Shown here: positions 1 through 64,000 of the stretch, in pieces | Layout: every line of letters begins with the position of its first letter | Position numbering within the stretch: position 1 is the stretch's first letter | Source of the DNA: Alistipes sp. | Lineage (GTDB): Bacteria; Bacteroidota; Bacteroidia; Bacteroidales; Rikenellaceae | Length of the DNA: 64,000 nucleotides | Direction: 5' to 3' | Assembly: GCA_022767745.1 (NCBI GenBank) | Contig: JALENN010000006.1 | Location: 248,001-312,000 of the forward strand | Position numbers and translations under genes: made by a program | The notes under the pieces: model-generated | What the model saw: only the letters and a program-made list of their open reading frames with translations | What the model was told of the DNA's origin: nothing | Databases searched by the model: none

Positions 1-1
1 C

Positions 2-157
2 CGCTCGCACACCATCCTGGCACACACCCCATTCAACCGCTTCGGCGAGCCCGAGGAGCTGCTCGGCACGCTGCAGTGGCTGGCATCTGACGCCTCGAAG
101 TTCGTGAGCGGCACGCTAACGGTCATCGACGGCGGCTTCGACGCCTTCTCGATCTAA
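2..157 (+). CDS. SDR-family oxidoreductase, C-terminal fragment (probably UxuB-type D-mannonate oxidoreductase)
   Basis: This is the last 51 residues of an open frame that enters from the left edge, ending ...SGTLTVIDGGFDAFSI. The run from LQWLASDASKFVSG to VIDGGF is the standard C-terminus of classical short-chain dehydrogenases, which bind NAD(P) in the cytoplasm. uxuA starts 30 bp downstream on the same strand. In Bacteroidota an SDR beside uxuA is usually the fructuronate/mannonate reductase of glucuronate breakdown, so that role is inferred from context only. The Rossmann motif and catalytic YxxxK lie outside the window. The ORF track omits it because it has no start codon here. Confidence 0.75.
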   Translation, partial: RSHTILAHTPFNRFGEPEELLGTLQWLASDASKFVSGTLTVIDGGFDAFSI

Positions 158-187
158 TGTATAACCCGTAAAAGACGATACCCGAAC

Positions 188-1363
188 ATGTATCTTTGCA
201 AACAGTCGTGGCGCTGGTACGGCCCCGACGACCCCGTAAAGCTCTCCGACATACGACAGGCCGGAGCCACCGACATAGTACACGCCCTGCACCACATCCC
301 CAACGGCGAGGTGTGGACCGTCGACGAGATCCGCCGCCGGCAGAAGACCATAGCCGACGCCGGCCTTACGTGGAGCGTCGTCGAGAGCGTGCCCGTACAC
401 GAGCACATCAAGACCCAGACGGGCGATTTCCAGCGCTACATCGACAACTACAAGCAGTCGATACGCAACCTGGCCGAGTGCGGCATACACTGCATAACCT
501 ACAACTTCATGCCCGTGCTCGACTGGACGCGCACCGACCTGGCGTACGAGGTGGAGGACGGCTCGCGCGCGCTGCGCTTCGAGCGTGCGGCATTCATGGC
601 CTTCGACCTCTACATACTGAAGCGCCCCGCCGCCGAGAAGGAGTACACCGACGACGAAAAGGCCCGCGCCCGCGCCCGCTTCGAGGCCATGAGCGAGGAG
701 GAGCGCCACCGCCTTACGCGCAACATGATCGCCGGCCTGCCCGGCTCGGAGGAGAGCTTCACCGTCGAGCAGTTCCGCGAGGCGCTCGACCGCTACCGCG
801 ACATCGACGCCGAGCGTCTGCGCCAGAACCTGATCTACTTCCTCAGCGAGGTGTGCCCCGTGGCCGACGAGTGCGGCTCGGAGATGGTCATCCACCCCGA
901 CGACCCTCCCTACCCGATCCTCGGCCTGCCCCGCATAATGTCGACGGCCGACGACTTCCGCCGCATCATCGAGGCCGTGCCCAACCGCTCGAACGGACTG
1001 TGCCTCTGCACCGGATCATTCGGCGTGCGCGCCGACAACGACCTGCCGGCCATGATGCGCGAGTTCGGCGACCGCGTGGGCTTCGTGCACCTGCGCTCGA
1101 CGCGCCGCGACGCCGAGGGCAACTTCCAGGAGGACAACCACCTCGAGGGCGACGTACCCATGTACGAGGTGATGAAGGCATTTCTCGAGATACAGCAGCG
1201 CCGCAAGGTGCGCATACCGATGCGTCCCGACCACGGACACCAGATGTGCGACGACCTGAACCGCCGCTCCAACCCGGGCTATTCGTGCTACGGCCGCATG
1301 CGCGGTCTGGCCGAGCTGCGCGGCCTGGAGATGGGCATCGCCCGCACCCTCTACGGCAAGTAG
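188..1363 (+). CDS. uxuA: Mannonate dehydratase
   Basis: Dehydrates D-mannonate to 2-keto-3-deoxygluconate in hexuronate catabolism (cytoplasmic, metal-dependent, TIM-barrel fold). The N-terminus [13 protein letters not shown], then [17 protein letters not shown], is diagnostic of UxuA. Likely metal-site segments are IHPDDPP (about residues 235-241), HLR (about 301) and RPDHG (about 346-350). Its 391 residues are a normal length. The start is set by alignment with the family, whose N-terminus lies only a few residues before WRWYG. It probably shares an operon with the upstream SDR (30 bp gap), giving consecutive reductase and dehydratase steps. A strong hairpin terminator follows at once. Confidence 0.95.
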
Positions 1364-1381
1364 CCGACACCGCGACACGAT

Positions 1382-1420
1382 GCGGGACGGCCTGTTCGAC
1401 AGGCCGCCCCGCTTTTTTTT
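1382..1420 (+). terminator. Intrinsic terminator after uxuA
   Basis: GCGGGACGGCCTG pairs with CAGGCCGCCCCGC around a TTCGA loop (one mismatch) and is followed by eight T. It ends the uxuA transcript and separates it from the converging GH106-like gene. Confidence 0.9.
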
Positions 1421-1435
1421 GCGCCGCGACACGCG

Positions 1436-3736
1436 TCAGCGCCCGTAATATATCAGCGCCACGCCCGACGTCAGGCCCGACACGGGAAGGGGCGTACGCT
1501 CGGTATAGGTATTCACCATGAAGTGCAGCTGAGGCATGCGCCACCCGTCCGTCGAGGCGGAGTCGGCCGCAATGGCCCGTCCGGCGTCGCCGCCGGCCTC
1601 GCCGAGAGCCGTCATCATGCCCACGATGGCGTTCACCCACGTGTCGGCCACCTCGATGCGGATGCTGTTCACGCCGTTGCGCACGGCATCCGTCACGTCC
1701 AGACGGTAGGGCGACGTCCACACGCCCCCGACATAGCGGTCGTTGATCCACACCTTCGCCGTCGTGCCCACCCCGCGCATCACCAGCTCGACGCGGTCGC
1801 AGCCGGCGGGCTTACGCACCTCGAATATACTGCTGTAGGTCGCGCGGCCCGAGAAGAAACGTATGCGGCGGTCGCTGTTGGCCGAGAGGTCCTTCAGGTC
1901 GTACATCGTCGTCGAGAAACCCTCCGACACGGGCGACGCGAAGCTCACGTCCCAGCGGTACTCGAACGGGTATCCGCCCACACGCCGCGACGCCACCGTC
2001 CCGGCGGCATTGCCTCCCGTCACCACGAAGAGGCTCTCACCCGCGGCCATCGACACCTCGAACGAGGTGCGCCCGCCCTCCTCGACATACTCCCCGACGG
2101 AGCCGCGGCCGCCGTCGACGGGGTTCCACAACTCGGGAGCGCCCGCACACCGCAGCGAGAGGCGTCCGCGCAGAGGATCCGTCGAGCCGTTGAAGAGGAA
2201 GTATATGTCGCGCCCCTCCACCTTGCGGTGGGTGTAGCGCAGGGGCGAGTATTCGTTCTGCTCCCCGGTCTCCATCACGACGTCGGGGGCCGCAACCCCG
2301 GCCAGCGCCTCGCGCATAGCCCTGCGCTCGCGCACCGACAGGCCCGTGCGCACCACGCGCACCCCGCGCGCCGACAGCGACGCCAGCACCGCGTCGGCCT
2401 CCGCACCGGGTTCCTGCTCCGTAACCACGACCGCATAGCGGTGTCCCGCCACGACAAGGGCGCCGTCGGCGACCTCCGCCCCGTCAAGGGCCGAAAGGGG
2501 TATATAGTCCGAGTCGTAGCCCGCCTCGGCCACAATGTCGGCCGTGCGCGCCACGTTCGCACCCGCAAAGGGTATGGCCACGTCGCTGACGCGGTCGCCG
2601 CGCATGAGCATCATGTTGCACCGCCACAGGTAGTCGACCAGCATGTCGGCATGCGGGAACCACGGGTTGTTGCGGTCGAGGTCGCTGAAGAGCCATGTGT
2701 TGAGCCCCGGCAAATCCTGCAGCGTGGCCTGCTGCACGGCCCCCGTCATGGCCACGAAGTTGATGCCCTGCACATATGCCACGTCGGCGGCGCGCTTCAG
2801 GGCGTCTGGCACGGCCGAATAGGCGCGTGTCTCGGGATGTCCCACCTCGGCCGCCACGCGGCGCATGCCGCAGAGGCGTGCCGCAGAGGCCGCCGTGCGG
2901 GCATCGTCCACCGCGCCGTCGGGAACGAACCGCACCGTCCCGACAATGCCGTCGGCCGCGGCCTCGGCCCCGCCGAGCAGCGCCGCACGCGCATCGCGGC
3001 TCACCGTCTTCAGCCCCTCGGCACGGCACAGCTCGGTAATGCGCCGAATATAGTCGGCACGCCACGACAACGGGACCCTGTCCTCGCTTCCGTCGGCGCG
3101 GCGCATCGCCGAGGGCATGTCGCCCGCCACGACAAAGCGCAGCGTACGCCGTTCGGCATCGCTCAACTGCTGCAATATCGCCCCGAGGTAGGTGTTGAAA
3201 TGGCGCTCGGCCGCCGCAACGCCCGTCTCGCCCTCCGGCGCGGCGGCATCGCTCCATGCCCCCTCGCCCGCCGTATAGGGCCACGCCGACCCCAGGCCGG
3301 GGCGCACCGTAAGCCCCACCTCGACATTCTCCTCGGCCGCCGTCGCCAGCGCCGCATGCATCGCCTGCCACCACCCCTCGCTCAGGGGCTCGCAGCGCAC
3401 GGGGCCGTTCACGTTGGGCAGCTCGACGTCGTTTATAACCACGCGCTTGAAGCCCTCGCGGCAGAACGTGCGCAGATCCTCCTCGGCACCCTCCGCCGAG
3501 ACATATCCCGACACCCAGTACCAGTAGAGCGTCACGTCGTCGCCGCCGCCGTCGGCAGGGCGCCGCGTCACCCCCGCGAGCTTGTTGCCCGAGGCCTCGT
3601 TCTCGAAGAAGTCGCCCACCGAGAAGGCCTCGCCCACCTCGTCGTTGCGGCCGCACGCCACAGCCGCGACAGCCACGGCCGCCACAACGGCCCGCAGCGC
3701 CACACGCACCGCGCGGCACAGACGGCCGCACTTCAT
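1436..3736 (-). CDS. GH106-like glycoside hydrolase lipoprotein
   Basis: Predicted secreted lipoprotein of about 766 residues. The N-terminal hydrophobic stretch ends in a lipobox-like AAVAC, with acidic residues just after the cysteine. Near residues 60-150, LYWYWVSGYVSAEGAEEDL, a VVINDVEL segment, EGWWQAMHAAL and VGLTVRPGLGSAW reproduce the layout of the GH106 alpha-L-rhamnosidase catalytic domain. The C-terminus has a jelly-roll sugar-binding module (KVWINDRYVGG). The start at 3736 (MKCGRL) gives a proper signal peptide; the track start at 3769 overlaps the upstream stop. It lies 14 bp after the CotH gene, so the two are probably co-transcribed. GH106 is somewhat short here, and specificity is not known. 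Confidence 0.75.
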   Translation of the reverse strand: MKCGRLCRAVRVALRAVVAAVAVAAVACGRNDEVGEAFSVGDFFENEASGNKLAGVTRRPADGGGDDVTLYWYWVSGYVSAEGAEEDLRTFCREGFKRVVINDVELPNVNGPVRCEPLSEGWWQAMHAALATAAEENVEVGLTVRPGLGSAWPYTAGEGAWSDAAAPEGETGVAAAERHFNTYLGAILQQLSDAERRTLRFVVAGDMPSAMRRADGSEDRVPLSWRADYIRRITELCRAEGLKTVSRDARAALLGGAEAAADGIVGTVRFVPDGAVDDARTAASAARLCGMRRVAAEVGHPETRAYSAVPDALKRAADVAYVQGINFVAMTGAVQQATLQDLPGLNTWLFSDLDRNNPWFPHADMLVDYLWRCNMMLMRGDRVSDVAIPFAGANVARTADIVAEAGYDSDYIPLSALDGAEVADGALVVAGHRYAVVVTEQEPGAEADAVLASLSARGVRVVRTGLSVRERRAMREALAGVAAPDVVMETGEQNEYSPLRYTHRKVEGRDIYFLFNGSTDPLRGRLSLRCAGAPELWNPVDGGRGSVGEYVEEGGRTSFEVSMAAGESLFVVTGGNAAGTVASRRVGGYPFEYRWDVSFASPVSEGFSTTMYDLKDLSANSDRRIRFFSGRATYSSIFEVRKPAGCDRVELVMRGVGTTAKVWINDRYVGGVWTSPYRLDVTDAVRNGVNSIRIEVADTWVNAIVGMMTALGEAGGDAGRAIAADSASTDGWRMPQLHFMVNTYTERTPLPVSGLTSGVALIYYGR

Positions 3737-3750
3737 ATCGTATCCCGTCG

Positions 3751-5664
3751 CTACCATGAGGCCATGCATTCGTCGATAATGGCTATGCGCCGGTTAATCA
3801 CCTCCTTGATGCGTACGATCGCCTGGTCGTACGAGTAGTACGCGTCGCCGTTGTCGGTCACCGTCATGGGCCAGCGCGCGAAGTTCTCCTCGGCGGCATA
3901 GCGCAGCCGTGCGGCGCAGCCGTCGATGAAGTCGGGAAGCTGCAGGAACTTGGGCCGCAGCTCCTCCCACCGCTGTTTGGCAAGGGCCTTCATCGCCTCA
4001 TCCTTGAACAGGTAGCGCATCCAGATGGCATCCTTCACGTAGAGCGAGTAGGCCGCAGGCTTCGCCTCGTGGTAGTCGAAGTTGAAGGTGCCGTAGTCGA
4101 AGTCCCAGATGGGCCCCGCCACGAGCTTGCCGCCGCGGTCCTTGTGCAGGTACACGCTGCCCGGGTTTACGATCTCGTGGTTGATGCACACCTCGTACAG
4201 CAGCCAGTAGTCGATGAACGACAGCGGCTCGATATACTTCCGGTACCCCTTGTCGGGGTCCGAGCGCAGGGCGTCGTCCATGATCGTGCGCTCGAAATCG
4301 TCGATATAGCCCCTTATGTAGTCGAACTGCGCATCCGTCAGGTCGTCATCGTCGGGCGACTTGACTATGTACCACGAGGCGTCAACCCCGTACTTGCTCG
4401 GCACGCGCGGCGACCACTTGCGCGGCGACTCGTCCCAGTGGAAGTCGAACTCCACCAGATAGCCGCCCGTGATGTCCGCGTCGTCGGGCTGCAGCTCGTG
4501 TACGTTGACACGGTTTTCGTCGACGCGCACCTGCTCGGTAAGCTGGTAGGTGCCCGTATAGTCGCCGTTGTAGAAGAGCTCGACATACTGGCTGCGCGGC
4601 GCCCACTCCAGCGACGTGAGGCCCGAGGCGTAGAAGGCCGTCGAGTTGCGCAGCATCGTGCGGTCGCAGTAGTTGGCCAGCATCACCCAGCGCTTGTGCT
4701 CGGGCATGCCGAGCATCGAGGTGCGCTTCTCGAACTTCATGTTGAAGGGTTTCTTGTCCCAGCCCCACGTTATGTTGCCGCGGCCGCGCAGCGACATGGG
4801 CGTCTCGGGCAGGTCGTCCCACACGCCGTTGCCGTCGATGCGGATGGTGGCCGCCTTCCACTCCTCCTTCGAGGTGATGTCGTTGCCGATGGGCCGCAGG
4901 CCCGTCGACGAGTTGATGTATACGACGGGCAGGCCCGTGAAGTTGGTCAGCCGCACCGTGTATTCGTAACGCTCGCCGCCGCTCTCGACGACATACTTCA
5001 CATCGCGGCCGAAGTCGTTGGGCGTCGACCCGCTCTGCTGCTCGACACCCCCGACCGTGACGCGCCCCGACGCGATGAAGGTGGCCACCATGCCGCTCAG
5101 GTCAATCACCTCGGGGGTGCGGGCCGAGAAGGTCGACGTAGCCTCGTCGTAGGTGCAGTAAAGGTCCTCGTCGAGCTGCGGGTTGTCGCTGCGCAGGAAA
5201 CCGATCGACGAGATGCCCGTCGTGGCCTCGGTGTTCTGCACGCAGAAGACACCCGACATGTAGGTGCGGCCGTCGGCGGTGGTGATGAAGATGCGCACGT
5301 CGATGCGGAACGGCTTGTCGCTGATGTTGCGGTTGACGATGCGCGCCGTATAGCGACCCTCACCCGCGGGCTTCACGCTCTCGAGGTAGACCTCCCTGGT
5401 GGCGGTGTGGTTCACCGCATAGCACAGGCGCGCGTTGTAGCGGCCGCTGTCGTAGGCGAAGTCGGTCGACGCGGGCGCCACCGTGAAGTCAACCTCGGCG
5501 CTCGCGCCGTCGGCCACGGCCACAATGCCCGAGCTCTCCACCGTAACGGTAACGGGGGTATCGGTACCCTTCTCCGAGCCCTTGCAGCCGGCAAGCAGCG
5601 CCAGCGCAAGGCACACCGTCGCGGCCAGTGCCCCTCCCATGCGGAATATGATCTTGCGTAACAT
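3751..5664 (-). CDS. CotH-kinase-domain lipoprotein
   Basis: Lipoprotein (signal ending LLAGC) of about 637 residues. An Ig-like/beta-rich N-terminal half is followed by a CotH domain from about residue 280: LRGRGNITWGWDKKPFNMKF, WVMLANYCDRTMLRN, GTYQLTEQVRVD, and near the end WDFDYGTFN. CotH proteins are atypical protein kinases in spore coats; in gut Bacteroidota they are secreted proteins of mostly unknown substrate. The true start is MLRKII at 5664. The track start at 5847 would run through the promoter at 5691-5721. First gene of a two-gene unit with the GH106-like enzyme, suggesting an extracellular or periplasmic glycan role. Confidence 0.85.
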   Translation of the reverse strand: MLRKIIFRMGGALAATVCLALALLAGCKGSEKGTDTPVTVTVESSGIVAVADGASAEVDFTVAPASTDFAYDSGRYNARLCYAVNHTATREVYLESVKPAGEGRYTARIVNRNISDKPFRIDVRIFITTADGRTYMSGVFCVQNTEATTGISSIGFLRSDNPQLDEDLYCTYDEATSTFSARTPEVIDLSGMVATFIASGRVTVGGVEQQSGSTPNDFGRDVKYVVESGGERYEYTVRLTNFTGLPVVYINSSTGLRPIGNDITSKEEWKAATIRIDGNGVWDDLPETPMSLRGRGNITWGWDKKPFNMKFEKRTSMLGMPEHKRWVMLANYCDRTMLRNSTAFYASGLTSLEWAPRSQYVELFYNGDYTGTYQLTEQVRVDENRVNVHELQPDDADITGGYLVEFDFHWDESPRKWSPRVPSKYGVDASWYIVKSPDDDDLTDAQFDYIRGYIDDFERTIMDDALRSDPDKGYRKYIEPLSFIDYWLLYEVCINHEIVNPGSVYLHKDRGGKLVAGPIWDFDYGTFNFDYHEAKPAAYSLYVKDAIWMRYLFKDEAMKALAKQRWEELRPKFLQLPDFIDGCAARLRYAAEENFARWPMTVTDNGDAYYSYDQAIVRIKEVINRRIAIIDECMASW

Positions 5665-5690
5665 ATCTTTTCGATTTTGAGGTTCATCTG

Positions 5691-5721
5691 CAAATATAAT
5701 TAAACCCCGGGGCTTGACAAA
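5691..5721 (-). promoter_or_regulatory. Bacteroidota consensus promoter of the CotH gene
   Basis: On the minus strand TTTG (5718-5721), a 19 bp spacer and TATATTTG (5691-5698) match the Bacteroidota sigma-ABfr consensus. The transcript would begin near 5685 with a leader of about 20 nt before the ATG at 5664. Confidence 0.8.
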
Positions 5722-5796
5722 ACGAAATGCCGCGCTTTTCGAAGCGACAGCGCCCGTATTTCTCCTTACGGAGCCATTATTGCGTAAAACGGACAC

Positions 5797-5823
5797 AAAA
5801 AAGGGAACGGCACAGCCGTTCCC
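5797..5823 (-). terminator. Intrinsic terminator of the dcw/hslR operon
   Basis: Read on the minus strand, GGGAACGGC-TGT-GCCGTTCCC is a perfect 9 bp stem followed by six T. It lies about 40 bp after the hslR stop and marks the end of the dcw transcript. Confidence 0.9.
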
Positions 5824-5862
5824 GGTATCATGCAGGGCGCAGCGCACCCCTACGCGCAGGGG

Positions 5863-6264
5863 TCAATCCTCCGCATCGTCGTCGTAGTACATGCCCTCCA
5901 TCAGGGCGTCGATCTCGCGGCGCTCCTTCTTCGTGGGGCGTCCCGTGCCGCGGTCGCGGAAGACGAAGATGGTCTCACGCGGCGCCGAGAGCTTGGCCAG
6001 CTCGTCGGCCGGGGTGATGTTCACGCAGTAGTCGGGCACGTTCTTCGCCGGCTGGCGGCTGCTCACCAGCCCCACCACCTTATATCTATACACCACGGGC
6101 ATGCGCTTGACCGAGATCTCGTCGCCCACCTTCACCTCGCGCGAGGGTTTGCAGTAGCCGTCGTTCACCAGCACGCGGTTGTTGCGTATGGCCTCGGCCG
6201 CGTCGCTGCGCGTCTTGAACACGCGCACCGCCCACAGATATTTGTCAAGTCTTATGTCGTCCAT
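5863..6264 (-). CDS. hslR: S4-domain RNA-binding protein, Hsp15/HslR-like
   Basis: A 133-residue cytoplasmic protein with an S4 RNA-binding domain at residues about 3-50 (IRLDKYLWAVRVFKTRSDA, then NNRVLVNDG), a basic middle and an acidic tail (YYDDDAED). Hsp15 proteins rescue stalled 50S subunits carrying nascent peptidyl-tRNA. The start MDDIRLDKYLW at 6264 is preferred over the track start at 6300 because the S4 domain normally starts within a few residues. It follows ftsW by 52 bp and precedes a strong terminator, so it is probably the last gene of the dcw transcript. That is an unusual place for a ribosome-rescue protein. Confidence 0.85.
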   Translation of the reverse strand: MDDIRLDKYLWAVRVFKTRSDAAEAIRNNRVLVNDGYCKPSREVKVGDEISVKRMPVVYRYKVVGLVSSRQPAKNVPDYCVNITPADELAKLSAPRETIFVFRDRGTGRPTKKERREIDALMEGMYYDDDAED

Positions 6265-6316
6265 ATCCTTTTGTTTCAACGTTTGTTCGTTACCATGCAC
6301 CCGCCGCCGCGACGCG

Positions 6317-7663
6317 TCAGTTGTCGTCGGCGTGCGAGCCCTCCTCGGTCTGGCGGCTCACGCTGAGGATCATGCCCAGGCCGATGGAGGTGAAGAGCAG
6401 CGACGAGCCGCCGCGCGAAATCATCGGCAGCGTCTGTCCCGTCTCGGGTATGATGTTCACCGTCACCATGATATGCAGCAGCGCCTGCCCCGTTATCAGC
6501 AGCGCTATGCCCAGCGACAGCATCGCCGGGAACTTCTTGGGGCAGCGCTCGAAGATCTCGATGGCGCGGAAGAATATCCACACGTACAGCGCCACGAGAA
6601 TCATGGCGATGCCGATGCCGTACTCCTCGACGAAGAAGGCGAAGGCGTAGTCGCTCTCGGGGTGCGTCATCTCGACACGCACGGCGCTCTGTCCCGCGCC
6701 GCGGCCGAGGATGCCGCCGTTGTAGATGGCGATCATCGAGCGTTCGGTATCGCTCAGGTCCTCGATCGGCTTCTCGGTCTGCGACGAGGTCCACAGGTCG
6801 ATCCATGTCTCGATACGGCCGTGCGCCGTGTGGCTGCGGCCCAGTCCGAGCGCCGCCACGAAGGCCAGGCCCACGAGCGCCCACCCCACGATGCGGAATA
6901 TCTCGCGCCACCGCACACGCCCGATGTAGAGCATCGCCAGCGACAGCACGAAGACCAGCACCGCCGACGAGGTGTGCGCCGGCAGGATTACCACGCACGA
7001 GATCACTATCGGCAGGAATATCGGCAGCCCGCCCTCGCGCCATATGCGTTTCTGCTTGGGCTGCGTCCATGTCCAGAACTTGAGGCTCGGCACGATCTGC
7101 AGCGTGCGTATCGTCGACTGCCGCTTGGCCAGCTGGTTGGCCAGGTACATCACGATGGTCAGCTTCAGCATCTCCGACGGCTGGAACTGGAATCCGAACA
7201 CCGAGATCCAGCGTGCGGCGCTGTTGGTGGTCTGTCCCGTGAAATATACCACCAGCGTCAGCAGCAGCGATATGCCGAACAACAGATTGGTAAAGCGCCT
7301 GTAGGTCTGGCTGTTGATGCGGTGCACGACGAATATGGCCACCGTACACAGCACCAGCAGGAAGAGCTGCGAGCGCAGGAACTCCGCCGTCGAGGATGCC
7401 GAGCGGGCGTTGTAGGCCATCTTGGCCGTCGACGAGTATACCACCAGCACCGATATGATCATCAGCGAGATGATGATCACCCACAGCACGCGGTCGCCGC
7501 CCAGCAGACGCCGCGCGGCATCCACCATGCCCGCACCGAACGGCGTTCCGTCCGCCGCGCCGGCACCTTCCGCCCGCGCGCCGCCCGACGGGGCAGCCGC
7601 AGCCTCGGGCTCAGCCGGCGCATCAGCGCGCCGCACCTCGGAAAACTCCTTCTCTTCGTACAT
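6317..7663 (-). CDS. ftsW: SEDS-family peptidoglycan glycosyltransferase FtsW
   Basis: Integral membrane glycan polymerase of the divisome that works with the cognate class B PBP (ftsI, same operon). Ten or so hydrophobic segments follow a cytoplasmic Ala/Pro/Glu-rich N-terminal extension of about 55 residues. SEDS signatures include ARWISVFGFQFQPSEMLKL (about 155-173), the DYAFAFFVEEYG segment (about 322-333) and the C-terminal PMISRGGSSLL. Its place after murD and the ftsI partner favour FtsW over RodA. In most Bacteroidota murG, murC and ftsQ follow; here hslR does. Confidence 0.93.
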   Translation of the reverse strand: MYEEKEFSEVRRADAPAEPEAAAAPSGGARAEGAGAADGTPFGAGMVDAARRLLGGDRVLWVIIISLMIISVLVVYSSTAKMAYNARSASSTAEFLRSQLFLLVLCTVAIFVVHRINSQTYRRFTNLLFGISLLLTLVVYFTGQTTNSAARWISVFGFQFQPSEMLKLTIVMYLANQLAKRQSTIRTLQIVPSLKFWTWTQPKQKRIWREGGLPIFLPIVISCVVILPAHTSSAVLVFVLSLAMLYIGRVRWREIFRIVGWALVGLAFVAALGLGRSHTAHGRIETWIDLWTSSQTEKPIEDLSDTERSMIAIYNGGILGRGAGQSAVRVEMTHPESDYAFAFFVEEYGIGIAMILVALYVWIFFRAIEIFERCPKKFPAMLSLGIALLITGQALLHIMVTVNIIPETGQTLPMISRGGSSLLFTSIGLGMILSVSRQTEEGSHADDN

Positions 7664-7699
7664 CGTTCCCTGCAGTTTTACAGTTTCACGCCGCGCGGG

Positions 7700-9061
7700 C
7701 TACTTGCCGAGGATGTTGTCACGCACCCACTGCTTGAAGAGCTCGCCGCGCTGCTCGTAATTCTTGAACAGGTCGAAGCTGGCGCATGCCGGCGACAGCA
7801 GCACCACGTCGCCCGCCGTGGCACGGGCCGCGGCCGCACGCATTGCCTCGTCGAGCGACGAGGTCGAGACAACCTCGGGCACCACCCCCGTGAACGACTC
7901 CACCAGCTTGGCATTGTCGACACCCATGCATACGAGACACTTCACCTTCGCCCGCGCGAACTCCTTCAGCGGGCCGTAGTCGTTGCCCTTGTCGGTTCCG
8001 CCCGCGATCCACACCACGGGACGCGTCATGCTCTCCAGCGCGTACCACACCGAATCGACGTTCGTCGCCTTCGAGTCGTTTATCCACAGCACGCCGTCGC
8101 GCTCGCCCGCAGGCTCGAGACGGTGCTCGACGGGGTCGAACCCGTATATCGACTGCGCCACACGATCGGGCTCCACTCCCGCCGCCAGCGTGGCCAGAGC
8201 CGCCGCCATGGCGTTGTAGGCGTTGTGCAGGCCCTTGATCTTCATGCGCGAGGTCTCTATCGTAACGCTCCGATCGCCCACGCGCGCCGTGAACTCGCCC
8301 TCGCCGTCGAGCCATGCGTCGCCCGCACCGCTCGCAACGGCCGCGTGCGCCGCAAAGGGCAGCTGGCGCATGCGCATGTCGTACTTACCCAGCTCGCCCG
8401 CAATGACGGGGTCGTCGGCCGAGTAGACGAAGCAGCAGCGCGAGTGCTGGTTGCGTATGATGCGCATCTTCGAGTCGACATAGTTCTGGAAGCAGTATCC
8501 GTAGCGGTCCAGATGGTCGGGCGTGATGTTCATCAGCACCGCCACGTCGGCACGGAAGTCGTACATGCCGTCCAGCTGGAACGAGCTTATCTCCAGCACG
8601 TACCAGTCGTAGTCGCCCGTGGCGACCGAGTAGGCGAAGCTCTCGCCTATGTTGCCGCCCAGGGCCACGCGCAGACCCGCGTCGCACATGATGCGGTAGA
8701 TGAGCGACGTGGTCGTGGTCTTGCCGTTCGAGCCGGTGATGCAGATGGTACGCGCCTTGCCCTTGTAGCGGCCCGCGAACTCGATCTCCGAGATTATGGG
8801 AATGCCCTTCTCGCGCAGCGCCTGCACCACGGGGGCCTTCTCGGGTATGCCGGGCGACTTGACCACCTCGTCGGCCGCAAGTATGCGCTCCATCGTGTGG
8901 CCGCCCTGCTCGTACTCCACCTCCCACTCATCCAGCACGCGGCGGTAGCGCTCGGCTATCGTGCCCGCGTCAGAGAGAAACACGTCGAATCCCTTCTTCT
9001 TGGCCAGAACCGCCGATCCGTATCCGCTGATTCCGCCGCCCAATACAACTACTCGTTTCAT
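7700..9061 (-). CDS. murD: UDP-N-acetylmuramoyl-L-alanine--D-glutamate ligase
   Basis: Adds D-glutamate to UDP-MurNAc-L-Ala in cytoplasmic peptidoglycan precursor synthesis. The N-terminal Rossmann-like domain starts VVVLGGGISGYGSAVLAKKKG. The ATP loop is GSNGKTTTTSL (about 117-127) and the central-domain signature is NITPDHLDRYG. The C-terminal domain contains WINDSKATNVDS and GGTDKGNDY. 453 residues is normal. It lies between the beta-propeller lipoprotein gene (67 bp upstream) and ftsW (36 bp downstream), in the usual MraY-MurD-FtsW order except for the inserted gene. Confidence 0.97.
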   Translation of the reverse strand: MKRVVVLGGGISGYGSAVLAKKKGFDVFLSDAGTIAERYRRVLDEWEVEYEQGGHTMERILAADEVVKSPGIPEKAPVVQALREKGIPIISEIEFAGRYKGKARTICITGSNGKTTTTSLIYRIMCDAGLRVALGGNIGESFAYSVATGDYDWYVLEISSFQLDGMYDFRADVAVLMNITPDHLDRYGYCFQNYVDSKMRIIRNQHSRCCFVYSADDPVIAGELGKYDMRMRQLPFAAHAAVASGAGDAWLDGEGEFTARVGDRSVTIETSRMKIKGLHNAYNAMAAALATLAAGVEPDRVAQSIYGFDPVEHRLEPAGERDGVLWINDSKATNVDSVWYALESMTRPVVWIAGGTDKGNDYGPLKEFARAKVKCLVCMGVDNAKLVESFTGVVPEVVSTSSLDEAMRAAAARATAGDVVLLSPACASFDLFKNYEQRGELFKQWVRDNILGK

Positions 9062-9109
9062 CGTATATATTTTTTACTCTGCTTTCTCGTTTACTCCAAT
9101 TACTCACGC

Positions 9110-9122
9110 GCGGCACTGCCGC
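9110..9122 (-). other. Small hairpin between the propeller gene and murD
   Basis: GCGGC-AGT-GCCGC lies just after the propeller stop on the minus strand, inside an otherwise AT-rich 67 bp gap. There is no clean T-run, so it could attenuate or protect the message rather than terminate it. Confidence 0.35.
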
Positions 9123-9128
9123 AGGCGA

Positions 9129-10295
9129 TTATATCATTCTGAACTTCAATATCACCGGATTATCGTCATTCTGCCCTTTCAGTACTTCCAGCACATCTTT
9201 CCCCAAAGGCGAAAGTTCGGCAGAGGCATCCCTCAACGCATCGGCCGGCCCAGGCACCACGGCATAGTAGAAACCGTCGCCGCACCCTGCGGGACACACC
9301 CGGCAAACCAGCCCGCCGATACCGATGCGCCGCGCCACAAACGACTCCCCGCCGCGACGGCAGTAGGCCATCATCGGCGGCCGTTTCTGCAGTCCGATGG
9401 CATTGGAGAACCAAAAGGCCGCATCCCCGCCCTCGAAACAGCCCATACACGGGACATGGCAGTAACTGAGTATTATCGCGTCGGACTCATAAGAGCGTAT
9501 ATAAGGCTCCCAGTCAAAGAATCCGAGTGTCTCATAAGCCCCGTCGGGAGCAGCGTGGCTGCCCATGTCGAACATCGCGACCGAACGGCACTCTTCCGAC
9601 GTAACGCGGTAAAACATGAACGGATTGTATTCGCAGGCGACATATACGCACCCGTCATTGCCCCGCGACAAACAGTCGGACGAAAGGTCCTTGCCTTTCC
9701 ACTCGCCTGCGGCTAAAGCCGCCGACATATCACCCGTATCAATATCCATACGCTCCACCGAGTAACTCGGCTTATCCCCACCGTCGCCGCCGAAACGGGT
9801 TACGCCGACCAGGAGGTTCCCGTCATCGAGGAATTCCACAGCGCCGATCTTGGCCTCGATCCGCAAAGTCCTTATATGGCGCATCTCCGACAGGTCATAG
9901 ACCAGTACCTGCCGCATCTGGGCATCGCTTATGACAAGCATGTCGGAATCGGGATCGTAAGCGAAATCCGATATAACGGCATATTCCCCCGGACCCCGGC
10001 CTGCACGGTTGACACGAACCGCGTCACCGCTGCGTCCGTCAACACACAGCAGCACGTTGTCGAAGTTCACAAGAATCAGGTCTCCGTAACCCTTGCATCT
10101 GCGCACCTCCCCTACGGGATACTCCGACCTTACGGGAATTACGTCGACGGAAAGCGCCACATCGGCAAGGTCGTAATCCGACGCGGCATCCACATCGACG
10201 GCACACACCCCCTCGGCTCGATTGGCATCACCGCACGAGACAGCCGTCAGGCAACACAGCACGCACAATATGAAAACTCTGATTCCGGTATACAT
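9129..10295 (-). CDS. 6-bladed beta-propeller lipoprotein (unknown role)
   Basis: A 388-residue lipoprotein: signal peptide with lipobox TAVSC (Cys about 21), then repeated beta-strand units. The segment DLILVNFDNVLLCVDGRSGD followed by RAGRGPGEYAVISDFAYDP is the hallmark GxGPGEY motif of the Bacteroidota 6-bladed beta-propeller family, whose members bind unknown ligands at the cell surface or in the periplasm. It sits in the dcw operon between mraY (19 bp) and murD (67 bp), on the same strand and with no visible promoter. Base composition looks less GC-rich than its neighbours, suggesting a later insertion. No link to cell-wall synthesis can be read from the sequence. Confidence 0.8.
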   Translation of the reverse strand: MYTGIRVFILCVLCCLTAVSCGDANRAEGVCAVDVDAASDYDLADVALSVDVIPVRSEYPVGEVRRCKGYGDLILVNFDNVLLCVDGRSGDAVRVNRAGRGPGEYAVISDFAYDPDSDMLVISDAQMRQVLVYDLSEMRHIRTLRIEAKIGAVEFLDDGNLLVGVTRFGGDGGDKPSYSVERMDIDTGDMSAALAAGEWKGKDLSSDCLSRGNDGCVYVACEYNPFMFYRVTSEECRSVAMFDMGSHAAPDGAYETLGFFDWEPYIRSYESDAIILSYCHVPCMGCFEGGDAAFWFSNAIGLQKRPPMMAYCRRGGESFVARRIGIGGLVCRVCPAGCGDGFYYAVVPGPADALRDASAELSPLGKDVLEVLKGQNDDNPVILKFRMI

Positions 10296-10314
10296 AAGGT
10301 TCCGTAATATCGGG

Positions 10315-11559
10315 TTATCGTATCTTAAGCGTCACAAGGGTCATGGCGCAGAGCAGGATCGAGACGATAAAGAAACGCATCACGATCTTGGTCTCGAACA
10401 GCCCCTTCTTCTGGTAGTGGTGGTGCAACGGCGACATCAGCAGCAGGCGGCGACCCTCGCCGTAGCGCCGGCGCGTGTACTTGAACCACCCCACCTGCAC
10501 CATCACCGACACCGACTCCACGAGGAAGATGCCGCACAGCAGCGGCAGCAGCAGCTCCTTGCGTATGCAGAGGGCGAAGACGGCGATGATACCGCCGATC
10601 GACAGCGAGCCCGTATCGCCCATGAATATCTGCGCCGGGAACGAGTTGTACCACAGGAATCCCAGCAGCGCGCCGCCCATGGCCGCGGCGAAGACCACCA
10701 GCTCCGACGCGTCGGGTATGTACATTATGTTGAGATAGTCGGCATAGATGATGTGTCCCGAGAGGTATGCCAGCGCCCCCAGCACGATCACTATCGGCAC
10801 CGACACCGACGTGAGCAGGCCGTCGAGGCCGTCCGTCAGGTTGGCGCCGTTCGACACCGCCGTCACGATGAAGATGGCCACGGCGATGTACAATATCCAC
10901 GTCAGCAGGCGGTCGCCCCCCACGACCCAGCCGTAGTCGAACTCGTTGTCCTTGACGAAGGGGATGGTGGTGTTGGCCACCTTCTGCGGCTCGGAGTCGA
11001 TCACCGAGCGCTGCACCTGCGTCACGATCGTCTGGCCAGCTTCGTCGGTATATGTCACCTCGACGGGGCCATCGATCTTCTCGCGCACGACGACGTCCTG
11101 CGAGAAGCACATGACCGAACCGACGATGATGCCCAGGCCCACCTGGCCCACGATCTTGAAGCGACCCTTGAGGCCCTCCTTCTTGTGGCGGAAGGTCTTG
11201 ATGTAGTCATCGAGGAAACCGATGCAGCCGAGCCACACGGTCGAGACGAGCATCAGTTGCACGTATATGTTGTCGAGGCGGCCGACCAGCAGCGTCGGCA
11301 CCAGCACCGCCAGCAGTATGAGCACGCCGCCCATGGTGGGGGTGCCGCGCTTCGAGAGCTGGCCTTCGAGCCCCAGGTCGCGGATCTCCTCGCCAATCTG
11401 GTGGCGGCGGAGAAGGCGTATGATCGAGCGGCCGAAGATGATGGTTATCAGCAATGCGAGAATCACGGCCAGAGCCGAACGGAACGTTATGTACTGGAAC
11501 ATACCCGAGCCGGGGACGTCGTACATCTCGTCGAGATAGCGGAAAAGTGAGTAGAGCAT
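10315..11559 (-). CDS. mraY: Phospho-N-acetylmuramoyl-pentapeptide transferase
   Basis: Makes lipid I from UDP-MurNAc-pentapeptide and undecaprenyl phosphate at the inner membrane. About ten membrane segments. Signatures: KRGTPTMGG near the first cytoplasmic loop, the DDYIK aspartates (about 118-122), NLTDGLDGL (about 250), QIFMGDTGSLSIGG (about 320) and the C-terminal SPLHHHYQKKG. 414 residues is typical for Bacteroidota MraY. It follows murE by 20 bp. Its lipid carrier is made by the uppS gene at 44.6 kb. Confidence 0.98.
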   Translation of the reverse strand: MLYSLFRYLDEMYDVPGSGMFQYITFRSALAVILALLITIIFGRSIIRLLRRHQIGEEIRDLGLEGQLSKRGTPTMGGVLILLAVLVPTLLVGRLDNIYVQLMLVSTVWLGCIGFLDDYIKTFRHKKEGLKGRFKIVGQVGLGIIVGSVMCFSQDVVVREKIDGPVEVTYTDEAGQTIVTQVQRSVIDSEPQKVANTTIPFVKDNEFDYGWVVGGDRLLTWILYIAVAIFIVTAVSNGANLTDGLDGLLTSVSVPIVIVLGALAYLSGHIIYADYLNIMYIPDASELVVFAAAMGGALLGFLWYNSFPAQIFMGDTGSLSIGGIIAVFALCIRKELLLPLLCGIFLVESVSVMVQVGWFKYTRRRYGEGRRLLLMSPLHHHYQKKGLFETKIVMRFFIVSILLCAMTLVTLKIR

Positions 11560-11579
11560 TTTATTCGATAGTCGTTGTT

Positions 11580-13055
11580 TTAAGCATGTTTCGCCCCGCT
11601 GCTCTCAACGCAGCGCAGGGCGGCGGCCGCCTCCTCGCGGTCGTCGAAATGGTGTTTCTCGCGGCCCACGATCTGGTAGGTCTCGTGGCCCTTGCCCGCA
11701 ATGAGGACGATGTCGCCCTCGTGCGAGAGCATCACCGCCGTGCGGATGGCCTGCGCGCGGTCCGTGATGCGCAGGCAGCGCGCCCCGGGCTCGGCGCCCG
11801 CCATGATCTCGTCGAGGATGGCCTCGGGATCCTCCGTGCGGGGGTTGTCCGACGTGAAGACCGCCACCGACGCCTCGCGCGAGGCTATGGCCCCCATCTC
11901 GGGACGCTTCGTGCGGTCGCGGTCGCCGCCGCAGCCGCACACCACGATGAGCTGCTGCTCGGGGCGGCGTATCTCGTTGATGGTCTCGATGACGTTCTGC
12001 AGCGCATCGGGCGTATGCGCGTAGTCGACGATAACCGTACGCCCCGACTCCGACCGCACGGGCTCGAAGCGCCCGCTCACCGAGTGCAGCGCGCTCAGGC
12101 AGCGCAGCACATCCTCCGCGTCGGCCCCCAGCAGCCGTGCCGTACCGTATACGGCCAGCAGGTTGGCGGCGTTGAAGCGGCCGATGAAGTCGACCCACAC
12201 CTCGCGGCGGTCGATCGCGAGCAGCATGCCGTCGAAGTGCATCTCCAGCACCTTGCAGCGGAAGTCGGCCATCGAGCGCAGCGAGTAGGTGCTGACCGCG
12301 GCACGCGTGTTCTGCACCATCACCGCGCCGTTGCGGTCGTCGGCGTTGGTCAGCGCGAAGGCTCCCTTGGGCAGCGTGTCGAAGAGGCGTTTCTTCGCCT
12401 TGACATACTCGGCAAAGGTCTTGTGGTAGTCGAGGTGGTCGTGCGTCAGGTTCGTGAAGACGGCCCCCGCGAAATGCAGGCCGCGCACGCGCTGCTGCAC
12501 GATCGAGTGCGACGACACCTCCATGAAGCAGTATTCGCACCCCGTATCGACCATCTCGCGCAGCATGGCGTTCAGCCGCACGGCGTCGGGCGTCGTGTGG
12601 GTCGACTCCACCTCGCGCTCGCCCACGCGGTAGACCACCGTCGATATGAGCCCCGCGCGGTGCCCCAGCATGCGGAACATGTCGTAGAGCAGCGTGGCGA
12701 TGGTCGTCTTGCCGTTGGTGCCCGTGACGCCCACCAGCCGCAGCTCGCGCGACGGGTTGCCGTAGAAGGCCGCCGCCATGTCGGCCAGTGCGCCGTGGCT
12801 GTCGTCCACAACCACGTAGCTGACGCCCTCCGCCGTCTGTTCGGGCAGGCGCTCGCACACCACGGCCGACGCTCCGGCCTCAACGGCCGCGCCGATGAAG
12901 TCGTGGCCGTCGCTGCTCTCGCCGCGCACGGCAAAGAAGCAGTCGCCGCGGCCCACGCGCCGCGAGTCGTAACACAGCGCCCCGATCTCGGGGTCCGACG
13001 ACGTCACGATCGTACGCACGGGCGTCGCCGCAAGAAGTTCGCTCAAACGTTTCAT
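11580..13055 (-). CDS. murE: UDP-MurNAc-tripeptide synthetase (meso-DAP type)
   Basis: Adds the third amino acid of the peptidoglycan stem. The ATP loop is GTNGKTTIATLLYD and the central-domain signature is NLTHDHLDYHKTF. The C-terminal DNPRTEDP (about 390-400) is the meso-diaminopimelate-specifying motif, so the substrate should be meso-DAP. CGCGGDRDRTKRPEMG is also conserved. The true start is MKRLSELLA at 13055, giving 491 residues. The 799-residue track ORF only adds an antisense-like shadow reading into ftsI. It lies 47 bp after ftsI and 20 bp before mraY. Confidence 0.97.
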   Translation of the reverse strand: MKRLSELLAATPVRTIVTSSDPEIGALCYDSRRVGRGDCFFAVRGESSDGHDFIGAAVEAGASAVVCERLPEQTAEGVSYVVVDDSHGALADMAAAFYGNPSRELRLVGVTGTNGKTTIATLLYDMFRMLGHRAGLISTVVYRVGEREVESTHTTPDAVRLNAMLREMVDTGCEYCFMEVSSHSIVQQRVRGLHFAGAVFTNLTHDHLDYHKTFAEYVKAKKRLFDTLPKGAFALTNADDRNGAVMVQNTRAAVSTYSLRSMADFRCKVLEMHFDGMLLAIDRREVWVDFIGRFNAANLLAVYGTARLLGADAEDVLRCLSALHSVSGRFEPVRSESGRTVIVDYAHTPDALQNVIETINEIRRPEQQLIVVCGCGGDRDRTKRPEMGAIASREASVAVFTSDNPRTEDPEAILDEIMAGAEPGARCLRITDRAQAIRTAVMLSHEGDIVLIAGKGHETYQIVGREKHHFDDREEAAAALRCVESSGAKHA

Positions 13056-13102
13056 ACCATATATCTTTCTTTCTCCTCTCTCCATACCTTGACGGCCGCG
13101 CC

Positions 13103-15376
13103 CTACCGCAGCGTTATGCTCACCGTCTGCCCGGCGCGTATCTTCTCGCCGGCGCGTATGCTCTGCGTGCGCACGCGCCCCTTGCCCGTGCTGCGCACAT
13201 GCAGCCCGCGGCTCTCGAGCAGGTAGATGGCATCCATCAGCCCCATGCCCACCACGTTGGGCATCGTCGTGCGGTCGGCATCGATCGTGCGTATGTCGAC
13301 GTTGCACAGCGAATCGACACGCGACACGCCCCAGCCGTTGCGGTCGGTGAACGACACCCGCGGCGAGAACTTGTCGGCCACGCGCCGCACGTAGGCTATG
13401 TTGCCGCCCTTGACATGCGGCGGGTAGTGCTCCTCGTCCGATGGGGTCACCGTCTGGTGCCACTCCTCGTCGCGGTAGAACATGTAGTTGACGATGTCGC
13501 GCTGCACGGGACCCGCCAGGCCCGCGCCGTAGACCGTCGTACCGCGCCCGCGGCGCGTGAAGACCGACGTCATGACCGTGTACTTCGGGTTGTCGGCCGG
13601 GAAGTAGGTCACCATCGATCCCAGATAGTAGCCGTCGGAGTACTTGATGCCGCTCTGCGCGAATTTCGCCGTACCCGTCTTCGCGCCCACAAGAAGCGTC
13701 ACCGTATCGCGGAAGTAGGCATGCGCCGTACCCGAAAGGGCCGTCTCCTCGAGGCACTCGCGCACGGTCTTGAGCGTCGAGCTGCTGCATATCCTGTCGA
13801 CAAGCACCTCCGTGGGGAACTCCTCCACCACGCGCGTGCCGCGGCGTATCTCGCGTATGAGTCGCGGAGCCACCATGCAGCCACCGTTGGCCACGGCGTT
13901 GTAGAGCGTAAGCGTATGTATCGGGGCCAGCTCCACGGCATAGCCGTAACCCATGTTGGGCAGCGTGTGCTGCGACCACCCCTTGCTCTTGTACTCGGGG
14001 ATGTAGGGCTTCGCCTCGCCCATCTTCTCGAGCCCCATAGTGCGGTCGAGATGCAGGTGGTGCAGGAACTTCACATAGGCCTCCGGGTCATCCTTGTAGT
14101 GGTCGTAGATGGCCTCGGCGAAATATACGTTCGACGACTGCGCCACGGCCTCCTTGAGGGCGATCTCGCCGCCTATGTTGTGCGAGTCCTGTATCAGCGG
14201 GCCGCGCTTGCCGCCCACGCGTACCGCACGTCCGCTGTGCGTGTCGTACATCTTGTCCTCCGGCATGTCGCAGTCCTCCACCAGCGCCAGCATCGCCGCC
14301 AGCTTGAACGTCGAACCCGGCTCCATGCGGCGACTCAGGGCGTAGTTCTCCTTCTCGACATATACGCCGCTGCGCTCCGACGTCTCGCCCAGGTTGGCTA
14401 TGGCAAGTATGTCGCCCGTGGCCACCTCCATCACCATCGCCGTGCCCCAGATGGCCTTCTGCGCCGTGAGCTGGCGCCGCAGCGCCTGGTCGGCGATATG
14501 CTGTATGTCGGCGTCGAGCGTGGTGACGATGTCCATGCCGTCCTCGGCGTCGATGTTCTCGCTGCTGTGCACCACGCTCGAGAAGCCCGGTGCGATGCGC
14601 TGGCGTATCATGCGCCCGTCGCGCCCCTCCAGCTGCTCGCGGTAGATGGCCTCGATGCCGTAGTTGCCCTTGTCACCCACCAGTCCCAGCGTACGCCGCG
14701 CCAGCTCGCCGTAGGGATATACGCGCTGGTCCAACGTCACGAGGTTGTAGGTCATGCCCATGTTCCAGTTCAGGATGGGGTACTTGCGCAGCGTCTGCCA
14801 CTCGTTGTAGTCGACCGGACGCGGCAGTATGGCCACGGGACGGTGGTCGCGCAGCGTGTCGTAGACCTTCACCGTCTTGAACTCGTCATGCCGCAGCATA
14901 TCCCATATGCGGGCGAAGAAGCCCTCCGACCGCAGCACCGTCGTATCCTTGCGGTAGACCACGCGGTAGTGCTTGTTGTGCTCGTCGATCATGCGGCGGC
15001 GGTACTCCGACGCCGGACGGTCGCCGAAGAAGCGCGCCAGCAGCTTCGACAGCGAGTCGGCCTGCTCGCGGAAGAGGGCCAGCGAGTCGAAGCCGTCGCT
15101 GGCCATATCGAAATCGACACGGTAGCGCAGGATCGACGTGGCCAGGGGCTCGCCGTCGCGTGCCAGGATGGCCCCGCGGCGCGAATATACCGAGTCGGCG
15201 ATGAAGATGCGGCTCTCCAGACGCTTGGCGTTGTACGCCGTCTCGGGGCTGAGCGCCGACACCCACACCAGGCGCACGACGACGCACAGCGCCACCAGGA
15301 TGAAGACGCCGTAGACCTTCTTCACCCGCGTGTACATCTCGTCCTTTACGTCGGTATCGCGTTTCAGTTTTGCCAT
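13103..15376 (-). CDS. ftsI: Class B penicillin-binding protein with PASTA domain (FtsI/PBP3)
   Basis: Division transpeptidase of 757 residues. One membrane anchor (about 20-42) is followed by the PBP dimerisation region, a transpeptidase domain with STFK (Ser355/Lys358), SSN (about 414-416) and KTG (about 566-568), and one C-terminal PASTA repeat (about 695-757, MPNVVGMGLMDAIYLLESRG). It crosslinks septal peptidoglycan and pairs with FtsW from the same operon. Terminal PASTA domains occur in Bacteroidota FtsI but not in the E. coli protein. The start at 15376 fits a short cytoplasmic tail. Confidence 0.96.
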   Translation of the reverse strand: MAKLKRDTDVKDEMYTRVKKVYGVFILVALCVVVRLVWVSALSPETAYNAKRLESRIFIADSVYSRRGAILARDGEPLATSILRYRVDFDMASDGFDSLALFREQADSLSKLLARFFGDRPASEYRRRMIDEHNKHYRVVYRKDTTVLRSEGFFARIWDMLRHDEFKTVKVYDTLRDHRPVAILPRPVDYNEWQTLRKYPILNWNMGMTYNLVTLDQRVYPYGELARRTLGLVGDKGNYGIEAIYREQLEGRDGRMIRQRIAPGFSSVVHSSENIDAEDGMDIVTTLDADIQHIADQALRRQLTAQKAIWGTAMVMEVATGDILAIANLGETSERSGVYVEKENYALSRRMEPGSTFKLAAMLALVEDCDMPEDKMYDTHSGRAVRVGGKRGPLIQDSHNIGGEIALKEAVAQSSNVYFAEAIYDHYKDDPEAYVKFLHHLHLDRTMGLEKMGEAKPYIPEYKSKGWSQHTLPNMGYGYAVELAPIHTLTLYNAVANGGCMVAPRLIREIRRGTRVVEEFPTEVLVDRICSSSTLKTVRECLEETALSGTAHAYFRDTVTLLVGAKTGTAKFAQSGIKYSDGYYLGSMVTYFPADNPKYTVMTSVFTRRGRGTTVYGAGLAGPVQRDIVNYMFYRDEEWHQTVTPSDEEHYPPHVKGGNIAYVRRVADKFSPRVSFTDRNGWGVSRVDSLCNVDIRTIDADRTTMPNVVGMGLMDAIYLLESRGLHVRSTGKGRVRTQSIRAGEKIRAGQTVSITLR

Positions 15377-15455
15377 TTCCGGTTACGTTTCATGCGGGCG
15401 CACGGCCCGCCAAAATTGCCCGCGGCGGCCATCGCTGCGGCCGCCACGCGCGCCG

Positions 15456-16004
15456 TCACTCCTCCACCACGGCCTTCGGGCGGCGCGGGTCCTGCAGGTC
15501 GATGCCACGCCGCCGCAGCTCCTCCGAGATGGCGGCATGGGTGGTGCGGCGGTAGAGCTGCTCCTGCAGTCGTATCGACCGCTCGCGCAGCAGCTGCACC
15601 TCGCGCTCGAGGCGCGAGTATTTCATGTCGGCGGCCAGCGAGGTGAACATCACCACGATGCTCACGAAGCAGATGCCCGCTATGGCCGCAAAGTAGCGGT
15701 AGTTCTCCGCCACGCTGCGGTTGACGAGGATGTTGCCCGAGAATATCTGCCAGAACAGGCGCGAACGCTTGCGCGCCACGCGCTGCTCGCGCTCCTGCTG
15801 CTCGCGCTGCTCCTCGGCCTCCTGCTCGCGGTCGCGCGCTATGTCCTCGTCGGCCTCGCCGCTCTGCACGCGCAGGATCTCGCGGCGCACACGGCGGCGG
15901 AACTCCTCCGCCTCCTCGCGCTCGCGCAGCTCCTCCTCGCTCAGGGGATGGAACTCGTCCTCCTCCGACTGCGGCACCATGTCTCTCTCGTCGTCCGTCG
16001 CCAT
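15456..16004 (-). CDS. ftsL: FtsL-like division protein with long acidic N-terminus
   Basis: Bitopic protein between rsmH and ftsI, the FtsL position. A charged Glu/Arg-rich cytoplasmic stretch (about residues 1-95) is followed by NILVNRSVAENYRYF, one transmembrane helix (about 108-130, AIAGICFVSIVVMFTSLAA) and a periplasmic leucine-rich coiled coil (LEREVQLLRERSIRLQEQLYRR). FtsL recruits FtsW/FtsI through that coil. The start at 16004 has an AAAGGT-like ribosome site; the track start at 16064 would add 20 basic residues. The N-terminal region is far longer than the short tail of E. coli FtsL. Assignment rests on topology and position. Confidence 0.8.
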   Translation of the reverse strand: MATDDERDMVPQSEEDEFHPLSEEELREREEAEEFRRRVRREILRVQSGEADEDIARDREQEAEEQREQQEREQRVARKRSRLFWQIFSGNILVNRSVAENYRYFAAIAGICFVSIVVMFTSLAADMKYSRLEREVQLLRERSIRLQEQLYRRTTHAAISEELRRRGIDLQDPRRPKAVVEE

Positions 16005-16093
16005 AGACCTTTCAGCTGTTGTATTTCTCCTTTTATACTTTTTTACAGAATCCTTACCGCGCATCTATCTGATACAGACCCTTGCCCGCGCCG

Positions 16094-17014
16094 TCACAGC
16101 TTTGCCGCGGCGCGCATCTTGGCCGACCGCGAACGGGGATTGGCCTCGATCTCGGCCGCCGTGGGCAGCACGGCCTTGCGCGTCACCACCTCGAAGGGAG
16201 TGAGCTGCCGTCCGTAGAAGTCGCTCTCGACACGTCCCTCGAAGTTGCCGCTGCGCATGAAGTTCTTCACGAGGCGGTCTTCCAACGAGTGGTACGATAT
16301 GACCACCAGCCGTCCGCCCGGGCGCAGCACCTTGAGCGACTGCTCGAGCGCCATCTTCAGCGCCTCCATCTCGCCGTTGACCTCGATGCGCAGCGCCTGG
16401 AACAGTTTTGTCAGGAACTTCGCCCCGTCACGCTTCGGGGTGCAGGGCTCCACGGCCTCGACCAGCTGCCGCGTGGTGAGGATGGGCTCCGTCTCGCGGC
16501 GCCGCACGATGCACGAGGCGATCTTCCACGTCGTGTCCAGCTCGCCCCAGTCGCGCAGCACGCGCGCCAGCGTATCGGCGTCGTAGCCGTTCACCACGTC
16601 GGCCGCGGTACGGCCGCCGCGGCGGTTCATACGCATGTCGAGAGGGCCGTCGTTGCGGAACGAGAAGCCTCGGCCGGCCTCGTCGAAGTGGTGCGACGAG
16701 ACCCCCAGGTCGGCCAGTATGCCGTCCACCTGCCGCACGCCGCGCAGGCGCAGCGCCCCGCGCAGGAAGCGGAAATTGCTCTCGACATAGTGCAGGCGGC
16801 CGTCGTCGGGGATGTTGGCCGCCGTGTCGCGGTCCTGGTCGAAGGCATAGAGGCGCCCCTCGGGGCCCAGGGCCGAGAGTATGCGGCGCGAGTGGCCGCC
16901 ACCGCCGAAGGTGAGGTCGACATAGGTGCCCGCCGCGTCGATGTCGAGCAGCGAGATGGCCTCGTCGGCCAGCACGGGAATGTGGTATGGTACGAAGTCC
17001 GAGGACGTTGTCAT
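16094..17014 (-). CDS. rsmH: 16S rRNA (cytosine1402-N4)-methyltransferase
   Basis: SAM-dependent methyltransferase (MraW). HIPVLADEAISLL and the SAM loop VDLTFGGGGHSRRIL (about 30-45) are diagnostic, followed by LADLGVSSHHFDEAGRGFSF and the C-terminal VISYHSLEDRLVKNFMR and NPRSRSAKMRAA. The start is MTTSSDFVPYH at 17014, giving 306 residues; the track ORF extends upstream through the promoter region. It is the first gene of the dcw operon here. The usual mraZ upstream is missing and the divergent neighbour is guaB. Confidence 0.97.
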   Translation of the reverse strand: MTTSSDFVPYHIPVLADEAISLLDIDAAGTYVDLTFGGGGHSRRILSALGPEGRLYAFDQDRDTAANIPDDGRLHYVESNFRFLRGALRLRGVRQVDGILADLGVSSHHFDEAGRGFSFRNDGPLDMRMNRRGGRTAADVVNGYDADTLARVLRDWGELDTTWKIASCIVRRRETEPILTTRQLVEAVEPCTPKRDGAKFLTKLFQALRIEVNGEMEALKMALEQSLKVLRPGGRLVVISYHSLEDRLVKNFMRSGNFEGRVESDFYGRQLTPFEVVTRKAVLPTAAEIEANPRSRSAKMRAAAKL

Positions 17015-17037
17015 TTTCAAAAGCGCATATTCGGTGG

Positions 17038-17071
17038 TAAAGGTACTGCTTTTAGCAGAATTCTCGGCAAC
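17038..17071 (-). promoter_or_regulatory. Probable weak promoter of the dcw operon
   Basis: On the minus strand GTTG (17068-17071), 22 bp and TACCTTTA (17038-17045) resemble the Bacteroidota consensus with one mismatch in each box and a long spacer. The spacer holds the perfect inverted repeat CTGCT-TTT-AGCAG (17046-17058, plus-strand reading), which could be an operator. Confidence 0.4.
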
Positions 17072-17216
17072 ATGCCGCCATATATTTTTTCGGCGCCGCG
17101 CGCCCTCCCGGCCTGCGCGCCCCGCCGTGCCGCACGCACCCCGCGCGCCGCCGCCGGAGAGAATCTCCGGCAGGCGCAAAAAAATCGGACGCCGGGCCCG
17201 AAAAACAGGGGCGAAT

Positions 17217-17248
17217 TTTGGAGGTCTCTATTTTTATGGCTAACTTTG
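17217..17248 (+). promoter_or_regulatory. Bacteroidota consensus promoter of guaBA
   Basis: TTTG (17217-17220), 20 bp, TAACTTTG (17241-17248). It is a full match to the consensus and places the transcript start near 17255, which rules out the upstream ATGs at 17218 and 17236 as guaB starts. Confidence 0.85.
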
Positions 17249-17271
17249 TGCGCAACAAAAACCCCAAGTAT

Positions 17272-18744
17272 ATGTCATTCATAGATGAAAGGGTACAGTC
17301 GACAGGGTTGACTTTCGACGACGTGTTGCTCGTACCCGCCTACTCAGAAGTGTTGCCGCGGACAGTCTCTACCGAGACATACTTTTCGCGAAATATCAAG
17401 TTGAACATACCCATCGTGTCGGCCGCAATGGATACGGTCACCGAGGCTCCTCTGGCCATAGCGCTCGCTCGCGAAGGAGGCATAGGCGTGATTCACAAGA
17501 ATATGACCATCGCCGAGCAGGCCGCGCACGTGCGCCGCGTCAAGCGTGCCGAGAACGGCATGATCTACGACCCGATCACCATCACCAAGGAGCAGACCGT
17601 GGGCGACGCCCTGCAGCTCATGCACGACAACAAGATCGGCGGCATCCCCGTCATCGACGCGCAGAACACCCTCATCGGCATCGTCACCAACCGTGACCTG
17701 CGCTTCCAGCGCGACATGAGCCGCCGCATCGAGGAGGTGATGACCAAGGAGAACATCATCACCACCCACAGCACCGAGCTCGAGAAGGCATCGGAGATAC
17801 TGCTGCGCAACAAGATCGAGAAGCTGCCCGTCGTCGACGACAACGGCAAGCTCATCGGCCTGATCACATACAAGGACATCACCAAGGTACAGGACCATCC
17901 CAACGCCTGCAAGGACTCGAAAGGACGTCTGCGCGTGGCGGCCGGCGTGGGTGTCACGGCCGACGCTGTGGAGCGCGTCCGCGCCCTTATCGCCGAGAGT
18001 GTCGACGCCGTGGTGATCGACTCGTCGCACGGCCACTCGAAGAACGTGGTCGAGACACTGAAGCGCATCAAGAGCGAGTTCCCCGAGCTCGACGTCGTCG
18101 TGGGCAACATCGCCACCGCCGAGGCGGCACGCTACCTTGTCGAGGCCGGCGCCGACGGCGTTAAGGTGGGCATAGGCCCCGGTTCGATATGCACCACGCG
18201 TATCATCGCGGGCTGCGGCGTACCCCAGCTCTCGGCCATCTACGACGCTGCGCACGCCATCAAGGGCAGCGGCATCCCCGTCATCGCCGACGGCGGCCTG
18301 CGCTACTCGGGCGACTGCGTCAAGGCTCTGGCTGCGGGCGGCGACTGCGTCATGATAGGCTCGATGTTCGCCGGCACCGAGGAGTCGCCCGGCGAGACGA
18401 TCATCTACAACGGCCGTAAGTTCAAGACATACCGCGGCATGGGCTCGATCGACGCCATGAAGGCCGGTTCGAAGGACCGCTACTTCCAGAGCGAGGTCAA
18501 CGCCGACAACAAGCTCGTTCCCGAAGGCATCGTCGGCCGCGTACCCTTCAAGGGCTCGCTCAGCGAGACGGTATACCAGCTCGTCGGCGGCATCCGCGCC
18601 GGCATGGGTCTGTGCGGCGCCAAGAACATAGCCGCCCTGCAGAAGGCCAAGTTCGTGCGCATCACCTCGAACGGCGTTGTGGAGAACCACCCCCACGACA
18701 TCACCATCACCCGCGAAACGCCCAACTACTCGCGCGGCGAGTAA
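17272..18744 (+). CDS. guaB: IMP dehydrogenase
   Basis: Oxidises IMP to XMP with NAD+, the rate-limiting step of guanine nucleotide synthesis. [18 protein letters not shown] opens the TIM barrel. Two CBS domains occupy about residues 95-215. The catalytic loop is [11 protein letters not shown] (the Cys attacks IMP), followed by [17 protein letters not shown] and the flap region near YRGMGS. Start chosen at MSFIDERV (17272), giving 490 residues, the usual length, because the promoter -7 box lies over the earlier ATGs. Codons are mostly preferred GC-ending ones, as expected for high expression. guaA follows after 33 bp. Confidence 0.97.
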
Positions 18745-18777
18745 CACGGGCCACAACAGGCAAACCAAACGATTCAT

Positions 18778-20307
18778 ATGACTGAAAAAATATTGATCAT
18801 AGACTTCGGATCGCAGTACACGCAGCTCATCGCGCGGCGTGTACGCGAACTGAACGTCTATTGCGAGATCCATCCCTTCAACCATCTGCCGGCACTCGAC
18901 TCATCGGTGCGCGGCGTGATAATGTCGGGAAGCCCCTTCTCGGTGCGTGACGCTGCGGCGCCCCGCATCGACCTCAGCCCCATCAAGGGACACCTGCCGC
19001 TGCTGGGCGTATGCTACGGCGCACAGTACCTGGCACACTTCTTCGGCGGCGAGGTTAGCCCCGCCCCCAGCCGCGAGTACGGCCGCGCCATGCTCACGGT
19101 CAAGCGCGCCGACGATCCCCTGATGCACGACATGCCCTCGCCCACGCAGGTGTGGATGTCGCACGGCGACACCATCACCCGTGTACCCGCCGGATATGAG
19201 GTCATCGCCAGCACCGACGATGTCGAGATGGCGGCCTACCGCGTTACGGGCGAGCAGACCTGGGGCATACAGTTCCACCCCGAGGTGTTCCACTCGACGG
19301 ACGGAAAGCAGCTGCTGCGCAACTTCGTGGTGGACATATGCGGCTGCGCGCAGTCGTGGACCTCGGAGAGCTTCGTCGAGAGCACCGTCGCCGAGCTGCG
19401 CGAAAAACTGGGCAACGACAAGGTCGTGCTCGGACTCTCGGGCGGAGTCGATTCGTCGGTTGCGGCCGTGCTGCTGCACAAGGCCATAGGCGAGCGTCTC
19501 TACTGCATCTTCGTCGATTCGGGCCTGCTGCGCCGCAACGAGTTCGACGAGGTGCTCGAATCATACAAGGGCATGGGCCTTAACGTCAAGGGCGTACGCG
19601 CCGCCGACCGTTTCCTGAACGACCTGAAGGGTGTCACCGACCCCGAGCAGAAGCGCAAGATCATCGGCCGCGACTTCGTCGAGGTATTCAACGACGAGGC
19701 CCAGCGCATCGAGGACGTCAAGTGGCTGGCACAGGGCACGATCTACCCCGACGTGGTAGAGTCGGCCTCGGTGAACGGCCCCGCCGCCAAGATCAAGTCG
19801 CACCACAACGTGGGCGGACTGCCCGAACACATGAACCTGAAGATCGTCGAGCCGCTGCGCCTGCTCTTCAAGGACGAGGTGCGCCGCGTAGGCCGCACGC
19901 TCGGCATCAGCGACCTGCTCATAGGCCGCCATCCCTTCCCCGGCCCGGGTCTCGGCATACGCATCCTGGGCGAGGTTACGGCCGAGAAGGTCGAGGTGCT
20001 GCAGAAGGCCGACAAGATCTTCATCGACATGCTGCGCGAGTCGGGCCTCTACGACAAGGTATGGCAGGCAGGCGTCATCCTGCTGCCCGTACAGAGCGTG
20101 GGCGTCATGGGCGACGAGCGTACCTACGAGAGCTGCGTCGCACTGCGCGCCGTGACCTCGACGGACGGTATGACCGCCGACTGGGTACACCTCCCGTACG
20201 AGTTCCTGGCCAAGGTGTCGAACGAGATAATAAACAAGGTAAACGGCGTAAACCGCGTAGTGTACGACATCTCGTCAAAACCGCCCGCAACAATCGAGTG
20301 GGAGTAA
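18778..20307 (+). CDS. guaA: GMP synthase (glutamine-hydrolysing)
   Basis: Converts XMP to GMP using ATP and glutamine. The class I glutamine amidotransferase domain (about 1-195) has the nucleophile in [13 protein letters not shown] and the His/Glu pair in [12 protein letters not shown]. The ATP pyrophosphatase domain has the PP-loop [16 protein letters not shown] (about 220). The dimerisation domain ends ...[14 protein letters not shown], a universal GuaA C-terminus. 509 residues, intact. It forms an operon with guaB, so consecutive steps are co-expressed, and is closed by a perfect hairpin. Confidence 0.98.
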
Positions 20308-20314
20308 GTAATTT

Positions 20315-20349
20315 AGTAGCCTCAACCAAAATGGTTGAGGCTACTTCTT
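20315..20349 (+). terminator. Terminator-like hairpin after guaA
   Basis: GTAGCCTCAACC-AAAAT-GGTTGAGGCTAC is a perfect 12 bp stem with a 5 nt loop, extended by an outer A-T pair and followed by TTCTTCC. It marks the junction between guaA and the low-GC island. Confidence 0.75.
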
Positions 20350-20525
20350 CCATAAAAAGCCTATCCGTCTATAGACTTATGGCTTCTAGCGATGCTTCAT
20401 GCATTGCAAGGTTTCCTAGAGAGGGAAAAACTTTCTACCAATATGGAGAAAATGGTCCAACCAACTCACGACACAATATACTGCTGAAAAGGAGTTGAAG
20501 GAATTATAAATCACAGCTATTTACA
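20346..20525. other. Low-GC non-coding stretch upstream of the TIKI/ChaN-like gene
   Basis: About 180 bp with clearly lower GC than the rest of the window and no convincing gene. Short open frames here have no recognisable similarity. No consensus TAnnTTTG promoter box was found before the ATG at 20526. This may be the left flank of acquired DNA or the remnant of a decayed gene. Confidence 0.4.
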
Positions 20526-21668
20526 ATGAATAAAGTTTTTCTTTTTGTGTTGCTTTTGACAGCCACAAGTAACATTTCAGTAGCGCAAGATTGTATTGAC
20601 ACTGAATCTTATTATCAATACATTAAAAATAATGGACAACCCCATTTGGAATATGTACTCGATAAAATACGTTCTCATTCAGTCGTTGCAATAGGAGAAG
20701 ATCATTGGATCGATGCACATCCTCAATTTTTATGCGAACTTATAACTGCTTCGGCGCAGGATTCAACGGCGAATATTGATGCGGTAGCAGTTGAATTTGG
20801 CTCTGAAAGATATCAGTATCTCGCAGACAGCCTGATAAAGTCCCCTGTTTACAGAGAAGACCTAGTCTTTAAGATATTACAATATACACCTGACGATTTA
20901 GGTAATCCGTATAAAGAATATGCAGATGTTTTCAAATCTGTATGGGAAAACAATCAAAAGAAACCTGAAAGTCTCCGAACACGTATCCTTCTAGTGGATC
21001 CGGCGTATATACAAGATTATTTTGACGGCAAAGACTATGTATATACAGGCTCAAGGGATGACAATATGTTTGATATCATTAGAAACTATATCATTAAACG
21101 TTCGCACATAGTATTTTATGCAGGAGCAGCACATACCTTGGCTCGCATAAATGGTACACGTCAAGGGGATTACTACTATAATTGGGCTTCAGCCGGCTTT
21201 TTACTCAAAAGTTGTTATCCTCAAGATGTATTCATCATCAATTTATGGGGCGGTCAAATGGGGAGCAGAGGCTATATAGAGAATAGTCGAACTCGATGGA
21301 ATCTTATAGCTGACGGCGTAATAGATAAAGCATTTCAGAAATATGGCAATAAACCTGTTGGATTTGATTTAAAAGATGATTTTCCGCTATTAAGAACAGA
21401 AACATATTTCGCTAATCCCACAATAAAACTGTCAAGTTATGGCGAGAATGGCTCTCCGTACACAAAAGGACAAAAACTTAGTGATATATGCGATGGTATT
21501 GTATTTGTCAAACCTGTATCTGAATTTAATGGAATACAACTTATAAATATTTACGATAAGGAATTTATTGAGAAGGCAAATAAACGTACTAAAGGTTCTT
21601 GTAAAACGGCAGAAGACATTCTGAAAATAGTGAAAGAATGGCATCCTATTCTCCAATACAACTTATAA
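20526..21668 (+). CDS. Secreted TIKI/ChaN/EreA-like protein on a low-GC island
   Basis: A 380-residue protein with a signal peptide (cleavage near SVAQ-D, about residue 21). SVVAIGEDHWIDAHPQF (about 52-68), VAVEFGSERYQ (about 88-98) and VFYAGAAHTLA (about 196-206) match the three-block pattern of the TIKI/TraB/ChaN/erythromycin-esterase fold: GExH, an acidic strand, and a late G-x-x-H. These proteins include haem-binding lipoproteins, metalloproteases and macrolide esterases, so the substrate is open. Base composition is far more AT-rich than any neighbour, indicating recent transfer. It stands alone between two hairpins. Confidence 0.6.
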   Translation: MNKVFLFVLLLTATSNISVAQDCIDTESYYQYIKNNGQPHLEYVLDKIRSHSVVAIGEDHWIDAHPQFLCELITASAQDSTANIDAVAVEFGSERYQYLADSLIKSPVYREDLVFKILQYTPDDLGNPYKEYADVFKSVWENNQKKPESLRTRILLVDPAYIQDYFDGKDYVYTGSRDDNMFDIIRNYIIKRSHIVFYAGAAHTLARINGTRQGDYYYNWASAGFLLKSCYPQDVFIINLWGGQMGSRGYIENSRTRWNLIADGVIDKAFQKYGNKPVGFDLKDDFPLLRTETYFANPTIKLSSYGENGSPYTKGQKLSDICDGIVFVKPVSEFNGIQLINIYDKEFIEKANKRTKGSCKTAEDILKIVKEWHPILQYNL

Positions 21669-21795
21669 TAAATGTACAGAAAACGGTTGAAATACTGCCA
21701 ACTCGTTTAATTGGGATGAAGAGCGTGTAGTCAAGGCTATATATCTCAAACAGAGAGCCAATCGACCCACCCGCCCCAAGAGAATAATAAAGATG
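21669..21795. other. Right edge of the low-GC island
   Basis: About 125 bp of mixed composition. An open stretch reads WDEERVVKAIYLKQRANRP on the plus strand without a start codon. It could be the tail of a decayed transposase or other gene, but I do not recognise it. Confidence 0.25.
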
Positions 21796-21829
21796 AAAAG
21801 ACCTTCACCCTGCGGGGCGAAGGTCTTTT
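21796..21829. terminator. Bidirectional terminator between the island gene and mqnD
   Basis: AAAAGACCTTC-(12 nt)-GAAGGTCTTTT is a perfect 11 bp inverted repeat with A and T runs at both ends, so it can act in either direction. It lies 29 bp beyond the mqnD stop. Confidence 0.8.
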
Positions 21830-21858
21830 CGTATGAATACCTTATCGCGGCATGGGGG

Positions 21859-22647
21859 CTAAAGCCCCTCGACGCCCGTCAGGGCTGCCATGGCGGCGCG
21901 GCCCTGCCCGCCCAGCGAGAGCGAGAAGTCGTTTACGAACAGGGCGATGTGCTTGTCGATAACGTCATCCTCCAGCTCCTGCGCATGCTCCTTGACAAAT
22001 GGACGCGACACCCCGGGATGGGCGAAGGCATACTCTATGCTGCGGCGCAGCAGACGCTCGAAGCGGGTGACGGCCTCCTCACCCAGTGAGCGGCGCATGA
22101 CGATGCCGCCCAGAGGCAGGGGCAGCGATGTGCGGCGCTCCCACTCCAGGCCGAGGTCGGCCACGAGTTCGAGGTTACGGCGTTCGTAGACAAAACGTCC
22201 CTCGTGTATCAGCACGCCCGCATCGAAGTCGCCGCGCTCGACCGCCGCCGCTATCTCCGAGAAGAGCAGCGGAACACGCTCCCCGATCTCGGGGAACAAT
22301 CTCGACACCAAAGCATTGGCCGTGGTATGCAGCCCCGGCACCGCGATACGGCGCAGGGGCCCTTTCTCGCCGCGGCGCCGCACCAGCAGCGGGCCGTTGC
22401 CACGGCCGAGTGCCGCACCGCTATCCAGCAGGCGGTAGTCGGCCGTGATGGCGGGCAGCAGCGCACAGCTCATCTTGCTGATGTCGGGCGCGCCGCCCTC
22501 CAGCGCGCGGTTCAGCTCCTCGATATCGTGGTACTCGACGTCGAAGGCGAAGCCGTCGAGGTCGATACGCCCGTTGACGATGGCGTCGAACATGAAGGTG
22601 TCGTTCGGGCAGGGCGATATTGACAGTTTCAGTCGTTGCATATTCAT
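21859..22647 (-). CDS. mqnD: 1,4-dihydroxy-6-naphthoate synthase (futalosine menaquinone pathway)
   Basis: Converts cyclic dehypoxanthine futalosine to 1,4-dihydroxy-6-naphthoate. LKLSISPCPNDTFMFDAIVNG at the N-terminus, LDSGAALGRGNGPLLV, an AVPGLHTTANALV segment and DAGVLIHEGRFVYE are characteristic of MqnD, which has a periplasmic-binding-protein-like fold but acts in the cytoplasm. 262 residues. Its ATG overlaps the stop of the upstream GH78 gene as ATGA, implying translational coupling. mqnB lies one gene further upstream. MqnA and MqnC are not in the window. Confidence 0.93.
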   Translation of the reverse strand: MNMQRLKLSISPCPNDTFMFDAIVNGRIDLDGFAFDVEYHDIEELNRALEGGAPDISKMSCALLPAITADYRLLDSGAALGRGNGPLLVRRRGEKGPLRRIAVPGLHTTANALVSRLFPEIGERVPLLFSEIAAAVERGDFDAGVLIHEGRFVYERRNLELVADLGLEWERRTSLPLPLGGIVMRRSLGEEAVTRFERLLRRSIEYAFAHPGVSRPFVKEHAQELEDDVIDKHIALFVNDFSLSLGGQGRAAMAALTGVEGL

Positions 22648-25352
22648 ATCTTTGATTTCAGGGTATAGTGTCCCGACGCAAGTTCGTAAAGCACGCGTCC
22701 GTCGCGCGCACCCACGCGCCGTATGCCGTCACCCTCCTTCACGCGGGGCATGCCGTCGGCCGAGGGCAGCCATACGGTGGCCGTAGTGCCCACGGGCACG
22801 TCGCACTCCAACGTAAAGCGTCCGTTGCGGTTCTGCCAGCGGATGGCGATCTCGCCATAGGTGGTCATGTGGGTATACTCCACCCACTCGAGACCCTCGG
22901 GCACCGAGGGGTGCACGTCGAAGCGGCGGAAGCCCGCATCCACGGCGCGCAGACCCGCCAGGTCGCGGTAGAACCATCCCAGGCCGCCGCCGAACATCGG
23001 GTGGTTGTGCGAGTCGTTGCCGTTCCAGTTCTCCCATGTCACGGTCGCGCCCTGCTCGATCCACCAGCCGAAGCTCGGAAAGGTGCGCTGGTTCATTATC
23101 TTGTACGCCAGGTCGGCCATGCCGTTGTCGCACAGCACCTCGAAGAGGTAGCGCGTGCCGACGATACCCGTATCGAGGTGGTCGTCGCACTCGGCTATGT
23201 TGTCGCGCAGCGCCTTCACCACTCTGTCGCGGCGGTCGGCCGGCACGCCCATGCGCAGCGCCAGCACGTTGCTGCCGTACTTGCCGTAGGAGCCCGCAGC
23301 CTCGTCATAGAAGGCGCGGTGGAACGCCTCGGCCGTGCGGTCGCGCAGCGCCGCGAACTCGGCACGCTCGTCGGCGTGGCCCAGCACGGCGGCAGCCTCC
23401 GACGCTATGTCGGCGCAGTGCCACAGGAAGAAGGTGTGCACGAGGTCGGTGCGGGGCAACTCGCGCGGCGGAAGCCAGTCGCCCAGGTTCTTCCACTGCT
23501 GCACGTCGTTCGAGAGCATGATGCCCGTGTCGCTGTCGACCCACGTGGTCATCCAGCGCACGTGGCGGCACATCGACTCGAAGTTCTCCTCCAGCTCGCG
23601 CTCGTCGCCGTAGTGGCGGTAGAACTCCCACGGCATGATCTCCATGGCCGCGCCCCAGCCCACGCCGCCGCCGCAGCCGGGCTGCCACGGTGCCGAGTTG
23701 GGCACATAACCGCCGTAGGTCTGTGCGCCGCGTATGTCGCGCAGCCACTTGTTGTAGAAGGTCTGCGCCGCGAAGTTGTGCATGACGGTCACGCACGCCA
23801 CCTGCCCGTCACCCGTATAGGGCGAACGCTCGCGGTGGGGGCAGTCGCTCGCAACCGAGCCGTGCATGTTGTCGAGCTGGCTGCGCTGCCAGATGGCGTT
23901 GATGCGGTTGAGCAGCTCGTTCGAGGTGGCGAAGTGGCCCGAGGTCTCGACGTCGGAGTTCACGGCGTGCGCCTCGACCTGGTCGGCCCGCAGCTCGTCG
24001 AGACCCGATATCTCCACCTCCGAGAATACGAACCACGTGAAGCGCGCATGGTACGACTCGTCGCCCGTGCCGCGCGCCGTGTAGGAATTGGTTCCCATGA
24101 ACGACTCGCAGACGTACTTTATGTCGATGCGGTCGCCCGCCCCGGCAGCTATGTTCTTCAGCGCCACCCATCCCGACACCTCCTCGGGGAAGCGCACGCG
24201 GAATGTACCCTGCTCGGTGCGCTCGATGCTGACGGGCTCGTAGCGGCGCGTGATGCGGTCCGCCGGGCCGTTTTGCGCTATCAGCTTGCCGCAGGGGGCA
24301 CGCTTCACGGCAGCCGCCGCCCACGACGAGTCGTCGTAGCCCGCCTCGGCCCAGCCGTCGTGCTCGAGGCGCGCGTCGTAGTGCTCGCCCAGATATACCT
24401 GGTCGCTCACGATGGCGCTGCGCTCGACGCGCCACGACGTGTCGCTGGCGATGGTCTCGCGCGTACCGCCCTCATACTCGATCTCGATCTGGCCCATGAA
24501 GCGCGGCGTGCCGTAGCCCATCGCGGGCCAGTACTCCACCACGTCGTAGAAGCCGTTGCCGAGGATCGCACCCACGGCATTGGCCCCCTCGCGCAGCATC
24601 GGCGTCAGGTCGTAGCTTACATACATGACCGTATATTCGTAGAAGGGGTCGGTAACGACTATACCGCGCGTATTGAGCTTCGGGCGGCGGTCGTAGTTGG
24701 TCTGGTTGGGCGAGAAGTACTCGTCGCCCACACGCTGGCCATTAAGGTAGAGCTCGAAGTAGCCGAGTCCCGTGCCGTAGAAGCGGGCCGAGCGCACGGG
24801 CTTAGAGAGCGTGAACTCGCGGCGCAACAGCGGCGCGGGTACCACGTCGCGGCTGCCGGCCACGTCGTACGACTCCTCGCCCTGCCACGGCGCGCCGATC
24901 CACTCGCCGCGCCACTCATCCTGCGAGAGCAGGCCCGTGTGCCAGCGGGCGGGTGCGCTCCACTCCGAGGCGCGCCCCTGCTCGTCCCACACCATCACCT
25001 GCCACCAGTACGAGGTGCGCGACTCCATCGGCCCCTCATAAGGGATGAAGGCCGACTGCGCCGAGCCGACACGTCCCGAGTCCCACACCGGAGAGTCGAA
25101 TCCGTCAGCCGCAAGCGCCACACGTATGCGGTAGGCCGTCTGCGCCGCCCCGCGCGTATTCTTCACGTTGGAGTTGATCCACGCCAGACGGGGCTGTTCG
25201 ACGTCGATCAGAGGGTCGGCCGCATACTCGCACGTCAGCGAGACGGGAGCAATCGAGCCTTCGTCGCGCGCCTCCGCTCGGGCAGGCACGCCGTACGACA
25301 GCATCGCCACCAGCGATACCGCCGCCACAAGGGTAATTCTCAGGATGTTCAT
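22644..25352 (-). CDS. GH78 alpha-L-rhamnosidase (secreted)
   Basis: A 902-residue exported enzyme (signal peptide about 1-27, ending ARAEA) releasing terminal alpha-L-rhamnose from glycans or plant glycosides. Order of domains: N-terminal Fn3-like region (LTCEYAADPLIDVEQPRLAW), beta-sandwich domains with GLGYFELYLNGQRVGDEYFSP, an (alpha/alpha)6 catalytic barrel with SDCPHRERSPYTGDGQ (about 525-540, the GH78 signature carrying catalytic acids), and a C-terminal domain starting VHPSVPEGLEWVEY. It is sandwiched between mqnB and mqnD and overlaps mqnD by 4 bp. This is odd for a carbohydrate-degrading gene. No SusC/SusD is nearby. Confidence 0.93.
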   Translation of the reverse strand: MNILRITLVAAVSLVAMLSYGVPARAEARDEGSIAPVSLTCEYAADPLIDVEQPRLAWINSNVKNTRGAAQTAYRIRVALAADGFDSPVWDSGRVGSAQSAFIPYEGPMESRTSYWWQVMVWDEQGRASEWSAPARWHTGLLSQDEWRGEWIGAPWQGEESYDVAGSRDVVPAPLLRREFTLSKPVRSARFYGTGLGYFELYLNGQRVGDEYFSPNQTNYDRRPKLNTRGIVVTDPFYEYTVMYVSYDLTPMLREGANAVGAILGNGFYDVVEYWPAMGYGTPRFMGQIEIEYEGGTRETIASDTSWRVERSAIVSDQVYLGEHYDARLEHDGWAEAGYDDSSWAAAAVKRAPCGKLIAQNGPADRITRRYEPVSIERTEQGTFRVRFPEEVSGWVALKNIAAGAGDRIDIKYVCESFMGTNSYTARGTGDESYHARFTWFVFSEVEISGLDELRADQVEAHAVNSDVETSGHFATSNELLNRINAIWQRSQLDNMHGSVASDCPHRERSPYTGDGQVACVTVMHNFAAQTFYNKWLRDIRGAQTYGGYVPNSAPWQPGCGGGVGWGAAMEIMPWEFYRHYGDERELEENFESMCRHVRWMTTWVDSDTGIMLSNDVQQWKNLGDWLPPRELPRTDLVHTFFLWHCADIASEAAAVLGHADERAEFAALRDRTAEAFHRAFYDEAAGSYGKYGSNVLALRMGVPADRRDRVVKALRDNIAECDDHLDTGIVGTRYLFEVLCDNGMADLAYKIMNQRTFPSFGWWIEQGATVTWENWNGNDSHNHPMFGGGLGWFYRDLAGLRAVDAGFRRFDVHPSVPEGLEWVEYTHMTTYGEIAIRWQNRNGRFTLECDVPVGTTATVWLPSADGMPRVKEGDGIRRVGARDGRVLYELASGHYTLKSKI

Positions 25353-25421
25353 TCAAATCAGGTTTTTCGGTTGGTATTCACTGCGACGCATGTTTCACGG
25401 CCCGCCGCACGGCCGCATACT

Positions 25422-25964
25422 CTACAGGCACAACTCCGCCGCCACGGCCCCCAGGGCCTCGACGGCATCGGCCACGCGCCACGCGCCGCGATCGTCGCCC
25501 ACGCGGTTCGAGATGGCGCGTATGTGCATATACTCCACCCCCAGGGCCGCACACACCGCAGCCACCGAGGCTCCCTCCATCTGTTCCACGACGGGAAGTT
25601 CCTCCCCTGTCTGCTGCGGCAGCGAGGGCAACGCCTCGCCCACGGCATTCACCGTGACGGCACGCGCCGCCTTCAGCGCCGTACGGCGCGGCGAGCGGTA
25701 GCTGCGGCGGTAGGCTGCGGGCAGCGCCGCAACGCTGTCATCGACGACCTCCACCACCTCGCCCGCGCACAGTTCCCCGCCGCACACGCCCGCGATGCCG
25801 CACAGCACGACACGGCGCGGGTGCAGAGTCGCTATGGCGTGCGCCGTACCCGCCGCCGCCTCGGCCATGCCGACGCCGATGACGGCCGAGGCCGCGTCCC
25901 GGCGCCTGTGGCGCAGGCCCGCGGCCTCGGTCTCGGTGGGGAAGAGCAGAAGTGTCGACACCAT
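25422..25964 (-). CDS. mqnB: Futalosine hydrolase
   Basis: Nucleosidase of the MTAN/PNP fold that cleaves futalosine to dehypoxanthine futalosine and hypoxanthine. LLFPTETEAAGL at the start, VVLCGIAGVCGGELCAGEVVEV, the catalytic-loop MEGASVAAVCAALG and IRAISNRVGDDRGAWRVADA fit the family. The start at 25964 (MVSTLL) gives 180 residues, a little short. The track start at 26009 would overlap the upstream stop and add non-homologous residues. It lies 16 bp after the aminopeptidase gene. Confidence 0.88.
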   Translation of the reverse strand: MVSTLLLFPTETEAAGLRHRRRDAASAVIGVGMAEAAAGTAHAIATLHPRRVVLCGIAGVCGGELCAGEVVEVVDDSVAALPAAYRRSYRSPRRTALKAARAVTVNAVGEALPSLPQQTGEELPVVEQMEGASVAAVCAALGVEYMHIRAISNRVGDDRGAWRVADAVEALGAVAAELCL

Positions 25965-25980
25965 ACTCGCGTGCGGCCCT

Positions 25981-27375
25981 TTACTCGCGGCCGACGATAG
26001 CCTCGACATCCTCTACCTTGATGGGGATGGTACGGTCGCCCACCACCTTGGCACCCGCAGCGGTGACGATGAGGTCATCCTCGAGGCGTATGCCGCCGAA
26101 GTCGCGGTACGACTCCAGCTTCTCGTAGTTGACGATACCCTTGCACTTGCCCTCGGCGCGGAACTTGTCGATGAGTGCCGGCACGAAGTAGATTCCCGGC
26201 TCGTCCGACAGGACGGTACCCTCGCGCAGACGCCAGAAGGGACGCGTGATGCAGCAGGCCGAGGCCTTCGCACGCTCCTCGAACTCGTCCATCGGGAAGC
26301 TGCGCTCGCCGATGTTCTCGCAGTCGTGCACGTCCATGCCGATGCCGTGGCCCAGTCCGTGGGGCATGAAGAGGTAGCCCGCACCGGCCTCCAGGGCGTC
26401 GTCAACCGAGCCGCGCACGATATCCAGCGCCTTCAGGCCCTCGATGATGGTGCGGAACGCGGCATCCGAGTACTCGGTGTACATCATCTCGGGACGTACG
26501 GCCGCGGCGGCATTGTCGTGCGCCGCCAGCACGATCTCGTATATGTCGCGCTGCTTCTGCGTGAAGCGTCCGTTGACGGGATAGGTACGCGTGTGGTCCG
26601 ACACGTAGCCGTTGGTGTGCTCGCCGCCGGCGTCGCACAGCAGCAGACGGCCCGACTCCAGCGTGCCCGAGTGGTCGTGGTTGTGCAGCACCTCGCCGTG
26701 CTGCGAGAGGATCGTGGCGAACGACACGCCCGTGCCGAAAGACTTGGCAACGCCGTCGACGGCACCCGCGATCTCCTGCTCGGTACGGCCCGGACGGCAC
26801 ATGCGCATGGCCGTGGTGTGCATGCGGTAGCCGATGTCGAAGGCCTCCTCGATGCAGGCCAGCTCCTCGGCCGACTTAACCTCGCGCATCTCGGCGACGG
26901 CGAACAGCAGGTCGAGCGACATGCGGTCGTGCACCATGGCCGGAACGATGCCCAGCAGCTGCGACACCTGCAGCGTCGTCTCGCCGCGGTAGGGAGGCAG
27001 GTAGTGCACCTTGCGGCCCTGGGCCACGGCGTGGCGCAGGTCGGCCGCCAGCGCCGCCATGGGCTTCGACTGTGCCACGCCCACCTCGGCCGCCAGGTCG
27101 GCAACCGAAGGCTGCGGGCCCATCCAGATGATGTCGTCGACGGTGAAGTCGTCGCCATAGAGCGCCTCGGCGCCGCTGTCGGCGTCGATCACACCCGCCA
27201 GCGCGGGCAGGCTGTGGCCGAAGAAGTAGGCGAACGTCGAATCCTGACGGTAGCTGTATGCGTTGTTGGGATAGTTCATGGGCGACTCGCCGTTGCCCGG
27301 GAGCAGGATCAGGCCGCTGCCTATCCTGCGGCGAAGCTCCGCGCGGCGCTTCGCATAGGTCTCTGCTGAAAACAT
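25981..27375 (-). CDS. pepP: Aminopeptidase P family (Xaa-Pro aminopeptidase)
   Basis: Cytoplasmic M24-family metallopeptidase removing N-terminal residues before proline. The N-terminal creatinase-like domain begins RRAELRRRIGSGLILLPGNGESPMNYPNN. The pita-bread catalytic domain shows the five metal ligands: LLCDAGGEHTNGYVSDHTRTYPV (two Asp), HGLGHGIGMDVHD (His), LSDEPGIYF (Glu) and GGIRLEDDLIVT (Glu). The start MFSAETYAKRR at 27375 gives 464 residues; the track start at 27399 adds eight. Next gene mqnB is 16 bp downstream. Confidence 0.93.
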   Translation of the reverse strand: MFSAETYAKRRAELRRRIGSGLILLPGNGESPMNYPNNAYSYRQDSTFAYFFGHSLPALAGVIDADSGAEALYGDDFTVDDIIWMGPQPSVADLAAEVGVAQSKPMAALAADLRHAVAQGRKVHYLPPYRGETTLQVSQLLGIVPAMVHDRMSLDLLFAVAEMREVKSAEELACIEEAFDIGYRMHTTAMRMCRPGRTEQEIAGAVDGVAKSFGTGVSFATILSQHGEVLHNHDHSGTLESGRLLLCDAGGEHTNGYVSDHTRTYPVNGRFTQKQRDIYEIVLAAHDNAAAAVRPEMMYTEYSDAAFRTIIEGLKALDIVRGSVDDALEAGAGYLFMPHGLGHGIGMDVHDCENIGERSFPMDEFEERAKASACCITRPFWRLREGTVLSDEPGIYFVPALIDKFRAEGKCKGIVNYEKLESYRDFGGIRLEDDLIVTAAGAKVVGDRTIPIKVEDVEAIVGRE

Positions 27376-27494
27376 TTTTCTACGTTTTATATATTCCACA
27401 TAATTATAATCTCACGACAGCGGCCGCACGGCCCGCACCGGCAGCCTCCGTCCGTCGGCCTCCCCCGTCACGGCGGCGCGTCAGGCCCCGCGGG

Positions 27495-28754
27495 CTACTC
27501 CTCCGACCCCGCGGGCACCATCTTGTAGAGGCGGTCGCCGCGGCGCACCAGCTGCGGCGTGCGGATCGAGCAATATTTTCCCTGCGGGATCTCCGTGGCG
27601 GGCTTCTCGTCGAGCATGAGCCCCTCGGCGCGCTGCTCGACGGCACCCGTCGTCTCGCCCGTACACAGCAGCGAGTCGCCCTCGCGCAGGGGAGCCGCCT
27701 CGACCAGCACCTCGGCCACGCCGATGCGCTTGAAGTAGTTCGTCACGCGGCCCACATAAACCTTGCGCTCCGTGGCTGCCGACCCGTAGTGGGCACTGTG
27801 CTCGGCCATGGGGCGCCCGGCATAGTAGCCCTCCCAGAACCCGCGGTTGAAGACCGTCGCCAGCCGTTCCTTCAGCGCGGCGGCATATTCGGGCGTATAT
27901 TCGCCGCGCTCGATGGCGCGCAGCGCCGCGTCGTAGCTCTCGACGACGCGCTTCACATACTCGGGGCCGCGCGCGCGTCCCTCGATCTTCAGCACCCGCA
28001 CGCCCGCCTCGAGAAAGCTGTCCAGGAAGTCGATCGTACAGAGGTCCTTGGGCGAGAGCACATAGCGGCCGTCGACGGCCAGCTCGCGGCCCGACTGCAT
28101 GTCGGTGATGGTATATTTGCGGCGGCATATCTGGCGGCATGCCCCGCGGTTGGCCGAGCAGCCCTCCTCATGCTCGCTCAGATAGCACTTGCCCGAAATC
28201 GACATGCACAGCGCACCGTGGGCGAACATCTCGACGCGCACGGGCGCGCCCGACGGGCCCGTAATGCCGCAGGCGGCGATCTGGTCGGTTATATGCCTTA
28301 TCTGCGGCAGGCTCAGCTCGCGCGCCAGGACCACGACGTCGGCCCACTGCGAGTAGAACTTCACCGCCTCGGCGTTCGATATGTTGCACTGCGTCGAGAT
28401 ATGCACCTCGACACCCGCGCGGCGCGCGCACATGATGGCCGCGATGTCGGAGGCGATGATGGCATCGACCCCCACCTCGGCCGCGCGGCCGACGACGGCC
28501 GAGAGCTCGCGCATCTCGTCGTCGTAGACGATCGTGTTCACCGTCAGGTAGGCACGCACGCCGCGCTCATGCGCCGCACGCACTATAGCGGCCATGTCGT
28601 CCAACGTGAAGTTGGCCGACGACCGCGCCCGCATGTTCAACGTTCCCACTCCGAAATAGACGGCATCGGCGCCCGCGTCCAGAGCCGCATGCAACGACTC
28701 GTAACACCCCGCCGGGGCCATGATCTCGACATCCGATCTGCTTATCTGCAACAT
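27495..28754 (-). CDS. Peptidase U32 family protein (TrhP-like tRNA hydroxylation factor)
   Basis: A 419-residue U32 protein. The TIM-barrel half starts VEIMAPAGCYESLHAALDAGADAVYFG. The family signature EMFAHGALCMSISGKCYLSEHEEGCSANRGACRQICRRKY carries the cysteines that in TrhP/RlhA relatives hold an iron-sulfur cluster. Relatives hydroxylate tRNA wobble uridines (TrhP) or a 23S rRNA cytidine (RlhA). The C-terminal part (VYVGRVTNYFKRIGVAEV) is a beta-barrel of the TrhP type. Start chosen at MLQISRSDVE (28754). Despite the name, proteolytic activity is doubtful. Confidence 0.88.
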   Translation of the reverse strand: MLQISRSDVEIMAPAGCYESLHAALDAGADAVYFGVGTLNMRARSSANFTLDDMAAIVRAAHERGVRAYLTVNTIVYDDEMRELSAVVGRAAEVGVDAIIASDIAAIMCARRAGVEVHISTQCNISNAEAVKFYSQWADVVVLARELSLPQIRHITDQIAACGITGPSGAPVRVEMFAHGALCMSISGKCYLSEHEEGCSANRGACRQICRRKYTITDMQSGRELAVDGRYVLSPKDLCTIDFLDSFLEAGVRVLKIEGRARGPEYVKRVVESYDAALRAIERGEYTPEYAAALKERLATVFNRGFWEGYYAGRPMAEHSAHYGSAATERKVYVGRVTNYFKRIGVAEVLVEAAPLREGDSLLCTGETTGAVEQRAEGLMLDEKPATEIPQGKYCSIRTPQLVRRGDRLYKMVPAGSEE

Positions 28755-28927
28755 ACTCTTCACTTCTCTCAATTCTTGTCAACAGTCACTTGATATATGA
28801 CCACGGCGCCGGCGCACCGCGGCTTCTGCCCGCCGCACGCCGACGCCGCGACCCTCCGCTGCGGCCTGCATGTGTGGCCCGGCGGCCGTCCCCCGCCCGG
28901 AGGCACGGTGCACGCCACGCCGTAAAA

Positions 28928-29902
28928 CTACTTCTTGCGGCCCACGAGGTTGCGCGCAAACATGCGCAGGTGCTCCGTACGCTCGCCGGCGATCTCCAGC
29001 GAGTCGAGCGTCGCGAGCGCCCGCTCGAAACGCAGCGATATCTGCTGGTTGACCGTGCGCGGAACGTCGTACTTGTCGTAGACGGCCTTCACGCGGGCGA
29101 TCTTCTCCTCGGGCGTGAGCGTCTCGTCGCAATAGGTGTGGCGCAGTATCTCACGGTCGGGCTCGTCGGCACGGCTCATGGCATGCAGCATGAGGCAGGT
29201 CTTCTTGCCCTCGAGGATGTCGCCGCCGATCTTCTTGCCCAGCTCGGCCTGCGTGCCGTAGCTGTCGAGCATGTCGTCCTGCAGCTGGAACGCCAGGCCC
29301 AGCTCGATGGCAAAGCGATAGATGTTGCGGCAGTCGGCCTCCGACGCATCGCCCAGCACGGCGCCTATGGTGGCGGCACCGCCCAGAAGAACCGACGTCT
29401 TGAGCTCGATCATGTTCATGTACTCGACGACGGCCACCTTGCCGCGCGTCTCGAAGTCCATGTCGTACTGCTGTCCCTCGCACACCTGCAGGGCCATCGA
29501 CGTGAATATCTTCAATATGCGGGCCAGCTTGTCGGCCGGGGCCTGTTCGAGCAGCTTGTAGGCGTAGATCATCATGGCGTCGCCCGAGAGTATGGCCACG
29601 TTCTCGCCCCAGTTGGCATAGACCGAGGCCTTGCCGCGGCGCACCGACGCGTTGTCCATTATGTCGTCGTGCAGCAGCGTGAAGTTGTGGAACATCTCGA
29701 TGGCGGCAGCCACGGGCAGCGCCCCCTGTACGTCGCCGCCGAAGGCGTCGCAGCAGAGCAGCAGCAGCGACGGGCGGATGCGTTTGCCGCCCCCCGACAT
29801 CGAGTAGATGATCGGGTCGTAAAGCCGGCGCGGCTCCTCGGGAAGCGAGATCTGAGCCAAATATTTCTCAAAAAGGGATAGTATCTCTTCGTTGTTTTTC
29901 AT
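28928..29902 (-). CDS. Polyprenyl diphosphate synthase (trans-prenyltransferase)
   Basis: Class I isoprenyl diphosphate synthase of 324 residues extending allylic diphosphates with IPP. GGGKRIRPSLLLLCCDAFGG precedes the first Asp-rich motif LLHDDIMDNASVRRG (about 77-90). The second is FQLQDDMLDSYGT (about 207-219), then KKIGGDILEGKKT. Residues before the first motif (MFHNFTLLHDD) are bulky, but chain length cannot be fixed by eye. It could make the menaquinone side chain, in line with mqnB/mqnD downstream and menG, or shorter FPP/GGPP. Its promoter is back-to-back with that of the ROK kinase. Confidence 0.92.
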   Translation of the reverse strand: MKNNEEILSLFEKYLAQISLPEEPRRLYDPIIYSMSGGGKRIRPSLLLLCCDAFGGDVQGALPVAAAIEMFHNFTLLHDDIMDNASVRRGKASVYANWGENVAILSGDAMMIYAYKLLEQAPADKLARILKIFTSMALQVCEGQQYDMDFETRGKVAVVEYMNMIELKTSVLLGGAATIGAVLGDASEADCRNIYRFAIELGLAFQLQDDMLDSYGTQAELGKKIGGDILEGKKTCLMLHAMSRADEPDREILRHTYCDETLTPEEKIARVKAVYDKYDVPRTVNQQISLRFERALATLDSLEIAGERTEHLRMFARNLVGRKK

Positions 29903-29938
29903 CGGGAGGGAATTTGTCGTTTCAACTCTTCATGCCCC

Positions 29939-29946
29939 CAAATTTA
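29939..29946 (-). promoter_or_regulatory. -7 element of the polyprenyl synthase promoter
   Basis: TAAATTTG on the minus strand, 37 bp before the ATG. A T-rich stretch, not a clean TTTG, occupies the -33 position. Confidence 0.55.
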
Positions 29947-29956
29947 AGAAAAAAGT

Positions 29957-29988
29957 TTGAATAAAAAATAATTTTATATTAACTTTGA
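29957..29988 (+). promoter_or_regulatory. Bacteroidota consensus promoter of the ROK kinase gene
   Basis: TTTG (29957-29960), 20 bp, TAACTTTG (29981-29988): full consensus. It puts the start site near 29995 and rejects the track start at 29985. Confidence 0.85.
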
Positions 29989-30044
29989 CCTGCAAACGTT
30001 TTGCGATTTTCCTATTTTTGAAAACCATAAACTACCGAAACATC

Positions 30045-31055
30045 ATGAAAAAACTTGCAATGGGTATCGATATCGGCGGAACCAATACTGCGTTCGGTCT
30101 CGTCGACGAGGACGGTACTATCTTCAGCGAATCTGCAATCTCGACCGAAAAGTACAAGAAGTTCGACGACTATGAGGCCTATATAAAGACTCTCTGCGAG
30201 TCGATGCACGCCCTCATCGGCAGCGTTTCGTTCGATTTCGAGCTCATCGGTATCGGTATCGGCGCCCCCAACGCCAACTACCACACCGGCATGATCGAGG
30301 CTCCGGCAAACCTGTGGAAGTTCCGCGACGACGAGCCCAACCCCGACGAGTCGCGCCGCATGTTCCACTTCGTCGACGACATCAAGGCGTCGTTCCCCGG
30401 CGTTGACGTGGCCATCACCAACGATGCCAACGCCGCCGCCATCGGCGAAATGGTGTTCGGTAACGCCAAGGGCATGAAGGATTTCGTCGTCATCACCCTC
30501 GGTACGGGTCTCGGCTCGGGCGTCGTAAGCAACGGCGAGCTGGTATACGGCCACGACGGCTTCGCCGGCGAGTACGGCCACATCACCGTCGACAGCCGCA
30601 CCTACGGCCGCCAGTGCGGTTGCGGCCGCCGCGGATGTCTCGAGGCATACGCCTCGGCTACGGGCATCAAGCGCACCGCTTTCGAGCTCATGGCCAAGAT
30701 GTCGTGCGACAGCGAGCTGCGCGAAACCCCCTACTCGAAGTTCGAGGCCGTGATGCTCTCGCTGGCCGCCGACAAGAAGGACCCCATCGCCCTGGAGGCT
30801 TTCCGCTACACGGGTGAAGTCCTCGGCAAGGCCCTGGCCGACCTGGTAGCCACCACCTCGCCCGAGGCCATCATCCTCTTCGGAGGTCTGGCCAAGGCCG
30901 GCAAGTACATCTTCGAGCCCACGAAGTGGTACATGGAGGAGAACATGATGGCCACCTTCAAGAACAAGGTGAAGCTGCTGCCGTCGGGTATCGAGGGCAA
31001 GAATGCCGCCATCCTCGGTTCGTCGGCCCTCATCTGGCAGAAACAGATAAAGTAA
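30045..31055 (+). CDS. ROK-family glucokinase-like sugar kinase
   Basis: Cytoplasmic ATP-dependent hexose kinase. The phosphate-1 motif is MGIDIGGTNTAFGLVD. A substrate-side PNANYHTGMIEAPANL is followed by TNDANAAAIGE (catalytic Asp) and GTGLGSGVVSNG. GHITVDS then RQCGCGRRGCLEAYAS is the ROK zinc site (CxCGxxGCxE, about 196-204). The start MKKLAMGIDIGG at 30045 gives 336 residues. Glucose or a related hexose is the probable substrate; repressor function is unlikely because there is no helix-turn-helix. Monocistronic: own promoter and terminator. Confidence 0.9.
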   Translation: MKKLAMGIDIGGTNTAFGLVDEDGTIFSESAISTEKYKKFDDYEAYIKTLCESMHALIGSVSFDFELIGIGIGAPNANYHTGMIEAPANLWKFRDDEPNPDESRRMFHFVDDIKASFPGVDVAITNDANAAAIGEMVFGNAKGMKDFVVITLGTGLGSGVVSNGELVYGHDGFAGEYGHITVDSRTYGRQCGCGRRGCLEAYASATGIKRTAFELMAKMSCDSELRETPYSKFEAVMLSLAADKKDPIALEAFRYTGEVLGKALADLVATTSPEAIILFGGLAKAGKYIFEPTKWYMEENMMATFKNKVKLLPSGIEGKNAAILGSSALIWQKQIK

Positions 31056-31081
31056 CCGCCGCCGGAAAGGCGCTGCGTCAT

Positions 31082-31116
31082 GGCCTGTCCGGTAGTAGCC
31101 GGACAGGCCGCTTTTT
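31082..31116 (+). terminator. Intrinsic terminator after the ROK kinase
   Basis: GGCCTGTCCGG-TAGTAG-CCGGACAGGCC, a perfect 11 bp stem, followed by GC and five T. Confidence 0.9.
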
Positions 31117-31185
31117 AGAATACCGGTCCCCGGCGCGCGCAAGGCCGCAGGCACGCCGCCCGGAAACATCAAATTCCACAGACAC

Positions 31186-32103
31186 ATGGACTCCCCAAGC
31201 AGAACACGCCTGATATACCGCGTCACGCTGGCGGGCAGCGCCGTAAACGTCGCCCTGGTGATACTCAAGTTCATCGCGGGCGTGGCGGGACGCAGCTCGG
31301 CAATGGTGGCCGACGCCGTACACTCGCTCTCGGACTTCGCCACCGACGTGGTGGTGCTGCTCTTCGTGCGCATCTCGCGTCGCCCGCAGGACGCCGCCTA
31401 CGACTACGGCTACGGCAAGTACGAGACCATCGCCACGCTCATCATAGGCCTGGCGCTGATGGCCGTGGCCGCGGGCATCGCCTACAGCGGCGTCACCGCA
31501 ATATACGGCGCACTGCACGGCGCCCAGCTCGACGCCCCCTCGGCCCTGGCATTCTGGATGGCCATCATCTCCATCGCCGCCAAGGAGGTGTGCTACCGCT
31601 TCACCGCCGCCGCGGGCCGCAAGGTGGGATCGCAGGCCGTCGTGGCCAACGCATGGCACCACCGCAGCGACGCCCTCTCGTCGATAGGCACGGCCATCGG
31701 CATCGGCGGCGCCATCATGCTCGGCCCGCGCTGGAGGCTGCTCGACCCCGCGGCCGCCGTCGTGGTGAGCGTCTTCATCCTCAAGGTCGCGGTGCAGCTG
31801 CTGCGCGAGAGCTTCGGCGAGCTGGCCGAGAAATCGCTCCCGGCGGAGGTCGAGCACGAGATCGTAACCATAACCGAGGGCGTCGACGGCATCAGCGGCA
31901 TACACAACCTGCGCACGCGCCGCATAGGAGGCTACCTGGCCATCGAGATGCACGTACGCGTGGACGGAAGCATGACCCTTACCGAGGCGCACGACCTCTC
32001 GTCGCTCGTCGAGCGGCGGCTCAAGGAGCGTTACGGCGCCGAGACCTACGTCAGCATCCACGTCGAGCCGCTGAAGGAGAACAGGGACAAAACAGCACAA
32101 TAG
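31186..32103 (+). CDS. Cation diffusion facilitator (CDF) metal exporter
   Basis: Inner-membrane divalent cation/proton antiporter of 305 residues with about six helices and a cytoplasmic C-terminal domain (about 210-300). The two paired metal-site motifs are visible: ADAVHSLSDFATD (HxxxD, helix 2, about 44-56) and ANAWHHRSDALSS (HxxxD, helix 5, about 155-167). Residues between DAAYDYGYGKYET fit the zinc/iron/manganese CDF consensus. There is no histidine-rich loop. The exact metal (Zn2+, Fe2+ or Mn2+) is not decidable by eye. The M28 peptidase gene follows after 18 bp, and metal homeostasis beside a zinc peptidase may be coincidental. Confidence 0.92.
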   Translation: MDSPSRTRLIYRVTLAGSAVNVALVILKFIAGVAGRSSAMVADAVHSLSDFATDVVVLLFVRISRRPQDAAYDYGYGKYETIATLIIGLALMAVAAGIAYSGVTAIYGALHGAQLDAPSALAFWMAIISIAAKEVCYRFTAAAGRKVGSQAVVANAWHHRSDALSSIGTAIGIGGAIMLGPRWRLLDPAAAVVVSVFILKVAVQLLRESFGELAEKSLPAEVEHEIVTITEGVDGISGIHNLRTRRIGGYLAIEMHVRVDGSMTLTEAHDLSSLVERRLKERYGAETYVSIHVEPLKENRDKTAQ

Positions 32104-32121
32104 CCAAAAACGGAAAATACC

Positions 32122-33651
32122 ATGAAAAGATTCTACACACTGGCCCTGGCGGCGATGCTGCTCCTGCCGACGGGCATCGCGGCGCAGAACGCCGCCGTGA
32201 AGAAGATCATGCAGACGGCACGCGAGGACAACCGCGTGATGCAGCACCTCGACATACTGTGTAACCGTTTCGGCGGCCGCATCACGGGCTCCGACGCCCA
32301 GGAGAACGCCCTGAAGTGGGCATCGCAGCGCTTCGAGGAGTGGGGCTACGAGGTACAGCTGGAAGAGGTGGGAACCTTGGCCACGGGCTTCAACCGCGGC
32401 GGCTGGTGGGGCCGCATGACGGGCGACGAGCAGATGACGCTCAACTTCGTCACCCCCTCCTACACCGCCGGCACGAAGGGCCTGCAGCGCGGGCATGTCG
32501 TCATCGAGCCCACCTCGCAGGCGGAGTTCGACCGCGTCAAAGGCAGCCTGCGCGGCGCGTGGGTGCTCGTAAACGGGCGCTGGAACGGGTATGCCATATC
32601 GAACAGCCCCGAGGCGAAAGAGTACCGCCGCAAGACAATCGTCCAGAACACCGAGAATGAGCGTTACAACCGCGAGCATGCGGGCGAGGATGGCGAGAAA
32701 CGCCACATCAGCGACAGCCCCGGCCTCTTCTACGACGAGATGGCCAAGGCGGGCATCCTCGGCATCATACAGGCCTCGGGGGTACCCCTGCAGGCGCTCT
32801 ACGACCCCTATGTGGTCAACGGGAAAGTCCCCTTCGACAGTCTGCCCACGCTGCCCGACATACGGCTCGACGAGGAGCAGTACAACCGCATCCGCACCCT
32901 CGTCGAGCAGCGGCGAAACGTCTGCCTGGAGTTCGACATACGCAACCATTTCCGTCTGGGCCCCATCCCCTACCACAACCTTGTGGCCACGATCAAGGGT
33001 TCGAAATACCCCGACGAGTATGTCGTGGTGGGGGCGCACATCGACTCCTTCGACTCGGCTACGGGCGGCGTCGACTGCGGCTCGGGAGTATCGGCCGTGA
33101 TGGAGGCGGCGCGCATGATAGCCACGTCGGGCGCCAAACCCGACCGCACGATAATCTTCATCCTCTTCACGGCCGAGGAGTTCGGCCTGTGGGGGTCGAA
33201 GGCGTGGGTCGAGGCCCACAGGGACATGGTGCCGCGCATTTCGAACATGTTCAACCGCGACGGCGGCCCCATGCCCTACGCGGGCTTCGCGGCACCCCCG
33301 TCGCTCAAGGGTGAATATGAAAAGATAGCGGCGCTGATACGCGAGCTCTACCCCGACTACCCGTTCGAGGTGCGCGACCTGCAGCCCCGCAGCAAACCGG
33401 GCTACGGAGGCAACGACGCATCGGTATTCGGACACGAGGGCGTGCCCATACTGCAGATGGACGAACGCGACGTCAAGGGCTACAACTTCTCCTACGGCGA
33501 GATATGGCACACCGACCGCGACCGCTACGACAAGAGCATACCCGAATACCAGCAGCAGGCGGCGGGAGCCCTCGCGCTGATGGTGCTCGGCACGGCCAAC
33601 CTGCCGAAGCGCATCCCCGTCGGGGAGGTCTACACCGACGGCGCGCAGTAA
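32122..33651 (+). CDS. Secreted M28-family zinc aminopeptidase/carboxypeptidase
   Basis: Signal peptide (about 1-20, ending GIAAQ) and 509 residues in total. The M28 catalytic domain carries the di-zinc ligands in VVVGAHIDSFDSATGGVDCGSG (His and bridging Asp), LFTAEEFGLWGSKAW (Glu base plus Glu ligand), FNRDGGPM (Asp) and EIWHTDRDRYD (His). An inserted PA-like domain occupies about 110-270. This layout resembles the plasma glutamate carboxypeptidase (PGCP/CPQ) group, which trims peptides in the periplasm. Likely co-transcribed with the CDF gene. A terminator follows. Confidence 0.9.
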   Translation: MKRFYTLALAAMLLLPTGIAAQNAAVKKIMQTAREDNRVMQHLDILCNRFGGRITGSDAQENALKWASQRFEEWGYEVQLEEVGTLATGFNRGGWWGRMTGDEQMTLNFVTPSYTAGTKGLQRGHVVIEPTSQAEFDRVKGSLRGAWVLVNGRWNGYAISNSPEAKEYRRKTIVQNTENERYNREHAGEDGEKRHISDSPGLFYDEMAKAGILGIIQASGVPLQALYDPYVVNGKVPFDSLPTLPDIRLDEEQYNRIRTLVEQRRNVCLEFDIRNHFRLGPIPYHNLVATIKGSKYPDEYVVVGAHIDSFDSATGGVDCGSGVSAVMEAARMIATSGAKPDRTIIFILFTAEEFGLWGSKAWVEAHRDMVPRISNMFNRDGGPMPYAGFAAPPSLKGEYEKIAALIRELYPDYPFEVRDLQPRSKPGYGGNDASVFGHEGVPILQMDERDVKGYNFSYGEIWHTDRDRYDKSIPEYQQQAAGALALMVLGTANLPKRIPVGEVYTDGAQ

Positions 33652-33681
33652 CGGCCGCACGCCCCGCCACGGCCGTCACGG

Positions 33682-33726
33682 GCGGCGGCACCGCGCCCAC
33701 CGGAGGGCCGGCGCCGCCGCTTTTTT
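33682..33726 (+). terminator. GC-rich terminator after the M28 peptidase gene
   Basis: GCGGCGGC pairs with GCCGCCGC across a GC-rich loop and is followed by six T. Confidence 0.75.
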
Positions 33727-33770
33727 GCGGGCGAAGCGGCGGAGAGGGTGCATTTTCCGAGATAAATTCT

Positions 33771-33778
33771 TAACTTTG
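33771..33778 (+). promoter_or_regulatory. -7 element of the lysS-tpiA promoter
   Basis: TAACTTTG, 31 bp before the lysS ATG. The -33 position has GGTG, not TTTG; instead TTTTCCGAG lies 18 bp upstream of the box, as also seen before uppS. Confidence 0.6.
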
Positions 33779-33808
33779 CAGGCAAAATAACAATTAACGA
33801 CTAATCAT

Positions 33809-35548
33809 ATGAGTTTCGAACTCAGCGAACAGGAACAACTGCGCCGCCGCTCGCTGGCCGCGCTCCGCGAAATGGGCATCGAGCCCTACCCCGCAGCCAT
33901 GTATGACGTGACGGCCACCGCCGCACAGATCACCGACGGACTCACCGCCGACAACGCCGCCGACTATGCCGACGTGCGCATCGCCGGCCGTATCATGAGC
34001 CGCCGCATCATGGGCAGCGCCTCGTTCTTCGAACTGCAGGACCACACGGGCCGCATACAGGTATACATCCGCCGCGACGACATCTGCCCCGAGGGCGATC
34101 CAACGCTCTACAACACCGTCTTCAAGAAACTGCTCGACATAGGCGACTTCGTCGGCGTCGAGGGCTTCGCCTTCATCACCAACACGGGCGAGAAGTCGGT
34201 ACACTGCCGCCGCCTCACCGTGCTGTCGAAGTCGATACGCCCCCTGCCCATCGTCAAGGAGAAGGACGGCAAGCAGTTCGACGCCCTGACCGACCCCGAG
34301 GTGCGTTACCGCCAGCGTTATGTCGATCTGGTCGTAAACCCTCAGGTAAGGGAGGTATTCGCCAAGCGTGCCAAGATCATAGCCACCATGCGCGACTTCT
34401 TCAACGAGCAGGGCTACCTCGAGGTCGAGACCCCCATCCTGCAGCCCATACCGGGCGGCGCGTCGGCGCGTCCCTTCATCACGCACCACAACGCCCTCGA
34501 CATGGACTTCTACATGCGTATCGCTACGGAGCTCTACCTCAAGCGTCTTATCGTCGGAGGCTTCAACGGCGTGTATGAGATAGGCAAGAACTTCCGCAAC
34601 GAGGGTATGGACCGCACCCACAACCCCGAGTTCACCTGCATGGAGATATACGTCGCCTACAAGGACTACCGCTGGATGATGGAGTTCACGGAGCGCCTGC
34701 TGGAGCGCATCTGCCTTGCCGTAAACGGCACGACGGAGGTGATGATCGGCGACCGCAAGGTGTCGTTCAAGGCGCCGTTCCGCCGCCTGCCCATGACCGA
34801 GGCCATCAAGGAGAAGACCGGCTACGACATCACAGGCCAGAGCGAGGAGCAGCTGCGCGAGGCATGCCGCCGCCTGAACGTGGAGATCGACGACACGATG
34901 GGCAAGGGCAAGCTCATCGACGCCATCTTCGGCCAGTACTGCGAGGGCGAGCTTGAGCAGCCCACCTTCGTGTGCGACTACCCGATCGAGATGTCGCCCC
35001 TGTGCAAGCGCCACCGCGACAATTCGGAGCTGACGGAGCGTTTCGAACTCTTCGTCGCAGGCAAGGAGCTCTGCAACGCATACACCGAGCTCAACGACCC
35101 GATCGACCAGCTGGAGCGCTTCCAGGAGCAGCTGCGCCTCTCGGAGAAGGGCGACGACGAGGCGATGTTCATCGACATGGACTTCGTGCGCGCGCTGGAG
35201 TACGGCATGCCCTCATGCTCGGGCATGGGTATGGGCATCGACCGCCTGGTGATGTTCATGACCAACCAGACCGCCATACAGGACGTGCTTCTCTTCCCGA
35301 CGATGCGCCCCGAGAAGAAAGTCGTGGCCGACGACGAGGAGCGCTACACCGCCATCGGCATACCGGCCGAGTGGGTGCCCGTCATGCAAAAGATGGGATA
35401 CATCACGGTGGAGTCGCTGGGCAAGCTCGCCGCAGGCAAGTTCTTCAACGACCTGTGCGGCTTCAACAAGAAGAACAAGCTCGGCCTGAAGAACCCCACC
35501 GCCGACGACGTCAAGGCATGGTGCGAGGCCGCAGCCGTGGAGAAGTAA
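33809..35548 (+). CDS. lysS: Lysyl-tRNA synthetase (class II)
   Basis: Charges tRNA-Lys. The N-terminal OB-fold anticodon-binding domain (about 50-150) is followed by class II motifs: RYVDLVVNPQVREVF before motif 1, FRNEGMDRTHNPEFTCMEIYVAY (motif 2, about 265) and GMGMGIDRLVMFMTN (motif 3, about 470). An approximately 80-residue C-terminal extension after motif 3 (LAAGKFFNDLCGFNKKNKLGLKN) is usual in Bacteroidota LysS and explains the 579-residue length. First gene of a unit with tpiA, 57 bp downstream. Confidence 0.97.
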   Translation: MSFELSEQEQLRRRSLAALREMGIEPYPAAMYDVTATAAQITDGLTADNAADYADVRIAGRIMSRRIMGSASFFELQDHTGRIQVYIRRDDICPEGDPTLYNTVFKKLLDIGDFVGVEGFAFITNTGEKSVHCRRLTVLSKSIRPLPIVKEKDGKQFDALTDPEVRYRQRYVDLVVNPQVREVFAKRAKIIATMRDFFNEQGYLEVETPILQPIPGGASARPFITHHNALDMDFYMRIATELYLKRLIVGGFNGVYEIGKNFRNEGMDRTHNPEFTCMEIYVAYKDYRWMMEFTERLLERICLAVNGTTEVMIGDRKVSFKAPFRRLPMTEAIKEKTGYDITGQSEEQLREACRRLNVEIDDTMGKGKLIDAIFGQYCEGELEQPTFVCDYPIEMSPLCKRHRDNSELTERFELFVAGKELCNAYTELNDPIDQLERFQEQLRLSEKGDDEAMFIDMDFVRALEYGMPSCSGMGMGIDRLVMFMTNQTAIQDVLLFPTMRPEKKVVADDEERYTAIGIPAEWVPVMQKMGYITVESLGKLAAGKFFNDLCGFNKKNKLGLKNPTADDVKAWCEAAAVEK

Positions 35549-35605
35549 CATCAAATTTATAGACAACGGAAAGTCAAACAAAAGACAATAAAAACTATTG
35601 AAAAA

Positions 35606-36364
35606 ATGAGAAAGAAGATTGTTGCAGGTAACTGGAAGATGAACACTCTGCCCGCCGAGGGCGTTGAGTTGGCCAAGAACGTAGTGGCAGGACGCGGCGA
35701 GGTTTGCTCGTGCGTGAACTTCATCGTATGCCCTCCCTTCACCCACCTCTCGCAGGTGATCGACGCCGTGAAGGGTTCGGACATCGCCGTAGGTGCGCAG
35801 AACTGCGCCGCCGAGGCAAAGGGTGCATACACCGGTGAGGTGGCTGCCTCGATGATCGCAGCACTGGGTTGCGAGTACGTTATCCTCGGCCACTCGGAGC
35901 GCCGCCAGTACTACGGCGAGACCTCGGAGACGCTCAACAAGAAGATGGAGCAGGCTTACGCAAACGGTCTGAAGCCCATCTACTGCGTAGGTGAGAACCT
36001 CGAGGAGCGCGAGGCAGGCAAGCACTTCGACGTCGTTAAGGCCCAGATCGAGGAGGTGGTATTCAACCTCACGCCCGAGCAGTTCTCGCAGCTCGTGATC
36101 GCCTACGAGCCCGTATGGGCCATCGGCACCGGCAAGACTGCCACTGCCGACCAGGCACAGGAGATCCACGCATACATCCGCAAGGTGCTGGCCGAGAAGT
36201 TCGGCGCCGCAGCAGCCGAGTGCCCCATCCTCTACGGCGGCAGCTGCAAGCCCTCGAACGCTGCCGAGATCTTCGCCAAGGAGGACGTTGACGGCGGCCT
36301 GATCGGCGGCGCAGCCCTCAAGGCCGAGGACTTCCTCGCCATCGGCAAGGGTTTTCAGAAGTAA
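35606..36364 (+). CDS. tpiA: Triosephosphate isomerase
   Basis: Interconverts DHAP and glyceraldehyde-3-phosphate in glycolysis. GNWKMN (Lys), [13 protein letters not shown] (catalytic His), [14 protein letters not shown] (catalytic Glu and flexible loop) and [14 protein letters not shown] (phosphate binding) are all present. 252 residues, complete. Codons are strongly biased to preferred forms such as ATC and GAG, consistent with high expression. No -7 box of its own was seen in the 57 bp gap, so it is probably read from the lysS promoter. Confidence 0.98.
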
Positions 36365-36394
36365 TCCCTTAGGATAGAGAGATACCCTAAACAA

Positions 36395-36437
36395 AACGGG
36401 TCGGACCTCGATGAAAAGGTCCGACCCGTTCTGTTTT
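36395..36437. terminator. Bidirectional terminator between tpiA and the converging lipoprotein gene
   Basis: AACGGGTCGGACCT-(8 nt)-AGGTCCGACCCGTT is a perfect 14 bp stem, with TTTT tracts on both strands. Confidence 0.85.
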
Positions 36438-36452
36438 GCTGCGGCGGCGCGC

Positions 36453-37169
36453 CTATCGCCGTACCACCATGATGGCGCTCCAGAGGTCGCCCTTGCGGAC
36501 ATAGATGTAGCCCGAGCTGTAACGCTCATCCTTGGATACGCCCCAGTCGCCGTTGGCGTCGCGCTCGACGGTAACGTCCGACGTCGTCGCAATCTCGTCG
36601 GCACGGTTCAGCAGCTCGGCATCCTGCTCCTCGAGCATCGTGCTATAGCCGCCCTGAAGATCGTACGTGCGCTCGAAAGGTTCGGGCAGCATGTCGGCAT
36701 TGCCGGCCTTGTCGGCATAATAGACCACCTTCACGCCCGTCATCTCCTGCTTGCCCGTAGAGGCATTCTCGCCCGTGATGATCGACTCGGCTCGCATGCG
36801 GTAGAAGGTCGCACCGGCCGCCAGCGCAACGTGTCCCGACGGGAACTCGTGCAGCGACTCGCCGTCATATACGAGGTATCCGCCGCCCACGTCGACAGCC
36901 GCGCTGCGCACAAGGTTGTCGAAGCGCATGGTCACGCCGTTAAGGCCGTTCACGCGGCCCACGTATGCTATCACCGCCGACGAGCACACGAAGTTGCCAG
37001 CATCATCGACATATACGTCCGAGTTGCCGAGCATCGTGCGGCCGTTCGACTCGTTCATCATGTTGAGCGAGGCGCTTCCCGCGGGGTCACCCTTGGGGGC
37101 ATCCTCCTTCGAGCATGCGCCGAAAGCGAGGGCACACGCCGAAAGTGTCACTAAAAGAAGATTTTTCAT
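36453..37169 (-). CDS. Surface-type lipoprotein of unknown function (DUF5036-like)
   Basis: A 238-residue lipoprotein with signal MKNLLLVTLSACALAFGAC. The residues after the lipidated Cys read SKEDA, which fits the lipoprotein export signal (X-K-D/E-D/E-X) known from Capnocytophaga, so exposure on the outer surface is likely. The mature part is beta-rich, with MMNESNGRTMLGNSDVYVDDAGNFV resembling Bacteroidales proteins grouped as DUF5036; that assignment is from memory and tentative. It is monocistronic, with its own -7 box and an 80 nt structured leader. Confidence 0.7.
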   Translation of the reverse strand: MKNLLLVTLSACALAFGACSKEDAPKGDPAGSASLNMMNESNGRTMLGNSDVYVDDAGNFVCSSAVIAYVGRVNGLNGVTMRFDNLVRSAAVDVGGGYLVYDGESLHEFPSGHVALAAGATFYRMRAESIITGENASTGKQEMTGVKVVYYADKAGNADMLPEPFERTYDLQGGYSTMLEEQDAELLNRADEIATTSDVTVERDANGDWGVSKDERYSSGYIYVRKGDLWSAIMVVRR

Positions 37170-37425
37170 ATTTTTCAGCTATGGTTTTCGGTTATTGTTT
37201 TCGGCTAGGCCATAGTTTGCGGTTATGGCCGGCGGGCCGCAGGTGCAGCTCACGCCTACAAATATAGTGTTTTTTTCGTTCGCCCGCACCGCCGCCGCGC
37301 AAAACGGATACATTGCGCGCGCAACGTTTTTTCGGGCCGCGCCGCATCTTTCGCGCGGCGGCAGCGGCGGCTGAGGGAAAAAATTGTATTTTTGCGATGA
37401 TACACACTGCAAAACACCACACGCA
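37170..37425. promoter_or_regulatory. Divergent control region with hairpin and direct repeat in the lipoprotein leader
   Basis: On the minus strand TATATTTG (37259-37266) would start the lipoprotein transcript near 37252. Its leader contains an inverted repeat GGCCATA-(9 nt)-TATGGCC (37208-37230) and an 18 bp direct repeat with three mismatches (37178-37195 and 37209-37226). On the plus strand TATTTTTG (37387-37394) is the -7 box for the GH30 gene. The rest is GC-rich with no gene. Confidence 0.6.
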
Positions 37426-38877
37426 ATGACGCGACTCCACCACACCATCCTCACGGCGGCGGCATCACTGGCCGCGGCCCTGGCCGCAATATCGTGCGGC
37501 ACGACGCGCACGGCCGACATATACGTCACCACGGCCGCCGCCGACCGTCTTTTCAACCACACCGCGCAGCCGCTCGCCGCACTCAGCAGCGACTCGCTGC
37601 GGCGCATAACGCTCGACACGGCACAGCGCCTGCAGCCCGTCTACGGCTTCGGCGCCGCCATCACCGGATCGACATGCTACAACCTGCTGCGGATGCCGGA
37701 GGAGGACCGCGACTCGCTGCTGCGCGAGTGCTTCGCCCCCGGGCAGATGGCATTCAGCTTCATCCGCATATCGATCGGCGCCTCGGACTTCTCGCTCGAC
37801 GAGTACACCTGCTGCGACCGCCCGGGCATAGAGTTCTTCGAGCTGCACGAGTACGACCGCCGCGACCTCATACCCATACTCAAGCGCATACTGGAGATAA
37901 ACCCCTCGGTGAAGATCGTCGCCTCGCCGTGGTCGTGCCCCAAGTGGATGAAGATAGGCTACGACAACGACCGCCCCTTCGACAGCTGGACCGACGGCCG
38001 CCTCAACCCCGACTGCTACGACGACTATGCCGAGTACTTCGTGCTGTGGATCGCCGAGATGGAGGCCGCGGGCATACCCATATACGCCGTCACGGTGCAG
38101 AACGAGCCCCTCAACCGCGGCAACTCGATGTCGCTCTACATGGGTTGGGAGCAGCAGCGCGACTTCATCCGCGACCATCTGGGCCCCGCCTTCGAGCGTA
38201 ACGGCATCGACACCCGCATATGGCTCTTCGACCACAACTACAACTACGACAACATAGCCGACCAGCAGGACTACCCGCTGCACATACTCGCCGACACGGC
38301 CGCCGCCCGCTACGTCGCCGGCACGGCATGGCACAACTACGGCGGCCGCCCCGAGACCCTCGACGGCATACACGCCGCATTCCCCGACAAGGAGATATTC
38401 TTCACCGAGGCGTCGATCGGCACCTGGAACTACGACTTCGGCAAGTGCCTCGTCAACGACTTCGCGTCGATATTCCTCGGCACGCTCAACCGCTGGGGCC
38501 GCGGCGTGACGCTCTGGAACCTGCTGCTCGACGACAAGGGCGCGCCCAACCGGCCCAAGGGGTGCCGCACGTGCTACGGCGCGGTGGAGATCTCGTCCGA
38601 GCGGTACGACTACGCCTCGCTCGTGCGCAAGAGCCACTACTACAACATAGCCCACTGCTCGAAGGTGATCGAGCCGGGAGCCGTACGCGTCGCCTCGACG
38701 TCGGAGTGCGGCGAGGCGGTGCAGTCGGCCGCCTTCGCCAACCCCGACGGCACGTACGCCCTCGTGGCGGCCAACCTCTCGGAGCAGCCGCAGACGGTCG
38801 AGATAGCCGGCACGGGCAGCTACATAACCCTCGCGCTGCCGCCACGCTCGATAGCATCGGTCCGCTGGCGCGAGTAG
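37426..38877 (+). CDS. GH30-family glycosidase lipoprotein
   Basis: A 483-residue lipoprotein (lipobox AISC, Cys24) with a clan GH-A TIM barrel and a short beta-sandwich C-terminus. GFGAAITGSTCYNLLRM and IRISIGASDFSLDEYTCCD are typical of GH30. Also typical are ASPWSCPKWMK, the acid/base in VTVQNEPLN (Glu227) and the nucleophile in IFFTEASIGTW (Glu328). Family activities include beta-1,6-glucanase, glucosylceramidase and xylanase, and exact specificity is open. The start MTRLHHTIL at 37426 is chosen because the promoter -7 box overlaps the earlier track start. Confidence 0.92.
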   Translation: MTRLHHTILTAAASLAAALAAISCGTTRTADIYVTTAAADRLFNHTAQPLAALSSDSLRRITLDTAQRLQPVYGFGAAITGSTCYNLLRMPEEDRDSLLRECFAPGQMAFSFIRISIGASDFSLDEYTCCDRPGIEFFELHEYDRRDLIPILKRILEINPSVKIVASPWSCPKWMKIGYDNDRPFDSWTDGRLNPDCYDDYAEYFVLWIAEMEAAGIPIYAVTVQNEPLNRGNSMSLYMGWEQQRDFIRDHLGPAFERNGIDTRIWLFDHNYNYDNIADQQDYPLHILADTAAARYVAGTAWHNYGGRPETLDGIHAAFPDKEIFFTEASIGTWNYDFGKCLVNDFASIFLGTLNRWGRGVTLWNLLLDDKGAPNRPKGCRTCYGAVEISSERYDYASLVRKSHYYNIAHCSKVIEPGAVRVASTSECGEAVQSAAFANPDGTYALVAANLSEQPQTVEIAGTGSYITLALPPRSIASVRWRE

Positions 38878-38900
38878 TTTTCAGCGGCAGACAGCAAAAA

Positions 38901-38932
38901 AATTCCCGCACCTTCCAACAGGTGCGGGAATT
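38901..38932. terminator. Terminator between the GH30 and thioesterase genes
   Basis: AATTCCCGCACCT-TCCAAC-AGGTGCGGGAATT is a perfect 13 bp stem. Seven T follow on the minus strand, so it best serves the thioesterase unit, and weaker AT sequence follows on the plus strand. Confidence 0.85.
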
Positions 38933-38952
38933 ATTATTATCGGGTAATCGGG

Positions 38953-39357
38953 CTACTCGGCCTCGGCATCCTTCAAAACCCGGCGCCACTCGTCGGGGAC
39001 CTCCACGCCCGACTGCGTGGCCACCTCGAAGGCCACCATCACCGCACGGCAGCGCGTGCACACCTCGCCGCCGGCGCGCACGATGCGCTGCTGCAGCGTG
39101 ATGCTCTTATGGCCGACGGCCTCCACCTCGGTCTCGACGGTGATGTCGTCCTCGAAGCGTATCTGCGACATGAAGTCGGTGTGCGCCGAGACGGTCACGG
39201 CCGAGACGCCGCGCGTGACGTTGCCCACGCCCAGACGCGCGAAGAGCTCGGTCTTGCCCAGGTCGAGATAGGAGTACTGCGCCGTGTTGTTCACATGGCC
39301 GAAGGGGTCGATGTCGCAGAAGCGTTTCTGCACCGCAGTCGTTACACTCAGCGCCAT
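38953..39357 (-). CDS. Acyl-CoA thioesterase, 4HBT/YbgC-like
   Basis: A 134-residue hot-dog-fold thioesterase. DIDPFGHVNNTAQYSYLDLGKTELFARLG near residues 17-45 is the YbgC/4-hydroxybenzoyl-CoA thioesterase signature with the catalytic Asp. MSQIRFEDDITVETEVEAVGHKSITL forms the central strand and helix. The likely job is hydrolysis of a short or medium acyl-CoA; the substrate is unknown. It starts 3 bp after the Sua5 stop, so the two are tightly coupled. Confidence 0.88.
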   Translation of the reverse strand: MALSVTTAVQKRFCDIDPFGHVNNTAQYSYLDLGKTELFARLGVGNVTRGVSAVTVSAHTDFMSQIRFEDDITVETEVEAVGHKSITLQQRIVRAGGEVCTRCRAVMVAFEVATQSGVEVPDEWRRVLKDAEAE

Positions 39358-39360
39358 GGC

Positions 39361-39927
39361 CTACTTGCGTATGATCTTCACCTCGCCGCGCGGGCCGAAG
39401 GCCACGATCGAGCTGGGCTTGCCCGTGGGGCGACCCTGCACGCGGGGGTTGACTACATAATCCACGCCGTCGACGATCTCGCGGCACACCTTGTCGAGCC
39501 CCTTGGGTGTCTCCTCGCCCGAGATGTTGGCCGAGGTCGAGACAATGGGCTTGCCGAAACGGCGCAGCAGCTGGCGGCAGAACTCGTGGTCGGGCACGCG
39601 CACGCCCAGCGTCCCCTCCTCGGGGATGAGGTTCGGCGCCACGCCCACGGCCCCGTCGAGGATCAGCGTCAGCGGCTTGGTGGCCATCTCCATCACCTCG
39701 AACGCTATGCCCGGAGCCTTGTCGACATAACGCACGATCATGTCGGCGTCGCGGCACAGCACAAGCATCGAGTGCTTGTTCTCGCTGCGTTTGAGTTTAT
39801 AGATGCGGTCCACGGCCTCCTCGTTCGTGGCATCGCACCCTATGCCCCACACCGTATCGGTGGGATAGAGGATCAATCCTCCGCGTCGCAGCACCTCGAG
39901 CGCCGCTTCCACTTCCTTCTCCATCAT
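39361..39927 (-). CDS. Threonylcarbamoyl-AMP synthase (Sua5/YrdC)
   Basis: First step of t6A tRNA modification: forms threonylcarbamoyl-AMP from threonine, bicarbonate and ATP. LRRGGLILYPTDTVWGIGCDATNEEAVDRIYKLKRSENKHSMLVL is the YrdC nucleotide/RNA-binding signature. VRVPDHEFCRQLLRRFGKPIVSTSANISGEETP carries the conserved STSAN. 188 residues correspond to the single-domain YrdC/TsaC type without the Sua5 C-terminal domain. A minus-strand TATTTTTG box lies 21 bp upstream of the start. Confidence 0.93.
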   Translation of the reverse strand: MMEKEVEAALEVLRRGGLILYPTDTVWGIGCDATNEEAVDRIYKLKRSENKHSMLVLCRDADMIVRYVDKAPGIAFEVMEMATKPLTLILDGAVGVAPNLIPEEGTLGVRVPDHEFCRQLLRRFGKPIVSTSANISGEETPKGLDKVCREIVDGVDYVVNPRVQGRPTGKPSSIVAFGPRGEVKIIRK

Positions 39928-39947
39928 AACAGTGACTATATTTTCGG

Positions 39948-39955
39948 CAAAAATA
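39948..39955 (-). promoter_or_regulatory. -7 element of the Sua5-thioesterase unit
   Basis: TATTTTTG on the minus strand, giving a leader of about 15 nt. No TTTG at -33. Confidence 0.5.
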
Positions 39956-40006
39956 ATTATTTTAACGGCAGCCTGCCCCCTCGCGGCAAGGAATTTTTAT
40001 GCAGAG

Positions 40007-40038
40007 GTTGTCCGAAAACGATTATTTTACTAATTTTA
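40007..40038 (+). promoter_or_regulatory. Probable promoter of yebC
   Basis: GTTG (40007-40010), 20 bp, TAATTTTA (40031-40038). One mismatch in each box. It predicts a leader of about 120 nt before the ATG at 40167. Confidence 0.5.
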
Positions 40039-40166
40039 CGGCGCCGAAACGGCCGCGGCTTCCGCCGCCGCCTCACACGACAACAACAAACATAACAACA
40101 TATTGGTTTAACTCAAGCCGCGGATCACCCCGCCCGGGGGCCGCACCGAAAATAAACTCACAAACT

Positions 40167-40907
40167 ATGGGAAGAGCTTTTGAATACCGTAAAGCGAGAA
40201 AACTGAAGCGCTGGGGTCACATGGCGCGCGTATTCACCAAGATCGGCAAGGAGATCGAAATCGCCGTCAAGGCCGGCGGAGCAGACCCCTCGGGCAACAC
40301 CCGCCTGCGTATCCTTATCCAGAACGCCAAGGCCGAGAACATGCCCAAGGAGAACATCGAACGTGCCATCAAACGCGCCACCGACAAGGACGCCGCCGAC
40401 TACAAGGAGGTGATCTATGAAGGATACGGCCCCCACGGAATAGCCTTCCTCGTAGAGACCGCCACCGACAACACCAACCGTACCGTGGCCAGCCTGCGCA
40501 TGTACTTCAACAAGTGCGGCGGCACGCTCGGCAACTCGGGCAGCGTGGCATTCATGTTCGAGCACAAGTGCGTCTTCAAGTTCCGCGCACCCGAAGGCAC
40601 CGACCTCGAGGAGCTCGAGCTGGAGATGATCGACCTGAACGTCGACGAGTTCTACCCCGAGGAGGAGGCCATCACCGTATATGCCCCCTACGAGTCGTTC
40701 GGCGCAATACAGAAGTGGATCGAGGACAAGGGCTTCGAGACCATATCGGGTGAGTCGGTACGCATCCCCGTCGACACCAAGGAGCTCACGCCCGAGGAGC
40801 GCGAGTCGGTAGAGAAGCTGCAGGAGCGCATCGAGGAGGACGACGACGTGGTGAACGTATACACCAACATGCGCGAGCCCGAGGAGGAAGAGGGAGCCGA
40901 GGAGTAA
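40167..40907 (+). CDS. yebC: YebC/PmpR-family transcriptional regulator or translation factor
   Basis: A 246-residue three-domain YebC protein. MGRAFEYRKARKLKRWGHMARVFTKIGKEIEIAVKAGGADPSGN opens the family signature, followed by MPKENIERAIKRATDK and YEGYGPHGIAFLVETATDNTNRT. YebC proteins have been described as DNA-binding regulators and, in recent work, as factors easing ribosome stalling at proline stretches. The start at 40167 is fixed by the family N-terminus; the track ORF begins upstream within the leader. The stop is followed directly by a run of nine C. Confidence 0.95.
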   Translation: MGRAFEYRKARKLKRWGHMARVFTKIGKEIEIAVKAGGADPSGNTRLRILIQNAKAENMPKENIERAIKRATDKDAADYKEVIYEGYGPHGIAFLVETATDNTNRTVASLRMYFNKCGGTLGNSGSVAFMFEHKCVFKFRAPEGTDLEELELEMIDLNVDEFYPEEEAITVYAPYESFGAIQKWIEDKGFETISGESVRIPVDTKELTPEERESVEKLQERIEEDDDVVNVYTNMREPEEEEGAEE

Positions 40908-40984
40908 CCCCCCCCCTTCAGTCGCGGGCCGAGGCAGGCATGGCCGGAAACGGCCGCCGATGCCGGAGCAACAGCAAACAACGA

Positions 40985-41020
40985 AAAACGGACAATCCCA
41001 TGCGGGAGAGTCCGTTTTTC
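40985..41020. terminator. Bidirectional terminator between yebC and the nucleotidyltransferase gene
   Basis: AAAACGGAC-(16 nt)-GTCCGTTTT, with five T on each strand. The interior TCCC/GGGA extends the stem. Confidence 0.8.
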
Positions 41021-41124
41021 CGTTTTATAACTTTTATAACAGTCCTATTCCTGTCCTTCAGACATCCTGCGGCCTTTCGGTGCGGCGGGAACGACTCCCC
41101 GACAGCTTGCCGGCAGGAGATATT

Positions 41125-42714
41125 TCAACTGTCCTGTTCCGTCGGCTCCGTCTTCTCCGCCTTTTCCGGTCTGGCGGCACGTCCTCCGCGTCCCTTGCGG
41201 CGTGCGGCGGCCGCGGCGGCCTCCTCGGCGGCACGGCGTTCGGCCCGCTCGCGCTCCTCGCGTTCGCGCTCGGCACGTTCGGCCTCGGCCTCGGCGCGCG
41301 TCACGTCGCACACCTTCACCAGCCCCTCGTCGGCGGCCAGACGCTCCATCAGGGCGTAGGCCTCGTCGTAGTCGTTGCGTATGTCGCCGTCGAGGATGGC
41401 GTTCTTGATGGCCTCCTTGATGCGGCCTATGGCGCTGCAGGGGCGCAGCCCGTAGCAGCGCATGATGATGTCTCCCGTGACGGGAGGCTGGAAGTTGCGC
41501 ACGCGGTCGCGCTCCTCCAGATCGCGCATCTTGCGGCGCACCAGCTCGAAGTTGGCAAGGTAGCGCTTCACCTTCGAGTCGATGCCCGACGTTATGTCGG
41601 CCTCGCAGAGGATCATCAGCGACTCCACGTCGTCGCCCGCCTCGAAGAGCAGGCGCCGCACGGCCGAGTCGGTCACCATATCCTCCGACAGGATTATGGG
41701 GCGCAGGTGGAGGAAGACCATCTTCTGCACGAACTTCATGTGCTCGTTCATCGGCAGCTTCATCCGGCGGAATATCGACGGCACCATCTTCGAGCCCACC
41801 ACCTCGTGCTGGTGGAACGTCCACCCCACGCGCGGGTCGTAGGCCTTGGTCAGCGGCTTGGCTATGTCGTGCAGCACGGCGGCCCAGCGCAGCCACAGGT
41901 CGTTGCTGCGGCGCGCCACGTTGTCCAGCACCTTGAGCGTATGCACGAAGTTGTCCTTGTGGGCGTGCGCCCCCACGCGCTCCACGCCGCGCAGGCGGTG
42001 CAGCTCGGGGAAGATAAGCTCCAGCAGGCCCGTACGCTCCAGCAGGTCGAACCCGATGGACGGCGCGGGCGAAAGGACTATCTTGTTAAGTTCGGCGATG
42101 ATGCGCTCGCCCGAGACGATCCCGATGCGGTGGCGGTTGCGCTCGATGGCCTCGAAGGTCTCCTCCTCGATGTCGAAGCCCAGCTGCGTGGCGAACCTTA
42201 CGGCGCGCATCATGCGCAGGGGGTCGTCGGAGAAGGTTATGTCGGGATCGCACGGCGTGCGTATGATGCAGTCCTCGAGGTCGTCCATGCCGTAGAAGGG
42301 GTCCACCAGCTCGCCGAAGCGGTCGCCGTTGAGCGACCAGGCCAGGGCGTTGATGGTGAAGTCGCGCCGACGCTGGTCGTCGTCCAGCGTGCCGGCCTCG
42401 ACGACGGGCTTGCGCGAGTCGTGCGAGTAGGACTCCTTGCGGGCGCCGACGAACTCGACCTCGACGCCGCCCGCACGCACCATGGCCGTGCCGAAACGGC
42501 GGAAGACCGACACACGCGAGTGCACCTCGCGTCCCAGCGCCTCGGCCACGGCTATGCCGTCGCCGACGACCACCACGTCGACATCGGTCGAGGGTCGCCG
42601 CAGGTAGTAGTCGCGGACGTAGCCCCCCACGACATAGGCCTCGACACCCAGGGCGTCGACGATGCGCGAGAGACGGTGGAAGAGGGGTTTATCGAGGGGC
42701 GAAGCGTTGTTCAT
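41125..42714 (-). CDS. CCA-adding-type tRNA nucleotidyltransferase / poly(A) polymerase family with HD domain
   Basis: Class II nucleotidyltransferase of 529 residues. The head contains EAYVVGGYVRDYYLRRPSTDVDVVVVGDG (catalytic Asp pair, about 25-53) and RRDFTINALAWSL. DDPLRMMRAVRFATQLGF is the neck signature. An HD domain (VLHDIAKPLTKAY, HQHEVVGSKM) occupies about 240-380. It most likely builds or repairs tRNA 3' CCA ends. The last 55 residues are a highly charged Glu/Arg/Ala run ending in a KGRGGRAARPEK tail, unusual for the core enzyme. The true start is MNNASPL at 42714. Confidence 0.9.
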   Translation of the reverse strand: MNNASPLDKPLFHRLSRIVDALGVEAYVVGGYVRDYYLRRPSTDVDVVVVGDGIAVAEALGREVHSRVSVFRRFGTAMVRAGGVEVEFVGARKESYSHDSRKPVVEAGTLDDDQRRRDFTINALAWSLNGDRFGELVDPFYGMDDLEDCIIRTPCDPDITFSDDPLRMMRAVRFATQLGFDIEEETFEAIERNRHRIGIVSGERIIAELNKIVLSPAPSIGFDLLERTGLLELIFPELHRLRGVERVGAHAHKDNFVHTLKVLDNVARRSNDLWLRWAAVLHDIAKPLTKAYDPRVGWTFHQHEVVGSKMVPSIFRRMKLPMNEHMKFVQKMVFLHLRPIILSEDMVTDSAVRRLLFEAGDDVESLMILCEADITSGIDSKVKRYLANFELVRRKMRDLEERDRVRNFQPPVTGDIIMRCYGLRPCSAIGRIKEAIKNAILDGDIRNDYDEAYALMERLAADEGLVKVCDVTRAEAEAERAEREREERERAERRAAEEAAAAAARRKGRGGRAARPEKAEKTEPTEQDS

Positions 42715-42746
42715 CGGCTGTGTGTTGCGTGAAACGTGTCGTTGGG

Positions 42747-43463
42747 TCAGTGCCCGAGGCAGCGGCGGTAGAGGCGCACGGTGTTCTCCATGCCGTACCA
42801 CAGGGCGTCGCAGATGAGGGCGTGGCCTATCGACACCTCGTCGCACCAGGGGATGCGCTCGGCGTAGTAGGCGAGGTTCTCGAGGCTCAGGTCGTGGCCG
42901 CCGTTCAGCCCCAGGCCCACGCGGCGTGCCGTCTCGGCAGCCTCGACATATGGTGCGATGGCAGCCTCGCGGTCGGCGGCGTAGCCCGCGGCATAGGCCT
43001 CGGTGTAGAGCTCGACACGGCGTGCGCCGCACGCCACGGCCCCCTCAACCATCTCGCTCACGGGGTCGACGAAGATCGAGGTGCGTATGCCAGCCTCGTT
43101 GAAGCGGCCGCAGATGTCAGTGAGGAACCCGCGGTTGCGGATGGTGTCCCACCCGGCGTTCGAGGTGATGGCGTCGGCGGCGTCGGGGACCAGCGTCACC
43201 TGCGCCGGGCGCACCTCGAGCACCAGATCGACGAACGACGGGATCGGGTTGCCCTCGATGTTCAGCTCCGTAGAGATTGCGGCCTTCAGGTCGCGCACAT
43301 CCTGATAACGTATGTGGCGGGCATCCGGACGCGGATGCACCGTGATACCCTCGGCGCCGAACCGCTCGATCTCAAGGGCGGCGCGCACCACGTCGGGAAG
43401 ATTGCCGCCGCGCGAGTTGCGCAGCACGGCGATCTTATTGATGTTTACGCTGAGTTTGGTCAT
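42747..43463 (-). CDS. pdxJ: Pyridoxine 5'-phosphate synthase
   Basis: Condenses 1-deoxyxylulose-5-phosphate and 3-amino-2-oxopropyl phosphate in de novo vitamin B6 synthesis. [59 protein letters not shown] and [13 protein letters not shown] are diagnostic PdxJ segments of a TIM barrel. The start [10 protein letters not shown] at 43463 gives 238 residues. It ends 33 bp before the nucleotidyltransferase ATG, so the two probably form a unit. Divergent from nadK. Confidence 0.97.
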
Positions 43464-43548
43464 GACGGTAACTGTTTTGCCGCTGCACGCATGCCGCCCG
43501 CGCTTCGCGCAGCCCCTCAGGGCCATGCCCGCGCCGGGGCAGCAAATA

Positions 43549-43562
43549 AATTTGCTATGCAG
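43549..43562. promoter_or_regulatory. Inverted repeat at the nadK -33 box
   Basis: Sequence around 43545-43558 reads GCAAAT-AA-ATTTGC. This 6 bp inverted repeat overlaps the TTTG of the nadK promoter and faces pdxJ. It may be a regulator site, or may simply arise from two opposed TTTG boxes. Coordinates are accurate to a few bases. Confidence 0.3.
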
Positions 43563-43582
43563 CGCCTCATGTGCTATCTTTG
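43551..43582 (+). promoter_or_regulatory. Bacteroidota consensus promoter of nadK
   Basis: TTTG (43551-43554), 20 bp, TATCTTTG (43575-43582): full consensus. Start site near 43589, leader about 28 nt. Confidence 0.85.
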
Positions 43583-43616
43583 CGGGGTAAAGTTACTCAT
43601 TTTTTCCGACGCGAGT

Positions 43617-44492
43617 ATGAAAATCATACTTTTTTCCCGGGAGCAGGTCGACCATCGCCCGCAGCAGATGGCCCAGGTATTCCGCGCCATCGAGCGTCAC
43701 GGTTTCAGCTACGCCATCAATGAAGAGTTCGCACGCATCGTCGCCGACACGCTCGGCCGCGTGATCGACCCCGCCGCCATCTACGGCGATACCACCGGAG
43801 AACAGCCCGCCGAGAGCGTCATGGTATGCTACGGCGGCGACGGCACCCTGCTCGAGGGCATACAGCGCCTCGGCGACAAGTCGATACCCGTCGCCGGCAT
43901 CAACTTCGGGCACCTCGGGTTCCTCACCACGGCCACGCGCGAGGGTGTCGACACCCTCTTCGACGACATAGCCCGCGGGCAGCTGCTCACGCAGCCCCGC
44001 ACGCTGCTCCGCATCGAGGGCGTGGGCGACGGCACGCGCCCCCTGCTGGCGCTGAACGAGGTGGCCGTGCAACGCCTCGAGGCATCGATGGTGAAGGTCA
44101 TAGCCCGCGTCGACGGCCAGACCGTGGCGCAGTACAACGGCGACGGCGTGATAGTGGCCACACCCACCGGGTCGACCGCATACTCGCTCAGCGCCGGCGG
44201 ACCCATACTCTCGCCCTCGTGCGCATGCTTCGTCATCTCGCCCCTGGCCTCGCACAACTTCGGCATACGCCCCGTGGTCATCCCCGACTCGAGCCGCATC
44301 GAACTGCGCATACACTCGCGCCGCGGCCCCGCACAGCTCTCCGTCGACAACCGCACCTACCGCATCGGCGACGGCGACGCCATCGCCATAACCCGCGCCG
44401 AGGAGCGGATTTTATTGGCCGTACCGCACAATATATCATTTTACGAGACGTTACATAGTAAAATGATGTGGGATGTGGACATCCGCAATTAG
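43617..44492 (+). CDS. nadK: NAD kinase
   Basis: Phosphorylates NAD to NADP. CYGGDGTLLEGIQRL (the GGDG motif, about residues 77-80) and INFGHLGFLTTA are followed by AQYNGDGVIVATPTGSTAYSLSAGGPILSP (the conserved NGDG-TPTGSTAY block). The start MKIILFSREQ at 43617 gives 291 residues. The 590-residue track ORF extends antisense through pdxJ and is not a fusion. uppS follows with its own -7 box. Confidence 0.96.
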   Translation: MKIILFSREQVDHRPQQMAQVFRAIERHGFSYAINEEFARIVADTLGRVIDPAAIYGDTTGEQPAESVMVCYGGDGTLLEGIQRLGDKSIPVAGINFGHLGFLTTATREGVDTLFDDIARGQLLTQPRTLLRIEGVGDGTRPLLALNEVAVQRLEASMVKVIARVDGQTVAQYNGDGVIVATPTGSTAYSLSAGGPILSPSCACFVISPLASHNFGIRPVVIPDSSRIELRIHSRRGPAQLSVDNRTYRIGDGDAIAITRAEERILLAVPHNISFYETLHSKMMWDVDIRN

Positions 44493-44591
44493 GCGCCCCG
44501 ACACGCGCCCGGGAGATCGTGTGTCGCAACGCGCGGAGGGTTATTACCGATAAAAAGGCGGCAAAGCTTTCTTTTTCCGAGTAAAATTGTC

Positions 44592-44599
44592 TACATTTG
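44592..44599 (+). promoter_or_regulatory. -7 element of uppS, very close to the start codon
   Basis: TACATTTG ends only 8 bp before the ATG at 44608, so the transcript would be nearly leaderless. -33 has no clean TTTG; TTTTCCGAG lies 19 bp upstream of the box, as also before lysS. Confidence 0.55.
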
Positions 44600-44607
44600 C
44601 AGGTTAT

Positions 44608-45345
44608 ATGAACGAAACGACTCGCATACCATCGCACGTGGCCATCATTATGGATGGCAACGGCCGCTGGGCCCGCCGTCGCGGCAAGGAACGCTACGAG
44701 GGGCACATGGCCGGAATGGACGCCCTGCGCGCTACAGTCCGCAATGCCGCAGAGTACGGCGTGCGCTATCTCACCGTATATGCCTTCTCGACCGAGAACT
44801 GGGGACGGCCCCAGCAGGAGGTCGACGCCCTCATGCACCTTATATGCAAGGGCGTGGAGATGGAGACACCGGGACTCATCGAACAGAGTGTAAGGGTACG
44901 CATCCTCGGCGACAAGAGCCGTTTCTCGAAGGAGGTGCTCGAGTCCCTCGACCGCATCGAGAGCCGCACCGCCGCAGGCACGCGCATGACCCTCGTGCTG
45001 GCGCTCAACTACTCGTCGCGCAGCGAGCTGACGGCAGCCGTGCGTACGCTGGCAAGCCGCGCCGCCGCAGGCGAGATCGCGCCCGACCAAATCACGGAGC
45101 AGACCATCTCCGAGTCGCTCTACACGGCCGGCATGCCCGACCCCGACCTGGTCATCCGCACCAGCGGCGAGTACCGTCTGAGCAACTTCCTCCTCTGGCA
45201 GGCGTCATACGCCGAATTCTACTTCACCGACACGCTGTGGCCCGACTTCGACAAGGCCGAATTCGAGAAGGCCATGCAGGCATACGCCGCACGCGATCGC
45301 CGCTACGGCCTGGTCAGGGAGGGAGAACCCGGCAACGACGAATAA
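44608..45345 (+). CDS. uppS: Isoprenyl/undecaprenyl diphosphate synthase (cis-prenyltransferase)
   Basis: Makes the C55 lipid carrier for peptidoglycan and O-antigen. PSHVAIIMDGNGRWARRRGKERYEGH carries the catalytic Asp and diphosphate-binding loop. YLTVYAFSTENWGRP and the C-terminal DLVIRTSGEYRLSNFLLWQASYAEFYFTDTLWPDF are universal in the family. The start at 44608 (MNETTRIP) leaves 245 residues. The track start at 44587 is a TTG inside the promoter region. bamA follows after about 100 bp, so lipid carrier, outer-membrane biogenesis and chaperones cluster together. Confidence 0.97.
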   Translation: MNETTRIPSHVAIIMDGNGRWARRRGKERYEGHMAGMDALRATVRNAAEYGVRYLTVYAFSTENWGRPQQEVDALMHLICKGVEMETPGLIEQSVRVRILGDKSRFSKEVLESLDRIESRTAAGTRMTLVLALNYSSRSELTAAVRTLASRAAAGEIAPDQITEQTISESLYTAGMPDPDLVIRTSGEYRLSNFLLWQASYAEFYFTDTLWPDFDKAEFEKAMQAYAARDRRYGLVREGEPGNDE

Positions 45346-45446
45346 CAGATTCATGAGGGGGCGGGGAGCGAACCCGAACCCGAAAGCGGTAAAACCCGTT
45401 ACGAGATAAAGGAACCGAACAGGAAAAGAAATTTTTGGATATTTAG

Positions 45447-48059
45447 ATGAGATACGCAGGCAAACAATTCGTTGCGGTTGCGGCGGTACTGCTGCTGATG
45501 GTGCAGTACGCCTCGGCCCAGAATACGGATACACTCCGGGTGGACAAGAGAGCCGTCGAGGCCCAGCAGGAGGAGAAGGCAAAGGAGGAGAACCGCGACG
45601 ACGAGCAGGACGAGGACGAGGAGCCCCAGTTCGACCGCAACGCACCCGTCATGAGCGCCGACACCGAGCCCAGGCTCTACTACATACGCAACGTGAACAT
45701 CCACGGCGTGAAGTTCCGCGACAAGAACCTGCTGCTCTCGACATCGGGCCTTACGCCGGGCGACTCGCTCTACCTGCCCAGCACCTTCATCTCGGACGCC
45801 ATCACGCGTCTGTGGGGCCAGCGCTACTTCTCCGACGTGGAGATCGGCGCCAACATCGAGGGTGACAGCGTCGACCTCGAGGTCTTCCTGCAGGAGCGCC
45901 CCCGCGTGCGCAGCTGGAACTTCGAGGGCGAGCACATAGGCCGCAGCAAGCAGAAGGACCTCACGGACGAGCTCAAGCTCAAGGCCGGAACCGAGCTCTC
46001 GGACTACGTCATCGACAAGAACGAGAAACTCATCAAGAAGCACTTCATAGCCAAGGGCTTCCGCAACGTCGAGGTGTCGACGCGCATCGAGAACGACTCG
46101 ATTCGCCAGAACATGGTGAACGTGACATTCGAGATCGACCGCAACGAGAAGGTTCGCGTCGGTAGCATAACCTTCAGCGGCAACACCCAGTTCAAGGAGC
46201 GACGCCTGCGCCGCACCTTCAAGAAGACCCACCAGAAGAGCTTCAACTTCTTCCAGAACACCAAGCTCAACGAGGAGGACTACAAGGAGGACAAGAACCT
46301 GCTCATCGACTTCTACAACTCGCAGGGATACCGCAACGCCACAATCCTCTCGGACTCGGTCTACGCGATCAACCCCGAGCGCATAGGCATACACATCGAC
46401 CTGTCGGAGGGCGACAAGTTCTACATCCGCAACATCAAGTGGATCGGCAACTCGATCTACCCCACCGACGAGCTGCAGCAGATCTTCGGCGTCAAGAAGG
46501 GCGACACCTACGACAAGAAGTCGATGCACAAGCGACTCGGCATAGGCCGCGAGATGGACCCCGACGGAATGTCGGTATCGACCCTCTACCAGAACAACGG
46601 TTACCTGATGTCGCAGATCGACCCCTCGGAAATCGTCGTGGGCAAGGACTCGATCGACCTCGAGATCAAGGTATTCGAGGGCAAGCCCTTCACCGTGAAC
46701 GAGGTGGGTATCTCGGGTAACAACCGCGTCGACGACGAGGTGATCCGCCGTGAGCTCTACGTCTTCCCGGGCGAGCTCTACAACCGCGCCCTGCTGATGC
46801 GTACGCTGCGTATGCTGATGGGTATGGGACACTTCGACGCCGAGCAGATGCAGCCCGACATACAGCCCGTGTCGAGCGACAAGGTGAACATCAACTTCCC
46901 GCTCGTGGAGACCGCCAGCGACCAGTTCAACGTCGCCGGAGGCTGGGGATCGGGATCGTTCGTCGGCTCGGTCGGCATCACGCTCAACAACCTCTCGACG
47001 CGCAACCTCTTCAAGAAGGGAACGTGGACGCCATACCCCATGGGACAGAACCAGAAGTTCTCTATATCGGGACAGACCAACGGTACCTACTACAAGGCCA
47101 TCGCCGCCAGCTTCACCGACCCCTGGGTCGGCGGACACAAGCCCAACTCGCTCACCGTGTCGGGCCACTGGTCGGAGCAGAACAACGCCTACTACGTATG
47201 GCAGTCGGCTACGATGTACTTCCGCTCGTTCGGTCTGGCGGCAGGTCTGGGCAAGCGCCTCAAGTGGCCCGACCCCAACTTCTCGCTCTACCTCGAGGCA
47301 CAGTACACGCGTTACAGCCTCAAGAACTGGAACTACTTCATCATGAGCAACGGCGTGGCCAACGAGCTCTCGTTCAAGGTGGCGCTGTCGCGCTCGACGG
47401 TCGACCAGCCGATCTATCCCCGTTCGGGATCGGAGTTCTCGGCGGTGCTGACCCTCACGCCCCCCTACTCGCTCTGGGACGGCCGCGACTACTCTGACTC
47501 AAACATGCCCGACAGAACGCGATACAAGTGGATCGAGTACCACCGCTGGCAGTTCAACGCCCGCTGGTTCCTCCCCATATCGCGCAACAACAAGCTCGTG
47601 CTCATGGCCGGTGCCGAGATGGGATTCCTCGGTCACTACAACAAGAACAAGGTATCGCCCTTCGAGCGCTTCGAGGTCGGCGGTGACGGTATGAGCGGAT
47701 ACACCATCTACGGTGTGGACATCATCCGACTGCGCGGTTACGAGAACGGCGCCCTCGACCCCACAAGCGACTACTCGATCGGATACAACAAATATACTAT
47801 GGAGCTGCGTTACCCCGTTATATTGAAGGAGTCGTCGCAGATCTACGTCCTGGGCTTCCTCGAGGGCGGTAACGGATTCGACTCGTGGAAGAGTTTCTCG
47901 CCCTTCAAGATCAAGCGTTCGGCCGGTCTGGGCGTAAGGCTCTACCTGCCTATCGTGGGTCTGCTGGGTCTCGACTGGGGCTGGGGATTCGACGCTCCCG
48001 CAGGCTCGACCCGACGCAGCGGCAGCCAGTTCCACTTCACGATGGGTCAAACATTCTGA
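45447..48059 (+). CDS. bamA: Outer membrane protein assembly factor BamA
   Basis: Central component of the machine that folds outer-membrane beta-barrels. Signal peptide about 1-24 (ending YASAQ). A very acidic linker (about 30-55, EEKAKEENRDDEQDEDEE) precedes the POTRA domains (about 70-470; for example IRNVNIHGVKFRDKNLL and VRVGSITFSGNTQFKERRLRRTF), then a 16-strand barrel. IIRLRGYENGALDP is the loop-6 (V/I)RGF/Y motif, and the terminal strand ends FHFTMGQTF with aromatic Phe. 870 residues is typical for Bacteroidota. The two Skp-like genes follow. Confidence 0.96.
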   Translation: MRYAGKQFVAVAAVLLLMVQYASAQNTDTLRVDKRAVEAQQEEKAKEENRDDEQDEDEEPQFDRNAPVMSADTEPRLYYIRNVNIHGVKFRDKNLLLSTSGLTPGDSLYLPSTFISDAITRLWGQRYFSDVEIGANIEGDSVDLEVFLQERPRVRSWNFEGEHIGRSKQKDLTDELKLKAGTELSDYVIDKNEKLIKKHFIAKGFRNVEVSTRIENDSIRQNMVNVTFEIDRNEKVRVGSITFSGNTQFKERRLRRTFKKTHQKSFNFFQNTKLNEEDYKEDKNLLIDFYNSQGYRNATILSDSVYAINPERIGIHIDLSEGDKFYIRNIKWIGNSIYPTDELQQIFGVKKGDTYDKKSMHKRLGIGREMDPDGMSVSTLYQNNGYLMSQIDPSEIVVGKDSIDLEIKVFEGKPFTVNEVGISGNNRVDDEVIRRELYVFPGELYNRALLMRTLRMLMGMGHFDAEQMQPDIQPVSSDKVNINFPLVETASDQFNVAGGWGSGSFVGSVGITLNNLSTRNLFKKGTWTPYPMGQNQKFSISGQTNGTYYKAIAASFTDPWVGGHKPNSLTVSGHWSEQNNAYYVWQSATMYFRSFGLAAGLGKRLKWPDPNFSLYLEAQYTRYSLKNWNYFIMSNGVANELSFKVALSRSTVDQPIYPRSGSEFSAVLTLTPPYSLWDGRDYSDSNMPDRTRYKWIEYHRWQFNARWFLPISRNNKLVLMAGAEMGFLGHYNKNKVSPFERFEVGGDGMSGYTIYGVDIIRLRGYENGALDPTSDYSIGYNKYTMELRYPVILKESSQIYVLGFLEGGNGFDSWKSFSPFKIKRSAGLGVRLYLPIVGLLGLDWGWGFDAPAGSTRRSGSQFHFTMGQTF

Positions 48060-48071
48060 TGCCATCGGCCG

Positions 48072-48099
48072 TATATTTGAAAATAAATTCATACATTTG
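48072..48099 (+). promoter_or_regulatory. Tandem -7-like boxes before the first ompH/skp gene
   Basis: TATATTTG (48072-48079) and TACATTTG (48092-48099) lie exactly 20 bp apart in the 71 bp gap after bamA. Either could start a transcript, and neither has TTTG at -33. Confidence 0.5.
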
Positions 48100-48130
48100 T
48101 AAGTTAAGTGCCACGTAAAACCAAGTTATT

Positions 48131-48676
48131 ATGAAACGATTAACATTGATTCTGGCATTCGTTCTCTCGGCCGCGGGATTCGCCGCCGCCCAGAACAACA
48201 CCGTCGTGGTGAACAGCGAAAAGATATTCAAGTCGATCGACGCATACAACCAGGCCCTCACGCAGCTCGACCAGATGGCCGAACAGTACCAGAAGGACGT
48301 GGACGAGAAATTCAAGGCCGTAGAGGAGCTCTACAACGCCTACATGCAGCGCAAGTCGACCCTCTCGCAGGCCTCGCAGCAGGCAAACGAGGAGAACATC
48401 CTCAAACTGGAGAAGGAGGCTACCGAGTTCCAGGAGTCGATCTTCGGCACCGACGGCACGCTGATGAAACGCCGCATCGAGCTCATACAGCCCATACAGA
48501 AGCAGGTCTTCGACACCATCGAGGCCTACGCCAAGGAGAAGGGCATCGACATGGTGATCGACATAGCGCAGAACGCCACCATGCTCTACCACTCGGCCGA
48601 GAGTGACCACACGCAGGCCATAATCGACCGTCTGAAGGCCGCAGCTCCGGCCGCAGCCGCCACGGAGCAGCAATAG
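48131..48676 (+). CDS. OmpH/Skp-family periplasmic chaperone (paralogue 1)
   Basis: A 181-residue exported protein with signal peptide MKRLTLILAFVLSAAGFAAA. NTVVVNSEKIFKSIDAYNQALTQLDQ begins the short beta strand and long antiparallel helices of the Skp tentacle fold. A coiled-coil stretch (about 40-115) contains many Gln/Glu. DMVIDIAQNATMLYHS forms the closing strand. It holds unfolded outer-membrane proteins on the way to BamA, encoded just upstream. The C-terminal Ala-rich tail (AAPAAAATEQQ) is low complexity. A second copy lies downstream. Confidence 0.9.
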   Translation: MKRLTLILAFVLSAAGFAAAQNNTVVVNSEKIFKSIDAYNQALTQLDQMAEQYQKDVDEKFKAVEELYNAYMQRKSTLSQASQQANEENILKLEKEATEFQESIFGTDGTLMKRRIELIQPIQKQVFDTIEAYAKEKGIDMVIDIAQNATMLYHSAESDHTQAIIDRLKAAAPAAAATEQQ

Positions 48677-49001
48677 GCAAGCATCCTCCGGGGCCGAAGC
48701 CAGGGGGGGGGCGAAACCAGGAGACCGGAACCAAGGGGTCGGAACCAGGAGCCAAAGCCGGGAACGAAACCAGGGAATGAAGCCGGGGGCCCGAACCGAA
48801 GAAAAGAGGCAGGAGCCGGGGCAAGAAACCGGGCCGAGGCAAAGAAAAGAAGCACAACTCGGAGCAATGACCGTGGACCGAAACCTGAGACAGGAGCCAA
48901 GGTAAAAAAGGAACCTAAGCTGGCAGCTGGAACCGATGCATAACCCAGCCGAAAACACTAAAACGAAACTGAAACATATAATTACACACGAAAAAAAGAC
49001 C
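48677..49001. repeat. Purine-rich degenerate repeat with a G9 tract between the two skp paralogues
   Basis: A 325 bp gap with no gene. From about 48690 to 48910 the plus strand is a run of loosely repeated units around GGAACCAGGAGCC, GAAACCAGG and GAAGCCGGG, spaced about 12-15 bp, rich in A and G and with C only in CC pairs. A run of nine G lies at 48703-48711. Towards 48950 it gives way to an AT-rich leader. No consensus -7 box was seen before the downstream ATG. Confidence 0.6.
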
Positions 49002-49514
49002 ATGAAAAAAGTATTGAAACTGACCCTTGTGGTTGCATGTACGATGCTCTCGACATCGCTCTTCGCTCAGAAGTTCGGCCGCATCAACTCTCAGGAGATT
49101 GTAACCAACATGAACGAGTTCAAGGAGGCGCAGACCCAGATCCAGGCCTATGCCAAGGATCTCGACGCGCAGCTTGAGACCATCGGTGTGGAGTTCAACA
49201 CCAAACTGCAGGAGTTCCAGCAGAGCGCCGATACGCTGGGTGACGCCATGAAACAGCTCAAGGAGAAGGAGCTCAACGACCTCCAGACCCGCTATCAGGA
49301 GTTCCAGCAGATGGCCGGCAGCGACATGCAGAAGAAGCAGATGGAGCTGCTGCAGCCCATCCAGCAGAAGTGCATCGACGCCATCAACGAGGTTGCCAAG
49401 GCCGGCGGCTATGTCGTGATCTTCGACCTGGCTGCAGGTTCGCTCGCCTACATCGACGAGACGGCCACCACCGACATCAGCGCCGAGGTGAAGGCCAAGC
49501 TGGGCATACAATAG
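49002..49514 (+). CDS. OmpH/Skp-family periplasmic chaperone (paralogue 2)
   Basis: A 170-residue exported chaperone with signal peptide MKKVLKLTLVVACTMLSTSLFAQ. KFGRINSQEIVTNMNEFKEAQTQIQAYAKDLDAQLETIGVEF and the helix-rich QQMAGSDMQKKQMELLQPIQQKC fit Skp. The C-terminal VVIFDLAAGSLAYIDE is the closing strand of the family. It is more canonical than paralogue 1. The start at 49002 is preferred over the track start because the signal peptide begins there. A strong terminator follows. Confidence 0.92.
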   Translation: MKKVLKLTLVVACTMLSTSLFAQKFGRINSQEIVTNMNEFKEAQTQIQAYAKDLDAQLETIGVEFNTKLQEFQQSADTLGDAMKQLKEKELNDLQTRYQEFQQMAGSDMQKKQMELLQPIQQKCIDAINEVAKAGGYVVIFDLAAGSLAYIDETATTDISAEVKAKLGIQ

Positions 49515-49540
49515 GCCAAACCCCGCGAACGATAAAGGGA

Positions 49541-49576
49541 AGCGAAGCGTCGGCACTCCGATGCTTCGCTCTTTTT
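49541..49576 (+). terminator. Intrinsic terminator after the second skp gene
   Basis: AGCGAAGCGTCGG-CACT-CCGATGCTTCGCT forms a 13 bp stem (one G-U) with a four-base loop, then CTTTTT. Confidence 0.9.
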
Positions 49577-49661
49577 GTGTCCCGAAATGCGGCAACGCGG
49601 CGCAACGGATGGCCGTTCGGCAAAAAATCACTACCTTCGGGGAGCAAAACCTCCATAAGAG

Positions 49662-50831
49662 ATGAACCCAAGAATCGTTACCGCCATCCTCGCCGCCGTG
49701 ACGGCACTTCTCGCGGCCGCCCCGGCCACTGCCCAGACGACGACACCCATACCCTCACCCGCACAACTGCCCCGCACGATCGACTCGGGCACCTTCCCCG
49801 CGGGCCACATACAAGGCATAGCCGTCGACACGCAGCGCCGCTACATCTACTACTCCTACACCACGATGCTCGTCAAGGCCGACATGCAGGGCCGTGTCGT
49901 GGGAACGGTGACGGGACTGCTCGGGCACCTCGGCTGCCTCGACTTCAACGACGCCGACGGCCGCCTCTACGGCTCGCTCGAATATAAAAACGACGCCATC
50001 GGCCGCGGCATCCTCGCCATGCAGGGCAGCGACGGGACCGTCACCGACGGCTTCTACGTCGCCATCTTCGACGTCGACCGCATCACGCGCGAGGGTATGG
50101 ACGCCGAGCGCGACGGCATCATGACGGCCGTGTTCCTCGGCGACGTGCTCGACGACTACAAGGCCGAGATCGACACCGCCGACGGTCCCGTCGCCCACCG
50201 CTACGGCTGCAGCGGCATCGACGGCATCAGCTTCGGCCCGCGCTTCGGCCGCAACGGCGGCCGCCAGTACCTAACCGTGGCATACGGCATCTACGGCGAC
50301 ACGAACCGCACCGACAACGACTACCAGGTGCTGCTGCAGTACGACACGCGCGACTGGTCGAGGTACGAGCGTCCGCTGAGCCAGAGCGCCATGCACCGCA
50401 ACGGTCCCGCGCAGGCCGACGGCCGCTACTTCGTCTTCACGGGCAACACCACCTACGGCGTGCAGAACCTCGAATACGACGCTGCGTCGCGCTGCTGGTT
50501 CATGGCCGTGTACGCGGGCAAGAAAACGGGCTATCCGAACTATACGCTCTTTGCCGCCGACGGCGCGGCACGCCCCGTCAAACGCATACTTGAGGGCGTA
50601 CCCTATGCCCGCCGCGGCTATGTGGTGCCGCTGGCGCAGGCGGGGCTGCAGGACGGCGCCACGGGCATACGCGGCTGGCGCTTCGGCTACGGCGCAACGG
50701 GACTCTGCTCGCTCGGCGACGGATACTTCTACATATCGCACGACTACCGCAACGCCGACGGCCAGGGCAGCGTCATACGCCTCTACCGCCTGACGGGCGA
50801 CGCCGAGCAGCCGTTCAAGGCCGTCGAATAG
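49662..50831 (+). CDS. Secreted protein of unknown function, probably beta-propeller
   Basis: A 389-residue exported protein with signal peptide about 1-24 (ending APATAQ). The body shows repeated YIYYSYTTMLVKADMQG, HLGCLDFNDADGRLYGSLE and YQVLLQYDTRDWSRY segments, typical of blades in a beta-propeller, with many Gly/Asp/Tyr turns. I do not recognise a named family. The late segment GYVVPLAQAGLQDGATGIRGWRFGYGATGLCSLGDGYFYISHD looks like the closing part of the sheet. A possible -7 box TACCTTCG lies at 49632-49639. The membrane gene follows 12 bp later. Confidence 0.65.
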   Translation: MNPRIVTAILAAVTALLAAAPATAQTTTPIPSPAQLPRTIDSGTFPAGHIQGIAVDTQRRYIYYSYTTMLVKADMQGRVVGTVTGLLGHLGCLDFNDADGRLYGSLEYKNDAIGRGILAMQGSDGTVTDGFYVAIFDVDRITREGMDAERDGIMTAVFLGDVLDDYKAEIDTADGPVAHRYGCSGIDGISFGPRFGRNGGRQYLTVAYGIYGDTNRTDNDYQVLLQYDTRDWSRYERPLSQSAMHRNGPAQADGRYFVFTGNTTYGVQNLEYDAASRCWFMAVYAGKKTGYPNYTLFAADGAARPVKRILEGVPYARRGYVVPLAQAGLQDGATGIRGWRFGYGATGLCSLGDGYFYISHDYRNADGQGSVIRLYRLTGDAEQPFKAVE

Positions 50832-50843
50832 CATTGTAACGAC

Positions 50844-51494
50844 ATGAGACGCATGATGATAATACGACGCACGCCCGTCCCGCGGCGTGACATGGATCGC
50901 GCGTCGGCCCTCGACGAGCTCGACTGGTACGAGGCCCTCGTGCGGCGCAAGGTGCGCACATGGGGCCGCTGGCTCGACACCGACCACCGCCGCATCCTCA
51001 CCGACAACTTCGACCGGCTGGCACCGCTGCGCGACACGCTGCAGTTCCGGCACGACAAGGAGGGCTACTACATCGGCCAGGTCGACGAGGAGGGGCTGCG
51101 CCACGGCTACGGCGTCTACACCTGCGACACGATAGCCCCCAAGCGGTGGGTCATGCAGGCCGGCATGTGGCACGAGGGACGCCCCTCGGGCGCGCACACC
51201 CTCTACGACGCCAGCGGCCCGCGCGGCCACCACTACCTCGCCTCGGTCTACTACACGGGCGAGCGGCGCCACGAACCGGGGCTGGTGCAGTTCACCATCT
51301 CCGACGACGGCTACAACGGCCGCCCGCGCCGCTACCGCCGCTACGAGCGTTTCTCGCTGGCGACGATGGCCGTCGGGCTGTCGATGATATTCCTGCTGTG
51401 CTTCGCGCTGACGCGCAAGGTTATGCTGTGCCTTGTCGTATGCGCCGTCATAGCCTTCCTCTACGTCGTGGGATTCTCGCGGCGGCAGATATAG
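50844..51494 (+). CDS. Membrane protein with MORN-like repeats (unknown function)
   Basis: A 216-residue protein. A charged cytoplasmic N-terminal region contains DKEGYYIGQVDEEGLRHGYGVYTC (about 69-92) and MQAGMWHEGRPSG, both resembling MORN repeats (Y-x-G-x-x-x-G-x-x-H-G-x-G-x-Y), which bind lipids or proteins. Two hydrophobic helices close the protein (about 171-190 and 194-211). No catalytic motif seen. It is 12 bp after the secreted propeller-like gene, so likely one operon, but no joint role can be assigned. Confidence 0.6.
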   Translation: MRRMMIIRRTPVPRRDMDRASALDELDWYEALVRRKVRTWGRWLDTDHRRILTDNFDRLAPLRDTLQFRHDKEGYYIGQVDEEGLRHGYGVYTCDTIAPKRWVMQAGMWHEGRPSGAHTLYDASGPRGHHYLASVYYTGERRHEPGLVQFTISDDGYNGRPRRYRRYERFSLATMAVGLSMIFLLCFALTRKVMLCLVVCAVIAFLYVVGFSRRQI

Positions 51495-51514
51495 CCGCGC
51501 CCGCAACACATAAA

Positions 51515-51555
51515 ATCGGGGAGCCCGCAATCCGTAACGGACGGGGCTCCCCGAT
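51515..51555. terminator. Terminator between the MORN-like and kinase-like genes
   Basis: ATCGGGGAGCCC-(17 nt)-GGGCTCCCCGAT, a perfect 12 bp stem. A-rich sequence precedes it on the plus strand (T-rich on the minus), so it may serve both converging genes. Confidence 0.75.
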
Positions 51556-51579
51556 ATCGTTTACAAACGGGCCGCGCGC

Positions 51580-52659
51580 CTATCGCGCCAGCTCCCTGAC
51601 GATGTCGCACATCTGCGCGTACTGCTCCTCCATGCTGCGCAGCAGCTTGTACTGGGCGTGCGTACGCACGAGGTTGTGGTCGGCATATGCCGTCTTGTAG
51701 TACTTGTCGCCGTCGATGTAGTCCATAAGGAAGCGGAGCACCTGCTCGAAGGTGATGTAGCGCGCCGAGAAGGCCAGCCAGTCGAGCTCGCTCTGCGTCA
51801 TGGTGGCGCGCTGCTGCGAGAGGTAACCGTCGGCATAGGCGCGGAACATCTCGATGCTCAGCCCCACGTTGTCGAGATTGCGGTCATCCTCCGCACCCGT
51901 GTTGGCATACGAGCGGATGGCGTCGCCGAAGTCGTTGAGCGACGTCGAGCTCATCACCGTGTCGAGGTCGATGGCACAGAGCACCTTGCCCGTGGGTTTG
52001 TCGAAGAGGATGTTGCTTATCTTGGTGTCGTTGTGCGTGACGTGGGTGGGGATGGTGCCGTTCTCGACGAGCGACCAGAAGTCGAGCATCTCGCCGCGGC
52101 GCGACTCGATCCAGCCGATCTCCTCCTTGAGCGAGGCGACACGTCCCGCGGGGTCGGCCGCTACGGTCTCGTCCCACTGCTTGAAGCGCCAACGTATGTT
52201 GTGGAAGCCCTTGATGGTCTCGTTCAGCGGCTTGTCGAAGTCCGCCAGCAGGGCCTGGAAGCGGCCTATGCCCACGCCGCCCTGATATGCCAGCTCGGGC
52301 GAGTCGGCACGGTCGTAGCTCAGCGTGTCGGGAATGAAGAGGCACACGGCCCAGAAGTTGCCCTCGTCCTCGACATAGAGGCGTCCGTCACGCGCGGGGA
52401 TCACCGTCAGCGTCTCGCGCATGGGGTCGGCCACCTTGGCCTTGATGTGCGTGGTCACGGCCAGTATGTTGTCCATCATGCCCGGCACGTCGGGGAAGAC
52501 CTGGTGGTTCTTGCGCTGCAGGATGTAGTCGGGAGCGTCACCCTCGGTGCGGACGATGAAGGTGTCGTTGATAAAGCCCTCGCCCAGAGGTTTCACCGAG
52601 GCGATCGTACCCTCGAGCGTGAAACGCCCGGCAATAGATAAAAGTTTCTCGTTGGTCAT
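51580..52659 (-). CDS. Phosphotransferase family sugar kinase (NahK-like)
   Basis: A 359-residue protein-kinase-fold phosphotransferase (APH superfamily). VKPLGEGFINDTFIVR is the nucleotide loop, DYILQRKNHQVFPD holds the lysine, THVTHNDTKISNILFD (about 204-219) has the catalytic HxD, and VLCAIDLDTVMSSTSLNDFGDAIRS (about 224-248) has the metal Asp. The second block closely resembles N-acetylhexosamine 1-kinase of the lacto-N-biose/galacto-N-biose pathway. Phosphorylation of GlcNAc/GalNAc or a related sugar is inferred; choline-like substrates are not excluded. It follows the CBM9-like gene by 58 bp. Confidence 0.75.
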   Translation of the reverse strand: MTNEKLLSIAGRFTLEGTIASVKPLGEGFINDTFIVRTEGDAPDYILQRKNHQVFPDVPGMMDNILAVTTHIKAKVADPMRETLTVIPARDGRLYVEDEGNFWAVCLFIPDTLSYDRADSPELAYQGGVGIGRFQALLADFDKPLNETIKGFHNIRWRFKQWDETVAADPAGRVASLKEEIGWIESRRGEMLDFWSLVENGTIPTHVTHNDTKISNILFDKPTGKVLCAIDLDTVMSSTSLNDFGDAIRSYANTGAEDDRNLDNVGLSIEMFRAYADGYLSQQRATMTQSELDWLAFSARYITFEQVLRFLMDYIDGDKYYKTAYADHNLVRTHAQYKLLRSMEEQYAQMCDIVRELAR

Positions 52660-52717
52660 GGTTCTATTCGGTTATATATGTTTCGGGATGCAGGCCGCAG
52701 CGCACGCCGCGGCTATT

Positions 52718-53401
52718 TCATAACAGCACCACCTCGCCGAAGTACTCGGGGCGGTGGAAGTCGGGTTTGGGCGCCGTGATGGGGGCCCAGCTCAGGAAGT
52801 GGGGACGCTCGCACCTGTCGCCGCACTTGTAGAAGTTGGCGCGAAGGCTGCGCGGCGCACCGTGCAGGCCCAGCAGGTCGAACGGTATGACCTCGACGAG
52901 CCACCAGCGCTGTCCCGCACCGCACGAGTCGATCGTGGCGTGCGGCAGCGACGCGATGCGGCGCACGCGCGACAGACGCCCGGCGTCGAAGTGCTCGGCA
53001 TCGGTGCGCGAGCGGCGGTGTGCCGCAAGCAGGGTGCCGATGCAGTTGATCTCGAAGTTGTAGTAACCCTCGCCCGCGGGGTCGGCCACGAAGAACTCGA
53101 CGCAGCTGTCCTCCCACACGGGGCCGTTGTCCTCGGTGGTGACGGCGCGCACATGGTCCTCCTCGACCTCGAACATCACGGCCAGCGACGCATCGGAGTG
53201 CGCCACGCGCATCGACACCTTCGGGGCATATGAATACTCGGGCCAGTTGACGCACGCGACGGGATAGCTGTCCAACCAGTCGCGCATGACGGGTACGATC
53301 TCGGCATCGGTCATACGTTCGATGTTACGCATGAAACGCGCCTCGACAACAGTCGGAGAGGCAGTTATCGGAGCACCGGGTCGGGTCACAATCTCTTCCA
53401 T
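52718..53401 (-). CDS. CBM9-like (DOMON-type) carbohydrate-binding protein, probably cytoplasmic
   Basis: A 227-residue beta-sandwich protein. Segments such as YAPKVSMRVAHSDASLAVMFEVEEDHVRA, VWEDSCVEFFVAD, GYYNFEINCIGTLLAAH and WWLVEVIPFDLLGLHG match the CBM9-like pattern (DSCVEFF, N-E-I-N-x-x-G). No signal peptide or membrane helix can be seen: it starts MEEIVTRPGAPIT, unlike the usual secreted CBM9 proteins. First gene of an operon with the sugar kinase and preceded by a clear promoter. It may bind a sugar or sugar-phosphate inside the cell. Function unknown. Confidence 0.75.
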   Translation of the reverse strand: MEEIVTRPGAPITASPTVVEARFMRNIERMTDAEIVPVMRDWLDSYPVACVNWPEYSYAPKVSMRVAHSDASLAVMFEVEEDHVRAVTTEDNGPVWEDSCVEFFVADPAGEGYYNFEINCIGTLLAAHRRSRTDAEHFDAGRLSRVRRIASLPHATIDSCGAGQRWWLVEVIPFDLLGLHGAPRSLRANFYKCGDRCERPHFLSWAPITAPKPDFHRPEYFGEVVLL

Positions 53402-53439
53402 TTTATATCCGTTTTCTATCCGTTATAAATCACACAATC

Positions 53440-53471
53440 CAAATTTAGTTATAAATCGACGGAAAAACAAC
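53440..53471 (-). promoter_or_regulatory. Promoter of the CBM9-like/kinase operon
   Basis: Minus strand GTTG (53468-53471), 20 bp, TAAATTTG (53440-53447). Start near 53434, leader about 33 nt. Confidence 0.7.
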
Positions 53472-53544
53472 TTTTAGCGAAAAAATCCCCAACCGACGGC
53501 CCGCAGCCGCCGCTCCGCTTCCGTCTTACGGCCGGCCGCGACGC

Positions 53545-54156
53545 CTACGCCGCCGCTCCGCCGCCGTTTTCCGCCGCACGCGCCCCGCATATGCGGCGCA
53601 CCGCGGCACGCACGACCCACATGGCCGCGGCTGCCGACAGCAATCCCGTCACCACGCCCAGCGCTATGTCCACGGGGAAGTGGTAGGCAAGGTAGATGCG
53701 CGAATAGCATATCGCCACCGTCACCGCCACGATCAGCACCGCGAACCACCGCCGCCGCACCGCCGGGATCGACGTCACGCACAGGGCCGTCATCGTGGCG
53801 GCGTGTGCCGAGACGGTGCCGTAGCGGCCGCCCTCGCGCACGGTGTGAATGAGCCCCTCTATCTCGGGGGTGTGCATGGGGCGCAACCGCGCGGGGAACG
53901 ACGGCCACAGGTCGGCCAGAAGCCCCGAATGCTTGAATATGCCCGCCACCATGTCCGCCAGCCCCAGGGCCGCGGCGGCCGTGATGACGAATACAAGCAG
54001 CGCGCGCCAGCCGCCGCGGCGCCACACGAGCCACAGCATGAGCAGGTAGAGCCATGCCCACGCCGCGGGAGTGGAGCAAAGCACCATGATGCAGTCCATC
54101 ACGGGGCCGCCGTCGAAGTTCAGCGCGAGGAAAAGCTCGTGATCGAAGGTGTACAT
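53545..54156 (-). CDS. PAP2-family membrane phosphatase
   Basis: About 203 residues and five or six membrane helices. The phosphatase triad is recognisable: IFKHSGLLADLWPSFPARLRP (Lys...Arg-Pro, with a longer spacer than usual), TVSAHAATMTAL (Ser-x-His) and CYSRIYLAYHFPVDIALG (Ser-Arg-x5-His-x3-Asp). Such enzymes dephosphorylate undecaprenyl diphosphate, phosphatidic acid or lipid A at the periplasmic face. The start MYTFDHELF at 54156 fits; the track start at 54183 adds nine residues. Ala-rich C-terminal tail. Own consensus promoter at 54226-54257. Confidence 0.88.
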   Translation of the reverse strand: MYTFDHELFLALNFDGGPVMDCIMVLCSTPAAWAWLYLLMLWLVWRRGGWRALLVFVITAAAALGLADMVAGIFKHSGLLADLWPSFPARLRPMHTPEIEGLIHTVREGGRYGTVSAHAATMTALCVTSIPAVRRRWFAVLIVAVTVAICYSRIYLAYHFPVDIALGVVTGLLSAAAAMWVVRAAVRRICGARAAENGGGAAA

Positions 54157-54225
54157 ACGCAGCGGATGTTGTCGCGGGCGCACCGTGGCAGCACCTGCGG
54201 CACGGCCGCGGCGCCCTCAATTATC

Positions 54226-54257
54226 CAAAGGTAGCGAAAAAAGGCGTCACGGCCAAA
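54226..54257 (-). promoter_or_regulatory. Bacteroidota consensus promoter of the PAP2 gene
   Basis: Minus strand TTTG (54254-54257), 20 bp, TACCTTTG (54226-54233): full consensus, leader about 64 nt. Confidence 0.8.
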
Positions 54258-54356
54258 TTTTTCATTTCAGAAAATCGTCCTCACGCGCCGCCCCCGCACG
54301 GGTTATGGCCGCCGCCGCACAGGCTACGGGCATCCGTCCTGCGCCGCCATGACAAC

Positions 54357-54390
54357 AAAGGCGGGCCGCCCCACACGGCGACCCGCCCTT
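54357..54390 (-). terminator. Terminator after the HdeD-like gene
   Basis: Imperfect GC-rich hairpin (AAGGCGGGCCGCC / GGCGACCCGCCCTT, one bulge) about 23 bp beyond the stop. On the minus strand it ends in TTGTTGTC. Confidence 0.55.
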
Positions 54391-54412
54391 CAGAAACTAA
54401 TGCCCTGCGGCG

Positions 54413-54988
54413 TCACTCCTCCGACACGGCATCCTTGACGGCCTTGAGTTTCACGGCCAGCCATATGCGGAATATGCCGTAGAAGATCATCGCCGTCGAG
54501 AAGAAGGCCACGACGAACACGCCACCGAAGATCGGCGAGCTGAAGATGAACACCAGCGAGAAGATGAAGCCGACGATGGCCAGCGCCAGCAGCCAGCCCC
54601 AGCCGCGCACGCCCACCGAACCGAGCTCCGATGTCCAGCCTATGGCCCACACCGAGCGCAGCATGATCCAGAATCCCACGAAGTATATCAGCACGGCCGT
54701 GGCGGCGGGAGCGGGGCTTGCGGCCAGCATCACACCCAGCAGCAGGTCGATGATACCGCCCGCGAGGGTCCAACCCCAGCCGCGCATGCGGCGGTTGCCC
54801 ACGGCGAAGACCACCTCGAACAGGCCGCTGACGAAGAAGGCCACGATGAAGAGCATGGTCAGCGCGCCGAGCGTGGCCAGCGGCGTGAAGAAACACCACA
54901 CTCCCAGAACGACGGCCAGCAGGCCGATTATGAGCGACGTCCACCAGTGGCGTACGGCGCCGCGCATCTCTTCTACCAAATCTTTCAT
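54413..54988 (-). CDS. HdeD-like (DUF308) membrane protein
   Basis: A 191-residue protein with six hydrophobic helices in three repeated pairs, as in E. coli HdeD: WWTSLIIGLLAVVLGVWCFF, TMLFIVAFFVSGLFEVVFAV, GWGWTLAGGIIDLLLGVMLAA, IYFVGFWIMLRSVWAIGW, then a matching third pair. HdeD is linked to acid resistance at high cell density, but its mechanism is not known. The start MKDLVEEMRG at 54988 is preferred over the track start by signal-free N-terminal similarity. The upstream region holds three spaced GAC-N5-GTC sites. Confidence 0.85.
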   Translation of the reverse strand: MKDLVEEMRGAVRHWWTSLIIGLLAVVLGVWCFFTPLATLGALTMLFIVAFFVSGLFEVVFAVGNRRMRGWGWTLAGGIIDLLLGVMLAASPAPAATAVLIYFVGFWIMLRSVWAIGWTSELGSVGVRGWGWLLALAIVGFIFSLVFIFSSPIFGGVFVVAFFSTAMIFYGIFRIWLAVKLKAVKDAVSEE

Positions 54989-55107
54989 AACTGTCACTTT
55001 TTTAGGTTTCAATGTATCCGTTATCTACCCCTTCGAGCTGCAAATTGCATGCCCCGCGCCGCAGGCGGCCGCCCGCAACCCCGGCCGTGACGCATTGACA
55101 CCCGCAC

Positions 55108-55164
55108 CCGACAAACGGTCACACCGCGCCGACAAAGCGTCAGATGACGGCCGACAAAAGGTCA
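55108..55164. promoter_or_regulatory. Three spaced CCGACAAAnnGTCA repeats, operator-like array
   Basis: CCGACAAACGGTCA (55108-55121), CCGACAAAGCGTCA (55129-55142) and CCGACAAAAGGTCA (55151-55164) start 21 and 22 bp apart, so they sit on the same face of the helix. Each contains GAC-N5-GTC, an 11 bp inverted half-site pair. They lie 120-177 bp upstream of the HdeD-like ATG and just after the DUF1080-PHP stop. A weaker GTGACGCATTGACAC lies at about 55087-55101. Confidence 0.6.
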
Positions 55165-55175
55165 GCCGCCCCCGC

Positions 55176-55205
55176 ACGACGCAAAGCGGCGGCACCCCGT
55201 GGAAG
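55176..55205 (-). terminator. Terminator after the DUF1080-PHP gene
   Basis: GCGGCGGCACC pairs perfectly with GGTGCCGCCGC around an 8 nt loop. Only three T follow on the minus strand, so efficiency is uncertain. Confidence 0.6.
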
Positions 55206-55238
55206 GTGCCGCCGCATGCACAGAGCCCCTACGGGCGC

Positions 55239-56669
55239 TTACCACTTGTTGTATATCACCACGGGGCGCGAGCGGCGCACGCTCATCGACGGGAACCACA
55301 TGTCCTCCGCCGTAAGGCCGCACTCGCGGACCGCATCGACACAATACTCCAGACGGCCGAAGTCGGCGTCGACATTGTTGGTGCCGAACGTGAACTTGAT
55401 GCCCATCTCCTTGGCGCGGCGTATGATGTCGAAGCTCGGGATGCGGTAGCGGGCGTTGATCTCCAGCGCTATGCCGTAGCGGCGCAGCACCTCCAGCACG
55501 CGGTCGACACGTTCCCCGGTCCAGTACTTCGCGTAGTCGGCCTGCATATCCTCGGGCAGGTAGGTCGGGTTGGCGTAGATGTCGGCAGGCTCGTTGGTGA
55601 GGATTTTGACGGTCTGGTCGACCAGATGGTCCATGTACTGCTCCCTGGTTATGCCGTCGTAGTGCACCTCCTCGGGGCGGTAGATGCGCGAGAGGCGGCC
55701 GCGGTGGTCGACAATGGTCATGGCGTCGGTGAAGAGGTAGTCGAATACGCCCAGCGCCTCCTGCGAGAAGGTAGCGGTCCACTTGCGCCCCTCGCCCTGC
55801 ACGCCGCGCAGGAAGGGCATGTCCTTCACCTCGTCGAAGTAGTCATACACCTCGGCATCGTCGGCCAGCATGCGGCCCACGCCGCCCTCGCCCGCATTGG
55901 GGGCCACACCGTAGTTGATGCCGTAGTTCATCGACATGGCGTGCGCCATCTCCTTCGTCAGGCCGCCCTTCAGGTGGACGTGGTAGTCGATGACGGGGAA
56001 ATCCTGCTGCTGGAGGCGTATCACGCCGTCCGTGCGCTCGTCCACCACGGCCATCGTGTCGGCCTCGTTGCGCACCGTGTCGCGCAGGCGCACCACGCTC
56101 ATGTCGCGGAACGTCACGCTGCCCGCAATGCCGCGCAGCGCCAGCATGCCGTAGCCCAGACGGCGGTCGGCATACTCGTCGGTGCGGTAGGGCTCGTCGG
56201 GTTCGGTGTAGCACACCACCTCGGTGCCCGCTATCGATACCGTGATGTTGCGGCCGCGCACCGCCACCTCGAAGTCGAACCACTCGCCGTCCTCGGCCAG
56301 CGAGCGGTAGAGGTTGCGCACCGCCGCCAGCGAGCCGCTCTTGCGCGTGCCGTCGATGGCGCCGTTGCGGAACAGCACCTCGTATCCGCCCTTCGTCCCA
56401 TCGGTGTGGAACGCCAGCGCCGCCTCGCCGCCGGGCGAGGTGAAGGCCTGGCCCCGCAGCATGAAGTTGCCGTACTCGCCATCGGCCAGCCATGTCTCGC
56501 CCGCCGCGACGGTAATCTCGCTGCCGCGGCTCACGCCGCCCGACATGTTGCGGAAGCGGTCGAGCGGAATGGCCACATCGTACCGCACACACCCCACGGC
56601 AACCGCCGCGGCGGCCGCCATGACCAGAAGGCGCCGCGCGCCCCCGAGTCCAAAATCGTAGATCTTCAT
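55239..56669 (-). CDS. DUF1080 (3-keto-disaccharide hydrolase-like) plus PHP-like domain fusion lipoprotein
   Basis: A 476-residue exported protein, probably a lipoprotein (AAVAVGC, Cys27). Residues about 45-195 form a jelly roll like DUF1080/LamG domains: GGYEVLFRNGAIDGTRKSGS, DGEWFDFEVAVRGRNITVSIAG, LGYGMLALRGIAGSVTFRDMSVVRL. DUF1080 enzymes cleave 3-keto-glycosides. Residues about 223-460 look like a PHP/amidohydrolase barrel: FPVIDYHVHLKGG (HxH, 230/232), VDHRGRLSRIYRPEEV, and ALEINARYRIPSFDIIRRAKEMGIKFTFGTNN. The usual late SDAH metal motif appears as TNNVDAD without His, so the site may be altered. Last gene of the run with GH116 and the unassigned glycosidase. Confidence 0.7.
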   Translation of the reverse strand: MKIYDFGLGGARRLLVMAAAAAVAVGCVRYDVAIPLDRFRNMSGGVSRGSEITVAAGETWLADGEYGNFMLRGQAFTSPGGEAALAFHTDGTKGGYEVLFRNGAIDGTRKSGSLAAVRNLYRSLAEDGEWFDFEVAVRGRNITVSIAGTEVVCYTEPDEPYRTDEYADRRLGYGMLALRGIAGSVTFRDMSVVRLRDTVRNEADTMAVVDERTDGVIRLQQQDFPVIDYHVHLKGGLTKEMAHAMSMNYGINYGVAPNAGEGGVGRMLADDAEVYDYFDEVKDMPFLRGVQGEGRKWTATFSQEALGVFDYLFTDAMTIVDHRGRLSRIYRPEEVHYDGITREQYMDHLVDQTVKILTNEPADIYANPTYLPEDMQADYAKYWTGERVDRVLEVLRRYGIALEINARYRIPSFDIIRRAKEMGIKFTFGTNNVDADFGRLEYCVDAVRECGLTAEDMWFPSMSVRRSRPVVIYNKW

Positions 56670-56707
56670 ATCCTTAGGTTTTTATTCTGTTTCGTTTTCC
56701 CGTGGCC

Positions 56708-58042
56708 TCAGCGGCGCAGCTCCACGATCAGCGGGCCGTCGCTCACAGTAAGGCGCACCTCGTCGACACGCTCCAGCCGCTGCAGCGGCTCCACACCCTC
56801 GACCGGATCGTAGACCGCAACGCGGCGCATGCGCCGCGGCAGCCGCACCGTCACCTCGTCGGCGCCCTCGACACGCTCGCCCCACACCACCAGCCACAGC
56901 GATCCGTCGCTCTTGGCCAGCAGCAGGTCGTGCACCGTGGCCGGCTGCGGCGCGATGTCGTAGCCGAGGCCCGGCAGGCGGCGCACGTCGCGGTCGTCGT
57001 GCAGGATCGTGGTCAGGTTGTGCAGGCAGTCGGCCGCCATACGTTTGGTAGTATAGTCCGGGCCGTAGAAGCCGAAGCGGCCGTCGCCGTCGTCGATGAA
57101 CTCATATATGAATGTCTTGGCCCACCCGCGCGCGAACTGCGCCAGGTAGACGTTCATGTAGTTGTGCGCCTGCACGCTCTCGGTGATAGCGCCGCCGCAG
57201 TCGCCCACACGCACGCCCGTCTCCGTAGTCACGCGCGGCAGCACGTCCAGCTCCTCCTGCGCATAACCCGCGAACCCATTGCGCCACGTGCGGCCGAAGT
57301 TGCCGTAGAGGCCGTCGGCATGGCACTCGGGCGATGGGTCGGCGGCGTTCCACACCTGGTTGTCGTGCGGCGCGCCCGGCCAGCTCGGGTGGTACATGTA
57401 GTTGTGGCAGTTGGCATAGTCGGCATAGCGCGTGCCGGCGGGCATGAGCGTCGCGGCGCCCTCGGGTATCTCGAGGAACTGCAGGCCGCAGTTGTCCGTC
57501 TGCGCGCCCATCTCGCTCGAACTGTAGACGGGATACCCCTTCAGGTCGGGGTCGGCCTTGACCGCCGCATAGAGGTCCCGCTGCATGCGCGCCACGGGCA
57601 GCCACGACAACTCGCGGCCCCCGGCCTCGCCCCCATACACCACGCCGCCGAAGTTGTTCGGCTCGTTGGGGCCCTCGACGGCCACCAGCGCCCCCGCCTC
57701 GTGCAGCTCGCGCGCAGCGCGCAACGTAGCCTCCACACAGCCGTCGCGGGCACCGCTGCCCGGGCCGAAGACGACGCCCACGCCCGCCTCGCGGTGGACG
57801 TGCAGCAGGCCCGACATATCGTAGTTGCCGTCGGCGGCGTCGCGCACGTTGCGCACGCCCGTATAGCGCAGCAGGGGCGCGATGCGCGTGGCATCGTCGC
57901 CGTGCTGTATGTGCAGGCACACGCCTATCGAGTTGAGAAAGTCCCACGCGCTGCGCGCACGGTCCTCGCCCTCGCGCGGGGCGGCATTTACCGCGACGGC
58001 AAGGGTGGCGGCCGCCAGCGCCATGATCGATCGTATCTTCAT
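56708..58042 (-). CDS. Secreted clan GH-A glycosidase of unassigned family
   Basis: A 444-residue exported protein with signal peptide about 1-20. TIM-barrel signs: FLNSIGVCLHIQHGDDAT, YTGVRNVRDAADG, then VAVEGPNEPNNFGG (Asn126-Glu127-Pro128, the strand-4 acid/base) and PRVTTETGVRVG (Glu274 in the strand-7 nucleophile position), spaced as in retaining clan GH-A enzymes. A small beta domain ends the chain (VTVRLPRRMRRVAVYDPVEG). It is reminiscent of GH39/GH79-like proteins, but I cannot place it in a family. It is 35 bp after the GH116 gene and 38 bp before the DUF1080-PHP gene. Confidence 0.7.
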   Translation of the reverse strand: MKIRSIMALAAATLAVAVNAAPREGEDRARSAWDFLNSIGVCLHIQHGDDATRIAPLLRYTGVRNVRDAADGNYDMSGLLHVHREAGVGVVFGPGSGARDGCVEATLRAARELHEAGALVAVEGPNEPNNFGGVVYGGEAGGRELSWLPVARMQRDLYAAVKADPDLKGYPVYSSSEMGAQTDNCGLQFLEIPEGAATLMPAGTRYADYANCHNYMYHPSWPGAPHDNQVWNAADPSPECHADGLYGNFGRTWRNGFAGYAQEELDVLPRVTTETGVRVGDCGGAITESVQAHNYMNVYLAQFARGWAKTFIYEFIDDGDGRFGFYGPDYTTKRMAADCLHNLTTILHDDRDVRRLPGLGYDIAPQPATVHDLLLAKSDGSLWLVVWGERVEGADEVTVRLPRRMRRVAVYDPVEGVEPLQRLERVDEVRLTVSDGPLIVELRR

Positions 58043-58077
58043 TGCATTACAAGTTTACGTATGACAATCCGCCGCGC

Positions 58078-60621
58078 CTAAAGCTTCACCGTGCGCCGCT
58101 CGCCCGCCCGCAGGGCGAAGTCGCGCAGCCGCACCGTGCGCTCGCCCACGCGCAGCGTCGCAAGGTCGAGACTGCCCTCGCACACCTCGACCGTGACCTC
58201 AGCGTCCGACACCTCGCACGTACCCCACGAGTAGCCGTTGCTCCAGAAGTAGCGGCCGGGGCGCGACGTGATGCCCATCGAGCGGTCGACGCCCGAGTAG
58301 CTGAAATCCGACAGGGCTATCACCGCGCCCCAGCTGGCCATCGAGCGGGCGTAGTGGTGTCCGCACTCGGGTTCGCTGAAGGGGTTGCGGCGCGCGCCGT
58401 CGAAGCGGGCGCGGATGGCGTCGATGCACTTCAGCGCATCGGCCTCCATACCCTCGTATATCATGCCCACGGCAGCGCAGTACTCGAAGCCCGTCATCGA
58501 CTCGGCGAAGTAGGGGAATGGAATGGCCAGACGGCCCTTGGGCCACGAGGCCATGACGAGGCCCGACTCGCCCGCCGTGACGTAGCTGCGCATGTTGTTG
58601 AAGCGCGTGCCGAAGTCCTCGACGAAGTTATATCGCATGACGCTCTGCAGCGCGCTGCGCACATTGCCGCGGTCGGCCAGATATCCCAGCGAGCAGATGT
58701 GGGCCATGTACTGCCCCACCATCTGGTCGACGAGGCATCCGCGCCCCAGCTGGTAGGGCGGCACGGCGGCCTGCGGATCGTCCATGTCGATGAACCCGAA
58801 GGTCTCGGGGTCGGTGATGCGGTGCTCGTAGTACTCGCCGTTGAAGAGGTTCTCGTCCATCCAGCGGCTGCCGCGCTCGAACAGCCTGCGGCACTCGCGC
58901 GCAAAATCCTTCTCGCCCACGGCCTCGGCCATACGCTCCGCCGCCCGCAGCGCCCCCATATACCAGAACCCCATCTGCGGGTTGGGGCCGAAGTAGTTCA
59001 CGTCCATCGTATTGTGCTGCGAACCCTCCATCACGCCATCGCGGTTGCCGTCCCAGCCCCGCTCGGCCCACGCGTAGGAGAGGATGCGCTTCACCTGCGG
59101 CCAGTTGTCCCGCAGGAAGCCATCGTCGCCCGAGAGCTGCCACTCGCGGTAGGCCTTCATCACGCACCCCATCTGCCCGTCGGCAGCGGCGGCCGAGCCG
59201 TCGGCGGCAGTCGACAGCGGCAGCGAGGCGCGGAAGTTCATCAGTCCGTCCTCGCGCGTGGCATAGTTCAGCTCCACGTCGCGCATCGTGCGCGCCAGAT
59301 CGCCGAAGAGGAACGGCGTGGCCATCTCGTAGTTCCACACATGGGTGCACGAACCCATGCACGACCCGAAGCGGTCCATCACGCCCTCCCACCCCATCAG
59401 GTGGCCGCTCGGCAGGCGGAACACCGTCTGCGACCGCAGCACCGAGAGGTTGAACAGCGCCGCCTCCTTCACGCTCGCGGGCAGCGACGAGCCCGTCAGG
59501 GCCTCGACGAAGGCTATCGTGCGGCGCTCGAGCTCGGGCATGCGCGGCACGATCTCGGCAGCCGCCGCCCACGCGTCGGCATAGAGCGTGCTGTAATAGT
59601 TGCCCACGGTCTGCTGCGACCACGCCTTGCGGTTGGGGAAGTTCCACGTGAGGAAGAAGACGAAGCGGCGGCTCTCGCCCGCCGGTATGCGCCGCTTGAC
59701 GGCCAGCGCCGCCGTCGGGTCGGGCTCCGTCACCGCGGCCGTGCGCTCGGTGAGCGTGCCGTCGGCGCTGAAGTCGTCCCAGAAGTCGAGAATCGAGTTG
59801 TTCCAGTCGTTGGGGCGTGTCGAGGTGCGGTAGCTAACCTCGCCGTCGCTCGTGGTGACAAGGGCCATCGTACCCCACGCCGGGTCGGCCTTGTCGACCC
59901 CATCGGAGTACATATATATGCCGCGCAGGCCGTCGCGCTCGCGGTACTCGTTGCGGTTGTCGGCCGCGCCCGTCGGCACATAGTCGCCCTTCCAGTCGGT
60001 GTGAAAGCGGCTGCCGTCCTTGCCGATGAAGTTGCGCAGGCATCCGCACACGGCAACATCCATGTCGCCGCCCGAGGTGTTCTCCACCTCATACACCAGC
60101 ACCGCCACGGGCAGCGAGCTGGCATCGGCGTCGCACGGCACCAGGGGGTTGAACCCCCGCACCGTAACCTTCAGCGGCACCCCTCCGCCCGACAGGTGCG
60201 CCTGCCCGAAGGGATAGGCCGCATCGAACGACGCCTCGCCGAAGCGCGGCAGGCCGTGGTGGTTTACGGGGCGGCCCTCGTAGTGCAGTATCTCATGGTC
60301 GTAGAGCGGTCCCGCCGCCAGCAGCGTGCGGGCCTCGCCGCCCTCGGGGGCGGCATATATGGCGAAGAAGGGGGCGTCGTTGCCCGTGGTGACGGTGCTG
60401 TAGCCCTTGGCCGGGACGTTCATTATCTCCCAGTCGCGCAGCTCGCCGCGCCCGCCGAGCGATACCGTACCCGTACCTATGCCGCCCAGCGGCAGCGCAA
60501 TGCGGTAGAGGTGGTCGCCGTCGTAGTGCTTCAGCACGGGCCACTGCGACGGCTGCCACCCCTCGGCCGCGGCAGCCACGCCCCACAGGGCGGCCACGGC
60601 GGCAAAGAAGAATCGCTTCAT
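58078..60621 (-). CDS. GH116-family beta-glycosidase (GBA2-like), secreted
   Basis: An 847-residue exported enzyme (signal peptide MKRFFFAAVAALWGVAAAAEG). RIALPLGGIGTGTVSLGGRGELRDWEIMN opens the N-terminal beta-sandwich of the GBA2/GH116 group. The (alpha/alpha)6 catalytic part includes CTHVWNYEMATPFLFGDLARTMRDVELNY and GSQHNTMDVNYFGPNPQMGFWYMGALRAAERMA, where the Asp is the acid/base by family comparison. The C-terminus has HYARSMASWGAVIALSDFSYSG. Known members act on beta-glucosides, glucosylceramide or xylosides. Start at 60621; the upstream MDM at 60627 is equally possible. First of three tightly spaced glycan-active genes. Confidence 0.9.
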   Translation of the reverse strand: MKRFFFAAVAALWGVAAAAEGWQPSQWPVLKHYDGDHLYRIALPLGGIGTGTVSLGGRGELRDWEIMNVPAKGYSTVTTGNDAPFFAIYAAPEGGEARTLLAAGPLYDHEILHYEGRPVNHHGLPRFGEASFDAAYPFGQAHLSGGGVPLKVTVRGFNPLVPCDADASSLPVAVLVYEVENTSGGDMDVAVCGCLRNFIGKDGSRFHTDWKGDYVPTGAADNRNEYRERDGLRGIYMYSDGVDKADPAWGTMALVTTSDGEVSYRTSTRPNDWNNSILDFWDDFSADGTLTERTAAVTEPDPTAALAVKRRIPAGESRRFVFFLTWNFPNRKAWSQQTVGNYYSTLYADAWAAAAEIVPRMPELERRTIAFVEALTGSSLPASVKEAALFNLSVLRSQTVFRLPSGHLMGWEGVMDRFGSCMGSCTHVWNYEMATPFLFGDLARTMRDVELNYATREDGLMNFRASLPLSTAADGSAAAADGQMGCVMKAYREWQLSGDDGFLRDNWPQVKRILSYAWAERGWDGNRDGVMEGSQHNTMDVNYFGPNPQMGFWYMGALRAAERMAEAVGEKDFARECRRLFERGSRWMDENLFNGEYYEHRITDPETFGFIDMDDPQAAVPPYQLGRGCLVDQMVGQYMAHICSLGYLADRGNVRSALQSVMRYNFVEDFGTRFNNMRSYVTAGESGLVMASWPKGRLAIPFPYFAESMTGFEYCAAVGMIYEGMEADALKCIDAIRARFDGARRNPFSEPECGHHYARSMASWGAVIALSDFSYSGVDRSMGITSRPGRYFWSNGYSWGTCEVSDAEVTVEVCEGSLDLATLRVGERTVRLRDFALRAGERRTVKL

Positions 60622-60667
60622 ATCCATAGTTGTAGGTTGTGTGCAACAAAGCCTCCCCCGGTCCCCG

Positions 60668-61534
60668 TCAGCGCACGCCGTGCGCCTCGCGCAGGAGCTC
60701 GCCCAGCACGCCGATGTTCTCGACGATAAGGTCGGGCTGCCGCGGCGCGGCATCGGCCACGTCGAGCGTCGTCTCGCCCGAGAGCACCAGCACGCCGAAC
60801 GCGCCGGCGGCATGTGCCATCTCGATGTCGGTGTAGATGCGGTCGCCCGTCATGATAATCTGGTCGGGGCGCAGGCCGTAACGGCGCTCGATGCCCGTCA
60901 GCATGTTGGGGTCGGGCTTGCCCAGCGTGATGTCGGGGCGGCGGCCCGTGGCGTGCTCGATGCACCTGCATATCGAGCCGCAGTCGACCAGCACCACACG
61001 CTCGTCGGTGGGGCACACGCGGTCGGGGTTCGTGGCCACATAGGGCACACCCTGCGACACCCACCACGCCGCACGGCACAGCCGCGCGTAGGTGAGCGTC
61101 ATGTCGAAGGCCACGACCACAACGTCGGGCACGTCGTCGGCACTGTCCGCGGTCGGTTCAAAGCCCGCGCGCTCGAACTCCGACACCATGCTCGGCGTTC
61201 CCAGCAGGAAGAGGCGCCGCGCCCCGGGCCACTGCGTGCGGATATAGTCTATCGTAGCCAATGCCGTGGTGTACATCTGCTCCCCGGTAGCCGCTACGCC
61301 CAGCCGCGAGAGCTTGCCCAGATAGTCGGCGATCGACTTCGAGGGGTTGTTCGTAAGGAACGAGTGCGTCACGCCGATTCCCGCAAGCCCCTCAAGGAAG
61401 GGGTTCGTCCACGGGAAGAGCGACATGCCCATGTATATCGTGCCGTCCATGTCGAGCGCGACATGGCGTATCCCCGCAAGGCGCGACATGAGCTCCTCGC
61501 GGGGGTAGATCGAGCGGTATCTGTCGAATTGCAT
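60668..61534 (-). CDS. HAD-superfamily (subclass IIA, NagD-like) phosphatase
   Basis: A 288-residue cytoplasmic phosphatase. Motif I is HVALDMDGTIYMG (nucleophile Asp), motif II THSFLTNNPSKS, motif III lysine in ITLGKPDPNML, and motif IV IIMTGDRIYTDIEMAHAAG. The cap between II and III is type IIA, as in NagD, p-nitrophenylphosphatase and phosphoglycolate phosphatases. The substrate is unknown. The track start at 61558 is a GTG; the ATG at 61534 (MQFDRYRS) is preferred. It lies between the SPOR-like protein gene and the GH116 gene. Confidence 0.85.
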   Translation of the reverse strand: MQFDRYRSIYPREELMSRLAGIRHVALDMDGTIYMGMSLFPWTNPFLEGLAGIGVTHSFLTNNPSKSIADYLGKLSRLGVAATGEQMYTTALATIDYIRTQWPGARRLFLLGTPSMVSEFERAGFEPTADSADDVPDVVVVAFDMTLTYARLCRAAWWVSQGVPYVATNPDRVCPTDERVVLVDCGSICRCIEHATGRRPDITLGKPDPNMLTGIERRYGLRPDQIIMTGDRIYTDIEMAHAAGAFGVLVLSGETTLDVADAAPRQPDLIVENIGVLGELLREAHGVR

Positions 61535-61567
61535 CCGTTTTTCGGTATGAGTTGTCACGCAATCACA

Positions 61568-62101
61568 CTATCGGCCCCCGGCCTTGGCCTTGTTCGCCTC
61601 GGCGGCGGGCTGCGCCGGCTCGATAAGCTGCACCGAGAGGCTGTCGGCCCCGGGCTCGATAACGAAGTCGGCAATGTCGAGCTCGATATTGCGCGGGAAG
61701 GCCTTCGGGAAGACCGAACGTATGCGGCCCAGCTCGATGATGGCCTCCTCCATCGTCAGGTAGCGGCCCACCGACACGGTGAACCACGGGTTCTCGTACG
61801 TGACGTCGATGTTGACGCCCTTGAAGTTCTCCTCGAAGGTCTCCTTCGCCTCGACGGCGTTCTCGCGCGCCTGCTGCGAGTTGTCGAACAGGATAACGAT
61901 CGTGTACCCGTTCACCTTCGTGCGTTTCGTGCGCTGGTCGACGGCACGCACCGCGGCGGCGGCATCCGGCGTCTCGGTCACACGCACGGCATTGCCCCCT
62001 CCGGCCAGACTGCGCTTCAACGACGCTATATCCTGCGCGCAGGCCTCGCGTGCACCCATGGCGCACATGGCCGCAACCAACATAATGACAAATCTTTTCA
62101 T
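61568..62101 (-). CDS. Secreted SPOR-like domain protein
   Basis: A 177-residue exported protein (signal peptide about 1-22, ending REACAQ). Residues about 65-150 read GYTIVILFDNSQQARENAVEAKETF, then NPWFTVSVGRYLTMEEAIIELGRIRSVFPKAF, which has the two-repeat beta-alpha-beta shape and V-x-V-G-x-(F/Y) core of SPOR domains that bind denuded peptidoglycan. It could be a septal or wall-associated protein. The 358-residue track ORF adds an upstream shadow. It is preceded at 17 bp by the lipoprotein gene. Confidence 0.7.
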   Translation of the reverse strand: MKRFVIMLVAAMCAMGAREACAQDIASLKRSLAGGGNAVRVTETPDAAAAVRAVDQRTKRTKVNGYTIVILFDNSQQARENAVEAKETFEENFKGVNIDVTYENPWFTVSVGRYLTMEEAIIELGRIRSVFPKAFPRNIELDIADFVIEPGADSLSVQLIEPAQPAAEANKAKAGGR

Positions 62102-62118
62102 CGCTTTATTATTCGTTC

Positions 62119-62691
62119 TTACTGTTTTTCCTCTCCTGTGGCCGCACCGCCGCCCGACACGCGATCGAGCACCTGCCACATGCGCTGCATCCCGGACTCG
62201 GGCAACAGCCCCTCCAGCGTCGCGGGGCCGTCGCCCACGCGTCCGCGCCACATGCCGCGCCGCACCTCGATCTCCCAGTCGAGCGATACGGCCCCCGCAT
62301 CGCGACGCTCGATGGCCGAGCGCAGTGACAGAGCCGAGGCGTTGCGCGCGATACGCAGCCGCAGCGGCACCAGCACACGCCACTGCCCGCGCTCGGGAAT
62401 GCGCACCCGCTCCTGCAGCACCAGCACCGCGGCACGCCCGCCGCCGCACGTCACGCGCAGCCGCCCGCCGCGCAGCACCACGGCCGCACCCGGGTTGTCG
62501 ATCGTAAGGCGCACCGTCATGCCCGACGGCCACCCGGCCTCCGTCCCGGCGTCGGCACCGGACGCCGCGCCCGACGGCATGGGCCACTCGGCCTCCACGA
62601 TCTCGAAGCCCGTCACCGAGGGCATGCGCCTCTCGCCGCCGCACGACACCAGCAGCAGCGCTGCAGTCAATATGGCAATTATACGTTTCAC
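62119..62691 (-). CDS. Small lipoprotein, LEA/WHy-like fold possible
   Basis: A 190-residue lipoprotein starting at GTG (MKRIIAILTAALLLVSCGG, lipobox LVSC). It starts 3 bp after the menG stop, so it is probably translated by coupling. The mature part, MTVRLTIDNPGAAVVLRGGRLRVTCGG, has the N-P-x(4-6)-V-x-x-G pattern seen in late-embryogenesis-abundant/water-stress (WHy) domains; this is a weak resemblance only. Arg-rich throughout. Function unknown. Confidence 0.6.
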   Translation of the reverse strand: MKRIIAILTAALLLVSCGGERRMPSVTGFEIVEAEWPMPSGAASGADAGTEAGWPSGMTVRLTIDNPGAAVVLRGGRLRVTCGGGRAAVLVLQERVRIPERGQWRVLVPLRLRIARNASALSLRSAIERRDAGAVSLDWEIEVRRGMWRGRVGDGPATLEGLLPESGMQRMWQVLDRVSGGGAATGEEKQ

Positions 62692-62694
62692 GGC

Positions 62695-63417
62695 CTATGC
62701 TTTACGTCCGACATATATCTGCGCAATGCCCAGGCAGAGCGAGCGGCGGCGGCACTCGGCGAAGCCCACGCCGCGCATGATCTCAAGGAAGCGTTCGGGC
62801 GCGGGGAACTCCTCGATCGAGGCGGGCAGGTAGCCGTAGGCCTGCTTGTCGTGCGAGACAAGCCCCCCGACCGGGCGCAGGATCTTGTCGGAATAGAACT
62901 CATAGAGGCGGCGCACTACGGGGTTGCGCGGCGTCGAGAACTCCAGCACCACCAGCTGGCCCCCCGGGCGCAGCACGCGCAGCGCCTCCGACAGCCCCGC
63001 CTCCATGTTGCCGAAGTTGCGCACACCGAAGGCCACCGTCACGGCATCGACCGAGCCGTTGCCCAGGTCGAGGCGCTCGGCATCGCCCTGATAGAGCGCC
63101 ACATGGTCGTCGAGACCCTGACGGCGCACCTTCTCCGACGCCTCGGAGAGCATCTTCTCCGACAGGTCGACACCCATCACCCGCGCGTTGGGCATGCGCT
63201 TGGCCATGAGTATGGCCAGGTCGCCCGTGCCCGTGGCCAGGTCGAGAATATGGCGCGGATGGCTGCGGCGCACGATGCGCATGACGCGGCGGCGCCACAC
63301 GCGGTCGATCGACAGCGACAGGATATGGTTCAGGCGGTCGTACGTCGGCGCTATGTTGTCGAACATGCGTCGGACCTCCTCCTTCTTGCCCGCATTGGGC
63401 GTATTGTACGGTTTCAT
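62695..63417 (-). CDS. menG: Demethylmenaquinone methyltransferase (UbiE/MenG)
   Basis: Last step of menaquinone synthesis: C-methylation of demethylmenaquinone with SAM. RRMFDNIAPTYDRLNHILSLSIDRVWRR, the SAM loop ILDLATGTGDLAILMAKR, VDAVTVAFGVRNFGNM and VVLEFSTPRNPVVRRLYEFYSDKILRPVGGLVS are the family signatures. 240 residues, complete. It fits the mqnB/mqnD futalosine genes 37 kb away. Because the window shows menaquinone and no ubiquinone genes, MenG is preferred over UbiE as the role. Confidence 0.96.
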   Translation of the reverse strand: MKPYNTPNAGKKEEVRRMFDNIAPTYDRLNHILSLSIDRVWRRRVMRIVRRSHPRHILDLATGTGDLAILMAKRMPNARVMGVDLSEKMLSEASEKVRRQGLDDHVALYQGDAERLDLGNGSVDAVTVAFGVRNFGNMEAGLSEALRVLRPGGQLVVLEFSTPRNPVVRRLYEFYSDKILRPVGGLVSHDKQAYGYLPASIEEFPAPERFLEIMRGVGFAECRRRSLCLGIAQIYVGRKA

Positions 63418-63453
63418 ATATCGTTTCGGTTCGTTTCCAAAGGTTTGCCGCCC

Positions 63454-64000
63454 CTACTGGCGGTACTTGAGCGACGACTCGGGGCTGATGCGCGCCACGA
63501 TCATCGACGGCAGCGTCATGACGGCCACCGTCACGGCCACGGCCCCCGCGTTGAGCGCCGCAAGCCACCACACGTCGATACGCACGGGCAGCTCCGAGAG
63601 CATGTACCCCTCGGGATCGAGCTTCACGGGCGCAAGCCACGCCTGCAGCCCCACAAGGGCCAGACCCACGGCATTGCCCCACGCCGCGCCGCGCACGAAG
63701 AGCATCGCCGCACGGTAGAGGAATATGCGCCGCACGGCCCCGTTGCGCATGCCCATGGCCTTCAGCACGCCGATCATGCCCGTGCGGTCGAGCACCATGA
63801 TAAGCATAGCCGAGGCCATGTTGAAGAGCACCACGGCCATCATCACGGCCAGTATGACGCGGGCGTTGACGTCGTGCGTCTTCAGCCAGTCGAAGACCAC
63901 GGGGTAACGCTCCGCCAGGGTCACGGCGGCGGCCGACCCCACGCTCTGGTCGCCGTCCTCGTAGAAGGCCGCCTCGATGGCCATCTCGGCCGCCGCGGCG
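63454..64000 (-). CDS. ABC transporter permease, FtsX/LolC-E type, C-terminal part (partial)
   Basis: The gene runs off the right edge. The visible 182 residues show the end of a periplasmic domain, then three membrane helices: VILAVMMAVVLFNMASAMLIMVLDRTGMIGVLKAMGMRN, the next segment with ALVGLQAWLAPVKL, and AVAVTVAVMTLPSMIVARISPESSLKYRQ. The GMIGVLKAMGMRNGAVRRIF loop (coupling helix) and the closing A-R-I-x-P-x-x-x-L-K are typical of the FtsX/LolCE permease superfamily. A lipoprotein-releasing role is plausible but unproven. Confidence 0.8.
   Translation of the reverse strand, partial: AAAAEMAIEAAFYEDGDQSVGSAAAVTLAERYPVVFDWLKTHDVNARVILAVMMAVVLFNMASAMLIMVLDRTGMIGVLKAMGMRNGAVRRIFLYRAAMLFVRGAAWGNAVGLALVGLQAWLAPVKLDPEGYMLSELPVRIDVWWLAALNAGAVAVTVAVMTLPSMIVARISPESSLKYRQ

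Follow-up and report, generated by a model that had tools for sequence, protein, structure and literature searches.

The gap upstream of the HdeD-like gene in the analysed window (a 64,000-nucleotide stretch of an Alistipes sp. contig) carries four phased palindromic sites followed by a sigma-54 promoter, and we consider it very probable, judging from sequence, that these sites constitute an enhancer from which an orphan activator switches on hdeD within a sigma-54 heat-shock/envelope regulon. The gene (54413..54988, minus strand) encodes a 191-aa HdeD-like membrane protein (DUF308; Pfam PF03729, E 4.8e-13), and the array spans 55088-55164 on the same strand. A first-pass annotation had recorded three GAC-N5-GTC sites at intervals of 21 and 22 bp; these are real and exactly spaced (exact plus-strand copies of CCGACAAANNGTCA at 55108, 55129 and 55151), but a fourth, diverged site had been missed and GAC-N5-GTC proved to be the core of a larger unit, the 13-bp imperfect palindrome TGACA-N3-TGTCA (minus-strand reading TGACNNTTTGTCG). 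The predicted enhancer sites, all on the minus strand and each matching 8 of 10 palindrome positions, are site 1 (TGACCTTTTGTCG, 55152..55164), site 2 (TGACGCTTTGTCG, 55130..55142), site 3 (TGACCGTTTGTCG, 55109..55121) and the diverged site 4 (TGTCAATGCGTCA, 55088..55100), with start-to-start spacings of 22, 21 and 21 bp. Four sites with at least 8/10 palindrome positions were observed in 150 bp, whereas the expectation under dinucleotide shuffling is 0.014 (none of 5000 shuffles reached four). Within the window, CCGACAAANNGTCA at two mismatches yielded three further, scattered matches; in the genome the exact triple was unique, and at most one mismatch gave 13 matches versus 6 in the backward control. 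The sole other site pair in this genome (G000:C13:69108) and a second TGAC-N4-TGTC pair in a relative (G023:C21) were both rejected, as they lie inside coding genes. Random genome-wide spacing of the motif had been named as a sign against the array; this objection does not hold either, as no second intergenic array of this kind was found in the genome. Furthermore, the placement of the array 120-177 bp from the start codon agrees with the HdeD-like ATG at 54988, and the earlier statement that it is uncovered by any coding gene stands (i.e. no plausible gene was found over the array, a 755-aa antisense frame being dismissed as a mechanical GC-rich ORF). An Rfam scan returned only sub-threshold chance matches.

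The earlier view of a phased activator or repressor array at a stress-type gene was right about the phased regulator array (with an activator now favoured), but had overlooked the sigma-54 promoter. This -24/-12 element (GGGCATGCAATTTGCA, 55039..55054, minus strand; also given as GGCATGCAATTTGCA, 55039-55053) has the form GG-N10-GC, with 10 bp between the GG of the -24 and the GC of the -12 element, and matches 9 of 11 positions of TGGCAY-N5-TTGCW, its -24 element reading GGGCAT and not TGGCAC. It lies just downstream of the sites (as GGGCATGCAATTTGCAGC), where conservation within the gap is highest, and GGCATGNNATTTGCAGC is kept in all four orthologous gaps. An enhancer (UAS) requires palindromic sites upstream of such a promoter, and the four TGACA-N3-TGTCA-like sites lie 110, 88, 67 and 46 bp (sites 1 to 4) upstream of the -24 element, which is, as read from the predicted elements, enhancer geometry. 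The strict sigma-54 pattern GGCAYRNNNNTTGCA on its own gave matches that were mostly coding and near control level, plus one at an antiporter-type gene. The latter (L115, G000:C11:326460) is an intergenic sigma-54-like promoter, GGCACGACGCTTGCA, situated 58 bp before an NhaD-like antiporter gene (named from sequence by eye), with only weak palindromes upstream. As regards the remainder of the gap, the hdeD orthologues share a conserved stretch, GATAACGGATA (window 55013-55030, minus strand; one base different in L039), which lies between start codon and -12 element and is possibly an untranslated-region element or a second promoter. On the far side of the array, a terminator scan of the gap called nothing, and a GC-rich hairpin read by eye (GCGGCGGCACC...GGTGCCGCCGC, 55180..55220, minus strand), with similar hairpins in L037-L039 and a T-run in L038, may terminate the upstream gene. 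This gene (55239..56669, minus strand; 476 aa, 3-keto-disaccharide hydrolase domain, Pfam PF06439) borders the gap, lies outside the module, and has its C-terminus encoded at the matching place in the relatives.

Searching 60 relatives at the DNA level gave no match to the gap, and it was a protein search that found the closest relatives. The closest HdeD orthologues (uncultured Alistipes, L037-L039; 83-85% identical, common start MKDLVEEM) share both the upstream gene and the gap, and four sites stand at matching positions in each of the three gaps with varying bases (e.g. TGACATGGTGTCA and CGACAAAGTGTCA in L039, TGACTTTTTGTCG twice in L038, TGACACTTTGTCT in L037, and, opposite the diverged site 4, TGACATTGCGTCG in L038). 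Because the alignment keeps the TGAC- and TGTC-type columns while the spacers have diverged, we defined the site as TGACA-N3-TGTCA; spacing and promoter are kept as well, and sites are enriched relative to shuffles in all four hdeD promoters (p at most 2e-4). The array is therefore present in the orthologous gap of three relatives, where its absence had been proposed as an argument against it. The suggestion that it tracks hdeD-like genes, on the other hand, fails beyond this Alistipes clade, as the module is missing from the HdeD homologues of other Bacteroidales that are 42-52% identical. Within the genus, five remote HdeD homologues (L018-L022, in G013, G012, G023, G007 and G032) have sigma-54 -24/-12 promoters approximately 55-90 bp before the gene, with a different upstream site or none recognised. 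Two of them (L020 and L022) carry the palindrome GTGTGGA-N5/6-TCCACAC 55 bp upstream of the sigma-54 promoter, which suggests a second, putative class of sigma-54 enhancer.

What the site does track, in the sequences compared, is chaperone genes with sigma-54 promoters rather than hdeD-like genes. The module stands before groES in the majority of 28 Bacteroidales and before hsp20 in several. Upstream regions of groES were inspected in 30 genomes, nearly all of which showed sigma-54 promoters; in the 28 whose upstream DNA was complete (on which the counts are based), 25 had a sigma-54 match of at least 9/11 (shuffles 1.3) and 20 carried, no more than 100 bp from the promoter, a palindrome matching at least 9/10 (shuffles 0.17). 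A composite pattern search recovered this arrangement upstream of hsp20 in G039 and of groESL in G015; in G038, hsp20 is preceded by a two-site version with two perfect sites. Searches for exact-pattern arrays in the 60 relatives and for a strict 18-base array in 394 further genomes were nearly empty (one unrelated case, L102, without a suitable downstream gene), because chaperone promoters hold single or degenerate sites. We also scanned the genome of the window itself (the window and 100 further stretches, ~2.05 Mb with small overlaps counted) for site plus promoter, using matrices from whose training HdeD and the window's clade had been excluded: htpG (33.6, rank 1) and groES (33.4, rank 2) stood clear of the backward-sequence control maximum of 25.4, clpB (25.8, rank 4) was only marginally over it and dnaK (20.6) under it. 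For HdeD, the highest score of any one site with its promoter was 20.1, within the range of the backward control, and the HdeD sites differ from the chaperone consensus in their outer bases; the case for HdeD rests on four phased, conserved sites and not on the single-site score.

Moreover, the distances from site to -24 element at groES cluster at approximately -25, -47, -57 and -78, which places them on a 10.5-bp lattice (R 0.93 over 17 genomes; p 6e-4 with unique offsets alone), although the groES data tested are also those in which the lattice was first seen and the test treats related genomes as independent, so that the p-values are indicative. With one shared offset reference for all genes, the four HdeD sites fall at most 0.6 bp off the groES lattice and those of htpG, clpB and dnaK at most 1.6 bp off it. 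On this lattice, the sites of all five genes (HdeD, groES, htpG, clpB and dnaK) would face the sigma-54 polymerase from one side.

The genome of the window (G000) encodes one RpoN (PF04552 at G000:C15:107041, E 7.5e-52), and two enhancer-binding-type proteins were found in it, one with GAFTGA and the other with GAFTDA. The former is an orphan of 408 aa (L088:5364-6590, on G000:C11) that has no sensor domain, an AAA+ sigma-54 interaction domain with a GAFTGA loop (PF00158, E 2.2e-67) and a C-terminal Fis-type HTH (PF02954, E 4.3e-09, residues 362-401); its gene neighbours are lptE, a gene for a TPR-like protein and secG. Sigma-54 activators are described as having an invariant GAFTGA motif (PMC12316311). 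Since the orphan is the only GAFTGA protein among those found in this assembly, and the sole enhancer-binding type in G038 (which has the perfect hsp20 sites), it is the prime candidate for the activator. Between its AAA+ lid and HTH runs a linker of ~90 residues with a helix-like stretch, ERELLYKILFDMRSDINDLKRML, that is similar in G038; since the orphan lacks a sensor domain, we regard the linker as a candidate signal-input region. A further type, widespread in the genus (L057, L058, L061 and similar loci), is a receiver-AAA+ protein that has GAFTSA and ends without an HTH, and is probably not a sigma-54 activator despite its strong PF00158 match.

The most serious alternative, which we hold to be rather unlikely, accepts the array and the sigma-54 promoter as described and assigns the activation to another protein, for instance the second enhancer-binding-type protein of this genome (type C, L075) or one absent from the assembly. 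Type C does possess a receiver domain and a Fis-type HTH, and occurs in G000 and G061-G063, and the assembly is 93.27% complete, so that a further activator may be missing; however, type C reads GAFTDA in place of the sigma-54 contact motif, G038 has the sites yet the orphan type only, and in G063, among the proteins read, GAFTGA likewise occurs in the orphan only. It is improbable that an unrelated repressor or activator acts here on a housekeeping promoter, with the -24/-12 match a coincidence. Although other regulator families also use tandem phased operators, and GATAACGGATA is conserved downstream of the -12 element, a scan for sigma-70-type promoters (whose models do not cover Bacteroidota primary promoters) found no match in the gap, the -24/-12 element is kept in four orthologues, and the pairing of site and promoter recurs at groES and hsp20 in fixed helical phase. 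Much less probable still are LytTR-type direct repeats: the LytTR consensus has a ACCGTTTGT-like core in repeats ~21 bp apart, so that the period fits and one site does read ACCGTTTGT, but this is one of the four window sites, it is lost in the relatives, and these keep TGAC and TGTC instead of the LytTR core, for which reason the candidate was rejected. A chance or selfish intergenic repeat without regulatory role, of the sort that a GC-rich genome with many short repeats could supply, is scarcely credible given that no copies of the array exist elsewhere in the genome, that its position is conserved in the orthologues with sites standing amid diverged spacers, and that shuffles rarely match it (p at most 2e-4).

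Under the preferred reading of an orphan-driven sigma-54 enhancer, an AAA+ enhancer-binding protein (most likely the sensor-less orphan encoded with lptE, the TPR protein gene and secG) would bind the TGACA-N3-TGTCA sites, two helical turns apart on one face of the DNA, and contact the sigma-54 RNA polymerase at the -24/-12 promoter (55039-55054); its use of ATP would open the promoter, and the HdeD-like gene would be transcribed, presumably upon a protein or envelope stress signal. By binding the activator cooperatively, several weak sites probably stand in for a single strong one. Expression of groES and htpG, and probably also of clpB and dnaK, would depend on this type of site and on that activator; since groES and htpG would share both with hdeD, the latter would belong to the sigma-54 heat-shock/envelope regulon. 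As to the wider proposition that heat shock in Bacteroidales is run by sigma-54 and one sensor-less, lptE-linked orphan whose recognition site, TGACA-N3-TGTCA, keeps a fixed helical phase to the promoter, we see the chances as evenly balanced. If true, it would link both the chaperones and an HdeD-type membrane protein to the state of the envelope or of LPS assembly, and would represent a heat-shock logic without a sigma-32-type factor.

In proteobacteria, enhancers of the NtrC/PspF type consist of palindromic sites ~50-150 bp upstream of a -24/-12 promoter that are bound by an AAA+ activator, PspF being devoid of a sensor domain. The module described here resembles them in its palindromic sites before a -24/-12 promoter and in its sensor-less candidate activator, and differs from them in its site sequence, in having four tandem sites in strict helical phase, and in a candidate activator whose gene sits with lptE-secG and whose HTH follows a long linker. 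The hdeD gene of Escherichia coli is an acid-resistance gene that encodes, within a stress regulon, a homologous DUF308/HdeD membrane protein, and it is not known to be sigma-54 dependent. The control of heat-shock genes in Bacteroidota is poorly described, and the closest precedent is the sigma-54 (SM4) regulon of Flavobacterium psychrophilum, in which -24/-12 promoters have been mapped upstream of groESL, lon, dnaK, grpE-dnaJ, htpG and clpB (PMC9723704). The genome of that species likewise has a sigma-54 regulator gene next to lptE, whereas the main text of the study contains no enhancer motif, activator for the chaperone cluster or HdeD (PMC9723704). Computed sigma-54 regulons of Bacteroidota are enriched in GroEL/ES, IbpA, GrpE and DnaK, and for this predicted chaperone cluster the passages found give promoter matrices only, with no upstream sites for chaperone genes and no HdeD (PMC12316311). 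In the literature searched (with most subscription journals outside the search) we found no description of TGACA-N3-TGTCA as a chaperone enhancer, of its activator, or of HdeD in the regulon. Sigma-54 chaperone promoters are thus already known from Flavobacterium, while the enhancer motif, its activator and HdeD membership appear new; to these promoters our analysis adds a specific enhancer sequence, a candidate activator with its regulon, a positional rule (the 10.5-bp lattice) and, as a predicted member of the chaperone regulon, an HdeD-family membrane protein.
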